This document shows, piece after piece, positions 1 to 64,000 of a stretch of DNA of 64,000 nt; within the stretch, counting starts at the first letter, position 1, and each line of letters starts with the position of its first letter. The DNA is taken from positions 8,370,001 through 8,434,000 of the forward strand of contig CM069876.1 of the NCBI GenBank assembly GCA_036172665.1, given 5' to 3'. Origin of the DNA: Prosopocoilus inquinatus (lineage: Eukaryota > Arthropoda > Insecta > Coleoptera > Lucanidae). The position numbers were made by a program, and so were the translations under genes. The notes beneath the pieces were generated by a model. That model saw nothing but the letters and a program-made list of their open reading frames with translations, had not been told where the DNA came from and did no database searches.

Positions 1-294
1 TGGGCATGTCTTAACATTAAGAGACTTTTTGTCTCCTTTTCACAGATATTGTAAGCCACTTGTGCAGCCACTTTCCTTCTTAAACTCGTATAACAATAGG
101 TTTAGGAATTCTTCGTTTTTTGGCTATTGTTCGTAAGAACACACACAATTAAGTACGGGTTGACATTTGCGTAGTATATTGTTAGAGAAGTATATTCTTC
201 AATTTGCAAATAAAAAATTATACCTCGCTAACTTCGAAATATGAAGTGGTTGATAAAGAAATAAAAAAAAACATTTTTTTTCCGAACAACCTAA
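1..294. other. Intergenic, nothing recognised
   Basis: A+T-rich sequence with homopolymer runs. I see no coding stretch, RNA gene or repeat that I can name. Confidence 0.5.
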
Positions 295-487
295 TAGCTA
301 ACTCTTTAAAAAGAGGATTAGCAATACTAAGTTTTCTGACGTTCTCGACTGTTTTGAATAGGTAGTAAAAAAAAAACTAAAAAACTACTCAAAATCGTGA
401 AGGGAATATTAACTCCATCCAAGCTCAAAACAGGTGAGAACTCCCGAGAACTCAGTATTGCCAATCCTCTTTTTAAAAAGTTAGCTA
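295..487. mobile_element. MITE with TA flanks
   Basis: Terminal inverted repeats of about 40 bp, with a few mismatches, face each other: the left arm begins tagctaactcttt at 295 and the right arm ends aaaaagttagcta at 487. Both outer ends carry TA, as expected for a Tc1/mariner-type target duplication. The element between the TAs is about 189 bp and has no coding capacity. It is probably a non-autonomous derivative of a Tc1/mariner transposon; no parent is visible here. Confidence 0.75.
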
Positions 488-1399
488 AATAGTGCCATCT
501 ATTGGCTGATCGCACCAATACGACCTATAGAATGCTATTTCTTCTCATCAAGTAACAGAAAAAGTAGTTCCTAAATTTTAGTTTTAGCAAGAAACTTTAT
601 TTTTTTCCTTTTATTGTCTAAGAAAAAAAAAAAAAAAAGAAAAACGTAGTTGTATTCTAAACTGAACAAGCCTTAAGAAAAAAGATACTCTGTATACCCT
701 TAAAAAAAAAATTAGGGGTAGTTTTACCCCGCCAAATAATTAAAAAGTTAAAGAAACCCCTTTGTAATATGCGCAATTAAAAATAAAAATTGACCTGTTC
801 TAAGTATTTTTTTTTAGAAATCGTAATTTTGTAAGTTACATAATTTATTTCAGTTAAACTTTCCACTCTGCATAGAGCGTTCCATTCAAATGTTTTGAGA
901 AATTTAAACTTTCAGATTTCAATTGTTTCTGTTTCTGTGCAAAAATATATAAAAAATGTTGGTATTACTCAGGGATTATTTTACACGATATTTATAATTA
1001 GTTAGGTACACTAATAGTAAATATATTGTTATACAAGTTTTACAAGAAGGCTTATTGTAGCACGAGTGGGGTTGGGGTAAGACGAGTGTAGCGAAGAAAG
1101 CTTTGAGTGCTGCTAGACGCAAAGCCTAGAACGTTTAAAATTATTTCATTTTTAATAGGTTAAGAATGATCTTTAAGCATCGTACTAGCTTAAGGAGAAC
1201 AACGAAAAATAAAACAGTGCAAAATTCTATTTTAAAGTTTGTACACGATAAAATCCGGGCAACTTGATTCAATTATAATATTGTCAAAAATAAAGCTATT
1301 TGCTTTTAATTCTAAATATGTTTTGTTTTAATCATAGACATTGATGTTTTAACCAAATAATTTGTCATATCTGTGAAATAAGCAAAATTCCATCAAATC
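488..1399. other. Intergenic, nothing recognised
   Basis: A+T-rich, with poly-A and poly-T runs. No supported feature. Confidence 0.5.
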
Positions 1400-1980
1400 A
1401 AGAAAAAGTTCAAAGGGATAGTCTGTGCACACGCTTGAAAAATAGAAGTTTTTCCTCTAGAAATATTTCAAAATTGTTAAAAATTCTCAAATCAACTGTT
1501 TCTGGAAGGGAGTACTATACGGAAAGGGATAGGAAAAGCATTCTAGAACCATTTAAGAAGAAAATTAAATTAAAATTTCCAAAAAAGTAATACTTGTTTT
1601 GAGATAATTTGTACATGCGGTAGCACAAGTTCTAGTTTCTTCTCTACAAGTATCGTCAACTCGGAAATATATCTTCAGAAATGTCTTCAAAAATGCTTGT
1701 TGATATTTAAAAAAAAAAACCTTTAGTCTTCTGGCCAAATGTTGCATTGTGTCAAGTATAAATCAGTAAATTGTTATGACATCAATAGAATAACAGTTGT
1801 TCTAGGCGATTTGAATCCACTAAATTGGCCTGAGCTTCGTCCAGTGGAAGGATATTAAACTCTCGTAAATCAAAAACTTGTGGCTACTGTACAAAATTCG
1901 ATGAGTGAGGTCAAGACAAAAAAAAAATCGCTTATTTTATCAAAATAATGACTGGAATTAAACTGATTGCTTAAATTTAT
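1400..1980 (+). pseudogene. Decayed Tc1/mariner-type transposase
   Basis: Reading the plus strand with several frame changes and stops recovers pieces of one transposase. Near 1440-1500 there is a helix-turn-helix-like stretch (SSRNISKLLKILKSTVS). From about 1600 to 1720 comes the middle of the catalytic domain (CTCGSTSSSF, then NSEIYLQKCLQK). Near 1805-1870 lies the C-terminal signature LNPLNWPELRPVE. The order and spacing suit a Tc1/mariner-superfamily DDE transposase, but the part between the DNA-binding and catalytic segments is largely missing. The copy is dead. The assignment rests on recognising these blocks, not on an alignment. Confidence 0.55.
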
Positions 1981-1985
1981 GTTAA

Positions 1986-3793
1986 TACAGGGAGATTCAT
2001 TAAAAGTTTATGTACTTCTCCTTTGAATTTGTGTTTCATATTTTGCAGTTATAAGTTAACGATAAGGATCTATCAAAATATAATATTTTCCATTTTCGGA
2101 CACCTCCGCTTATACCGGAAGTTGCTGTCAACTTTCTTATTTTAAATAGAATATCCCAATATTTAATGCATTTTTGAAATCTTCATAAAATTCTAAAAAT
2201 ATTTTGCGCAACATGTGATACAAGAAAAATTAATCGTTTCCGAGGTATTTCCATTTAAAAAAAAAGCACAGACTTTTAGAACCTTGTTTATGATACAGCC
2301 ATCCTTGTGCAACAACAACTACGATGCCAATTTTTGGCCTGTAGTAGGCTACAGTAACATTCTTTCATATCATGCACAGTTTTACGCTTTATTGTTTACA
2401 GGCTGGTTAAAAAGTAACTTCTATTCGAACTGATTTCAACTGTCAAAAAGTCATGTTTTTTAAATGTAAAACTTAGTATATTTTTATACTGTGACTTAGG
2501 ACTAAATGTTCTTTCGTTCTGTATTAGCATTCCCTGTACCTATCTCTTATAGTTCACTCGTTATCGATGATTTCTTTTTTAACACCTAATTTTTGTCCAT
2601 TTTTCGGTATTGTTTTTAAGTAGTGGGATATGAAAACTAGAGAAATTATAATTTTTGAAATCATCCGTCTAGTCGGAATGAAGAAAAAAAAAACAATTTA
2701 ATCGCTAAGAACCAAAAAATTAATAATCAAACACAGACATATTAAATGTGTTTGACGACAAAAAAAATCGACAATTTAAGAAGTTAATAAAAAAAATTGT
2801 TATATCGAGGAAAATATGTTATTACTTAGATACAATAGAAAGTTATTACTCATAAATAATAGCTGAGGACATTATAACCAACAATTTGTGCATTATTATA
2901 TTATTATTTTTTATTTATCTATTAGTTTTCATAAAATTTTGTTTTGTAAGTGTAAATTTCTCTTTGAAAATGTATAAAAAGTCATACCAAGAATTCTATT
3001 ACATGCGGCGTACGTAAATAATAAATTCAGGTGATAGATATGTATTTAAATATTATTTTTCGTTTTCTTTTAATGAAATTAAAATTAAGGTCAGAAATTA
3101 ATTTCAAAAAACTTCAGTTTGTTAAATTTTAATAGCACACTATTCAGGAATAATACTGAAAAGTGAAAAAATTGATGTGTCAAAGAGAAAATCATGAATA
3201 GAAAGAGAAAGGTAAGAGATGGGTATAGGGAATACTAATACAGTTTTATAGAACATTTAATTCTGATTCTTATGGTATAAAAAATACTGGGTGTTCTATT
3301 TAAAAACCATGACTTTTCGACAGTTGAAATCAGTTCGAACAGAAGTTACTTTTCAACCAGCCCGTAAACGATTTTGTGTAAAATTAGGTATGACCTGAAA
3401 GCTTATGAGCATAGCCTACTACAGGCCAAAAATTGAAATTATGGCTTTTGTTACACAAATATGGCAACATCATAAACTAGGTACGGCAACTTTGAAATTT
3501 TTTTTAAAAAATGGAAATATCTCTAAAACGGTTAATTTTTCTTGTTATCACTTGATATATAAAACATTTTTAGAATTTCATGAAGATTTCAAAAATGCAT
3601 TAAAAGATGGGGTATTCTATTTAAAATAAGAAAGTTGACTGCAACTTCCGGTACAAGCGGAAGTGCCCGAGTCTTGGAAATATTATATTTTAATAGATCA
3701 ATATCGGTAACTTATAACTGCAAAATATGAAATAGAAATTGAAAGAGGAAGTCCGCAAACTTTTAATGAATGAATTGCCTGAATCTCCCTGTA
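1986..3793. mobile_element. 1.8 kb fold-back element, TACAGGGAGATTCA ends
   Basis: Left end tacagggagattca (1986) and right end tgaatctccctgta (to 3793) are perfect inverted complements. The arms stay alignable inward for about 0.65-0.7 kb (roughly 1986-2680 against 3060-3793), with scattered substitutions and small indels, leaving a spacer of about 0.4 kb. Two open stretches in the arms (2215-2433 and 3405-3629, plus) are not convincing proteins. The flanks offer TTAAT on the left against ATAAT on the right, so the target duplication is unclear. It resembles a Foldback/MITE-type non-autonomous DNA element; the superfamily is not assigned. Confidence 0.8.
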
Positions 3794-3801
3794 TAATATA
3801 T

Positions 3802-4121
3802 TGTTATAGCCGTGACGCGCAAACAGATCTATTCACACCACCTTGCGTCACAGAACATTACCGAAGCTTTGCGGTCATTCTAGTAAGTTCGAGCAAAAGA
3901 GGGTTCTGCTATATAAGCCGTACGATCCGCCAGGAGTTTAGTTATGAAGTTGGTCAGCGAAGGGTTCGTACCTCGAATAGATAGAAAGTACATTTTGTAA
4001 AAGTGTTATTTGATAGACAAGCTCATTACTATTGTGTTGTTAATTGTGTAAAGCGATAGCTTGTAATTAAAGTGTTCTGAAATTTAACGACTATAATTTG
4101 TGAACCCCTAAATTCGTAACA
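3802..4121 (+). mobile_element. Solo LTR, Gypsy-like, ATAT target duplication
   Basis: The sequence starts TGTTATAG and ends CGTAACA, the TG...CA form of an LTR, and is flanked by a perfect 4-bp ATAT duplication (3798-3801 and 4122-4125). Inside are a TATA box (tatataag, 3909-3916) and, about 150 bp further on, an aattaaagtgttctgaaatt stretch matching the AATAAA-bearing region of the LTR at 38282-38650. No internal gag-pol sequence follows on either side, so it is a solo LTR left by recombination. The 4-bp duplication fits Gypsy-type integrases. It lies 8 bp outside the fold-back ending at 3793. Confidence 0.75.
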
Positions 4122-6039
4122 ATATTTATATATTATATTTACATACAAGTCAGAGTGAAGAAATTGAAATGTACTAATTGTTTCAATTTTATGAGATTTT
4201 TCATCTGCCCGGATTTTATCGTATTCAATTTTTATCAGTTGAAAGAAGCTGTACGTTTGACCTATAGTTCAACTTTACCGATCGTAGATTTATTTTAGCG
4301 GATCCATTGTACTACACATTGCAAATATGCAAATAGCACTTCCCACTTACTTTTGACTAAAGTGAAAGTCTTCAATCGGTATACCAAATCTTCATTTTCG
4401 CTAACTCGTATTTTACAAATAATCATTTTTGTTCACAATGATGCACATTTAAATAAATGCAAAATATTAAAAGGTCTGTCAAATACAAATGAAACAGAAA
4501 ATAAATAAAACCACTACTTACCAACACTATAATCTGCTGAGACACCGATATTTTGTCACTTCTAGTTTTGTATAATTTTGTATACTCGCGATATAATTTA
4601 CCAGAGTTGTACCAAGTACTACTTTATAAATAGGATAAGTACAAGTTTGAACAGCTACGTGGCTGAGGTCCCAATGATGTGATATCGATATCAGTGAAAT
4701 TGCAGATTTGATATCAGGTATTTTAATCTGTGACTTGATTCCCTTATAACGCCTTAAGAATTATACACGCAGCAAGCGACTTCCTGCCTTATTGGCATTT
4801 GCATTTCCACAAATAGACAGCCGAACGCCCTTGTACAAGATATATTTCTGGAGCCTTTCGTTAAACTATATATGTAATAATAATCACATTTCCTATACAG
4901 GTGAAAGTAATTTTATGTTGCAAACCTCTAAATTCTAAAACGAAAATGTTTTGAAACTTTTCTTGTATCTCCAGTAGCTATCGAGCATATAGCCCGAGAA
5001 GGCACTGTTGGGACACTGTAGAATGGAGAATTTTTTCCTTTATTTTTTTTTTATATACCATATTCATTATAAAATGTTAAAATTAAAAGTGTATTACTGT
5101 TTGCTGAAAAATACAGATACGTTTGTCTTGGTGTTTCTATTCTGTTTATTTATTAACTTACAACGTATTGTTGGTGTTATTGAAAATATTATTAAAAAAT
5201 TATTTTTAAATTTTAAACAGACACTGTTAAAATTGGAAGGAACATTTAAACTTTTTACTATCGTTTAAAGCTAACAAACTAGCGTTGAGCGTTTTTTCAA
5301 TGTTAACAGTGTCTATTTAAAGTTTAAAAATTCTTTCACTTTCTTGAATTTTCTTACAATTTTCATCAGACAAGAGTCGACTTCAATTTAATACACTGCT
5401 CCAAATAACAGAAAAATTGACTTAACAGGAAATGCTATCCTAAAATCTGAGACCTCTTTAAACAAATTGTACATGCTTCTAGCATCAAATTAGATTTGAA
5501 CGAGGGGGCAATAATGAAGAAAATTTCGTGACTTGATTCATATAGGTATTTTATCGATTCTAATTTATAATTTTCCAGTTTCTATTTTGTTTATAAATGA
5601 CCATGCAACAAGAATTATCGATGCTGCACATTTTTATGATAGGGGGTGTTATGGGGACTCTGCATATTGACACCGGCATTCTGGACTATGTCTGCCTGTC
5701 GAATAACTGTCGTCTTATGGCATGTGATGGTGGCCCCTGGCACTTTTGGTTTTGGAGCCCCCCTCCCCTACGAAAAGTTAGTGTTTTTTAACTCATCACA
5801 TCAACACACATGTTTGTAAATTATTTATGTACTCGAAAACTTTTATTTAGGATAATAAAAAAATTAAGATTAATATAAATAAATGCAAAGTAAAAAGAAA
5901 GGGAAAAGATAGTGTAAATTGTATGCATTTATTATTACTGAAGAGTACAATCTAAAAAAATTGAACAGAATCTACATCGACGCAAACGGCTTTTTTCTTG
6001 ATTTTTGATGTGCAAAATCATCAACTACTTCATCAAAGA
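4122..6039. other. Non-coding stretch, no gene supported
   Basis: A+T-rich sequence. Open stretches at 5008-5268 and 5597-5791 show no domain, no homologous pattern and no codon structure that I can support. The 5.6-5.8 kb part is richer in G+C and ends in tggcccctggcac, which could be the far end of the neighbouring hAT element, but I found no matching partner. Confidence 0.4.
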
Positions 6040-6333
6040 TTAGCATTAAATCTCTTTCGGAGCATAGAACTCCTTAATTCGTTTTTTATTCTGTACAGTT
6101 TTGAAAAGGAGCTTTCACCAGTGCAGTGCAGTGCTTTGTAGTCATCAGTGACAAGAGATTTCTTAATATTTCAATATTAGGTAAAGTGTCTTCAATTTTG
6201 ATCGTTCGCAGGATGTTATAATACTGATATGTTAATTTCTTCATTTTCACCGCTCTGAACGTCTATCAAATACGCCGTCATCATATATTTCAGGGAATTC
6301 TTTGCAACTATTTATCAGTTCCTCTGATTTAAT

Positions 6334-6560
6334 TAGTGATGTGCCCGATCGTTGAAAATCCGCGGATACGAATATGGATACGGATAATCGTATCTACATC
6401 CGTGGATGCGGGTTCTTTATTTCTAGGTCTGCAAATACTGATGCGGATGTAGGCACCAAATAAAGTGAACGGAACAGCCTAAAAGTGCATCGAACTGTTT
6501 TTCTTCGCGAATATCCGCGGATATCTGCGGATACGGCTATGAATATCCGGAACATCACTA
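6334..6560. mobile_element. hAT-type MITE inserted in the hAT remnant
   Basis: The ends are tagtgatgt (6334) and acatcacta (6560). Internal sequence is full of ccgcggatatccgcgg-like palindromes. Flanking octamers gatttaat (6326-6333) and tttttaat (6561-6568) share their last six bases, consistent with an aged 8-bp hAT target duplication. It separates the last two coding blocks of the surrounding ZMYM1-like transposase, so it arrived after that element. Confidence 0.7.
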
Positions 6561-7322
6561 TTTTTAATTGAGAAAGAAAAGCAAAACATCGATTGATTTC
6601 TTTGTACAAATCCGATCATTGTTTTATTCATCCTTTCCAATATGTTACTCCATGTTTCTGTTAAAATAATAATTTCCAGTTTTTTTCCATTTTTCTGGCT
6701 AGAGATTAAGAGCTTCGTTTCTGTTGTCCCCAGATTGGCCAGTCAAGGCTTTCAAGATGTGTTTGTAGCCCTGATGTAAAGCATATACGGAATCAGCACG
6801 TGCAGACCACCTAGTTTTAGAGAGAGATTTGATAATTATTTGAACCCACACATTTTGTTAGTATGTATCATCGATAGGTAGAACTGGAGAAAAAATTGTA
6901 CAGTTTCTGAACCAGCTGAAAAAAGCTTGTTGCCTCTACAACACATCCAGCAGCACGAAGGCCCACCAATTAAGAGAACGTTCCATGCATGGTACGAACA
7001 CAGCAAATTTAAATCTCTCTTTAATTCTTGCTTGTAGACAGTAGCACTTTCCAACTATATACGACGCGTTATCATAGCTTTAACTTTATTGAAATGTCGT
7101 AATTTCTCAGAAATGTTAAAACTGTCTCCGCCAACTATTCAGCTCTATGTTCCTGTATAGGTATGATCATAGATTATCTGTGCGCTAAACTATTGTCACG
7201 TTCCAGAATGGAGTTGCTGATATGCTTTTAATCATTACATCCACTTGGAGAACTAAAGCTTGTGTTGGAAGCATTGAACAGGCAACAGGAATAACAAAAT
7301 ACAGGCCTTTCCAATAGTGAAT

Positions 7323-7610
7323 ACACACACATAAAAATTTATGGCATTAATTGTAATCTGCCTAATCGGTGTTAAATGTGGATAAAGTTTTGCCTAAAAA
7401 ATTGTTAGTCCTTATCTAATTTGGCGTTATTGTTGTCTTTTTCCGGCTAAATTGTGTCTAAAAGTAAGTGTTTTTTCCAACAAGGATAAGCTATACTCCT
7501 ACTTTTACATGGAGAACATTGAAACTCCGTCTTCTTTAACTCCACAAACGGATGGACGCAAGGAAACACAGAAAAAGTGTTTCTTGGCGTCCAAAAAGAG
7601 TTAGAATCAA
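7323..7610. repeat. Dispersed repeat, copy 1 of 2
   Basis: About 260-290 bp that recurs at 43480-43740 in the same orientation. Shared blocks include cctaatcggtgttaaat, ttggcgttattgttgtcttt and a hairpin built on aagtgttcc/ctggcgt. This copy interrupts the ZMYM1-like transposase between its N-terminal and catalytic parts. There is no coding potential. The 3' part folds back (caaacggatggacgc against ggcgtccaaa), suggesting a MITE or SINE-like element; the class is unresolved. Confidence 0.65.
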
Positions 7611-7894
7611 CTCCACATTTTTATTAGTGCAGAAGCCTTTTCCTTAGATTTTTTCGCCATTCTTTAAATTGCGGATGAAAACTGTTTTATTTAAATTCCT
7701 TGTTTTTATCTTATCATGGTCTATGTAATTTCTGGAAGCTTCTGAGAAGTCACAGTCCTTATTTTGGAAAAATTCTGGGCCATTACGAATCCACAATTCA
7801 CGTTTTTCTTCTGCAAACCCTGCGTCACAATAATCTCCAGGGTCGTTTGAAAGTAGAATTGTGCCTTTGCTCTAAAAAAAAACTATCACACTAG

Positions 7895-8458
7895 CCTGCG
7901 AAGGTTTTGCGGATGTCATAAAATTAAATGTATGTAGTAGATTTGGTGTTCCTGAGTTCGAGAAAAATATAATAATTTTTTTCAACAAGCACCACTTTTC
8001 TTTTAAATAACAATATTTCAATGTAGGTTTTTCAATCATAATTTTCGAGAAGACAACTGTTACTTTTTCGAGAAGGCAACTGTTACTCACTTGTTTGCAC
8101 ATTTTCACTTATCATTATTGACAGATTTGTGCTTAGCATTGCTTAAGTGTTTATACGTTTTATGCTGTACGAAATATTAGTTTGTACTATACCGTGTGTT
8201 CCTGTTTAAGCAAATATTGAGAAAAAATGAATGATAAGGCAAATGTTACTAAAAGACGTTGTCTAAATAATTCTAACAGTTTTGTTATATTTGTGGTTGA
8301 ACCAAAAAAAAACACCAAAATAAGTTTGCTATTTCCAAAGTTCGTTATAACCGGTAAGTAAAAACGAAGTATGTATTTAGTAGGGTTATAACCGAGAGTT
8401 CTCTACAAACGCATTCACTACAGCCGACCTTCACTGTACAAGGCTTCGATAGACAAAC
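7895..8458. other. Non-coding stretch
   Basis: No gene supported. A 22-bp block, ttcgagaag(a/g)caactgttact, is directly duplicated at about 8043-8087. Confidence 0.5.
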
Positions 8459-8632
8459 TACAATCGAACCTCCATAACACAAATTTCAAGGGACCGGAAA
8501 ATTAAGAGTTATAGAAATTTCCAGTTAAAGAAATAGATGGCAGTTACATATAATGTGCAAGTACCATCACTAAATTTCGACTTACAGAAAACTTCGATTT
8601 GTGGAGGTTCAAGTTAAAGAGGTGCGACTGTA
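8459..8632. mobile_element. pogo/Tigger-like MITE
   Basis: A 170-bp element, 8461-8630, is flanked by TA on both sides. The left end is caatcgaacctccata. The right end, read on the other strand, is cagtcgcacctctttaa, with an inner ttgtggaggttc matching gaacctccataac. CARTYGAACCTC-type ends are typical of pogo/Tigger elements. No coding capacity. Confidence 0.6.
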
Positions 8633-10131
8633 TATATTTTTGGAAGTAAAAAGAGGAACTTTTGTTAATTCGAGAAAATTTACTGAATTTTTAATCTAAA
8701 ATATCAAAGAAAATAGTTTTTAAAACTTTAACTGGACAGTTTTAAAATTGGATAAAAATCGACTTCAATTAGTATAACAAAGATGATTCTCATTTACAAT
8801 CGTCACTTGTTTTTTTTTAGTAAATTCTGGCGGTTCAGGTAAATCCCTAAAACGTTTGCAATCAACTTTTTTTTATATGTCTGATAATAAAGTGTGCAAG
8901 TACCGTACAAAATATAAACAAAAACTCTCCAGAAAGTTTAATTTTTTTTTGGAATCCTGACGTGATAGAAAAAAACTAATAGCAGATTATTTTTTATAAT
9001 ATTGAAATCTTTGAAGAGCACATAGTCTTATCTCATCCGCAAAAAAAAATATTTTTCGCAGGCTAGTGTTATTGGTGGATTAATATCACGTTGTCAGTCG
9101 AAGTTAGAGATAAGCTCCGAAGGTTTCTAATTGTTTTCTTGAAGTAACACATTTGAAAGATTAATTTGCTTGCTACTTACAGGAGCTTCAAGTTAAAAAA
9201 TATAATTAATTTTGGCAATTTGTCAATCGTTTCCTTTTGATGTACAGCTTTTTTTCTTTTCTCTGCACCGCTGAGATATGATCGTTTCGACATGATTTAA
9301 TGACTATGTTATGTTGGAATCACAGCTGCCGAAATACGTATCTAGTTAAAAAAAAACTTTTTGTTGTTAGGAGATTAAATCCATTTTCTTAATACATAGT
9401 TAATAAATGTGCAAGATTTCTTTATTTTACCGCTAACCAACAGTTTGTCAACCGGGGCTCTCTTTAAATTGAAACCGTAGAAACGTAGATCTCTTCTGAA
9501 TCGAGATGTTGCATTTGCTGAGTAAATTAAAAAATAAAGAAAAAATAACAGTACAATGAAATTTGTTTAAAGCTTTCAAGTAACACGCAAGAAATATTTT
9601 CAATATTCAAACAGAATAAGTCACGAAGGCATCGAGTTACTGCTAGTTACATACTTAACGAGTTGAAGTGCGGGCTATCATTTACGACATTTTAAAAACT
9701 CCTGTGTAAATTTGACTAAATCTCAAGATTACACGAAGTGAAAATTTCGGTAATGAATACCGTATTTATAATGCACTCACAATGGCTCAATTCAAGCGTA
9801 GATATAAACCAGCAGCCTCCGTGCTCAAGAACATCCCATTGAAATCGGTGTCACCGACAAACGCCACCACGTTTTATTCCGGCACACGCACGGTCCACCG
9901 AAGCGTAACCAGTCGACCATCTTTTTGTGGTGGCAGCTTAAGAGGGTCTTATTTTCGTACATTCTTGCACGCCAAAACTTGGATTACGACTATGTTGTCC
10001 CTTTTAATATTTACTCGATGAAATCTAGCGAAGAATAATTGGGATTATCTCTTTGGTGCGAGACGCTTCATCTTCAGTAACTATTACGTATAAGTTTGTC
10101 GCACAAGGATATATTTAATTTATATAGACTA
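8633..10131. other. Non-coding stretch
   Basis: A+T-rich. An 80-codon open stretch at 9782-10021 (plus) has somewhat higher G+C but no recognisable domain, no splice context and no homologous pattern. I see no supported gene. Confidence 0.4.
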
Positions 10132-11201
10132 TACAGGGTGTTCATGGGAAGCCGCTACAATAGCTAACTTTCTTATTTGTATTTTTATAAAGTAACTTAC
10201 GTTAGGAAAGTTTTAGGACCTTTCCTCTTCGATTTTATGGTACTTCAAAAAAAAAAAAAAAACAAATGACAATCAGGTTTTCGAGATTTTCAATTATTTT
10301 CAATTTTTTTTAATGGAATGTTAGGTTTTTCATCATTGTATCGCGTTCAGGATGTCAAATTAATTATGTCTCTAAAATATCATCTTCCAAAGCCTACTAC
10401 TTTTATAAATGATTTAGTAACAAAGTCTTGGTGTTCAGGGGAAATGGCTACAATAGCTAACTTTTTTACTTGAAGTTTCACGAAGTAGCTTAAATTAGAA
10501 AAAGTTTCAGGACCTTCCCTGCTCGATTTTACGGTACCTTTGGAAAAACAAATGACTATCATGTTTTCGAGATTTTCAATTGTTTTCAACTTTTTTTAAA
10601 TGGAACATTATGTTTTTTATCATGACATCGCATTTAGGATGTCAAATTAAGTATGTCAGTGAAATAATATCTCTCAAAACAGAATATTTCATAAATAATT
10701 CAGTCTTGATATTCGCGGGAAGAAGTGTATCATTACGATAGTCTTTTTATTCACGAATACAATATGGTGCGCGTTGAAACAAGAGAATAAAGGAAGTGTG
10801 TTCAAACTGTCAGACCTTTGTGAACTGTCATGATTCAAAATTTGTTTAAATTTAGTTCAAACTAAAAACCCTTGTGTCAAATATTGAAAGCGCGATATGT
10901 TAAAATGTCTAATACCATTATTTATCAAATAATTTATGAAATAGTAGACTTAGGAGGGGAATATTTTAGAGAAATACTTAATTTGGTATCCTGAACACGA
11001 TACGCTGATAAAAAATATAATATTCCATTTAAGAAAGTTGAAAACAATTGAGAATCTCGAAAACCTGATTGTCATTTGTTTTTCCGAAAGTACCATAAAA
11101 ACGAGGAGGAAGGGTCCTAAAATTTTTCTAATTTAAGTTACTTCGTAATAATACAAATAAGAAAGTTAGCTATTGTAGTGGCTTCCCACGAACACCCTGT
11201 A
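10132..11201. mobile_element. Composite fold-back element with TACAGGGTGTTC ends
   Basis: It begins tacagggtgttc at 10132 and ends gaacaccctgta at 11201. Internally a unit of about 293 bp, starting near gctacaatagctaac (10154 and again at 10447), is directly repeated, and a third copy lies inverted at about 10900-11201. The three copies differ by substitutions and small indels. No coding potential. It is a non-autonomous DNA element whose terminal repeat has been duplicated internally; the superfamily is not assigned. Confidence 0.75.
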
Positions 11202-12055
11202 TGTATAAGGTGACCACGCGAGAATTCCTACCCCCTTTAACTCTTTTATTTTTGATTTAAGGAAAGAATGTTTAATACAAAAATTATAGGGACTAATTCA
11301 AAGTTTCTCTGTGTGTTCATAAAAAAAAAATTGATGGTTATATAAATGAGATTTAAACTAAACTTAAGTCTTTTTTAATGGAACACCCTGTATATTATTA
11401 GGCTTTTCGATTCTAAATTAAATTCTAATGAGACTACGTGTATAATAAGACTAATAATGTAGAGGTGTCTATAAAATAATTCTGACTTAATTTATTTTAT
11501 TTTTGAATTTTAGAAATAGAAAACTTGAATAATGATCCTTTTATACTAAGAGGTGTGACTAAAAACGTGTTAAAAAGTTTTGAGAACGCTTTGAATATGT
11601 TTTACGTTAAATTTTCAGTTATACTTTAAAGTTCAATTTTTCCGAAATATTTTTCGTTACGGTTTAAAAGTTAATTTTTAAAATCATCTATATCGATTTA
11701 ATATGTTAATGGTAACATTTTATTTAATGTTATTTTATTTAAAACCAAAACTTTTATTTTATCTTATATTTTATTTTTTGGGTATCCGACTCTCAATTGT
11801 TCCTTGTGAATATCTGTAGCAGTACTGAAACAAATTATACAACTTCTTTTATATTTTTTCTTTCTAAAATTAGAAATAAAAAAAAAATTAGCAGGAATTA
11901 TTATATTATCTTCTACATTATTAGTTTTATTATACATGAAGTCTCATTTAATTTAGAATCGAAAAACGTAATAATATACAGGCTGTTCCAATCATCAGTT
12001 GTTTTCCTGTTTTTTTTTGAAATCCAAATTAAAAAAGTTAGAGGGGGTAGGAAAC
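11202..12055. repeat. Fold-back fragment between CCCTGTATA ends
   Basis: Two inverted arms of about 85-90 bp face each other: 11386-11465 (starting caccctgtatattatt) and about 11905-11990 (ending aataatatacaggctg). The termini have the same motif as the 10132-11201 element but point outwards, so this may be the junction between two neighbouring elements. A 103-codon open stretch at 11797-12108 (plus) runs through the right arm and is not considered a gene. Confidence 0.5.
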
Positions 12056-13582
12056 CTGTACAGAGTGGACCATTTTTGATGGTTTTACAGGTTCTCAGTT
12101 ATTTATAGGAATAGAAGAAAATCGTTTTCGCGACCCAATGCTACTTTTTCGAGAAAAACACAATGGGAAAACAAAAGTTAGCTATTTCGATTCGTTCGGG
12201 AAATTTCGGTCGAAAACGAACTTTTCCGAAAAATTATTTTTCACAATATTTCAGTTGTTTCACAAGATACTTTGAAAATTCAAAAACTATTTTATTCAGA
12301 AGTTAATGTAGATTTTACTAACGTTATTATCTTTTGTTGAAACTGCACCAGTTCTGCGAAACAGACTATAACTTTCTAATTTTAAATGGAAACCGCAGTT
12401 GACTATGACACAAAGAAATAGCTTGTTTAATGAGGTTTTCACAAATATAAAGTTTGATATAATTATTTTTTTAAATAACAAAGATACTAACTTTCATTAC
12501 TTTGCAGTACCTATCAAGCTATCTATGACACTAGAAACAAAGGAAAATTCAGTTGTTTTCCTCAAAAATCCATTCTTATAATAAATAATACCGGTAATTA
12601 AATTAAAAAAAATAAATTACTGGAAATGCATAATGCTATTAGAGAACTCATAAAACTACGAGTAATATAAAAATGGATTAACTATCAATCCAGTTTTGAA
12701 GAATTATATGTTATATACTCCTTTGAAATTATTAAATCTTAAATTTTGAAGTACCAAAAATTCTTAGATGTGTTTATTCCACATTTACCGGTGATTAAAT
12801 TTATTAACATACAAAAGTTCTTAAAAGCATTTGTAAACTTAACAAATATCTAACACTTCAATAATTTCTTAAAGAAACACGCTAATTAATACAATTTAAA
12901 ATATATAAAAATCTCTTAGCTGTTCATTTTAATAATTACAGAACTGTTTAAATGGAATTAATTCATTTTTACACACTTGTGGTTTTATGTCAGTGTCTAA
13001 TAGATACATGAAGTTATTTATTTATTGAATTAAGTTAGCTGTTTTATTTAATAATAATTCTGTTTTTGTGAAAAAAAAAACTGAACTAATTTCTTGTTTT
13101 TGTTGCCATGGGTGACTTGTTAGCTACCGAAAAACAAAAAATAATTAGTATCCTTATTATTTGCAAAAATAATTAGATCAAACTTTATATTTTTGAAAAC
13201 CTCATTAATTAAGCTATTTATCTGTGTCATAGCCAACTGCGGTTTCCATTTAAACTTAGAAAGTTATACTCTTTTTCGCAGAACTGAAGCAATTTCAACA
13301 AAAGGTAATAATGTTAGTAAAATCTACATTAACTTCTGAATGAAACAGTTTTTGAATTTTCAAAATATCTTGTCAAACAATTTAGATATTGTGAAAAATA
13401 ATTTTTCGGGAAAATTCGTTTTCGGCCGATATTTCCCGAACGAATCGTGATAGCTAACTTTGGTTTACTCCACTGAGTTTTTCTCGAAAAAGTAGCATTG
13501 GGTTGCGAAAACAGTTTTCTTCTATTCCTATAAATAACTGAGAAACCCTGTAAAACCATCAAAAATGGACCATACTATACAG
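12056..13582. mobile_element. 1.5 kb fold-back element
   Basis: The arms at about 12056-12520 and 13140-13582 are inverted copies with scattered differences. Shared blocks include ggaccatttttgatgg, tcagttatttatagg and gaattttcaaaa. The spacer is about 0.6 kb. The outer ends are ctgtacagagtggacc and, on the other strand, ctgtatagtatggtcc. No coding capacity. Likely the same broad class as its left-hand neighbours. Confidence 0.75.
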
Positions 13583-14829
13583 CTATCTATCGAGTATTAT
13601 TTTAGTAGATCTAAAGCAAACATGGGCATAAAAATCCGAAAAGAGCGAGCTCGTAGTATCTGTACTATTCAACGGTAAGAATTAATCCATTATGTGTGAT
13701 CTCATAGAATTTACAAAAAAGTTACGTGTGTCATTGGTTGTTGAGACTGGCGTGGAACTAATATTTCGAAGAAAAGGGATGTACCCCGTCATGTTCCCTT
13801 ACCACGCGCACGCCTGATCTGAAGCATCCACTTCAAGAAAAAAAAAGCATAAATTCTAGGTAGATACCTCACTCTCCTAATAACTCTATGTGCTTACATT
13901 TTCCATTGTAGAATTTTGAAAGATACTCTTATTGCCAAAGAGATTCAAAGGAATATTTGCTTTTTACGTACATTTGTGAAGTTATCCGTATTTTTTATAA
14001 TTATCGAATTTAAATGCAGCTTCTTGTAATAAAACTGTAGGAACATCTGCATCATTAGCAGCTCAATAAGCCATCAACAATAAGTCACTAGTAAAACTAT
14101 TTAGTAAGAGTATGTTCATTAATTTTTTTATTGAACAATATGAATATCAGGAAAGCATGTATATCCCACCTGTAAACTCACAGAAGCAGTTTACATAATT
14201 TGTCTGAAAAACATCAATAACCTACACATGTTTGTAAAATATTACTAATGTTCAAATAAATTTATGTAAAATCTCTGTGACTGCATAGAATACAGCTATA
14301 GAAACGTAAGTATTTTTTTTCAGTAACTGTCCTATAACGTATATCAAGAGATTAAAACAAAGATGCCTCTGCTAGAAATTTATAAATTATTCATAATGTA
14401 GTGAATATGACCGCGCCGCAGCATGTAACCGAATATTTGTCTAGGGATGGAACGTTTATTGACCATTGTTCGTTTATTTATTGAAAGAAACAATCGATTA
14501 AGGCAATCGCGTTCTTTCAATGCTTATATCCGAACGCCTCGCTGGCACCACTACTGGAAACTGTAAGCTGTGGCGTCGGTGGCGGCGTTTTCATTTGATG
14601 AGGGGGGGTGCTAGCGAATATCCACCTGCGCCTTATTAAATCGTTCAGAAGGCTCACCAAATTCTCATATCTGAAATTAGCATTCATCAAGAACCAAAGA
14701 CACGTTCTACTCTTGGTATACGAGGCAAATTGTAAAGGGAGGAGCACTCACAAACACTCGTACAGTAAACAAGTTAAAAGCACTTCGTGAAAAAAAGTAT
14801 ACTTCAATTCGAGAGAATATCTGGTTCAT
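13583..14829. other. Non-coding stretch
   Basis: A+T-rich. The segment 14520-14770 is relatively G+C-rich and open on both strands (14517-14747 minus, 14608-14790 plus) but shows no domain or splice structure that I can support. Confidence 0.4.
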
Positions 14830-15156
14830 ACTAGAGACCTCCTAGTCAGAGTCTGGGAGAAGCAGCCATATTTCAGCAAAGATTCCTATCATTATCAAAC
14901 TGACAAATATTACCAACCGTTGCTTGTTTTTTTTTTTTCAAAATAAAATTTCAACAAAGAAAGTCAAGTCAATGTCAAATTGACAATATTTCCTAACCTT
15001 GCTTGCTTATTTTCAATGTCAAGTTCAAGCGTAGCGACAAACTGTACCTCAATTTCTTCTCATGATTGGTTGAAATACATTTTTCCTGAAATATGGCAGA
15101 ACCAATTAAAAATGTACTCCATTCTGCCAGACTGTAACTAGAGGGTTTCTAAGTCA
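14830..15156. mobile_element. MITE with imperfect terminal repeats
   Basis: The left end agagacctcctagtcagagt (from 14833) is matched on the other strand by the right end aaaccctctagttacagt, with further pairing of the ccatatttcag regions at about 14868 and 15090. Length about 325 bp. Inside, tgtcaa(a/g)ttgacaa-type repeats recur. No coding capacity and no clear target duplication. Confidence 0.6.
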
Positions 15157-15910
15157 CACCAAGCAAAAATTTTAACGAAGTTGTGAGCATTTGAGAACTT
15201 TAACCTGTGACTATTTAATGTGGTTTGTGACTGTTTTTAACTACAGCTCGTTCCACTCTTAAATAACAGTACAGGCCTTATAGAGAGATAGCTTCATTAA
15301 AAAACAATGAAAGATAGTAAGGGACGCATATGGCTATACTTCATCCTAAGGTTGGACGCGCTATAGTACTTAATTTGCGATTTCTTTTTTTTAATTATTA
15401 AGCAGGATTATTCATGGTGAGAGGCCTATTAGATTATATTGGAAACTACACCTTACAGGGCGCTGAAATTATGTACTTGTATTAATCGCTAACGAACTAT
15501 TCAAATAATATAAAATCAGTCGTGGCGTACTTCGGTTATATCGGAAATCGATACTGTACATATTATGGGTGTGATAACTAAAAATCTGCACATAACTGCT
15601 AATATATTTATGTATATGAATTAAAAACAAGTTATGACTTAATAAATAACATAAGTTAACTGAATAACTATCCAATTACATAATCTGGCCCGTGATCAGC
15701 TGTAACTCTTATTTTAGTCTTCGTTCTGGCCATCAACTTCTCGAAGTCGGCTTTTTTGAAGTGGCGAAGTTTTAAATTTATTCTTTTAATTAATTCTTCA
15801 TATGCATGTGTTTTTCAACCATTTTAATACATTTTTTGTTTTCAAAAATTCCAAAAACGCTCAATTGGCTGGCCTTAACTGGGGTACGTTTGGAACGTTT
15901 TGTTCCCTTG
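15157..15910. other. Non-coding stretch
   Basis: No supported feature. An open stretch at 15469-15675 (minus) is low-complexity and A+T-rich. Confidence 0.5.
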
Positions 15911-17187
15911 TACGTGGGCTGCTGGAAAAGTCTCTGGAAATGGTATGAAAAAACGCATATGAAATTTGGTAAACGGTATCATTGTTTTTCGAAATATTCG
16001 CCTTTGACGTCAATATACTTTTGCATACGCTCGAACCAATTTCTAAAGCACGTTTTCCACTCTAAAGATGGTACCTCAGAAACCAGTGTCCGGAATGTTT
16101 CAACCGCTGCTTCAGCCGACGAAAATCGCTTACCACGCATTTTATTTTTGATATTTGGAAACAAAAAGAAATCATTAGGTAATAAATCAGGTGAATATGG
16201 ACAATGAGTCATTAATTCAACATTTTTGTTGGACAAAAAATCAACTGTTTGACGGGCTGAGTGAGAGCAGGCGTTGTCATGATGGAGAATAATTCGTCGA
16301 TTTCGATTGTTTCTTCTTATTTGATGGATGACTTCCGGCAAACAAATCGCAGTATACCAATCAGCATTCACGGTTTCGATCCTCTAAAGCCATGGTTGCT
16401 ACATGTCCAGTTAAATCAAAGAAACAAGCAATCATTTGTTTCGCAGTACTACGTGAACGGACAAATTTTGTTGGTTTTGGTTCATTTTGAAATACCCAAA
16501 CGGCAGATTGTTGTTTACTTTCTGGCTCGTACGAACAGATCCACCTTTCGTCAGTAACGATGTTATAAACTAAATTTGAACGACCTTGAATTTCTTCGCA
16601 CCATTTGACACGACGCTGCTTTTGCGCTTCTGTTAAATTGTGTGGGATCCAACGACTGCAAAGCTTTCGTACGTTCAAATGATCATGCAAAATTTGGTGT
16701 ATTGCTTTCACGTCAATGCGTAAGGATGCTTGAATCTCACGGTATGTCACTTGTCGATCTCGCTCAAGCATTTCACGTACAGCATCTACATTAGTGGCAA
16801 CAACAAATGTTGATGAACGACCTTCACGAAATTCGTCACTGAGAGAGGTACGTCCACGCTGGAATTCGGCAAACCAATTATAAACACTGCTGTTTGATGG
16901 TGCTTCATCTCCGAAAGTCAAATGAAGCCGATCGAGACACTGTTTCGGCGGTAGACCACATTTGAAATAGTAAAAATTCATGGCACGAACATTTTCACGC
17001 GAGATTTCCATGTTTACACAAAATTACTTTTTTTTCAAATGCTGTACAAACAAAACTAGTTCACTTGGATAGGAACTGTCAATAAAATTATAGGCGAAAA
17101 ACGTCAAATTTTTCAAATATGACAGTTGATAAACGCTAACAATTCTAGACCTAATAGATTCCAGAAAATTTTCCAGCAGCCCACGTA
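15911..17187 (-). mobile_element. Near-complete mariner transposon
   Basis: Terminal inverted repeats cgtgggctgctggaaaa (15913 onward) and ttttccagcagcccacg (ending 17185) are perfect over 17 bp and flanked by TA on both sides (15911-15912 and 17186-17187). This gives an element of 1273 bp, the usual mariner size. One transposase gene on the minus strand fills it. The intact ends, full length and single frameshift point to a fairly recent insertion. Confidence 0.93.
15979..17011 (-). pseudogene. Mariner transposase, one frameshift
   Basis: The cut-and-paste DNA transposase starts at ATG 17011 and would be about 345 residues, the normal mariner length. The N-terminal helix-turn-helix region includes GLPPKQCLDRLHLTFG and SVYNWFAEFQRG. 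The catalytic domain carries the first Asp in VTDERW, the second in ILHHDNACSHS and the third in YSPDLLPNDFFLFP. The last two are separated by 34 residues, giving the mariner D34D signature. The reading frame is broken once, near 16365-16385: the first part ends at 16361 and the second continues in another frame to 15979. All three catalytic residues remain, so only the frameshift clearly inactivates it. The mariner subfamily is not assigned. Confidence 0.92.
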
Positions 17188-17599
17188 CTGTATGGTATTC
17201 CATACCGCTCGAAAACGGCTACAGTTTCATTTGCATAATGAAGCTCAGCTATTGACCACTAGGATTCTGTTTTCTGTTTTCTAAGAAAGGGAACTAATCT
17301 TTTTTTTATATTCACTCCTTTATATAGACTTCCATATTAATACAAACTATAGAAGGCGTTATAAATGGATCTACCATACCTTTAGCGCAAATCGCTAACC
17401 ATACCAAAACTTTTGTTTGGAAATTTAGGGTGTCTTTTAAATTTGACTTCAGGGTCAGCATTTTGACCCTTCTTGACAAATTCATTCTTGGTAAATACTG
17501 ACATTATAAATATGCAATTTCTTATTATGACAGCTTGATCTTTCATAATTCTTATTCAAAATAATATTTATTTACTAATGAGAACTGGTTGAAATGTTT

Positions 17600-17840
17600 G
17601 AAGAACGTTTAATAGAGTGCGGTGATAATTGAATTTGGCCTCCTAGATCACCCGACCTAACCCCAGTGTTTTTAATTTACTTTGTAAATCTAACTGGCAG
17701 TATTCTAATTCATAAATTAAAAACATAAAGTTCACAAGACTCCTGTAATTACTAGAGAGAATCTGAAACGAAGGGTCAAAAATACATTGGAACAATTGGG
17801 TGCACAAGAAATTCAAAAATCAAATCTTTATAACAAGTTT
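17600..17840 (+). pseudogene. Fragment of a DDE transposase
   Basis: The plus strand from about 17605 reads ERLIECGDN, a stop, then IWPPRSPDLTPVFLIYFV, the block around the last catalytic Asp in Tc1/mariner-superfamily transposases of the WPPRSPDLTPLDFFLWG type. The following codons decay into stops. Only this fragment survives. It belongs to a different lineage from the mariner just upstream. Confidence 0.55.
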
Positions 17841-17843
17841 ATT

Positions 17844-17946
17844 TGTTATCCTGCACTAGTGTTCACCAAAGTATTTGTGTCTTGTTCTAATCTCATACAT
17901 TAATACGAGATGAAGATACTTTGAAGCGTACTGGTGTAGGATAACA
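17844..17946. repeat. Hairpin repeat, about 100 bp
   Basis: The left arm gttatcctgcactagtgttc and the right arm gtactggtgtaggataac pair, with further pairing of aaagtat and atacttt. It is probably a miniature fold-back element next to the DDE fragment. Confidence 0.55.
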
Positions 17947-19511
17947 AACAGACCTACGCGCGATAAAATTGCTTATACAAAATCGAAACAAAATAATATT
18001 TTGCATCAGATGGTACAGAAAAGTTAGTTGTTGTTTAAAAAAAACTGGATTAATCATTGTTGAAAACTGTCTAACTCCTGTGGATGCCCTGTAAGCTCTT
18101 TGTAAAGTATACGGCTTAGCATTTATCAGAAAAGTTTTAGTCCATATTTGTGATCAAACAGAGAATAGTCCAATTCCCTGAATTTTTTTAGTTTTTGACA
18201 TGTTCTAATTTATTTCGACCACTTTAACGTCAAAATTTTTACAAAAAATTGAACGTCGTCAAAACAATACATTTTAGCCAGGATGTACTATGATGTTCAA
18301 CGAAAACGATACCCCTGCAAGCAAACAGCACCCTTGTGAACATTGGACGGAGCCAAACCAGACATTAAAATTGTTACGCGAATCTGGTCCGCTGTTTTAT
18401 TGTTTCGGTTAAAGCTTGGGACGGCAATAATATTATTAGACTACCTGCGTAAACGTAATTCTTTTGAATACGACGGGAATACTTTATAAGATTTGTACAA
18501 TGGCTTGCGATTTCTGGAGGAAATCCGTGTTTAGTAAAAATATTATTTTTCTTAAAAATAATAGCAATTTATTAAATTTGAAATATGTACAATAAATATT
18601 TTGTTTTAAAGAAATATTGGTTACTCATCGGAGGCTTAATCTCTTTGCAATCGTAAAACGAATTCGTCGAATTCATGTCGCGTTGGAAAATAAATTCGCT
18701 GGGAACACAACAGGTATAGCAATGAGACAGACCATATGAAAACTTAGTGCACGTAAAAGTGAGACAGACAGAGAACCAAACGCTCCGAACGGATTAACTA
18801 AATCGCCTTAAATATTCATTGTTCTAATTTATAGGAAAAAATACTTCTTTCCTTACACTCTAAAAACAGATAATTTTTTAATTTTTAACACTGGATTAAA
18901 TAAATTTCTTATTGCAAAATGTGCAATAATTTGTGAAGTTAGGGATCAAGAAAAATATGTTGCCAAGTAAAACGAAATAATTTATTCAGGGCAATTTAAC
19001 AAACAAAATGTATATGTATCGATTTTTTTTTATTTAGACATTCGTTATAATAAATTCAATTCAATCTTTTATAAAACACATGTAAATCACACAATTGTTT
19101 ACCGTTTCGTTATTAGTCGCTTCTACTAGAGTGAAAAAATTAACAAGATGACAACTTTATAATTTTTCACTGTTGACAAAACTATCAATCTACGCGGTAG
19201 TAAACGTTGAACAAGTGTACAAGTTTCAAAATGTTAGAAAATTAAAAAGAAATTCTTGTACAAATTCATTAGACAAGAATATATTACAATCATTATATGT
19301 GTGACATGTTTTTTCATCGGTCATTAAATATTTTCAACATGATATACGATATGATATGAGCGAAAAATAAGACATATTGCTTATTTTTCTCTCATACCAA
19401 AATGTAATCTTAATTATTCAAAGTTCTTTTACTATAAGTATAAAGCATTTCTTTTTCAAACGAACAAGAACTTGTTTGCTCATTTCAGAGACATCCGGTA
19501 TAATATTATAT

Positions 19512-19544
<33 letters not shown>

Positions 19545-19601
19545 CTGTAGTATTCTTCCGGGTAGTCCTCCGCGTTGAGTTCTCTAAAGAACTATTTGTC
19601 T

Positions 19602-19640
<39 letters not shown>

Positions 19641-21194
19641 TATTATTATTTCTCTATACATAATTTTAATTTATACATAAATTTATTTTTTATTCTTAAA
19701 AATGACGAATTCATGATTCAAAGAAAATTGGATGTGTGAATGATTCAAAGAAAAACTGTCACTAATAACGTGTAAGCAAATCCACTAATTCCGTTGCCGC
19801 ATCAAATACGCTTTAAGTTTATTAAACTCAAAATACACAAGTTGCAAAATAATAATCTAACAAAGCACTAAACAAAATACCTACCTAAAGCGCAGCGTTA
19901 TAAAATTCAGTTATAAAATTCTAACAGTAATGAGTATTCTTAAATAAGCACCATAGTACGTGAATACAAGAGATGTAGCATTGAAAGGGGAATTCAAAAA
20001 TGTAATAACATATGGGATGTTGTATTTAAAACAGAAAAGTTAGTAGAACTGGAAGCACGTCATGACTGCTTTTATATTATTTGAATAGATGGTCGCTGAT
20101 TATTATTGCTTCGTATCCGCGTCCTGTAAGGAGAAGTCTCCAATACCTTGTAATAGGCCAATCATCGTGAATATTCTTGAAAACTTCATTTCAACTCGAG
20201 ATTTAACGTTTAATATGCGAGTGTTTGTGAGCGTAAGCGTATTGAAGTTGGCAGCTAAGCTGTCGAAATACGTATCTACATATAGACTCATTGTGGTAAG
20301 ACAAATTTTTAACTTACTGTCTAATCATTGTCTTCTTTCTTCTTTACTGTTCTCCGTTTACGATAACTTGTAAATCAATGAGAAAGTAAAGAAAATTTGC
20401 AAGACAATTTGGAATGACAAAAAGAAGAACATTACAGGTGGAAGAGTTTGTGTTTTTCTCAAAGGGATAACAGTTAAAGTGCACAGTTTCATCATACGTA
20501 TATGTTATCACTAACAGCGCCATTTATTAACGGATATTTCTGTACTAAAAAAGCATTTTATGCTTTCCCAAGAAAATCACATTAAAACAAGTTTAAAGCA
20601 CAGTAGTGCGTTAAGATAATTATTTACAAAAAATTGAAAAATTGAGTGTCAGATAAGTTTGGTACAAAATTATAGCTTCCTTGACAACAGTTCAGGCGGA
20701 GATAACCCGGACGGGTCAGTTTGGTTGCAGTTGAAATTCTTGAGCTACTCCCTTGCTGAAGAAGTACACTGCAACGAAACTGACTTGCAACTAATTTTTT
20801 ATATAACTTTCTTATAAAACGTGTGATTTTTTTTACACGGACACTTCGGAAAATTGGGTTAAATATTGACAGCTTATTAGAAAACAAATTACAACTATAG
20901 TTTTTCGATGTGTCAATTAAAGTGCGAGATTAAACATAGCAACTTACGCTTCTTCTACAAAGTAGTCTTTATGAACCAAGCCCTCTGCGGACGTAGGAGG
21001 ATTTACATTATAAGAACATATACCCAGTGTTTTCATACCAGTATAATATTGTTCCTTTTCTATATAGCCAGTTCTCATTCTATCCATAAGATTAAACAGT
21101 GCCTCTGAAAATGTCACTCTTTAGTTTTCCAAATGAAATAGAGCAAAAAATTAAAATTTATGTGTTATAGATGTGAAATCTAGATTTGTACTTG
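17947..21194. other. Long non-coding stretch with a (TA)n microsatellite
   Basis: No supported gene over 3.2 kb. Two TA-dinucleotide arrays (about 19501-19544 and 19607-19645) flank a 60-bp unique island. Open stretches at 20089-20373, 20103-20291 and 20624-20887 overlap in opposite senses and show no domain. Any further exons of the minus-strand gene that starts at 22117 should lie here or beyond, but I could not identify one. Confidence 0.45.
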
Positions 21195-21340
21195 CTCGGC
21201 TTACGCCCGATTTCTTCACCTCCAGCTAAATTTATCTGCCAGGTATTATCCTTGGAAACTATTGTATCGATAATAGTTCCGAGGATATTACCTGGCAGAT
21301 AAATTTATTCAGAGGTGAAGAAATCGGACATTACTCGAAT
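21195..21340. mobile_element. MITE hairpin downstream of exon 2
   Basis: The left arm (gcccgatttcttcacctc, then atttatctgccaggta) and the right arm (tacctggcagataaat, then gaggtgaagaaatcgg) form a long imperfect hairpin of about 145 bp around a central atcgat. It lies just 3' (on the minus strand) of the second exon of the EFCAB10-like gene, probably in an intron. The stop that would close exon 2 if it were not spliced falls at the edge of this repeat. Confidence 0.7.
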
Positions 21341-21356
21341 CAAATATTAAGCATAC

Positions 21357-22117
21357 CAATGTGTTTTTTCTCATACAGAACCGGTGGAGGACCCATGCCT
21401 GCTCTAAAAATTATGCACTTATCGAACAAATCCAATATAAATTCGATGGGATCGTCTAAAAATTTTCAATAAAATGTTTAAAATGTTGATTTTCCTTAAC
21501 GTTAAGATAGTATCATTACCTGGAAGTGCGCTTAGCAGATGCGCAATGATAAACTGGAAAAACTCAAAAATTTTGTGCGCCCTCAAATATCTCCGAGCTT
21601 GTTTCATCGCTTCAGATTCACCCGCATCCAATTGATCTACAAAAACTTCCTCTACGATGGATTCTTTTTCATGGAGCGCCTCTTCTTCGCCCCCAAGCGG
21701 TAACCCCATAAGATACTTTAAGCGACTTTGCTCAAGTGATTTTACTGAACCCTCTGTGGTTTCGGTTTGTGTCTTCATATCAGTTAATTTAGATTCAGTT
21801 GTCGACAACATCGACGGTGTTAGTCCCATTTCGCCTTCACTTGCGCAATATTCTTCTTTTTGTTTCTTACGCCTGGCTAAATAAAGCTCAAGCAATTTTC
21901 TTTCTTCCTCATCCAGTGCTCTTTGAAGTGAATCGGCGTTTCTGAACGCAAAGTTCTTGTACAGCAACGAGCTCCTGCTTATATTCTCTTGCAAGATACC
22001 AACTCTTTTTGATTTCTCTGCACCTACCTTTGCCTCTTTACTAACGCTCTTGTACGTGATCGGTTCGGAGTCACGTCCGGTACTACTCAGCACCGTGTTC
22101 GATATTAGTTCTTCCAT
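21357..22117 (-). CDS. RIIa/DPY30-domain protein, EFCAB10-like (first two exons)
   Basis: Exon 1 runs from ATG 22117 to 21520 and ends at a CCAG/GTAATG donor. A 64-bp intron follows, with a TTTTAG acceptor, and exon 2 starts at 21455. Joined in phase, the protein reads ...SALP-DDPIEFILDLF... Residues 1-165 or so are charged and low in complexity (EEERKLLELYLARRKKQKEE). From about residue 170, QARRYLRAHKIFEFFQFIIAHLLSALP plus DDPIEFILDLFDKC match the RIIa/DPY30-type dimerisation-docking fold found in EFCAB10 and other axonemal proteins. Exon 2 then gives PPPVLYEKKHI and probably ends at a donor (ATTG/GTATGC, 21357); a downstream EF-hand part was not found. The likely role is ciliary or flagellar, inferred from the family. 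Codon use and the open frame argue that this is a real host gene. Confidence 0.75.
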
Positions 22118-22924
22118 GATCGGAGGTAAGGCTTGTTTTGCATTGAAATTCTGTTTGGTTTAAAACAGTGTTTTCTCAAAACTTGAAAATGTTAAGAACC
22201 TCATTTTTTCCGTACCTGAGAAATCCTCGTATTTTGCATTGTTGAAATGATTTTTCTTCTTGAGAGTGAAGGAATTACAAAATTATTGACAGATGTTCAG
22301 ACGAAAAAACAAACTTCTTGATCAAAGATAAAGGATCTAAGAAGATTCGGCACTAGAATCTAGGAACATTGCACCGAATTCACATCTCTGCCCAAAACCC
22401 AGCTGGCGCTAGTGTTGTACTAATAACCAATCAAATAATTCCATGTTTGAAGGAAAGAACAAAAAAATTTAATGACATTTATGTTTGACATAGGCCGAGT
22501 TAAATGAGCGGTCAAATTGCACAGAATCGTTAAGTCAACGGGCCGACTAAACCCTCTGACCAATCAGCAATTGAGAAAAGTGATCACGTGATTTGGTCTG
22601 ACCACTTCGACCATTCACTTACCGCAGCCCTAGTCTGAATATTTCCACCGTTTTTGATATGTATTTGCATAAATGCTTTTAGTGCTTTCGTGTTTAGTTT
22701 GTTTTCATAATTTGCTGTACAGCTGTCGGTGTAATTAGTAAAATTTGTATCGGGTATCGCTGCACGGTCAAAATTTGACTCCCAGTTACTGCACCGAAAA
22801 ACTGCCAACGTGCCCGGACACAGGTAAAAATGTTTTATTTCTATTAAAATGTACGCAGTAACTGTGATACTTTTAAAAAAAGGGAAAGGAACTAAGAACA
22901 ATACGTTTTATTGCAAATGGTGAC
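22118..22924. other. Upstream region of the EFCAB10-like gene
   Basis: About 800 bp between the minus-strand gene and the plus-strand non-LTR element. It contains a palindromic gatcacgtgatt E-box-like site at about 22580 and no clear coding sequence. The open stretch at 22584-22901 (minus) has no recognisable domain. The promoter should lie in the proximal part, but no TATA box was identified. Confidence 0.4.
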
Positions 22925-25276
22925 AATGGTGAAAAATTAATGACAATTCAAAGATACCGGCCTATATTGAATTTTAATTCATTACTGACGACAATACCAG
23001 TTAAACTAAAACTTTTACATTTAAATGTTAAAAGTGTGAGAAACAAAGAGTCAATATTGGAAGTGTTTCTGGAAAACATAAAGCCCGATATTGTGTGTTT
23101 TACTGAGCATTGGTTAACTTCAGAGGAGATGATATCGCTTAATAATTACAATCTAATTAGCAATTTTAGTGGAAATAAGAAGCGTGGTGGAGGAGCTTGT
23201 ATTTTCGCTAGAAAAAACATTACAGCTGTTGATATTAGTTGCAATGCTATTGAAGAGAACTGCGAGATGGTTGCATGTAGGCTTACGGTAATGAAGATAA
23301 AATATTTAATAATATCAGTATACCGATCGCATCAGTCTGATTTAATGGAGTTTTTTAAAAATTTTGATTCACAATTACTCGAGCTGTATAAATATGCCGA
23401 CTTTCATGTAGTCTGTGGGGATTTCAATATAAACACATTACGGGCATCATCTGATTCAAAAGATCTTATAAATTTAATGCTGCAGTATAACTTGGCCTTA
23501 AGAACCAATCAAGCTACAAGGATAAATAAATACTCGGAAACTTGTATCGATAACATTTTCACGGATTTCGATTGCTCCGTTAGCATTAGAGAAACATTTC
23601 TTTCGGATCATACTTTTCAGATACTTGATTTCGTAATCTATGAGGTTAATCGTGATGACACAATTTTTTATAAACGTAACTTTAATATGTCCAGTATGAC
23701 CTTATTCTATGAAAGTTTGTTATCAGAAGAATGGAAAGATGTATATAGAGCAGAAGGGATTGACGAAAAATTTGATACCTTTAAAACTATATTTATGTGT
23801 TACTTCGATACTGCCTTCCCTATTAAACAATCAAAACGAAACTTCAGTCACAAAAGTACCTGGTTAACGAATGATATTAGAAATATGGGTAATATGCTAA
23901 ACGAAATGCAACAAATTAATAGAACACTGAACAATGATCGGTACCATCAACGTTTCATCGAATTTAAAACAATTGACAAAATCAAAATAGATCGAGCGAA
24001 ACACACTTATAATTCCAATAGAATTGTAGAAGCGACAAATATTTCTCGCGAATGCTGGAAAATTATTAATGAAAGTCGACCTGAAACATATTTCACAGAG
24101 TGTCGTTTGGTGGACTCGAGTAATAATATAATACTTGATAAAACCGAAATCCCCGATATGCTAAACAAACACTTTGTAAAAAATTCAGCAAAACCTCCAA
24201 CTAGAAAAACATGCGCAACAGATCAATCTTTTCCAGAATCCATGTTTTTAGCACCAACAGATAAATGTGAAGTCGAAAATGTTATAAAAACAAAATGCGT
24301 TAAGAAAAGTACTGGAATAGACAATATTCCCGGTATTGTCTTGAAAGCTGTTGCTGATTTAATAGCAAGCCCTCTGAGTCACTTGATTAACGAATCATTT
24401 TCGTCCGACCAGTATCCTTCCGATTTGAAAATATCCAAAATTATTCCCGTGTTTAAGAACAAGGGTAGTCGTCTGGACGCAGCGAATTATAGGCCAATTG
24501 CTTTGTAAAGCCAGTTCGGGAAAGTATTCGAGGAAATCTTTCATAAAAGGCTTATTTCATATCTTCACAAGCATAAAATTATCTCCAATGCACAAAATGG
24601 TTTTCGGAAAGGAAAATCAACAAAAACAGCAATCACTGATACCTTTAATTTGGTTCTTACCGAGCTCATCGGTAAAAGGAAAGTAGTAGCACTATTTCGT
24701 GATCTCAGTCGAGCTTTCGACATTGTCAACCACAATTTACTTTGTCACAAACTAGAAAATATGGGTATAAGAGGATCCGTAAACCGATGGATAAAATCTT
24801 ATCTCTGCGGTAGAACACAAAAAGTGGCGGTTAACGGCGAATTATCATCTGCGCTGGAAGTGAACAACGGAGCTCCCCAAGGGTCTATCCTCGGTCCCGT
24901 GTTGTTCACCCTTTTCATCAACGACCTCCCCTTATGTTGTCCATCTTCAACAAAAACAGTCATCTATGCCGACGACACGACGTTCATAATATCAAGTAAC
25001 AGCCCCGAAGATCTGGTCCTTAAAACAAATAATACGTTGAGCGAAATGAACCAGTGGTGTTTGTGTAACGGGTTAACTTTAAATGTGATCAAAACTCAAA
25101 TAATGCCGTTTGTGACAAAAAATATTACAATCGAAACTTCGCCATTAGTCAAACTTAACGGTATTTCAGTAGCTTGTGTTAACCATTATAAGTTTTTGGG
25201 AGTGCATATTGATTGTAAATTAACCTGAAACTGTTATGTACATTACCCATATAAGTTAAATACCCGAATATTTTTA

Positions 25277-25512
25277 ACAGATAAAATAGCGACATCTTAC
25301 TATCGCTTTTTGATAGAAGATGTCGCTATTTGATCTGTTCATCACTCTTACATCGCAATTGCAAATAAATTGGACAAGTCGTTTTTGTTTGCAGTGGAAA
25401 TGTCGAGCTACGTCTCTGCTGAAGAAGCCCCAAGCAGGGCTGAAACAGCTGTCCAGAGCCTGCTCGAGGTTTTCACTGCAATCAAGAACGATTTGCACAA
25501 AATTTTTCAACA
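25277..25512 (-). mobile_element. Hammerhead-bearing retroelement, copy 1
   Basis: Inserted in the reverse transcriptase gene and flanked by a perfect 10-bp duplication aatattttta (25267-25276 and 25513-25522). On the minus strand the family's 3' terminus (...gatgtcgctattttatctgt) sits at 25277-25309. The remaining 200 bp are in the opposite orientation and carry a hammerhead ribozyme on the plus strand. The head-to-head junction makes a hairpin (gcgacatctt...agatgtcgc, 25288-25332). Removing one duplication plus the insert gives a continuous IFLLYRLRH reading across the site, confirming that this is an insertion. Confidence 0.85.
25403..25467 (+). ncRNA. Type I hammerhead ribozyme
   Basis: The catalytic core is CUGAAGA (25419-25425) and GAAA (25442-25445), with the cleavage triplet GUC at 25451-25453 and the scissile bond after 25453. 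Stem I: CUCUG (25414-25418) pairs with CAGAG (25454-25458), then an internal loop, then UCGAG (25403-25407) with CUCGA (25463-25467). Stem II: AGCCC (25426-25430) pairs with GGGCU (25437-25441) across a six-base loop. Stem III is two pairs with a four-base loop; because ACAGCUGU (25445-25452) is self-complementary, it could form a longer stem in a dimer. Every invariant core position of the hammerhead is present. Confidence 0.88.
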
Positions 25513-26350
25513 AATATTTTTACTTTATAGATTACGACATACGGTTAATTACGAGATTTTGAGATGCTTATATTTCGGTTTAATTCACCCGCTTCTTGCA
25601 TATGGCATAATTTTCTGGGGTAACTGCGCTACATCCGGCAATGTATTCAAAATTCAGAAAAAAGCTGTTCGATTAATGGGAGGTCTGGATTCTCGGCAAA
25701 GCTGTAAAGATTTATTCAAATTGTACAACATTATGACTGTTCCGTCACTGTATATTTATGAAATCGTGCTATATGCGCGATCAGTTGAAAATACTGTTAG
25801 CCGAAATAAGGATTATCATAATTATTACACAAGAAAAAATGAAGATTATCGGGTACCTTTCAATCGCTTGACGATTGGACAAAGTGGTCCAATTTCAGCA
25901 GGGTTAACGTATTTAAACAAAATTAAAACTCTATGGAATAATTCGTTACCCACTTGTAATCGTTATTTTAAAAGCAGATTAAAACAAATGTTAATATCAG
26001 GCGCCTTCTATTGGGTAGATGAATTTTTAAATCAACATTATTGAATTAATTCATTAAAAATTTTTGTTGAATTAATTCATTACTTCAATAATTTACATTA
26101 TTTAACTTTTAACGAAATATTTATTGATTGTTTTTATTTTTTATTTTAATTTGTTGTATAAGTAAACGAATCAGAATAACGATGTGAATCTGAAATAAGA
26201 TGAGGCTTTGTCTTGTCTATCTAACGTCACACTTACGTGATATGTATCTATGTAATAATTTTAATGTTACCACCAATTTTTCTGTGCTTGACTTGTGCAA
26301 CAAACTTCTGTTTCTTGCATCAATAAAATTATTATTATTATTATTATTCC

Positions 26351-27025
26351 GATTAACATCATAGCTGCGTATAAATATCCAGGTCCAAGAAACTTCGCTG
26401 TTCAGTGATTCTTCCAGCAACAACAAGTATAAAAGATAAGGAATCGTTTGAAGTATGATTATCAAGGCGAATACTCCTGAAAATCACAGAATAATTATTG
26501 AACTTGATTTATTTAGTGAGTTATTAGTATTTTTAAAGAAAATTTGCTTCTCGTTTTTGTATCTGTCAATTTCTTAGTTTGAAATAAAGTGCGAATATTT
26601 AAAACGCATATTATTGCTTTATAACTTTTGAAATACGTATTTATTTAAAACATTAAAGTTTAAAACTCCCGCCTTTGCTGTGCCCAAAATCCAGGTGAAG
26701 CCACTTTTGCGAACTAAACTTCGTTCCATTTTTATTTTATTAAGTGTCACATATTCCTAGATGCTTTATCTTTGGTCTTGATTATTTAATTTTGAATAGG
26801 AGGAAGCAAACTTAACGAAATCATATTACACTCATTTTCAGAAAATGTTGGCTACCCTGTTTTTTTTTTTCATTTCACTACATTTCAAAGGAAGGAATAA
26901 AATTCTTTTAGTATATTTTGTCTACGATATAAACATTACAAATAAAAGGACAAAATATGATTGGTGATTGGCAAGAAGAACAAACCAAATGACGCAAATA
27001 AAATCGCAATTCATATTTCACTTAT
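26351..27025. other. Non-coding stretch
   Basis: A+T-rich sequence after the non-LTR tail. No supported feature. Confidence 0.5.
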
Positions 27026-27158
27026 GGCCAGTTGCACCAAACACTTAAGCCGAACTTAAATTTGCTTTGTTTATAATGTGATATTTGAGGTTACGTAACT
27101 CACATTCTAAACGACGCTTAGAGTAAAGCTCGACTTAAATTTTTGGTGCTACTTGCCC
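27026..27158. mobile_element. MITE, GGCCAGTTGCACC family, copy 1
   Basis: Starts ggccagttgcaccaaacact and ends with the degraded complement ttttggtgctacttgccc. Its interior (tgatatttgaggttac, acattctaa) matches the better preserved copy at 33291-33439. About 133 bp, non-coding. Confidence 0.75.
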
Positions 27159-27700
27159 TTAGTAACTTACATTTCTTTTTTTTTGTTGAGATCTGTTTCT
27201 GCTACGAAAATGCAAAGGCAGATCTTCTATACTCCATTCATTATAAGAAGGTAGTTCTCCTACTACTATCGTACATTCTTCTTCGCAGTGTTGAGCACGG
27301 CCACAAACAATTAATTTCCAACAACGCTAATTCAGAGGGAAATCGGAGGAAAAGGATATGGTATTCCTTTTAATAATGAATGAGCATAGTCATATTTTTG
27401 TGCTTCTTCATCAACAAGTTATTTTTGAGCATGACTGGATTACTTCACTTTTGTTTATTGAAAATGAAGAAAAAAATATGTGTAACAAATACAGATAATA
27501 TCTTTTTCTTAAGACTATTAGGTCGTTCTCACACAACGCTATAGTGTTACAAAAATACGTACTTTTAAACGAACTACATTAGTAGTCGATTAAAAAATAT
27601 CCATTTTCTATTATTTTATGTTATTTTTTTTATAAATACATTATAGAGGTGCACGCCTCCTTAAAAAATTTCTTTTGTTTCCATCGAAAATACATCTAAT
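27159..27700. other. Non-coding stretch
   Basis: An open stretch at 27143-27373 starts inside the MITE and shows no domain. No supported feature. Confidence 0.45.
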
Positions 27701-27754
27701 TATCAAAAAAAAAACGCCAGTGACGAAAATTGATTTAAACAGATTTTCCTTTCG

Positions 27755-28370
27755 GCCAAAAGATGGCGCCCTAATGATTCACTGTGACTCATTTAGTTTT
27801 CAACTTTCGATTTCTTTAAAATAAATTCAAACGCAGAAAGCCAAGTTACCGCTAAGTATGTCAAAGTGACTACGATAATTTGCTTGCATCTCGAATCAAA
27901 ATTACAAATAGCTTTAATTTTTAGTCGTTAGATGGCGCTCTGAATAACTTCAGTGAATGTTTTGGGGTGAAAGTAGCATCTTTTAAATTTTCAATTTAAT
28001 TTCGAAATGAAAATCATTGCGAACGTGGCCTAGTTCGAGATTAACTTTAATCAATGTTGGTGCAACTGTTTGAATGGTAATGTCAACGCGAAAACGAAAT
28101 GCTGTCACAGGAATTCCGATTAAAATCGTTTTCCTTTTCGATCAAGAGATGGCGCTTCGAACATTTCCTATCAAAACATGATTCAAAATTCATTGCGAAG
28201 GAAATCTCTAGCTGGGGAAAAACTTTTTTCCTTTTGTTTGAAAGATGGCGCCATGAAATTTCTTGTCACTCCGTGTGATTTTATATTTTGAAATTTCTCT
28301 TTAAAAGTGCTGTTGAAGTAAATTCAGATAAAGTAGTTCTCATTTTTGGACAGCAGACGGCGCTCTGAGT
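27755..28370 (+). repeat. Five degenerate units with an AGATGGCGC core
   Basis: The core agatggcgc(c/t) occurs at 27761-27770, 27930-27939, 28147-28156 and 28243-28252, with an agacggcgct variant at 28355-28364. All are on the plus strand, spaced 169, 217, 96 and 112 bp apart. Each is preceded by a T-rich ttttccttttcg-like stretch; the rest of each unit has diverged. The preserved core in otherwise decayed units suggests protein-binding sites. It resembles the GGCGC-containing core of CTCF sites, but that is inference. Confidence 0.55.
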
Positions 28371-31344
28371 TTTTTTGCGTCCAGCTCTTAATTATTTTCG
28401 ATTTAATTTAACAAATTGCGTGTGAGTTAAACAATCGATTTTCAACATTATTCTTGTACTACGACGCTGAACTTAAATAATACTCCTGCATGCGAACAAC
28501 ACTCTTAAAAACATTCAGCGTATGGGCTACAAAATTGTCAAATGGTATCATTTAAATATTTTCTCACAGGTATCATTTAAGTTGAGCGTCGTTGTACATT
28601 TAGAGTTATAGCGTTGTGGTAGCAGTTAAGCTTGAAATAGGGTCTGGAGGACATCGATGAAAACTTTCTTTTCTTTTAAAGGGTCATTGCTTAGAGAAGC
28701 TTGGGTATCCCGACCCTAAATGATCAGAATCTTTGTAGTTTTCCAATGTGATGATGTGAAAGAAGTAAAAATGAATTTAATTCAATACAATTATTAATAT
28801 TATACATATAAATTGCATAAAAAGTTCATGTGAACGTATTTGAGATTTCAATAGCACACTACTTATTACTTACATAATACGCTCCATATTAGGATGTTTT
28901 TAATTAATTTGAAATCGACGGCTTTGTCCAGACGATCCAAATTTTGAAGTAAAGTGACCTACGCGAAAACCACCTTCCAAATATAAGCATCTTCTTCTCA
29001 TTGGAAATTCAACTTACGAAACAGGACGCCACTTCATATTTTAGTAGTATATTTCACGTACACGTGTCTTGTGCAGCTTATACACGTTCACCGTGTATTT
29101 TGAAACGTGTTAGAATTTTATGCTATTGTATTACAGCCGTGGCACATAAATAATTTGTTTCGTTTGCTTTTACTTGCTCCAATACACCGTTTCGTCTACT
29201 TGACTCGTAGGCTCTGCACATAATTTTGGATTTGCCGAAGGTCTGCGGTGTTAAATGTTTTTTTGCTCTTGGTTGAAATTTCAGTGGCAATTTTTTCCTT
29301 AAGTTATGAACATTTTTACCTTTTACGTATTAATGAAGCGTAGCAACACGTCTAAGTATACACCAAGAAAAGTTTTAAGGAATCTTAACAACGTGAATAA
29401 AAATGTTCATTCTCGAAATTATTCGAGATCATTAACTTCATCAAATCGCATAGGAAGGCGACTGAAGACAACGGATGAGACGTTGCTCTGAAAATTTACT
29501 ACCTGTTGATATTCCTTGAAGGTAAATATAGTATATGTATGGTACCCCAGTAGCGATACCAAGAAGGTTGTAAAAATTCTGTTAAATAAGCGAGAAAGAT
29601 TACAAATACAGTTTACAGTTTTCCAATGGTTGCATATCTTCTTTGATCACGTTCTTCATTAAATTATACATCATTTTCTTGAACTAATAAAATTTTAATT
29701 GAGTACTATGTGTATATCTAGTTTTTTTTCACTTATAGTTAATTAACTTTAATTAACAGTGAGTCTAATTTGATTGCGAATAAAATTTTCTCGAGATACA
29801 TTCAATTCATCCATGCACTCTCGTTTAAAACAGTCGGCACCAATTGAGGAGTAGAAGTTACAAAGAGAATAAGTGACAATTTTTCAAAAAAAAAAAAAAA
29901 ATTGGCTAAAAAAGGTTTTACGTACCTTGACCTGCATCCTGTAAAACGGGTAAACTGCTCCGATACGAATTTCTAGGAGAAAAGTGACCTGAATCTTTTT
30001 GGTAGACGAACTGTTAAGTCAATTTCTAGACAAAGCGGATATGTTATTACAATTAAATATTAACATTAATTTCTGTACATAATAAAATCTCATTTAAGGT
30101 TTTAAAATTAATTTCGGTTCGCTGTTGATACGTTGTTATCTGTATTCTTCGTCAAACTTCTTTTTGTTGTGGTCGTGCAGGTTCTCTTATCAGAGCGTCC
30201 ATCCTCTTCGCACTCTCGCTGGTAACGAGAAACTATCCTTATCCCTGCTTCGCGAACTTTCGTTCAGGTGAAAACAATAATTCATTTATTCACTAAGTTT
30301 CCGCCTGAGAACGAGGTGTTTTCTTCGTAAAATTTTACTTTATTCTGCAAGCTGGTCTGACGGTATTTTTGGTGAAATTACCGAAGATTTGAACTATTCC
30401 GAGGAATTTAGGCTACTGTCTTACCGCCACAATTTTATTTTGGTTTTTGAATAAAGAAAATTCTTCAGCACCTTCTGCATTTTGAGTGGGCTGGTGCGTC
30501 TTCTACGGAAGGTTTTAGAAGTTTTTCACTCGTCTCACGCGAAGAGAACGCTACATCAGGTTCTTTTTTTTTGTGTCTGGGAAAAGAAATTCTATAAGTT
30601 TGTTGAAAACTTTCTCCAATATTTTTTTGGGCTACTTCTGGCAAGGTTAGTGGCACGAAAATTTGATCCACTCTGCCTACGGGGCCACGGAGCTCGCCGA
30701 ATTATTGCCGCTGCCATTCGATCCCGTTAAGGAATCAAAAGGACTCTTCTTGGACCCATCCCGGATCGTCGATCCACCAGATAAGATTTTCCATTATTCC
30801 TGTTTTTTTATTGCATTTAATTCTGAAATTTATAATTGTTTAACTTAATTCAATTTAATTCAATCATTCCTTTTTTTTTTAATTTAATCTTTTTTTTTAT
30901 TAGTATTTTGGTAATTAACTTTTTTTGACTTTCTTAATTTTACCGGCAAAATTTGTGAACCAATCAGATCTGAGCGGTAATTGCGACATTTTAGTCACTA
31001 ATCAAAGTCACAGAGCGCTAAATGTTGAACACTGGAGTTTGTTGTAATGATTTCCATGTTTTTTGGGCTAATTAAAATTTATGTGCAATGATCCGATGTG
31101 TTTTCATGGTATGCGAAATAAAATAGGAGAGAAAAAAAAACATACTCACCCCTTCTCGACTCGACTACCGGAGCAGTGTTGTTGTTATTTCAGCTACAAC
31201 AACAACACTATAAATTTTTTTTTTGTTAACGTGCGCGAAATTACAAACTACCCCGTCTTGCCCGTAACAATGTTTCTTTAATTTTCGTGTTATTACCACA
31301 TTTTGAATGTGTTTACGTTGTTTGTTTGTCCTTCTTAGTCTCCG
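28371..31344. other. Non-coding stretch, no gene supported
   Basis: Mostly A+T-rich. The segment 30120-30790 is less A+T-rich and has open stretches (30482-30730 and 30663-30848 plus, 30465-30671 minus) that overlap in different frames and show no domain. A 61-codon basic open stretch at 29306-29491 (plus) begins in a plausible ATG context but has no recognisable homologue pattern. Neither is called a gene. Confidence 0.4.
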
Positions 31345-31975
31345 AAGACAAACAAACTGCAATTAAATAAAACAAAAACAGAAGAAGTGATGCTAGAGGC
31401 GAAAGAATGGCTCAGTGGTAATTCATCAAAATTGAACGATAAGAAAACACAGCGACTGCTACTGATAATAACTAATAGGCCCGAAAAACATAGCGTAAAA
31501 TTTCTAGGATTATACAGGATGTCCACCGAGTGCCGCGGTCTTCTCTACCGTCTAAAGTATACAAAATAGAAAAGAAATTCAAACGACCTGAGGTGTAACT
31601 CAGTTAGCTCTATTTTCTAAAATTATTTTTGGCTATACAGGGTGTTCAGTAACTGAGAGATATTACATTATCTCATCTAGAGAAACATATTGACATGGGA
31701 AGAACACATTACCGTTTTGCAAAAACAACTGGCAACAGCGATATAAACGATAAGAAGAATTAAATACAGTGCTTCCTACCAAGCTGCAAGGATAACTTAC
31801 TTTGCAAATTTCCACTTCAGAGCAAATTATGGAATATTATTACGGGAAACGTCAGAAATGAGAAAAATCTTCCTGCAACAGAAAGAAGCTGTTAGAGTTC
31901 TAGAAGGAGCATACCGCTATGAAACCTGCAGGCCTAATTTCAAAACACATCAAATACTTACCATACCGCAGCCAT
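31345..31975 (+). pseudogene. Reverse transcriptase C-terminal fragment
   Basis: The first block reads EEVMLEAKEWLSGNSSKLND, KKTQRLLL and HSVKFLG, the region after the YADD box in Jockey/CR1-type enzymes (usually W...N.LKLN..KT). After the inserted segment, a second block from about 31690 reads LTWEEHITVLQKQLATAIY, then YGILLRE, IFLQQKEAVRVLEGAYRYE and CRPNFK. The catalytic domain itself is absent and stops follow, so it is non-functional. Confidence 0.75.
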
Positions 31976-32560
31976 GAACTTCACAGTAATAACACGAGGA
32001 ATCCAGAAGCCAAGGTATACCTTACCACCGCATTAAAAGAACACAATCGGGTCCAAATTTTCTAAGTGTACAGTTTTTCAATAAACTTCCTGTCAATGTT
32101 AAACAAATGACTGAAGAAAATTTTGAACGATGAGTTAAATGTTTCTTATTAGAAAATGTGTTTTATAGTTTCACCGAATTTTTGGATTTTGATTTTAAAA
32201 TATAACCTGTTCTACCTATTCAATTCTGTATGCCATCTGTGATAACTTATGTTTTTGTTTGACTAATTTAGTTTGTCTTATATGTACCATAATTGTTGAT
32301 TATATTTGTTTCTTACATTGATTGTTTTTTACATTGATTTTTTTTACATTTATTTTTCTTGTATATTTACACCATAAGTACAAAATTTTAATCTCTACAT
32401 TTAATATTTTGAATTCCGTTTTATACTGTTTTATTACGTAGGTACTTATTTCTTGACGCCATATATGAATGTAGTTTTTTTTTCTCTAGAGTTTAGCTGA
32501 CGTTTGTAGCAAAAATGTATTTTCTTTTGCTGCAAAAATAAATATGATTATGATTATGAT
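31345..32560 (+). mobile_element. Non-LTR retrotransposon, 5'-truncated 3' end
   Basis: Reverse transcriptase C-terminal coding from about 31345 to 31975 is followed by further C-terminal and 3' UTR sequence and a tail of TATGAT/ATGATT repeats (32543-32560). A segment of about 150 bp beginning tacaggatgtcc (31513) and containing another tacagggtgttc (from about 31635) splits the coding sequence. A different lineage from the 22.9-26.3 kb element, judged by protein sequence and tail. Confidence 0.7.
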
Positions 32561-33290
32561 GTGTAATAGCGTACTTCCATGTAAGGCGAAGAATATTTGT
32601 TTAGATCTTTTTTAATGATGACGTATTTGTTAATTTCTGTAATTCAGATTTTTGGCACTTGGCCCCTTTGTTACTTCTACTCCTCAATTTATTTAAAGTG
32701 TATAGCATAAATTGTATAATAATAATAAATCTTATTAAGTGATTTATTTTCTGTGTATGTAAGGAGGTACTTGTGCATCCAGAAGTGATTTGCATATTAA
32801 AACGGCGCTGAAGTAATGCACCGGCATATGATTGAAATTTTATTGGCAATAATAATTACTATTTTAAATCGCATTGAATGCAAATGAAAAGAATTATTCG
32901 ATGCCTTATTCACTCGATTGAAGGTTGAATGACCTAAGGAAGTGGCATCTCTCAAAGGGAAGAAATTAATGTTTTCATCTTCAACTTACGTAAAGTCATT
33001 AATGTTTCTCCCCTACAAATTTTAAATTGCGGCCTGATGCCTTTGAACCATTATTATAGGTAGACAGACAAGCAAGCAAGCAAGCAAGTACGTAAACAAA
33101 TACAAATGGAACACATGTAATAAAATTCAACGCATGTCTGTTTATCCTAAAACCGTCTGGTTTAAGTCAATCTTGATGATATTTTAATCATTGTCTCCCT
33201 TAGAAACAGATGAAAATTAATCGAATGTTAAAGTTAAACTGTGACTGTAAAAGCTGGACTAAGTATAGAACATGTCAAAATAAAACACTT
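32561..33290. other. Non-coding stretch
   Basis: A short (AAGC)n run lies at about 33070-33088. No supported gene. Confidence 0.5.
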
Positions 33291-33439
33291 ATGGCCAGTT
33301 GCACCAAACACTTAATCCGAGCTTAAATTTAAGTACTGCTTATAAAGTGATATTTGAGGTTACACAACATTCAGTAAATCAACATTCTAAGCGGTGCTTA
33401 AAGTTAAGCTGATCTTAAGTGTTTGGTGCAACTGGCCAT
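33291..33439. mobile_element. MITE, GGCCAGTTGCACC family, copy 2
   Basis: A perfect 24-bp terminal inverted repeat (33291-33314 and 33416-33439, beginning atggccagttgcacc) bounds a 149-bp element. The interior matches the 27026-27158 copy. No coding capacity. The target duplication is not obvious. The perfect ends suggest that this copy is the younger of the two. Confidence 0.85.
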
Positions 33440-33588
33440 TTATGTCCTATATTCCATATTTGTCACCTTCTTACATACAATCATTTTCCTTTTTTTTAAT
33501 TAATTTTTAAATTAATTTGTCTGTAAAAATTCATTGTTTCTTTCTATGCATTTGTTTTTCAATATTCCTTTTTGGTTTATCAATAAAT

Positions 33589-34017
33589 AAAACCTGTTTT
33601 CGTAGACAACAATTTTCTACAAACGATATTCTCGATTCTATAATAATAGAATTGTTTTATACTTTTTTAGATAAGAAATATTGCTTATAATCAAAGTTAG
33701 TAAGAAGTTTGAACAAAACAAATGATTTTTGCCAGCAAAAGCAAAAAACAAAATAAAACCTGTTTTCGTAGACAACAATTTTCTACAAACGATATTCTCG
33801 ATTCTTTAATAATAGAATTCTTTTATACTTTTTTAGATAAGAAATATTGCTTATAATCAAAGTTAGTAAGAAGTTTGAACAAACCAAATGATTTTTGCCA
33901 GCAAAAGCAAAAAACAAAACAAAACCTGTTTTCGTAGACAACAATTTTCTACAAACGATATTCTCGATTCTTTAATAATAGAATTCTTTTATACTTTTTT
34001 AGATAAGAAATATTGCT
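33589..34017. repeat. 166-bp tandem array, 2.6 copies
   Basis: The unit beginning aaaacctgttttcgtagac occurs at 33589, 33755 and 33921, an exact 166-bp period. Copies two and three are nearly identical over the shared part and copy one differs at a few positions. The third copy stops after about 97 bp. Each unit contains the small palindrome gtagacaacaattttctac. There is no coding potential. Confidence 0.9.
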
Positions 34018-34099
34018 GAAAATGCTGAAATAATACGATATTCTCGTTCAATTTATTAAAAAAAAAAAATTTCTACTTTTACTTCTTTCAGTATTTCTG

Positions 34100-35900
34100 T
34101 TTTTCTTAAGAAAGTATGTTTCATATTGTTGAACAGTCTTCCTTTTCTGGTTTTCTTGCTCTAATTTCTTCATCCATTTTTCTTACTTGTGTTTGAATTT
34201 TTGTACTTGCTGTAGGTTTTCTGTTTTTAGCTTTATAATATATTGTTCTCATTGTTTTCCTATTTTCATTGTTTCCGTTTTCTTTTGATTCATTTTCATT
34301 CCAAAATTTTCCAGCGTTTTTCCGTATATTTCAATAATTCCGTTAAGAGTTCTTTCATCCCTAATATATCACCACACAACATATTTCCGAAACACTTATT
34401 TCTTGCGTATTCCAGTATCCAACTTCGTAGGTTTTTATACTGTTTTTTTTTTATTTTCTTTACGGCTTTATCCAAAATCAAAGCGAACAGTAAGAAAGCT
34501 TTCTCCCAATCAATAACATACACATGTGCATATTTCTTCCAATGCTTATTGCTTTCTCTGCTATGTGTCTAACAATGCATATCCGTCATTCACTCCCACA
34601 GTTTGGTTTAAACCCGAATTGACTTTCATCTATATTACTTTCTGTTTGTTTCATCAGTCTTCCCTTCAGGACTTTTGCATATGTTTTTACGGCTGAGCTA
34701 GTAAGAGTGAAACTCCTGTCTTTACTGCTCCCATTTTTATAATTTGGTGTTATTGTGCCCACCCTCTATTCTTCTGGTGTTACTTCTTTTTACATACTTC
34801 CTTCAGTATATTTCGAAGCTCCTCTAGGGCCTATTCTGATTATGTCTTCATCACTTCCCCCGACATATTATCATGAACTGGCGCGTTTCTTATTTCTAAC
34901 CTTTTATCGCTGTTTTAATTAATTTCTTTCAATGGATAAGCTTCCTTCTGTCTCTTATGAATCAATTCTATGTTCTTCTATTTGTATGTTTTGTTCTTGA
35001 ATATGAGATGTCTTTTTCTTCCAGACGTTCTTTGTAGTATTGAGGCCATTTCTCAATAATCCTCTTTTCCTCTACAACTACATTTTCTTCTTTATCTTTA
35101 TTATATTTTTTTTAGTCTCCACTTTATTTCTCTTCATGTTTCGTATTACACTGGAAAATAATTCTGATTTGCATTATACGCTGTTTTTATTTTATTTCCA
35201 AATTCTTTCCAACAATTTTGTTTTTCTTCTTTAATTATTCTTTTTACGTTAGAGCTTTCATTTTTAAAACATTTATGGTCCGTTTCTTTTTCTTTTGTTT
35301 GTAAGTACTTTTCCATACTTCTTTCTTTTTCTTTACTGCTGTTTTTATTCTGCCATTCCATTACTGTGACTTTGGTGATGTTAAGTTTGTACGATCTAAT
35401 TTTGATATGATTTTTGTTTTATTCCCTTTCTGTTTTATCTCTTTCCATTATGAACGTTATTATCACCATGTAGTGGTCGCTGCACTTCTTTTAACTTCTA
35501 TATCCTTCGCTTTTTTCCATATCTCCTAGCTTACTAGGAAGTAATCTATAATGAATTTTTCATTCCTGCTTAGTATTTGTCTTGCTATTTTGTTTTTGTT
35601 TTTTTCGTGAAAAATTTGTTCCCAACCTTTACTTCGTTTTCTAAACAAAATTCTATTATTCTTTCTCCCTTATTATTTCTTATATGTATGTTCTCCGTTT
35701 CTTCCTGGGCACCATTCAATTCTTATATTATTATTCCCTGTTCTCCCATTCCCATTCAATGACTTCTTGTTGTAAATCTGCAAAAGAAAATCGCATAGTC
35801 GTTAGACCCATAAGCAGAAAAAATAAAATTAACTTAAATTACACAGTTTTCTTCTTCTTTTCGCTGGTCCTCCAACTCGCCCCGAATAAATATGAGACCG
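34100..35900 (-). pseudogene. Decayed non-LTR retrotransposon (endonuclease plus RT)
   Basis: Read on the minus strand from high to low coordinates, endonuclease blocks come first. About 35760-35600 gives NGRTGNNNIRIEW, then GERIIEFCLENEVKVGN. About 35575-35455 gives RNEKFIIDYFLVS and, after frame changes, CSDHYMVI (Asp-His pair). Reverse transcriptase blocks follow: about 34740-34600 gives KTYAKVLKGRLMKQTESNI and ESQFGFKPN, and about 34520 gives MYVIDWEKAF (motif A-like). Many stops and frameshifts. The style (GERxxEFCxENxxxxGN) is that of another endonuclease-RT lineage, distinct from the other three in this window. Confidence 0.7.
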
Positions 35901-35933
35901 CACCGGCTACCTAATGCTTTGAGTCAATCTGTA

Positions 35934-38279
35934 TGTGCAGGTGAGCCAACAGTGCGTGGGCGGAAGATTGTGGCGTTACTATTGAAAATTTTTGAAATCT
36001 GACTGCGCAATAACATACATATCGATTAGATGCACAATCTAAAATTATTTAGACTAATACAAAGGGTTCCGTAAGAGTGTGACGACCCTAACATATTGCA
36101 CTATTAGATGTCTCATTATCAGTGAACGAAAATAACATGAGATTTTATTGAACTAAAGTTTATCGTTTTCGAATTATTGACAATTTACCTGTAAAAAATA
36201 GCAAAATTTGTTACTCCATAAATTAGTTATTTTTAAATATTTTGCTTTGAATTTTGGTGGATACATTACTTAACTATTATAAAACAGAAATGTATGATCA
36301 ATTCGAATTTTTTCCAAGTATTTTACACAGAGTGATTCACAACGCAAATTACCATTTTTCTAAAAAAAAATTAAATGGAACGCCCTGTATATGAACACAT
36401 AGTTTAAAGCATCCCTTACTAAGGTTTCTCATAGTATAAGACTTTTTACTTATAGCTCTTAAGCTTTGAATGTAGAAAGATTTTAAATCTGTATCTTTAA
36501 AATCCCAACTATATTGTAATTTAATAAATAAAATTGAAGTTAGTTTTGTTTCTAATGCACATACATTTGGTAATAATATTGTAAATAACCTTGATAATAA
36601 TATCAGTAGATGTATTTTAATATTTGAACCAACCTTTAAAACACACCGATTTTTTTAAATTAAAAAACTATTAAGTTGAACTAGATTTAATTTCTTTATA
36701 ATCGTATCATTGTTTAATTGTTTTGCATTGTATTCATAGTACGAAATATACAAAATACCACAAAAGCAATAACATAAATCTTAGTTAATAAAAGAAAAAC
36801 TAGATTTAACAAACATGCTCAAAATGTAATCCAATTTATTGTATACATTTTTAATTTGGTGATTAAAAAATATATTAAAATTTATTAATAGTACAGAGAT
36901 AATACATACAACTGCAATTCTACATAATTCTGTTTCATGATCTCGACATCCATACGCGATTCAATAAACCCATTTATATGCTGGTGTAAAAAAATATTGA
37001 AATCAGATGGAAGTTCGGATAGCAACTCAAAATTCTTACGCATTCTATTTATTGAATTAACCATTTAGTTAAATTATTTTCTAGTGTCATTGTTGTAATA
37101 TGATGGTACTGCATCATGCTTAGACCGCATTCTTTAATCTCTATTTCAGGGAACGCTCATCAAAAATTACAAGAAATAATTCTAAATCAGAAACAGAAGG
37201 TAAGAATCGTCTCACAAAATACAAACCGATAATAAAACGTGATTGATGAGTGATAACCAGGGAACGGAATTATATATTTTGTTCGATTAAATACAAACGA
37301 GGCGGCAAACGTATAACGCTGCAACGACGTGTAAACACACACACGCTCGTTGCCACCTCGTTCGTAATAAACTTAACAAAATATATAATTCCGATCCGTA
37401 GTGATAACACAGGAATACATTTATTAAAAGACCGTTAGTTATGTGAAAAATTTCTAGAAAATGTGGATTTCCGCCACTATAATATTGTAAATTTTTTTGC
37501 TAGGAATTTTTTTATTCCTAATAAACAAAATGGAAAGTTTTTTATCCAGTGAAACAGGTTACTGGATTTTAAATGCTTATTAAAATACTACAGAACATCG
37601 AATGTCATTACAAGTTGAAATTTACGCCAGTAGAAACACAAAAAATTCAATTTTGTTTATTAAATTACAGTTATAATTAAGATTTTAAAGATATAAACTC
37701 AAAAAATTTCTACGTTCAAAGTTTAAGAGCTATACGAAAAAGTCTTATACTATTGGAAACCTTAGTAGGAGATGTTTTAAATTATATGTTCATATAAAGG
37801 GCATTCCATTTAATTTTTTTTAGAAAAATGGTAATATTCGTTGTGAATCACCGTGTGTAAACTACCCGGATAAAGTTCGAGTTGATCATATATTTCTGTT
37901 TTCTAATAGTTAAGTAATGTATCCACCAAAATTCAAAGCAAAATATTTAAAAGTAACTAATTTATGGAGTTACAAATTTTGCTATTTTTTACCGGTAAAT
38001 TGTCAAAATCTCGAAAACGACAAACTTTAGGTCAATAAAACCTTATATTATTTTCGTCCACTGGTAATGAGACATATAATAGTGCAATAATATATAAGGT
38101 ATTCCTTTAAAAAAAAATATGTTAGGGTCATCACACTCTTACGGAACATTCTGTATAAGTCTAAATCATTTCAGATTGTTCATCTAATCGATACGTATAT
38201 TACTGCGCACACAGATTTCAAAAATGTTCAATGGTAACGTCACAATCTTCCGCCCACGCACTGTTGGCCCACCCTGTAT
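35934..38279. mobile_element. 2.3 kb fold-back element
   Basis: The arms at about 35934-36550 and 37655-38279 are inverted copies of about 620 bp. Shared blocks include ccaacagtgcgtgggcgg, ttaactattataaaacagaa-like text, and ccatttttctaaaaaaaaatt next to a gccctgtata. The spacer is about 1.1 kb and itself contains a palindrome (37250-37410). The right end ccaccctgtata and the left tgtgcaggtgagcc are alignable but have diverged. It has no coding capacity. Confidence 0.75.
37250..37410. repeat. Palindrome inside the fold-back spacer
   Basis: ggaattatatattttgtt (37265 onward) is matched on the other strand by the same sequence near 37376-37394, with outer and inner pairing that includes acaaacgaggcggcaacg-like text. 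The arms are about 65-75 bp. Possibly a separate MITE nested in the larger fold-back. Confidence 0.6.
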
Positions 38280-38281
38280 AT

Positions 38282-38650
38282 TGTTACAGTCATGAATTGC
38301 GACGCCAATAAATCTGTTTTCGTACAAGTCGTGCCATCTATGAGTTAGCTGAATAGACAAGAAATTATGGGAAAGTGTTTTCGTACGAGTCACGCCATTT
38401 ATGAGATACGCGATTGTTCTAGGAATTATGAGAAGGGGAAGGATTTACGACTATTCTACGCCATTCTGAAAGAGCGCGAATTTACTATACAAGCAAAGGC
38501 TGGAGTACTGTTTGGATCAATTAAACGTTGTAGTTTACAAAAGTGATATTTGTGTTGTAGATTTTTGTTTTGCTGTGTAAGGCGATTGTTTTCAATAAAG
38601 TGTTTTGAAATTAAACGGCGTTTGTTTTTGCGGGCCCTGAATTCGCAACA
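38282..38650 (+). mobile_element. Solo LTR, same family as 3802-4121
   Basis: Starts TGTTACAG and ends CGCAACA; length 369 bp. It contains caataaagtgttttgaaatt near the 3' end, matching the 3802-4121 LTR, and a similar ctgaattcgcaaca terminus. Flanking tetramers are atat (38278-38281) and attt (38651-38654), matching at three of four positions. It abuts the terminal CCCTGTATA of the fold-back element. No internal retroviral-type genes are adjacent. Confidence 0.65.
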
Positions 38651-38654
38651 ATTT

Positions 38655-40362
38655 GTGCAAATGGTTCTGTTTCTCATTTTATTTCAATGAGTTACACATA
38701 TTGTGCGCACATATTTGCTTAACATATGGAACTTTTCTTCGTTTTTTCCAAAAATTAATTTTGTAGAAAAGTTTTGCTTGCTTAAAATTGCTACGTTGAA
38801 AAAATCAAGAAATTAAATAAATTGTAAGCGACCTAAACAACAATTATCAATTTTAATTACAAAGGTGCTTTTTACAATAAATATTCTTTTTTATAACAGA
38901 AAATCAGAACTATTTTAAGGTAATCCAAAATAATAAAAGTTACAATTCAACATATGCATAAATCAACATGCAAAACTATTGCATAAATTCATTTTTTTCG
39001 AAACACGAAATCCATGTTAACTAAATCTGGGCACACATTGTATAACGAAAAATTAAACAGACCATCCAAAAATTGATCTACTATTTATCAATTTTTGGAT
39101 AAATCGTTGCTTTTAGGGACTGTCAGTGATTTAGATGCAGCTCCTATTGAAAGACCTATTTAAATCTTTATGATTACAATCTATAACTGTGCAATTTGAA
39201 ATAATTATTGCAATTATTAGATTCCAACATAAATTGATTTCCAGCTCGACAGCATTGTGTTCCTCACTAAACGCTCTTATTAAATGAAATCCGCTAAACT
39301 AGAGCAAAATAGTAAAATATAGGTTTGAAGCCCGATACGAATTGCACACAACCGTCTGGGCTTGACACTAACGCAACGTTTAGACAAATATATGGCTTGT
39401 TTGAAATACCGAACCTTCTCGCTTTACGTTGTACCTGCTTTATAACCTGTCATTAGATATTGTAGGGTCTGAAAATAAACTTAAGTGGACGACTATTAGA
39501 GACTGATGTACGGTTGGAAATGTTTACCGAAATAAACAGTGCCACTTCGATAAAATACAAGCAATTTCTAGATTTTGACCTGCAAAATCACGAAATTCGT
39601 AATTTTATTTGAAATTTGAGGGGAAGCTGTCCTTCAAACTTCGTCCGCGATAACATTCCAGGGTTATCGTAGTTGTTTTAAAAGGTCCAATCTAATCAGA
39701 AAGGCTAATATGTCTCATCTGTTAAAGTTATAGCATATTTATGTTCTGTAATCGTTTCAATTGGGTTGATAATTAATTTTTAAGGAATTATTAAACCACA
39801 TTAAATTTTATACTTATTGTTTTCTATCTACACGAAGATATCGTATAGATGAAGAGTAAAAGATTAAATTAAAAAAAATTTAAAATTTACTTACGTCGTT
39901 AGAGTATACAAGAGCTTCAAATGCAGTTCTGCAGCAAATTTCTGTTAGTAAAACAATTAGGAGTACAATATTAATTTCATTTAAAACTGATCTGATTGAG
40001 TTAGGGCTTACAGGCTCCTGTGTAAAGAAGTCGTATGTTTTTAATAATTTACTTTTTTAATGAACAGGCTAGCTGTAATTCGTTATGAATTATTATTGCG
40101 ATTCTGTGTACGCGTAACAGGAAAGTAAATACGTATTTTTCGTTCACGATCTTTTGCACTCTATTTAGCAAGTTCATGTTGGTATCATTAAAAAGATTTT
40201 ATAATTGTTGTTTTTGATGATCGATGTTCCCATGTTAAATGTTTTCGATTATTTAATTTTCTTTAACCTTTCCATTACCGGTTGAAGTTTTAAAAACTAT
40301 TTACTTACCATTACCGACCATGATAAGTTCGTGTTCTTTTATATTACTAACACAGTAATTAC
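38655..40362. other. Non-coding stretch
   Basis: A+T-rich, no supported feature. A short hairpin atccaaaaattgat...atcaatttttggat lies at about 39063-39102. Confidence 0.5.
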
Positions 40363-40535
40363 TAAGCTTAGGATAATTATGCATTAAAAAACTTCAAAAT
40401 ATGCATGCGCATATGCACTAAAATCATCAAATATATGCACTTAAATATGCATTAAAAATTGACTTTTATAGAATAAATAATATTTTTTATTTTAGAAAAA
40501 TTTTGTGCAAATCGTTTTTGATTGCAGTGAGAACC

Positions 40536-40600
40536 TCGAGCAGCCTCTGGACAGCTGTTTCAGCCCTGCTTGGGGCTTCTTCAGCAGAAACGTAGCTCGA
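40536..40600 (-). ncRNA. Type I hammerhead ribozyme (antisense segment of copy 2)
   Basis: On the minus strand, core CUGAAGA is the complement of 40578-40584, GAAA of 40558-40561 and the GUC cleavage triplet of 40550-40552. The stem II sequences AGCCCC/AGGGCU and the outer stem I UCGAG/CUCGA are intact. One inner stem I pair becomes a mismatch or wobble relative to copy 1. It is an inverted duplicate of the ribozyme at 40776-40840. Confidence 0.82.
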
Positions 40601-40775
40601 CATTCCCATTTCATTTTCATTTTCATTAGGAGCAAATCCCGCTTCAATTTGTCTATCCTACTGCAATGTTAGGTCAAAAAGCGATAGTAAGATGTCGCTA
40701 TTTTATATGTTCATCATTCTTACATCGCATTTGCGAATAAATTGGGCAAGTCGTTTTTGGTCTGCAGGGGGAATG

Positions 40776-40840
40776 TCGAGCTACGTTTCTGCTGAAGAAG
40801 CCCCAAGCAGGGCTGAAACAGCTGTCCAGAGGCTGCTCGA
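40776..40840 (+). ncRNA. Type I hammerhead ribozyme (sense unit of copy 2)
   Basis: Core CUGAAGA is at 40792-40798, GAAA at 40815-40818 and GUC at 40824-40826, with cleavage expected after 40826. Inner stem I UUCUG/CAGAG has one G-U wobble, and outer stem I UCGAG/CUCGA is intact. Stem II is identical to copy 1. The stem III palindrome ACAGCUGU is retained. A transcript of two or more tandem 312-bp units would contain one such site per unit and could be cut to unit length. Confidence 0.88.
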
Positions 40841-41113
40841 GGTTCTCACTGCAATCAAAAACGATTTGCACAAAATTTTTCTAAAATCTTTCATTATGCT
40901 TTGACAGCAAGCATGGCCGCCTTGCATGGGGGACTCATTAGGAGCAAATCCCGCTTCAATTTGTCTATCCTACTGCAATGTTAGGTCAAAAAGCGATAGT
41001 AAGATGTCGCTATTTTATATGTTTAATATTTTTTATGTTACCACATTCTTCATTATTTTGCTACAAAAAAACAAAAACTTTTTTTTAATTCTAAATTATT
41101 TATTTAGTCGTTA

Positions 41114-42598
41114 TTATAGAAACAAATTACATTTAACTACAACATGGTGTAAAAAATTCTCAAAAGTAAATTTGCGCCTATTGTCGGCGAGAATATTTTT
41201 GTACTGAGAAAACACTTTCTCGACATCGCAGGACACTATTGGTACAAATTCGTATTTTACAACGTCATTGACACTTAAATGTTCGTTTTTTTCATTAAGG
41301 GTCGATTCATTTTGCAACACTTCACTTATATTCTTCAGTTGCTGATAGCCCGTATTTTTTGACAGCACTTCGTTTAATTTATTGATAAAAATATTTTTCT
41401 TGAGTTTTGCTAAACCGTTAACTACATGTTCTACTATTTGAATGCTTTCTTGTAAAGATAGACCCTTAGCTTCTAGCTTGGAGATTGCAGTCGAAATGCA
41501 TGCCAGATTAGCTCAAATAAAAATTAAATCTTCTCGAATACCTTTTTTTCTCAGAATACTCTGTGCTTCTTCGATGCACTGCGCTTCCTCAGAGTCGAAT
41601 TCATCAACAATTTTCTTCACAATTTCAAAATTTTCAGCGTAATACACAGCAGCGTCGATCCAACTTCCCCATCTTGTTTGTAATGATTGGCGCAGGTGGA
41701 AGTGGAATGTCACCCGAAATTTCCCGAAACTTCTGAATACGACTTGGTGCCTTAAGGAAAATCATTTTCACAGATGATATTAGCACATTAACATTTGAAT
41801 AAAGATTACGAACTAAATCAGTTACTCGATGTAAGCCATGTGCTAAACAGGTCACATGTATCATGTTTGGGTATAAAACCTGCAGTCCCCGCATTGTTTT
41901 GCACATATATGCTGCAGCATCACTACAAACCGCTAGCACTTTTTCATATAAAATTCCAGACGGCCACAATAAACTTAAAGAGTCGTTGAAAAAAGCAGCG
42001 ACTGTTGAATGATTTACTTTGTCCAACACTTTTAAAGTGAGCAGATATGATTTATTTTTTTCTTCAGGAACCCCTAATATACCAAACACAAAATTTCCTA
42101 TTCATCTTTGTTCTTCATCGGTTGTTTCATCCAACGACACCCAAATAGAATGATCCCTTACTTTTGCTCTTAATTTATCCAATGTTAATGTATACAATTC
42201 AGAAACATAATTTTTTCTTAATGTCGATTCATCTGGAATATTTTGCTTTGTATACTTTTCCAAAAAATGGCAGAGAACTTCATTTTTTAACTTAGCTAAT
42301 GGGATGTGTGCGCAAATAAAAGCCTTACAAAGTTCTGCATTGAATTCTGAACGTTTAGGTCCAGGCGTCGGTAAATTAGAAATTAACACTTGCCGTTCGT
42401 TATTTCCCCTTTTGCGATTTTTATTACTTGCATGCTTTCCGGTTTGAAGAATCTTGAAATTTGAACCTCGCAGTATTTACAAAATAACTGACGCCCATCC
42501 GTTATAAAATCATCACAAACTGGTTTAAAATTGCACTTACACACTTTTTTTCTTTTGGCATCTTGAGAGATGTTAAGCCTATTGCAATCAGCATACAA
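41114..42598 (-). pseudogene. hAT transposase with BED finger, frameshifted
   Basis: The fragments follow the order of one hAT protein. 42598-42383 is a BED-type finger remnant (LFCKYCEVQI). 42389-42102 ends in WVSLDETTDEEQR, the first catalytic Asp block. 42089-41634 contains VCSDAAAYMCKTM (second catalytic Asp) and HVTCLAHGLHRV. 41713-41513 contains TRWGSWIDAA. 41368-41114 ends in VEKVFSQYKNILADNRRKFTFENF, the C-terminal dimerisation motif. At least four frame changes or stops separate them. It originally bound the subterminal repeats and cut the element out of DNA; this copy is dead. Confidence 0.85.
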
Positions 42599-43012
42599 CT
42601 ACTGAAGGTTGATGAAATTTTCTGCAGAATTTCCTGGTAAAATTAGAAAGAAAGCTACCCCATACCATGGTCTGTACGAGTACTATTAACGCGGACAAAA
42701 TACTTGGAAATTCGTGGGATAATGTGCGGTCGCAGTAAACAATGGCGGTTTTCATACACTGTTAATCCTCTTATTATTTCCAAGTATTCTGATTTTGAAA
42801 CACTGGTTGTTCAGATTGTCTGCTATAAAATGTCAGTTTGCACTTGGCAATAAGAAATAATCGCAAATTTGCAATTAAAACAAAAAAATGCAGGAAATTA
42901 TGCATTAATGCCCTAAAAAGTTAAAATATGCATTTATGTATAAAAATGTTCCAAATATGCATTTGCATATGCAATTATGCAAACGCATAATTATCCTAAG
43001 CCTAGTCATTAC

Positions 43013-43479
43013 ATTACAAAATAGAAAATTTCATTATTTCTGACTTATCAAATTTTAACTTCTGTCAAACTATGTGCAGCTAACGTGAAGGGATAATATA
43101 GGTAAAATGTTTATCACAGCTCTTCCACAATGTAAGATAAAACTAATCATATTATTCTGCAGTCTAATCGACTTGTAGCAAAGCTTTAAAATAAGGGATG
43201 ATACCTAAGATGAGATACTAATTGTTTCCGTATTGATCGCTTTTTTCTCGATAGTTTACGAGACAGCAGCATGACAAGGACAAAACTCAAGCCGCGCGAT
43301 GTCGTGACTGAATCCATAATTTTTTATTTAACTCTGAACCATTTTAAATGATCGTTACCAAATTTTGGAAAAATATTGTAAATAAAGAATGTACACCTTG
43401 ACCTAAATGTAAATAAATATCGTAGGCAAATTTAGCTTGTGGCTTTTAAAGACGTATAAAACATTGACTTTATTTTTGA
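43013..43479. other. Non-coding stretch
   Basis: No supported feature between the hAT element and the dispersed repeat. Confidence 0.5.
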
Positions 43480-43740
43480 GGGGCACCCACATAAAAAATT
43501 TTGGGATATATTGTAATTTGCCTAATCGGTGTTAAATACGGATATAGTTTTACCTAAAAAGTTGTTAATTTTTATCTAATTTGGCGTTATTGTTGTCTTT
43601 CCCATCTAAGTTGTGTCTAAAAGTGAGAATTTACTCTAACAGGATAAGCTAAACATCATAGTTTCGTTTTTTCTAACTCCACAAACAGATGGACGCGAGG
43701 GAACACCAAGAAAGTGTTCCCTGGCGTTCAAAAGTGTTAA
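43480..43740. repeat. Dispersed repeat, copy 2 of 2
   Basis: Same orientation and block order as 7323-7610: attgtaat(t/c)tgcctaatcggt, ttggcgttattgttgtctt and the fold-back around ctccacaaacagatggacgc. The two copies have clearly diverged. No coding capacity. Confidence 0.65.
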
Positions 43741-44390
43741 AGATTTTTAACTGTGCGAAGGACAAAATGATTAAAAAGAAACGTAGCATGATTCCATTTT
43801 GTTTCAAGAATAAATGCAAAAGTGATCTAATTCTTGTTGTTTTCTTTATACAATACATCTGGCGATGATATTTCAAAGACACCTGCGATGAATCTCGACC
43901 ATAAAGAAATCAATCGGACGTCAGAAATCAATCCGCCTCTGCGTCCGAAACCCAAATCGTTTTTAAATTGCCTGAAATTTCACGATACCATCTCATTCTT
44001 ATTTGAAAGTTAAACGAGGCGAATTCGCAAACCGCACCACGTAATTTTATCACGTTCGTCGATTTTTGTGCAACGTTTTAGCACGAGCACAAGTGGGACA
44101 AGGCCGCACGTAAAGTTATTCGTTTCATTTGTTTCATGTTTGCGGCAACGAGAAACGAGCAACTTCCTGACGAGTGCATTAGCAAGTCTCGAGATCTGAA
44201 TTAATCGATTCTAACGTAACGCAGATTTTGTTCACGATCTCGCGTGATAACCGTGAATATTATGTGGCGTAAATTTCAATAAACTTTCTCTCAAGACGAT
44301 TAACAGAAATTTATTACTCGCAGAGACGAGAATACATTTCAGAAACGTTCACCTCTAACTGAAAAAAAATTCAAGAAAATTAAATTTAAC
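43741..44390. other. Non-coding stretch
   Basis: No supported feature. G+C content rises somewhat at 43900-44260. Confidence 0.5.
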
Positions 44391-44679
44391 GGCTGAACGG
44401 TCCAAGTGGTAAGCAACCGGCCTTGCAATCGTAAGGTCGTGGGTTCGCACCCCACTCGAGATATTTCTCGGGGGTGGTCATTACTCACTTTAGGTACCCT
44501 TCAGTGTTGGGGATACAATCCGACACTGCTTCCCCTTCAACGGCGAGGAAGTTTGGAAGTACCAAAGCCATGGAACACTTTACATACATAAAAAAACACT
44601 CCCGCTCCTGAGCTTCTGACAATTTTATGACTTAGAGTCCCGTTGGGCAAACAACACAGATAAAAATAAATAAATAAAA
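44391..44679 (+). mobile_element. tRNA-derived SINE
   Basis: The first 70 bp look like a tRNA: an A box in aagtggtaagcaaccgg (44404-44420), an anticodon-arm-like ccttgcaatcgtaagg, and a B box gggttcgcacc (44441-44451). The acceptor stem does not close and the sequence runs on for over 200 bp into a non-tRNA body. It ends in a taaaaataaataaataaaa tail (44660-44679). This is the structure of a SINE transcribed by RNA polymerase III and mobilised by a non-LTR element. The target duplication was not found and the tRNA of origin is unclear. Confidence 0.75.
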
Positions 44680-44998
44680 CTCTAACAAACAGCAGCAAAA
44701 TGTTTGTTGTTTCATGAATATCAGCGTTTGTTACTATATCCTAAAAAAATATATATGTAATTTTTGTTAATTCATGTGCATCAGGTCTATTGTATTCTAA
44801 AGTAATACGCAACTATTTTAGATAACTGCCAGAGGACAGTTATTTTAAATAGATTTTTTTGCGAACTTATAACATCTATTTCCCGAATCAATCAATCAAC
44901 CAGTATTGTAAACTTTTCTGGCTTAAACGTAACCAGATTCCTTCAAGGAGGAACATTTGGGGAATTGTCTTCTTTGCGTACAAAGTTAGTATTATTTT

Positions 44999-45030
44999 CG
45001 CTTAAAAATTTTTAGAAAAATTTTTAAGCG
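44999..45030. repeat. Perfect snap-back palindrome
   Basis: cgcttaaaaattttt (44999-45013) and aaaaatttttaagcg (45016-45030) are exact complements around a 2-base loop. The left half is flanking target DNA and the right half is the start of the retroelement insert. Confidence 0.9.
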
Positions 45031-45076
45031 AAATGTCAGGTCAAAAAGCGATAGTAAGATGTCGCTATTTTATCTG
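45016..45076 (+). mobile_element. Hammerhead-family retroelement, copy 3 (3' stub)
   Basis: Only 61 bp, flanked by a perfect 14-bp duplication ttaaaaatttttag (45002-45015 and 45077-45090). The last 40 or so bases (ggtcaaaaagcgatagtaag through ttttatctg) are the 3' terminus also seen at the ends of copies 1 and 2. The first 15 bases are an inverted copy of the target flank. The ribozyme region is not included. Confidence 0.85.
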
Positions 45077-45090
45077 TTAAAAATTTTTAG

Positions 45091-45371
45091 TTAATCTGTC
45101 ATAACGACATGAAGCAAGATCGGAATATTATTTCATCGTTTTGATGCTGCGTATTAACAAAATCAATCACTTTTGGAAAAATATTTGAGAATGTAAGTCT
45201 TACATAAGGTCTTGAAATCTCTACTTCAGAAATAAAGCACCAGATTAAAATTTTGGGAGGTAATTTCGCTTTTGGCTTATATTATACTTCATCGGGACAA
45301 GTTTCAATGTTAGAAGTATATAAAGTATCATACTTTTCTTTTCTTGACTGGGATAACGCAAAGCAACCCTG
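45091..45371. other. Non-coding stretch
   Basis: No supported feature. Confidence 0.5.
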
Positions 45372-45726
45372 GCAACCCTGCTTTGGGTTGCCAGATGAAA
45401 CTCTTGCAAATTCCCTAGATATTCCTAGCCTTACGTTGCTTGTCCTGCTTTGGAGATTTGGAGAATTGGATATTTTGAGATTGCTGTCATTGGGTTTCGT
45501 CGTTCACTTGCCGGAAGTGATTGGTTATCGTTGAACACGTGATCAAAAGCAACCCTGCTTTGGGTTGCCAGATGAAACTTTTGCAAATTCCCTAGATTTT
45601 CCTAGTGTTACGTTGCTTGTCCTGCTTTGGAGATTTGGAGAATTGGATATTTTGAGATTGCTGTCATTGGGTTTCGTCGTTCACTTGACGAAAGTGATTG
45701 GTTATCGTTGAACTCGTGACCAATGA
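45372..45726. repeat. 177-bp tandem duplication
   Basis: The block starting caaccctgctttgggttgcc at 45373 recurs at 45550, a period of 177 bp, with few differences. Open stretches in it (45253-45534 plus, 45608-45808 minus) are simply repeat sequence without a domain. A related ggcaaccctg motif reappears at 46566, so both may belong to a longer repeat of about 1.2 kb. Confidence 0.85.
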
Positions 45727-46319
45727 AAACCAATAGCAGTAATCCCCATATACACAATCTTTCAAGCAGGAAAAGCAGCTCTAAGATTGTCAACTTAAAA
45801 ATCACCAAAGCGGGGCGAGTATAAACAGCACATGTTCCTTAATTTACTTTTTGTACGAGTATTTAATAAAAAGATATGATTATCAAAATATAGAATATTA
45901 AAACCAACAAAATTAAAAAATTACAAAAAAGTAAATTTTTTAAATCTACAACAGACGGTACAAAAATAAAACTAAATGTAACTTGCATCATTCTATTAAT
46001 TAGCTACCTCTACTTACTTTGTGGTGTTTTTTATTTTGGTTTTATGTTCAAGTAATTTTTTAAAAATCTCGTTTCGCGTTTGTAATATCTACAATCTGTA
46101 ACACATGAGGCGTTTACGATAATTGGAGCGGTACATGGATCGGGGTAGAAAAGTAAGATAGAACGAATGCGTTTAATGCAAGTAAGAGTGAGAGAATAGA
46201 TTAACCGGTATATGCCGCTTCAATTATCATAAACGCCTATGGTGGTTACCTCGGCTCAACACAGTGTACTGTAATAAAGAGTAATAAGTAAATTATGACG
46301 TAATAGGCGTAGCATCAAA

Positions 46320-46600
46320 ACTTTTATATTTTTTATTTTATTTCTCTTATTTAAATAAGGCAAAAAATATAAAATTGCCGAAATCTAGGGAAATTTGAAC
46401 AAAATTCTGCACAAGATAAAATATTATTTCTCTTATTTAAGTAATATTTTATCTTTTGAAGGATTTTGTTCAAATTTCCCCAGATTTTGATCAAAGACAT
46501 AAAAATTCTCTTTTTCACTTTAAGACCTCTCAATTTCCTAGATCTAGGGAAAATTCCCTACACTTGGCAACCCTGATGCAAAATATGATGATACACCTGT
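46320..46600. repeat. Hairpin-rich repeat
   Basis: gggaaatttgaacaaaat (about 46389) pairs with attttgttcaaatttccc (about 46463-46480), with aagataaaatatta/taatattttatctt inside it, giving a stem of about 40 bp. Ends near tggcaaccctg. Confidence 0.65.
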
Positions 46601-47918
46601 TATCAATAAAATGTTGACGCTTTAATATGCTTCTGAGAATTGTTCCAAGTTGAATCGCTGAGGATATTTCCTTCTTCTTCGACTATTGAATGACTTTTGG
46701 TGAAAAAGCTGTAAACAGTTTCCAAATTAGCGAGCTAACTTGCTATACTATACTAACCATGACGTTCCAACTTTGTTTTCAGCATTTTATATAAAAGTGT
46801 CTTGATCCTAATTGGGTCCAAAAGTTTCGGTCTGCCACTGTTTAGTAAATTCATGCATTCTATACCTTCTTTACATTCCTTTTTTGTTCGACCTATAGTT
46901 GTCAAAGCAATATTTTGATTTCCAAAAACTTTTAACAATTTCTAGTTTCAGAATCCGTCCAGCTGAATTATACGATAGATAGACTTGCCTGTTTCAAGTT
47001 TGTACATTATCTTGCAAAATTTTTTCTAATAAATTTCACCTGTCCAATTTCCTTCCCATTTATTGTAGCCAATAGTAACGTGATTCGATCGTATTTGTTA
47101 TTAAAAAAATGTGTTTAAGATTTTTCCCATAACTATGTTACATACGTTATACTTTGAAGCTCAATAATCTGTGATAGATTTTCTTACGTTTCAGGAGAAG
47201 TTCGAATAAAATAAATATCAAAATAAAGTCAATCTAAATTATTGGAAGCATCTTTTGCTTTTCTTATCTCTCTTGAAATTTAAGAAGTTGGCTGAGAAAA
47301 TTTAATTGTGAACCATCATCATCATTACGAACATTTTGTCTTCTTGCGGAAAAGCAAACTTCAAAGCAATAGACAGATATCAGATGTTTCAAAAATTAAA
47401 TTACGGCCACAATTAACACGCCATGGCCATCTTCGAAGCCAAATTTAAAAAAAAGCACACTTTATATCTGTCGTCTCTGTGTGATTAAGTTGAAATTTGT
47501 CCAAAATAAGTTGAATAACTTAGGAGAAGCAGGAAGGTGGTTTCTCCGTAGTATATATGAACCCAAGATAGGCATTAACTTGAAAATGAGTTACTTGTGA
47601 TGTGTGTTTACTGATTTACAGTTGAAAGCAAAAAATATTAGACAAAAAACAGTTACCTGTAATTATTATTTCTCAAAATGGTATTGATTAAAGACAAATT
47701 CACAGATTTTACCAAAGCCTTAAGCTTGTTAAATATGAAAGCTTTTAATTTTTTTCAATGTATTGTAATCTGTCTTTAATTAACACCAGGAAGACACTGT
47801 TTTTTGTCTACAATTTTTTACTTTCGACAGTATTACAAAATCTGTTTTACAGAACTTTTCTGAGCCTAAAAGTAGCACTTTGAAAAGTAGCGAAGTCTGA
47901 CTTAACTACTTGCCTCCT
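46601..47918. other. Non-coding stretch
   Basis: No supported gene. A 61-codon open stretch at 46753-46938 (minus) shows no domain. Confidence 0.45.
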
Positions 47919-48081
47919 TATTCTATAACTCCTAATGACATCGTTAGATAACGAAAATCGTTAAGTGGTATTTTTTGACCAATCAGTGCATAGAAGTGCA
48001 TTGTATCTAAGTCAAAATTGGTCAAAATACGTCACTTAACGATTTTCGTTATTTAACGATGTCGTTATGAGTTATAGAATA
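47919..48081. mobile_element. 159-bp palindromic MITE with TA flanks
   Basis: The arms of about 65 bp (ttctataactc..., 47921 onward, and ...gagttatagaa, to 48079) pair with few mismatches. Shared blocks include acgaaaatcgttaagt and gacatcgttA/taacgatgtc. TA lies at both outer ends (47919-47920 and 48080-48081). A Tc1/mariner-type MITE without coding capacity. Confidence 0.85.
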
Positions 48082-49049
48082 GAGGGGTTATTCACCGAGA
48101 TGACAGATAACCACCCTAGATAACGAAAGGAAAAACTTCCTTTTATAGGGAGATAACCTTTTTGAAAGTCAAGTTATCACCTGGGTTGTGTTCACAATTT
48201 TAAAATAGGTTGCAACCTTGGCGTGTATTCGTATCGTTATCATTCACGATTGTCGACATATTTTGCATCACAATCGTTCGCTTCGAGGAATCTGGTATTT
48301 ACATCATTGCCATGAAAACGGATAAACTTTTTGCACCCTACTCAAATATTGTTATGACTGAAGTTCGTCCGTTGCCATGCCCTTGATATAAACAGAAGCC
48401 TTCTTGAATTTAATGATTGCAACCTTGGATTATGTAAGAGAGAGGATAAAGCATAAGCGAGGTACATCTGATACTAAAAGGGTCCATATCAAGGTCACTT
48501 CTTTTTGCCCGTGAAATGTAATTCTGGGCTCTTTCTTCTCCGGCCGGCTTTGCTACACATTGCACATTGTTTCTCTAAACTATCAGTATCTGCTTTATTT
48601 ACTATTTTAACAAAACCACCGAAATTCACGCATTTGTGCAATGCGAAGTGTCCTTGATTTGGTCTTTTCTAGTAACAGCGGTCGTTCATGCGTGGATACT
48701 ACGTAACGTATCCTCTCTCTTATATGTATAATCTAAGACTACGACGCAAAATATTTCAATAATCGTGAGTGAGAAAGATGCGATAACACGCCCGGGCTGT
48801 ACTCTGTTTTATAATTGTAAACGCAATCCGCTGAAGAAAAATACATTTTAACGTAAGTTTTACATACCTAATTGAACTGAAACAACTATGAAGGTAAAGT
48901 AAATAAGAATGCAATGAAATCTCCTGTGAACTTTAAAGAACAAGCTAAAGTGAAAATAATAACATAATGGAAATCGTTTAAGATCTCAGTTTTTCATAGT
49001 TTACAATGAAATTGTAAAAGTATTGTACAATACTTTTTTTTTCAACATC
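48082..49049. other. Non-coding stretch
   Basis: No supported gene or repeat. Confidence 0.5.
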
Positions 49050-50290
49050 ATCTATGACAGAGCTGTTGCAAGTATCGCAACAAAGTACTGGCAGTACTCA
49101 GTACCCAGTACCCAGAAGTTTTTGTTTGAAATTCAGTAACAGTACCAGTACTTGTAGGAAGTACTTAGAGTTTCAACTATTTTACTGAAAAGAGAGAAAT
49201 TCCAGTACCAGTATCAAGTATCTACTCTTTATAGTACTTGCAATACTTTATAATATTTGCATTACTTTAATGTACTGAAACTAGCAGGTTTATTAATAGA
49301 ATTTTGGTTAATAATTGTAGTAATAATATTCAAATCGCTGTTTGCTTGAGTATTTCGTACATTTGTGAATTGTGTTACGTAATTGGATAGAATAAGTTAA
49401 AACGATACTTGATTGATCTGGAGCCCAAGAGACATTAAATTGACACAGGCCGGTGGAATTCCTAGTAAATAAATTGTTTTGCTTATTAAATTATATTTTT
49501 AACTTTACCTGAAGATAATTAGTCAAAAGATAAACAGTTTAAATACGAAAAGCAGCTTTTAACGTAAATCATAAAAAGGTATGAAACAAATAAAAACATT
49601 TTAGAAAACGAGCTAAAAATGTAATTTAATAACTTACTTGACATTTCGCAAATATTATTTGCCTTATCAAAAGTGAATAACGGTTTTGCGAAACGTCAAG
49701 TAAGTTAATAAATTACCTTTTAGATCGTTTTCTAAAGTATTTTTATTTGTTTCATATCTTTCTGCAATTCTTATGAGCAAGAACTACACGAAAAGTAAAT
49801 CATAAAGTTAGTGTAATCATAATCAGACTGGATGTCCATCGTTTCATGCACAACTTATTTTAAAACAATATTACTTATTATTATGGTACGATACTGTCCA
49901 TTAGATTTAATTAATGTCTTTATTTATAAGTAAAAAGTTTTTTTAATCATGAACCGGACAGAAATATGATTGGAAAAACACAACGTTTCGCTATCGATTA
50001 ATAGCTTCGTTAGGAGTGAAAAAAATATGCTTTGTCGGGAGTGAACTGGAAATATTTTATTGTACTGCAAGTTGCAAGTTTCTGGAAGTACTGCAGCAAC
50101 TTCAAATACATTTCCAAGTATGCAGTATTACTTATTACAGATAATATACCAGACAGTACCCGTACTTTGTGAGTGGTACTTAAAATTCAAGTACCAGTAA
50201 CGTTAATTTAAAGGAACTGGAAGTAAAGTACTTCAATTACTAAAATTAATCAGTACTTTACTTACAGTAAATTACGTAAACAGACAAACA
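49050..50290. repeat. AGTACC/GTACTT-rich region, probable non-autonomous element
   Basis: Both ends are crowded with agtacc, agtactt and ggtactt motifs (49080-49270 and 50080-50280), in both orientations. The middle contains a hairpin of about 190 bp (about 49575-49765) with arms aaataaaaacattttagaaaacg.../...cgttttctaaagtatttttattt. Short motif clusters at both ends resemble transposase-binding subterminal repeats, so a non-autonomous DNA element is likely. Its exact ends are not clear. Confidence 0.45.
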
Positions 50291-51378
50291 AATCAGCAAG
50301 TACTAATAACAACTACAACTAATACAAAATAAACACACGAAATAAAATTCAATGCGTTTTGCTTACCTATCATATGGCGACTTAAAGTTTTATTGGGGAT
50401 AAATTTCTTTTAATTATGAGTGTACATATAATCTCTTAAGAATGCCTTAAACATACATACAAGTAATTATTTAAAAGTAAGAATAGATAGATATCTAACA
50501 ATAGACAGATAAAAGTTATGGTGAAGGAATTTATACGTTCCAGTTCCTTTTGTAAACCTGGTATTTTCCGCAATTACAACCTGTAATGCCATAAATTCAA
50601 AAATTTCAAACTTCTAATATCGCCCTTGTTGAATTTCTATGATCTTAATTTCAGTGAATTACCCGTATAACACCCAGCTTGAAAACTTTGTAATTAATAT
50701 AAATTAAAACATTGCTTGAGTAGAGTTATTAGTTATTATATATTAAGGAAATAAACAAGACAAAACGTATTTAGAAAAAATAACATTTGTAACAAAGTTA
50801 TCATTATTATTAAATATTAATTAAATTATTAATAATGAAACTATGAAAGAGATGAAATTATTATTTCATAGTTTGTTATCAAACTCCACATATACAAAGT
50901 TTTCGGTGATGTGAAGCAAATAATTTCTTTTAAATATCCGTCCAGTTCCGATAATAATAAAACTATTTTAGAGTTTAAAATTAAATCAAATATAAAATCA
51001 ATAAACTTGCGCTTTTTACATGCATAGTGGCAATACCTTGCAAGCAAAAACCAAGATACCTAGCAGAAACAAAAAAAGTACTTAAGCTCGGTCATCGTTC
51101 CAGTTGTCTCTTTAGTTTCAGTGATATCGGATGCGATTTCGCAGTTCCTAAATATTCATTAGGAATTACAATAAATTAATTGCTAATTTTGCAAAAATTG
51201 TTGAAAAATTCGCATAAAACATGTCCCGTGTAACGCGTGCGGTGTGTTGTTTGATTTCGTCGGAAAAATCGTGGTACTATTAAATGAACTTGAACAACCA
51301 AATGGATCTTGAAGTTAATAAATAAATTTTTGCGGTAAAGTTTTTGATATGGTCAAAGTGTTTTTAGTGTGTGCTAAA
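50291..51378. other. Non-coding; possible 5' UTR at its end
   Basis: A+T-rich with short tandem and hairpin stretches. The last 300 bp lie upstream of the candidate first exon and could include its promoter and 5' UTR, but no core element stands out. Confidence 0.35.
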
Positions 51379-51432
51379 ATGGGGATGGATTGGATAACGA
51401 TCAGAGAAACCCCTCCAGACAGACTGCGTAAG
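51379..51432 (+). CDS. Candidate first coding exon of an unidentified host gene
   Basis: ATG at 51379 in a favourable context (aaaatgg) opens an 18-codon frame (MGMDWITIRETPPDRLRK) that ends exactly at a strong donor, AAG/GTAAGTG, at 51432/51433. Base composition is higher in G+C than its surroundings and codon use looks protein-like. No following exon was found within the window, and I do not recognise the protein. It could equally be a chance ATG before a chance donor. Confidence 0.35.
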
Positions 51433-51723
51433 GTAAGTGATATTTTTCATTCGCAGTTCATTTAATTTAATTTAATGTAACAAATAGTTACCATTATACA
51501 TCACTAATTATAATTAATTGCCGGACGATTTTATTTAAACGCCATGCTGCGCCTAATTTTCATGTGCGACTCGCCCCGCAGAGAACAAGTGTAAACTCGC
51601 TGGTATTACGTCTGTGGTTTAGTTTTCATAAAAAGGATCGCTAAATTCGTCCTCCAAACAAGTAAGCGGACCGACGAAGTATTAAATAGCCAGGCACACA
51701 CGCACATACTTATCCGACGCTTC

Positions 51724-51771
51724 CGGCTCGTGACGGACTTGGAGGCGCGGGCCAAGTCCGCCATGAGCCGG
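51724..51771. repeat. G+C-rich hairpin
   Basis: cggctcgtgacggacttgg and ccaagtccgccatgagccg pair across a short aggcgcggg loop, in a strongly G+C-rich island of an A+T-rich region. About 340 bp downstream of the candidate exon, inside its putative intron. Confidence 0.7.
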
Positions 51772-52327
51772 GTACGCTGTTGCGCAAGCCAAATTAAAAT
51801 ACTTAAACGGCAGATTTGAATAAAAATGTCAAGAACTTGTATTCTGGTCGAAAATTCAATTCAATTCAATTCAATTATTGCATTATGTTTCACAGGAAAC
51901 TTCGACATTGTCAAAAAATTACATATGTACACATGGTTGCCAAAAAATCGAGCACAGTTTCGGTGTACTCGCTCTTTCCGCAACCAGTTATATTAGTAAA
52001 ATACGAACAATAAATTTAAACAAATATGACAAACAGAACACATAATACAACATTAATTATCACAGAAAATTCGTCGAGTGTATACCGGCTGTTTCAAATT
52101 GGGTGTGCACTGAAGGGATCTCCTAAACCGTAAGAGACACAAATTCGGTTAAATGGAAGAAAAGTTGCACGAATCAATGCCTAATTCGTATCCATTGAGA
52201 GAATGATTTTTGTCTTATTTCTTCTTGAGATATAAATGAAAATGTGAAAAAATCGTTTTTCCTTTTCTCTCTGTATCTCTTTTATTATACATAATTTTGA
52301 AATTCTGATTTAACTTTCTACAGGCAC
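51772..52327. other. Non-coding stretch
   Basis: Contains a short attca(attca)n run at about 51856-51880. No supported gene. Confidence 0.5.
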
Positions 52328-52802
52328 TTTTTGATTCTGCTTCGAATAAGAGTAATAGAATTGAAGTCAAATATTTCGTCTTCTCACGACCATCATCAGT
52401 TTCGATTTTTTAAATACAACTTATGTCTTTTTATTGTTCTATTCGATAGCGTTTTAAAAATTTTAAAAGGTAAAAATTCATTTTCGTAAGTGCAGTGCAT
52501 TATTAAAATAACGATATAGAAAAACTTTAAATAGTTATAATTTACACTATAGCTAAGAAAATGAACTAAAAATTTTAAATTATGTATTAAATAAAATTTT
52601 CACATAAAAATCTGTATTATTTAAGCTTCAGATTAATATCAACTATTAAGTGTGATATATCATTGTAATCAGGAGAAAAAATGCTATCGAATAGAACAAT
52701 AAAAAGACATACGTTGTATTAAAAAAATTGAAACTAATGATGGTCGTGAGAAGACGAAACGGTTGACTTCAATTCTAATACTCTTATTCGAAGCAGAATC
52801 AA
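52328..52802. mobile_element. Fold-back element, about 475 bp
   Basis: The arms at 52328-52450 and about 52680-52802 are inverted copies of about 122 bp: tgattctgcttcgaataaga at the left, tcttattcgaagcagaatca at the right, and atgctatcgaatagaacaat at the inner end. The spacer is about 230 bp and non-coding. Only a few mismatches separate the arms. Confidence 0.85.
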
Positions 52803-53097
52803 ACAGCCGAAATATGCGTTGAGGAAACAAGTATTTTTCCAGACTTAAAATAACTAAAACATATTTAGAAAAATCGATGACTTTCAGTCTTGACGATGGT
52901 TTTCAACCTTAGCTCTTTTGTCAATTGAAAATGATTCACTGGATTATAGTTATCTGAAGACTTTAGATTTATTTTATAGAAGTATTTACTTTTTTTTTCT
53001 AACTTTTAAATAATATTATGTCAGCATTTTTGTTTCACAATTTTTACTTCTTTATTTCCTTAGTTTCCATTTTTATTTCACACTTTCAAATAACAAT
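52803..53097. other. Non-coding stretch
   Basis: A+T-rich, with a weak hairpin. No supported feature. Confidence 0.5.
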
Positions 53098-53390
53098 ATA
53101 CAGTGTCTTTCAAAAAGTGTGCTGCAAAAGGGAATTTTTTTATTATCGATTTTTATTTAAATTTATTGAGTCAGAACACTTCCGCATCCCCTAAAATCAA
53201 ACTGGCAAATGTCTCTTAAGCGGTCTTTATTTCTCGGTGTCCACGCTGTATACCGTTCAAGAAATATTTCATTTGACATTTCTCAATCTGATTTTAAGAC
53301 ATGCAGAAGCGTCCTGCATCAATAAATTTTTATAAAAATCGACAATAAAAAGGATTCCCATTTGTAGCACACTTTTTGAAAGACAGTCTA
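53098..53390. mobile_element. MITE with GTCTTTCAAAAAGTGTGC ends
   Basis: The left end acagtgtctttcaaaaagtg and the right end, read on the other strand, agactgtctttcaaaaagtg extend to matching tgtgct(g/a)caaa. Length about 290 bp, no coding capacity. The flanks are too A+T-rich to call a target duplication. Confidence 0.8.
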
Positions 53391-55179
53391 TTTTAGAAAT
53401 TAAAACGATGTCTTGCAAAATATATTTTACCTACTTCATTATTTTTTTTATTTATTTAGAATTTTCTGCTCTTTATTATAAAAAGAATAAAAACATTTTC
53501 CCTTGCCTAAAAGGCCCCGCAAAAATTTCTCACCCGGGGCTTCGAAAATACTAAAACCGCCTTTGGTTACAAGCTTAGACTTAGAAACGTAGAAACGTAG
53601 TAAATTGACTACCATTTTACAAGTGTAACTTGTGTATAATCTTAGCCATAACTTGTGTACAGTTGTATTTCGGCTTTCAAAACAAAGAAATTCCATTGGT
53701 TATCTTTTTCAATCTCTGGCTTTCACGTATTCTATTCTCAGTTCTGCGAATATTATTCATTGCAAATTCTTTATTTTATAATTTATCATCATATGCTTTT
53801 TGAAAAATTTTTCACCTCGTAAATGTAAATATTGTTTTTAGATAATTATTAATAGTTCCTTCTGACAATTTCTGATTATGAACAAGAAAGTAAAGATTAC
53901 ACAGACAATATAAGTTTAAAAATTTGAACCAAAATGAAACTAATGTAATGATCGTGTGCATCTCATTTCTTGAAATGGAATATGGAGAGGGAGACCGATT
54001 TTCATTGGTTAAAAAATGACTGCATTTAAAACTGAGCAAACAGAAGACAAGTCATGCAGTGATACTTCATTACACCCTTGAGCAAACGTAACGTGAGTAA
54101 GAAAGCGCTAATACCGAATACTGAACGACGATTGGCCACTACATTATACGGTTGTGTTTGTTTTGCCGTTGCATTTACCGCGATATGTTGATTTAGCTAT
54201 TTAGGACCTCGGGTTTAAAGAAACGTCAGTGGTCAGAGGTCCTCGAAAGTCAATAGTGTTGAGCCGGTGACGGATTCTGGAATTTCTAATTTGACACGTC
54301 TGTTTACTTTTGCGTTTAGATGAAGCGGACATAAATTTTACCTGAACGGAATACGTAAAGTTCGGAAAGAAAGAATACAAAATTGTTTGAAGGGATAACC
54401 TGTGTATAATTGAATTTATTCAAGTTTAATTTAATTACGGAAAACAAAAGCACGTAATTGTTAAAATTTCTTTTCTACTTCCGATTATAAGTATAATTAT
54501 TCGAAGGTCACAATAAAAAGTAAGTAGGTACGTAAAAGTACACTGAAAATGAGTACGCCTGAAGCATACGACCGCCCATGAACAAGATTTAATGCCCTTG
54601 ACAAAATAAAACCAAAAGCGAAAATTTGATTTATAACGTTCGATGTTGCCGGGTTATTTCTTATTACGCATTATACAGCAAAAATTGATTAGTTTTTATT
54701 GTCTTGCGTGCGTTATGTCGTGAGATAATTAATACATGAAGAAATAAATTGAAAAATGTTGGTTTGATGTATTAAACGATGTTTACAAATTTACACAGAC
54801 AATTAAGCACATGCAAACTCGTTAATAAAAATCGAGAAAGTATTTTTGAAAGAAATTAATTTCAGTTGTTTTTTCGCTGAAATTTGAATTTTCTCTGCAG
54901 TAACAGAAAAAAGATCTCTCACCATTAGTACGGCTCATCCATCATTCACTATTTTTTTTAAGAGAATTCATAGGAAAATCATTCTGATTTCGTAAATAAA
55001 TATGTATCAAAAAGTTTTGTTATAGTTGAAACTGATTGAAAATTAGATAAGGAAACAAAAATAATTTTCAACAATTTGCGACTTATGAAATTAAAATTAG
55101 TTATTTTTGAGAAATTACAAATTAAGGTAATTAGAGCCTGGCAGGACAGAGAGCAAGTATCGCTCTCGAAACAATTTCG
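53391..55179. other. Non-coding stretch
   Basis: 1.8 kb without a supported gene. Open stretches at 53448-53696 and 53812-54039 (minus) show no domain. Confidence 0.45.
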
Positions 55180-57115
55180 ACAAATTAATAGTAATAATAA
55201 TAATTATTATAATATTTATTCATCAATCTGAATTACATGAAACGTCAAAAAAATGCTAATTATTTAGAATTAAAAAAAATTGAAAAGCGAAAGAAACCAA
55301 AAAGTATTCATTACAATGTTTTAACCAAACTTAAATTGTTATACTCAAAGATTCTTGTATTAAGTAACAACTATGATTAATTAATATTGTCTTTACTGTA
55401 TTTTCGAAACCTCTGGGTGATTTATTTGTTATTTCCGTTGGTAGTTTGTTACAGAATTTGGTACCCCAGTAGTCTTGGCCCTGCTGCGTGCGTTTTAAAC
55501 GGTGGAAAGGCACTAGAAATGCATCTTTATTCCTTGTATTTATTGCATGAAGTCCGTTTCTTGGAAAATTGTCTTGGTTGCTGTGAATGTAGTTTACACT
55601 GGCTGATATATATGCAGATGGTACACTAAGTATCTTTGCTTTCCTAAAAACTTCTCTACAAGAGTATGTTGGACGAAGATTGTGAATGATCCTCACAGCT
55701 TTTTTTTGAAGCATAAAAATTTTGTGTGCTTCTGGTGACATTCCCCAGAGTAATATTCCATATGTTGCTACACCATGAAATCGCGTAAAATAAAGCTGTC
55801 TGGTGAGTTCCTCAGTTGAGAGCTTGTACATTCTTCTTAAGCAGTAAGTGAAAGTTTCTTACTTATTTTGGTAATATGTGCCGTCCAATTCAGCTTTGGG
55901 TCCATATGTACTCCTAAAAATTTTATTGAAGTCGTTTCTTCCGTAGCTCCAGCAAAAGTTAAATGTTGTGTTTTACTTTCATTTAGTTTTAATTTATTTG
56001 TACTGAACCATACATTTGCTTGTCTGAGAACTTCAGTTGTTGCTGTTTCTACTTCATTTTTTGTTCTTCTCGCCACCAACTACTTCACACATGTTAATAT
56101 ATTCGAGAAAGTCATTGATGTAAATTAAGAACAGCACGGCACCCAGTACTGATCCCTGTGGGACTCCGCAATCTACCTTTCGTATTTTCGAATTTTATCC
56201 TTTCCATTGCACTTGTTGTTGTCTGTTGGTAAGGTACGATTGTATTAATTCATTGGCAACTCCTCTTACTCCATAATAGTTTAACTTTTGCAGCAATAGG
56301 TCGTGAAACACCGTGTCGAATGCCTTACTCAAATCGCATAAAGATAATTGTCATACTTCTTTCTTGTCGTAGGCGGCTAGTAATTTCTCTAATGCTGTTA
56401 GTAAAGCTGTGATTGCTGATCTATTTTTGCGATAACCATGCTGTTTGTCGGTAAAGATGTTACGTTTTTCCAGGAAATTGATAGTCTGTTTTTAATTGCT
56501 ACTTCTAAGATCTTGGTCTAAAATTACTATAATCGTCGAAGTCGTCGTTCTTATGTACTGGAGTAACTTTTACTATCTTAAATTCATCTGGTACAAAATC
56601 TTCTGAGAGACACTGATTTATAATTAAAGTTAAAGGTGTAACTATTTCATTTTGGAATTCCTTTAATATTTTTGTTGTTAAACCATAAATATCTTGAGAG
56701 GTTTTCGTTTTCAAGGAGTCAATGATATTCTTCACTTCGGTTTCCGTTGCTTCAAAAAATTCATCAGCCATCAAGGTACTTTCCGATGTCTTATTTGTTT
56801 TTACCGCCTTATAAGTCTCTGCATTTATCACATTCCATATAGCTCTCTGTTTATTGCTAGCATTGTTGATGTAATCCGCAGTTTTCTGTTTTCGTGTTTC
56901 AGTAACTTTTTTAATATAAAGTTCTTTGTACAACTTGTATGCTTTATTTGATTCCTCGTCTTTTCTCACTTTTGCGATCACATCCAAGGATTCTAAATTA
57001 TTTCTCATACGTTTCAATTCGTTCGTTATCCATGGTTTTTGATTGATAAACTATTGCATTAATTTTTGTCTTTCGAGGCAGCATTTATTAAATATGGTCA
57101 TAAACGATTCATGAA
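55180..57115 (-). mobile_element. Non-LTR retrotransposon remnant, 5'-truncated
   Basis: On the minus strand: reverse transcriptase coding from about 57060 to 55331, about 125 bp of 3' UTR, then an ATT/AAT-rich 3' tail at about 55185-55210. The endonuclease part is missing, so it is 5'-truncated. The tail type is like that of the 22.9-26.3 kb element. Confidence 0.8.
55331..57045 (-). pseudogene. Reverse transcriptase lacking its YADD box
   Basis: Blocks in order on the minus strand: PWITNEL and KRMRNNLESLD; IVKVTPVHKN with [19 protein letters not shown] (motif A, catalytic Asp kept); DCGVPQGSVLGAVLF (motif B); YINDFLEYINMCEVV. The text then jumps straight to VARRTKNEVETATTEVL in another frame. 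The YADD catalytic box that should lie between is absent, lost in a small deletion at about 56077-56083. After it come KLNESKTQHLTF, IKFLGVHMDPKLNW, YGILLWG, LQKKAVRII and VPFHRLKRTQQG, ending at 55331. Further stops lie at about 56355 and 56500. It cannot be catalytically active. Confidence 0.85.
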
Positions 57116-57232
57116 ATGTTACCTAAACCTTTCTGGTCAAGTAAATATAACCAGTCAATATTTCCATGTTCAGATTTCAGATTCTTTATGTTATTGGTCG
57201 AAAATTCCCTGTATAAAAGGGACGGTATGAGT

Positions 57233-57741
57233 AGAGAACGGAACCTTGTACAGGAGACTGGTGTCGATCACACACCTTCGCGTTCTGCCTTAATTTGAAT
57301 ATTCAGTTTTCAATTGGTCCTAGTACAAAGCGTAATTAACATTTGGCAAGATATAGGGCCGACGACTCGCTTTAATACTTCTTTCTTGAGTTTATTTTTT
57401 ATTATATCAGCTTTGTTTTTATTTAGAGTGACAGTTTAATTTTATTTTGTATTAATATAGAATTATTTTTATTTTACTTGGGCGCTGTAACGTTATTTAG
57501 AATACTCTATTAATACAAAATAAAATTAAACCGTTATTCTAAATAAAAACAATACTGGTATAATAAAAAAATAAACTCGGAAAGAAGTATTAAGCGAATA
57601 GTCGACCCTGTATCTTGCCAAATATTTATTGCACTTCCTACTACGATGAATTGCAGAACGTGAAAGGGAGTTATTGTTAATTCCTACGGCTCCCTTCCAC
57701 CAGTCTCTTGTACGAGATTCCGTTCTCTAGTTATGAGCATT
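57233..57741. mobile_element. Fold-back element, about 510 bp
   Basis: The arms at about 57233-57460 and 57490-57741 are inverted copies: agagaacggaaccttgtaca at the left against agagaacggaatctcgtaca on the other strand at the right, then tggcaagata, aatacttcttt and aattttattttgtattaata blocks. The loop is only about 30 bp. Non-coding. Confidence 0.85.
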
Positions 57742-58159
57742 AATAAATTTAATTGTCTTATTGGGATAATGAGACGATGACTTGCATTTACAAATACTCG
57801 ACTGTTATTGGACCTAAAATAGGGTGTAGAAATTCCGTTAGGAGAACCAACCATATAGAGCAAAAGTTTAATTTTATATATGAAAAATTCATGTAAGACA
57901 CCAGGTACAAAATGTATCTAAAACACGTTTTCAATTTAGACTCTAAACGGATAGTTCAGAAAGCGTTTAATTAACGAATCGCGCCTATTCTACAATAATT
58001 AACAGCGTTTTAGTTTTTAGATTCTGTAGTAATAATTCCATTAAAATTCTAATATTTTTGGTACTTTTATATATACAAGTACCAAAAATATCCCCGGCCG
58101 ACGTTTGTAAAAAAGTTTCATAAAGGAAATGGTTTTGCTTGGGGATATCAAAGAAATCT
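57742..58159. other. Non-coding stretch
   Basis: Contains the short inverted pair ttggtacttttatat/atatacaagtaccaa (about 58057-58087). No supported gene. Confidence 0.5.
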
Positions 58160-58590
58160 TTGATAAGGTAAGGGTACGAACATGCCGAAGATGCCTCGCT
58201 GTTCACCCTTGATGTTTAGATTGCGTTCGATACCACGATATCACTTCGATGTAAAACAAACAGTTTTAAATAGAACAGCAGCGCGCATCTTCGACCTGCG
58301 CAGTTCTAATTAAAACTAAACGTTTATTTTACATCGAGGTGATATCGCGGTATCGAGCCTAAACATCGGGGATGAACAGCTAGGTATGTTCGATGTAAAA
58401 CAAATGTATACTTTTAAATGGAATCATGCATGCACATCGAAGATGCTCCCTGATAATCATCCTCGATATGCACAATTCCGTCTAAAACTGTACGTTTGTT
58501 TTGCGTCGAGGTGATATCGCAGTATCAAGCGCGACCTAAACATCGAGGGTGAACACCGAGGCCTCTTCGTACCCTAATAGTTATCGTGTC
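58160..58590. mobile_element. Fold-back element with repeated inner arms
   Basis: The outer arms, gggtacgaa... (58168) and ...ttcgtaccc (58577), enclose repeated blocks: cctcg, gttcacccttgatgttta, cgataccacgatatcac and tcgatgtaaaacaaa. Each recurs inverted and then again near the centre (58320-58410), so the element is built from about four related half-units of about 100 bp. Richer in G+C than its flanks. Confidence 0.75.
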
Positions 58591-58805
58591 CTGGTATTTC
58601 AGATTTAGTCAAGCTAAAACAAAAACATAATTTCCTAATTTTTGAGCATCCTACGATAGCAATATTTCTAGTGGCTATCTGGTGTCCATGTAAGAATGTA
58701 ACTTTTGTTTCTTTCTTCATTTAATACACATCTATTCTCAGACATTTCCTGATCTGTGTGATATTTGTGTACAGCGAAAGATACCAGTAGCACATGTTTT
58801 TAATG
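58591..58805. other. Non-coding stretch
   Basis: No supported feature. Confidence 0.5.
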
Positions 58806-58841
58806 TAGTGTCAAGTGGTTTTTACACCACTTGACACTACT
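58806..58841. repeat. Isolated head-to-head terminal repeat
   Basis: tagtgtcaagtggt, four T's, accacttgacacta: a near-perfect hairpin made of the same GTCAAGTGGTGTAAAA sequence that forms the ends of the neighbouring element at 58903-59448. Confidence 0.85.
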
Positions 58842-58902
58842 ACACTACGTAATTAATTTAATTAAATTCACAAATTATTTTGTTTGTAATCTTTTGTATT
58901 GC

Positions 58903-59448
58903 AGGGTCAAGTGGTGTAAAAATGAGACACTTTTTAGAACTTTTTTTAAATTTTTTAATGTGTTAGGGGTCCTTCAACGGAATTGATGAAATTTTTGTAA
59001 GAAGTAAATAATGATAAAAAAACTATTGACAACTTAAAAACATACAAAAAATACTTTTAAAAAGGTGAAAATAAATAAAAACTGTGTCTCAGATTTAACC
59101 CCTAAAAAGTCTAAAAATGAGACATGCCAGATTAAATATCATAAAATGCATGTATTAAGGGCCGGTTGCTCTGTCACTGTTTAACGTTAATATTCAGTTA
59201 GCTTCCATCTGTTCCTATGTAAGAAAAAAAAACCTGAAGATTAAAGTAAAACCGTGACTGATAAACCTAGCCTAACAGCCATGGGCGACCTCTAGACCAA
59301 TAATGAAACTTTAAGGGTAAAAATTTATTTAATAGAAAAATACCTACAATAAATTAACACATAGATAAATAAAATGATCCTTACTATCGGCAGTATACTC
59401 ATTTTTTACCCGAATTTTGCGTGTCTCATTTTTACACCACTTGACCCT
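58903..59448. mobile_element. Non-autonomous element with 28-bp terminal repeats
   Basis: Perfect inverted repeats begin agggtcaagtggtgtaaaaa (58903-58930 and 59421-59448, 28 bp). The 490-bp interior has no coding capacity but contains another aaaaatgagaca (about 59110) matching the inner terminal repeat. The target duplication is not clear. Confidence 0.85.
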
Positions 59449-60156
59449 ATTTTTTTCTAGTTTTACTATCGAAATGTATGCAGTTTATTAAAATTTAATT
59501 TGTCTTTATGACGCTTTCCGACCACTTCCAAATTTTCTGTCAACTCTTCGAATTTTTGTTTGTACTCCCTCCGTTACAAAATGATCAACACCAAACTTTT
59601 TGCTCTTAATTCTACAATACCTTTTTATAGTGTTATTTGCTTTTAGAACAAGCAAAAATTGTTTTAATATTAATTGTGTTCAGAGAGAGTATCTAGTTAG
59701 TAATATCGGTATGAAATAAGAGGTTTAGAACATGATTAATATTTTATTTAGAAGAAATACTAGAATGACTTATTAAAAATCAATTGGCCAGAAATCTAAG
59801 CAAGCTTCGTGCAAAATCATAATCTGAGACTATTTTAATTTTGAGCAGTATCTACTTGGAGATCATTGCAGAAAACTTTGCCAAATTGTCAGAACATTGT
59901 CAAAATGAGGAGGATGACGCTGACGGGGTGAAATTCCCCGCAATTCACCGGGACCTGGTCATCGCTTCACTGGAGGCCGAATATCATCATCGTGTTGTGT
60001 TTTTACAGTTTAGGGTCCAAATAAATTTTTTCTCCAAGCCGGGCAACGTCTCTCATGTCCCCTCAGTGAGAAATACGAGAAAGTATTGATATGTTCTTAG
60101 ACTGCTATTGAAACAACTAAACGTTGAAACTAAAAATATAGTATTATTCAACGTAC
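59449..60156. other. Non-coding stretch
   Basis: The 82-codon open stretch at 59841-60089 (plus) lies next to the mariner remnant and has a compact G+C-richer patch, but no domain that I recognise. Confidence 0.4.
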
Positions 60157-61141
60157 TTAGTCTCTTCTTAAATTAATACACTTATTACAGCGATCCTGCA
60201 ACGCCTCTAATCCTTTCCAAAAAAAAAAAAGATTCTTCTTGCTCAGCCCTCCACAGCTTCTGTTACCTCTTCGTTACATAAAAATTCATGTCCGTTTAGG
60301 CTTTTTTTTTTCAATGGAGGAAATAGAAAACAGTCCGAACGAGCAAGATCTGGGGAATAGGGTGGGTGTTGCAGTAATTCGAACCCTAAATCTCGAATTG
60401 AATTCATGTCAATGTGTGATTTGTGTGCAGGTGCAATGTTCTGCAAAAACAGCACACCTTTCGCTAGCATACCACGACTTTTTTCTTTGATTTTCTCTCT
60501 TGGAGTAGTTAGTAATTTAAAATAATAATCTCGTTATTGTTTGGCTCTTTTTTAGATTATAATCAATCATAATCATTCCATGAATGACCCAAAAAACTGA
60601 AGCAAGAACTTTTCCAGCTGATTTTTGGATTTTAGGCCTTGCAGAACCACAGTATTTCTACTCCATCGATTGCTGCTTCGTTTCTGGGTCGCGAAAATGC
60701 ATCCAAGTTTCATCCATGGGCACAAGACGATTTTGTCGGAAACGGGCACAGATTGAGCGTGATGTTTCCACTCTTGCTCGTTTTTGGTCGGCATTAAAGC
60801 ATTTGGGTATCCATTTTGTAGATTTTTTTTCATACCTAAATTGATGTGGACGCGTTCGTATGAAACCTTCAACGTCTCCGTTATATACTTCAGCCCAATA
60901 CGACGGTATGACAATATCATATCATGAACTGCATCAATATTTTTCTGGGTGGACATCGAAATTGGTCTTCCTTGCCTCTTTTCATCTTCAACGGAACGTT
61001 TTCCTCGTTTAAATGATGCAACCCATTTTTTTACAGTTGCGCATGAAGGGCACTGATCCCCGAGTGTAGTAAGCATCAAAAATCTGCTGACCTCTTAGCC
61101 CCCTTCAAATAAAGGTACTTAATGATGGCTCGATACTCCAA
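60157..61141 (-). pseudogene. Dead mariner transposase (second lineage)
   Basis: Pieces in order on the minus strand: LEYRAIIKYLYLKG (N-terminus, about 61141); LTTLGDQCPSCATVKKWVASFKRG (helix-turn-helix region, from 61079); DEKRQGRPIS; RIGLKYITETLKVSYERVH; DYYFKLLTTPREKIKEK; GVLFLQNIAPAHKSH; HPPYSPDLARSDCFLFP; and the C-terminus to a stop at 60157. The first catalytic Asp block is degraded (WMKLGCIF where MDETW is usual) and the second Asp is replaced by Asn (QNIAPAHK). The third Asp is kept, 34 residues on. Several frameshifts and stops. Older than and different from the mariner at 15911-17187; terminal repeats were not found. Confidence 0.85.
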
Positions 61142-63081
61142 TTTATTAATTTTCACAATTATGTCTGACAAGTTTTTTTTTTTTTCAAATTTTATTGCAC
61201 TGCAATGCTGCAACTTGTAGAAGTAAAACTTTACAGTCACATTTCTAATCAAATCATTGTTTGTTGTCATCGTATCAAGCATTTGTTCCGATTAAGGAAA
61301 AGGACTAGGCTAAATAGATATCCGTACCCCCTCGTACAATATGTAACGGCGGCCTATGCCAATAATGAAAGCCAAGAAGAAGCTAAAAACTGAAGGAACA
61401 CCACCTAAAGCTACTTTTCGGGTAATGTATAATTGATAGGTTATATTTAATCGGAATCAATATATTTTTTTTAAATTAAGCAGTTCAAACTACAAAAAAA
61501 TGTGTTCGTCTGGAGCTCTTCAAGCTGTCTCTCCATAATTTCCAATTTCCAAATTGATTAAGTTCCTCTCTTTTAAATAATTATAGGAGTTCCTCCGAAT
61601 TTTTTTTATTTGAACATTTAATTTCTTTGTGACGTCATTCACCGCCAATTTGCGGCCGCTACTTTGTGCTACCGCTATTCAACGAATCCGAGGCAAGTGG
61701 TCAACATTCTAATGAACAATAAACAGTATAAATAAACAGGGCATATCTTACAAAACTCGAAACTAAGGGATTTCCAGCAGGAATCACTTCGCTGGTCGGA
61801 TTAAGGAGGCGTTGTTCGGATATATAATATACCGGGTGTAATCAAATTAGTTTCACATATTAATACTGCAATTTCCTCGTCATGTAAGAGAATTTATGCC
61901 GCAATTATCAAAGGTCTAACTCAGAAATAAAAAATGACCTACTAAAGGAGTGTTGGTACTTTTGTTTGAGAACTTCTGGTTATTTTTCATCATAAAACTC
62001 CAGCAAAAGTCAAGGGCAAGTGCTTGATCCCATTTTTAAAAGCTGTGTCCCGGTGGTTGCCCACGTGTGCAATTTGATTAAAGAAGATAATTTTAAATCT
62101 ACTCTCACTGATTACAGAATTAAATTTGTTTTATTGGATAATCAACAATAATTAGGTCTTAGTATGAATCACATAAACATAAACTTTATTCTTTATTATT
62201 ACATTAATATAGTAATATTTAAAGAGTCTTCAATAACGACAAGATTAAATAAATAAATAAATACGTAAAATGAACAAGTATTCGACAATAATTTAAGTAA
62301 AAGATAGGTTCTTTGTCAGGTACTCCTCGATGTTATTTATTTGTACAGTGTAAGCAAAACAAAATAATCAAACCATAATGAAGGGACGATGAATACCGAC
62401 GTGCATTGTTTCCGCTAATTTTTAGAATGTTACCTTAAATGTTTTTATTTTCTAACTTTTACTTATTGTTACACTTTTGTTTGCAGAAAATTAACTTAAT
62501 TAATTCAGTAAGTAACGCCATAAACGCGATGGATGTTTATTTTCTCTTATTATGGAATTGCTGAGCGAAGATTTTATTGATCCAGTGCCCTTCATTTCGA
62601 TGACGCTTTATTGCTTTATGTTTTTTTTTATAGTGTAATGTTTTGCTTAGAAAAATCCACAAACGATCGGTCAGAAGTTCTCAAACAAAAAGACTTCGGG
62701 CTTTTGTGGGGCTTTAATTTCTTTCATTTTTCACCAAAAAAAATAAGATATGCAGAATTCATTTTCTTAAGTAAAGAAGAACTGAATGAAGTTTTAATAT
62801 GTGAAACTTATTTGATGACACTGTATAGGTGTTACTGTATTTCTCTGATACGTTTCATACCAGATAGTTGTAAATTATTTTTTTTGTTATAGGCAAAAAT
62901 CATATGGATTCAAATGTTGACATTAAAACACATGTTAAAAAGATACTTTAATAACAAGAATGGATTTTCAGAAAGATACTTAAATAAGTTTGAAGATACA
63001 AATAATCAATACGTAAGTCTCAAAAGTCTTGTAATCTGGATGCTTTTGACAGGTATATCGCAAGTATTATATTAAAGCGTT
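61142..63081. other. Non-coding stretch
   Basis: About 1.9 kb. The first 150 bp probably belong to the mariner above. A short (AAAT)n run lies near 62248-62262. Open stretches at 61205-61393 and 62611-62892 (plus) show no domain. No supported gene. Confidence 0.45.
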
Positions 63082-63186
63082 GTGCAAACCAGAGCGGAAA
63101 CAGCGCGGTGGTGGGACTGTTAGCGGTATAGCCATAAGGAAAACACACAAATCCGCCACCGTGTGCCTGCCAGCTCTGGTTTGCGC
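63082..63186. mobile_element. Small MITE, about 105 bp
   Basis: gtgcaaaccagagc (63082) at the left is matched on the other strand by gcgcaaaccagagc at the right (to 63186), with inner cgcggtggtgg/ccgccaccgtg pairing. Distinctly G+C-rich compared with its flanks. Non-coding. Confidence 0.75.
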
Positions 63187-64000
63187 CTCGCCTAACTCGT
63201 AGCTGGTGCGAGGTGCGTTGAGTTAGATATACCGTTAGGGCTTTTTGTTTTGTGCATAATTTGAATATTTAAACATCTATATTTAAATATACGTTTTAGA
63301 ATATCGATTACAAGACTATTGAGACACATGTTTAAAATTACGGCGAATTAAGTTGCGTAATTAAACCGTTTTAAAATAATTTCTTCCATAAATTTAAATA
63401 GGTAATTGCTTTTAATTTAATGATTTCGGTTTTCTGGTGTCGTTGAATAAATTATTCTCCTAATTCTTTTTACAGCATTTAGAAAACAATACTTTCTAGT
63501 AGGTAATTTCCGCATTGGTTTACGCCGCATATCTTACCCTATATATAGGAAAAGTAATATAAGAAGTGAACGCTTTTATAATGAACTATTTATGGTAAAA
63601 GCACACAACTTTAACAACCCACGCCAAGGCTGCAGCGAAACAATGGTCGCATTTAAATTAAAACGCCTGTCAGTATTAAAACTTTTTAAAGGCCGTATTA
63701 GCATTCCATATGCTCGTTCTACATGCTTACGTGTTTGTTTGCAGACGGGAAATTTTTGTTTATCACTTTGTATTAAAGCGACTTTTAAGGGACAATTCTC
63801 TGCTGCTTCGTTATCCTTTTACAGAAAATGTGCATTTGTTCTTCGCTTCTGTTTTTTTTTTTTTTCTTAATTGTGTCTATACTTTGTTACTTGTACTTCC
63901 TTTATTCCTTTAACGTTTGCTTACTAATGAAATTCTGATTTTTATTCGACCACGTAATAACTGAGTTGAAATATTTTGAATCAAGTGAATATTGAGTAAA
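63187..64000. other. Non-coding stretch
   Basis: Open stretches at 63592-63870 and 63710-63913 (plus) overlap in different frames, are T-rich at the end, and show no domain. The window ends without a supported feature. Confidence 0.45.

Follow-up and report, generated by a model that had tools for sequence, protein, structure and literature searches.

Organization of the insertion in the window

The window analyzed here is a stretch of 64,000 nt from the forward strand of Prosopocoilus inquinatus (Lucanidae) DNA (GCA_036172665.1, CM069876.1, positions 8,370,001-8,434,000), on the contig labelled C8 of a 650-Mb assembly of 173 contigs. It carries an insertion of 533 bp at 40491-41023. The ends given for it in the first-pass annotation are exact, since the perfect 13-bp duplication reported there, TAATATTTTTTAT, stands in identical copies at 40478-40490 and 41024-41036 and abuts the insertion on both sides. 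Positions within the element are given below on a unit of 312 nt (u1-u312, window 40623-40934), and T1 and T2 denote its two kinds of outer end.

40478..40490, no strand: left target-site duplication TAATATTTTTTAT, 13 bp (exact match to 41024-41036)
40491..40607, minus strand: T2 arm, antisense cDNA running from outer end u263 to inner end u147 (identical to the reverse complement of 40769-40885)
40536..40600, minus strand: antisense type I hammerhead (u218-u154) with a cut predicted between 40550 and 40549 (descriptor match 40546-40584; coordinates via the exact inverted repeat)
40608..40622, no strand: 15 nt between the arms (ATTTCATTTTCATTT), filler or short template jump (in neither arm; weak placement at u266-280)
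40623..41023, plus strand: T1 arm, sense cDNA, 401 nt, u1-312 followed by u1-89, outer end T1 (repeat comparison and unit mapping)
40681..40711, plus strand: T1 end repeated internally, including the hairpin GCGA..TCGC (repeat comparison and fold)
40776..40840, plus strand: sense type I hammerhead (u154-218), with core CTGAAGA..GAAA and a cut predicted between 40826 and 40827 (descriptor; each helix pair retained by 93-97 of 97 genomic copies)
40855..40887, plus strand: T2 end region repeated internally (TCAAAAACGATTTGCACAAAATTTTTC with the bases that follow; sequence match)
41024..41036, no strand: right target-site duplication, 13 bp (exact match to 40478-40490)
25277..25512, minus strand: second retrozyme insertion of 236 bp, with its T1 end (minus strand) on the left and its T2 end on the right, duplications at 25267-25276 and 25513-25522
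45016..45078, plus strand: third, minimal insertion, 63 bp, consisting of a T2 arm of ~10 nt and a T1 arm of u43-89
45004..45015 and 45079..45090: duplications of the 63-bp copy, AAAAATTTTTAG (12 bp by eye; 11 bp in another register by script)

The sense 312-bp unit and the second, partial unit that had been described at this locus were recovered by repeat comparison: 40623-40721 recurs at 40935-41033 with a spacing of 312, at 96% identity over 99 nt and 100% over the 89 nt that lie within the insertion. The inverted 5' segment with its antisense hammerhead is likewise present, the stretch 40489-40607 being the reverse complement of 40769-40887 (119 nt, 100% identity). It is, however, no chance inversion but a second arm with a fixed outer end of its own, and a second cDNA arm describes it better than a "5' inversion" does. 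The earlier statement that no protein is encoded also holds, as none of the stop-to-stop frames of at least 110 aa lies inside 40491-41023. A reading frame for reverse transcriptase (RT) and GIY-YIG is absent from the insertion, and the element is not classed as a Penelope-like element (PLE).

Other mobile sequences were observed in the window. The second retrozyme copy sits between the open frames of a LINE (22877-26044, plus strand), which it interrupts; this LINE has an endonuclease domain and, as judged by eye, a frame with a YADD motif. Beside the 533-bp insertion, 41114-42476 (minus strand) is a possible remnant of a hAT-like transposase, with a sub-threshold DUF659 match in one of its three frames and none in the other two. 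Mariner-like transposase remnants occur at 15979-17023 (minus strand), with a Mos1-type HTH, and at 60573-61094 (minus strand), with a weak HTH match below the cut-off. Two tandem repeats are located at 45372-45723 (period 177, 2 copies) and 33585-34017 (period 166, 2.6 copies).

Hammerhead motifs and predicted fold

A strict type I hammerhead descriptor, comprising the core and stems I, II and III, matched the window at 40792-40830 (plus strand), 40546-40584 (minus) and 25419-25457 (plus; in the second retrozyme copy) alone, and gave 0 matches in 300 dinucleotide shuffles of the 64-kb window. In unit coordinates the core begins at u170, and cleavage is predicted after the GUC at u204. A scan of the window with Rfam gave no match at gathering level; both motifs scored below threshold for HH9 (14.5 bits against a gathering score of 52, E = 2). 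A match to MIR7533 (44 bits, cutoff 230) was rejected as an identity for the element, as it simply reflects the long inverted repeat.

Among 97 complete genomic copies from 64 regions, every base pair of the three hammerhead helices persists in 93-97. C precedes the cut in 77 of these copies and A in 20; any base but G may stand there in a hammerhead, and both are thus allowed. Compensatory changes in the helices were not seen among the 97 copies, so the structure rests on the motif. The circular fold predicted for the unit has an MFE of -107.3 (z = -7.3 versus 100 mononucleotide shuffles) and places T1 and T2 unpaired at the base of the hammerhead rod. Their closeness in this fold is not unusual, 21% of equally spaced pairs being as close.

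The element has a type I hammerhead, a tandem unit of 312 nt in a class whose units measure ~150-450 nt, and no coding capacity. It is probably a retrozyme, with a two-ended, one-RNA insertion pattern that is a variant undescribed for retrozymes in the literature examined.

A genome-wide family with two fixed outer ends

Genomic copies lacking a common terminal structure or duplications would have refuted the first-pass annotation. The genome search revealed thousands of copies, and those sampled share both features. With up to three mismatches and internal occurrences included, 21,429 T1 ends, 20,478 T2 ends and 18,212 hammerhead cores were counted, while the reversed-pattern controls gave 0 each over the whole genome. 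Copies were mapped to the circular unit by a Viterbi path, an end at u82-103 being called T1 and one at u254-276 T2. The outer ends are fixed, T1 near u89 and T2 near u264.

The main sample was drawn from contig C1 by merging the first 30 exact T1 matches and the first 30 exact hammerhead matches into 44 regions; because it was picked by exact matches, it leans to young copies and its T1 ends are partly selected. These regions held 54 chains, and 53 were retained after one edge chain was left out. Head-to-head organization was observed in 40 of the 53: 34 were T1/T2, one was T1/T1 and five had one unassigned end. The single T1/T1 chain had no detectable duplication. By position alone 36 chains would be T1/T2, but two of them, C1_1279456 and C1_1385922, are single sense arms and were excluded. 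The 13 chains that are not simply head-to-head comprise single arms, fragments and more complex arrangements, one of which has T2 at both ends and looks like two adjoining insertions. The orientation of the T1/T2 chains is even (17:17).

In the regions picked by the hammerhead alone, 17 of 24 chains are head-to-head, with 13 T1/T2, one T1/T1 and three unassigned. If the two ends were independent and at even odds, at most one same-type chain would be expected with p = 1.0e-9 among 35 chains and p = 9e-4 among 14. In a second set, composed of 26 best-hit loci and the three window copies, 21 of 31 non-edge chains are head-to-head, 19 of them T1/T2 and none same-type; these counts include both members of two allelic pairs (L017/L020 and L018/L019), of which L019 and L020 were dropped from later counts. 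Head-to-head organization with one T1 and one T2 end is thus the rule in this family, which in this shows a trait of PLEs, head-to-head copies with two defined start sites (tail).

Two insertions in C15 (1761240-2690700) recur on C6 (30417772-31399703) in reversed order and with the same duplications, and C15 may therefore be an alternative haplotype of part of C6.

Target sites and duplications

Duplications of at least 9 bp flank 29 of the 34 T1/T2 chains of the C1 sample (12 bp in 14 chains, 13 bp in 7), and their lengths in the retrozyme family vary between 8 and 15 bp, with a mode of 12. They lie in the palindromic context AACnnTAAnnTTAnnGTT, and the joined flanks of 42 insertions read nAACnnTAAnnTTAnnGTTn around the 12-bp duplication. 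The target matrix was symmetrised to a palindrome, but both halves are also apparent in the unsymmetrised counts of a single orientation: among 20 sites with a 12-bp duplication, position 4 is A in 16 and position 9 is T in 17. The window copy is absent from the 42 sites, since its mapped path ran on into the duplication. The site is symmetric and yet the two ends of the insertions are unlike, which suggests that the asymmetry of the ends stems from the RNA or the enzyme rather than from the target.

Two different constant ends in most copies, together with duplications, would also befit a non-autonomous copy of a DNA transposon with two ends or of a foldback element. Such an origin is highly improbable. 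The duplications vary in length, T1 and T2 are not inverted repeats of each other, and the interior joins and arm lengths (33-876 nt) differ from copy to copy, with only small clusters of common joins; no transposase frame was noticed along with these ends.

Inner joins and arm lengths

The inner ends of the arms are spread over the unit, and only 1 of 118 falls within 3 nt of the hammerhead cut versus 2.6 expected. The templates therefore mostly did not end at the cut, in keeping with circles or uncut multimers; transcripts of homogeneous arrays, as linear multimers, would leave the same picture as a circle. The arms measure 33-876 nt, and in 20 of 51 insertions an arm is longer than one unit. 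The 59 inner joins fall into 45 clusters (44 by a second clustering rule), and microhomology of at least 2 nt was detected in 28 of 44 distinct junctions (64%), versus 17% for random joins. The window copy at 40491-41023 carries 15 nt between its arms in place of a microhomology join.

One inner junction, u146-150/u179-183, is common to seven loci (L012, L014, L015, L016, L024, L026 and L028), and both assignments of T1 and T2 to the arms occur among these copies. The junction is either a hot spot at the imperfect inverted repeat CTGCAGGGG/CCCCAAGCAG or the mark of a re-transposed inverted copy.

The head-to-head form, the microhomology joins and the duplications recall the twin priming of LINEs, in which a target-primed insertion acquires a 5' inversion when the second strand primes somewhere inside the RNA, and LINEs are present in the window. 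This explanation is nevertheless quite unlikely to hold. The second start lies near u264 in most copies and is not random, both ends being fixed in 34 of the 40 head-to-head chains of the C1 sample. Constant poly(A) between the T1 end and the duplication is lacking in the 42 sites listed, and a PLE family of the same genome, described below, follows the same two-end rule.

A common RNA template for the two arms

The relationship between arms was analyzed at 13 unit positions with two common alleles (subfamily sites), in the 24 insertions that offered at least three comparisons among the 51 head-to-head T1/T2 insertions of both sets. The two arms of one insertion differ in 15 of 252 diagnostic comparisons, versus 44% between insertions; the lowest of 300 arm re-pairings gave a difference of 24.8%, and 15 of the 24 insertions showed no arm difference at all. 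Successive laps within one arm differ in 5 of 111 comparisons. The arms, and likewise the laps, therefore derive for the most part from a single RNA or from RNAs with one source. Two exceptions, C1_4578305 (3 of 4 sites different) and C1_4417947 (2 of 4), suggest that two RNAs are used now and then. When all sites were considered, the contrast was weaker (2.3% within versus 4.6% between insertions), and in 7 of 39 cases no other arm was closer than the insertion's own.

A common template would equally follow from self-priming on an antisense transcript, whereby snap-back synthesis yields a head-to-head copy, as has been proposed for the head-to-head PLEs of bdelloids in the portion of PMC3846280 used here. 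Self-priming would presumably produce near-symmetric inner joins; those observed are spread and unequal (45 clusters in 59), and the T1/T2 identity of the outer ends would be left unexplained. It is accordingly a very unlikely source of these copies.

Penelope-like elements of the same genome

A GIY-YIG family, PLE1, yielded 150 scored matches among 2232 candidates, many of them in minus/plus pairs. One copy, L095, contains an open frame of 788 aa with RVT_1 and GIY-YIG. Partial relatives of PLE1 occur in Tribolium (52% identity over 56% of PLE1) and Molorchus (49% over 59% of it), and closer database matches exist. The outer ends were read in ten pairs (L096-L115), chosen for a GIY-YIG domain in both arms. 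All ten combine a T1 end at ..CTCACTATTTAT with a T2 end at ..GCTTTGTGATTA, 40 nt further on, and the duplications measure 11-15 bp with a mode of 12; L095 is, by eye, built in the same way.

PLE1 thus shares with the retrozyme one T1 and one T2 end per copy, the head-to-head form and the mode of the duplications. It differs in encoding RT and GIY-YIG, in its end sequences and in its target sites, and its start sites are 40 nt apart, versus 137 or 175 nt on the 312-nt retrozyme unit. Its hammerhead-like motifs, as well as those of PLE2, fail the strict type I descriptor. The GC content of the duplications is 28% in PLE1 versus 16% in the retrozyme (p = 0.002, n = 10 and 42), and PLE1 sites scored under the retrozyme matrix behave like controls (p = 0.18 versus genomic windows and 0.35 versus shuffles, n = 10).

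Mobilisation of the retrozyme by PLE1 itself was considered in view of the same one-of-each ends, the 12-bp duplications and the stop-free open frames in many PLE1 copies. The ends, the duplication GC and the target-site scores differ from those of the retrozyme, so that PLE1 is probably not the driver, and this assignment appears unlikely.

Further families were sought with the protein queries P0013, P0112 and P0102, and more exist beyond PLE1-PLE4; several PLE families with long open frames are apparently present in the genome. Of the loci retrieved, L118 proved to be PLE1 and L120 contained no recognisable PLE. A full-length PLE with the terminal sequence of the retrozyme, which the first-pass annotation suggested looking for, was not found in PLE1 or in the stretches read of PLE2-PLE4: the ends of PLE1 differ, and the stretches of PLE2 (L116, L117, L119, L121), PLE3 (L122, L123, L125, L126) and PLE4 (L124) gave no match to the retrozyme unit that belongs to a PLE. 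A match in L122 was rejected as a PLE3 end, as it belongs to a separate, diverged retrozyme copy (1162-1601, 79-82% identity to the unit, with antisense and sense parts) downstream of the PLE3 copy. The PLE2 stretches and the PLE3 copy of L123 run into (TA)n.

A foreign piece of 192 nt in two chimeric retrozyme copies (L066 and L067) was likewise rejected as driver sequence, full matches being confined to those loci. A partial match occurs at a third place nearby and otherwise only short, diverged pieces were detected.

Comparison with known retrozymes and Penelope-like elements

Animal non-LTR retrozymes, as characterized in the parts of Cervera and de la Pena 2020 (PMC7229834) compared here, share with the present family a tandem non-coding unit of a few hundred nt, a type I hammerhead, a GC content below 50% (44% here), duplications longer than 4 bp, thousands of copies and PLEs in the same genome. 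They are described there as tandem repeats, whereas head-to-head copies with two fixed ends are the rule here, and circular RNA was demonstrated for them and is putative here. The same source names PLEs as strong candidates for retrozyme mobilisation, on the grounds that both have hammerheads and tandem copies and occur together. Its main text contains none of the words inverted, orientation and head-to-head. Among the titles and abstract openings listed on retrozymes, hammerheads and Penelope elements, none mentions head-to-head or inverted retrozymes; descriptions elsewhere in print may exist. Passages of a review (PMC7761336) also served in this comparison.

Endonuclease-bearing PLEs also resemble the family. 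In the sections of Arkhipova et al. 2013 (PMC3846280) considered, bdelloid Penelope elements are reported as head-to-head copies with an optional 31-bp tail, and head-to-head copies, a tail and short duplications are all traits of the present family. For the Anolis PLE (PAc), the sections used of Frangieh et al. 2024 (PMC11167929) report cleavage and extension on both DNA strands, with reverse transcription initiated internally at two neighbouring positions whose intervening sequence makes up the tail. The retrozyme resembles PAc in having a tail, which in PAc is defined by the two internal starts, as well as a hammerhead and AT-rich target sites cleaved on each strand. According to the same sections, the start site used in vitro by the Anolis enzyme did not differ between the strands, and hammerhead mutants still gave insertion in vitro. 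Unlike these PLEs, the retrozyme encodes no protein. One-of-each use of the start sites is nearly invariant in it, whereas the tail is called optional in the accounts of published PLEs consulted.

Proposed insertion mechanism and its significance

The reading of the first-pass annotation as a retrozyme or Penelope-like terminal-repeat element gains support from the common ends and duplications, the lack of a reading frame, the presence of a hammerhead on each strand and the PLE1-like architecture. The insertion is likely to represent a non-autonomous animal retrozyme, copied at two fixed start sites of one circular or multimeric RNA by Penelope-type machinery.

The transcript of the 312-nt non-coding unit would probably be cut and ligated into a circle, or serve uncut as a multimer. 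A staggered cut ~12 bp apart at the palindromic AT-rich site would be made by a reverse transcriptase/endonuclease of Penelope type, which probably acts as a dimer. Both 3' ends would then prime synthesis on the same RNA, with T1 (u~89) as the start for one and T2 (u~264) for the other. Having grown to variable length, sometimes over more than one lap of the unit, these cDNAs would be joined head-to-head, often with 2-5 nt of microhomology. The genomic copies show the anatomy, the two fixed ends with their one-of-each rule, the duplications, the palindromic site, the variable joins, the common template and the matching architecture of PLE1, whereas we infer that a circle, a dimer and this enzyme took part, and in which order the steps occurred. 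To our knowledge, the Anolis enzyme is the one full-length PLE enzyme that has been purified.

In a more general form, for which the chances appear evenly balanced, retrozymes and PLEs would have a two-sided mechanism of their own, in which the symmetric halves of the enzyme, on a palindromic target, each use a different start site of one (circular) RNA. If so, every copy would consist of two cDNAs of the same RNA joined head-to-head, and a single process would underlie both the PLE tail and the retrozyme inversion. The two-ended signature common to the retrozyme and PLE1 is far more specific than shared hammerheads, tandem copies and co-occurrence. The target motif AACnnTAAnnTTAnnGTT allows the driver to be sought and an assay to be designed, and the one-of-each rule, together with the common template of the arms, constrains how Penelope-like elements insert.
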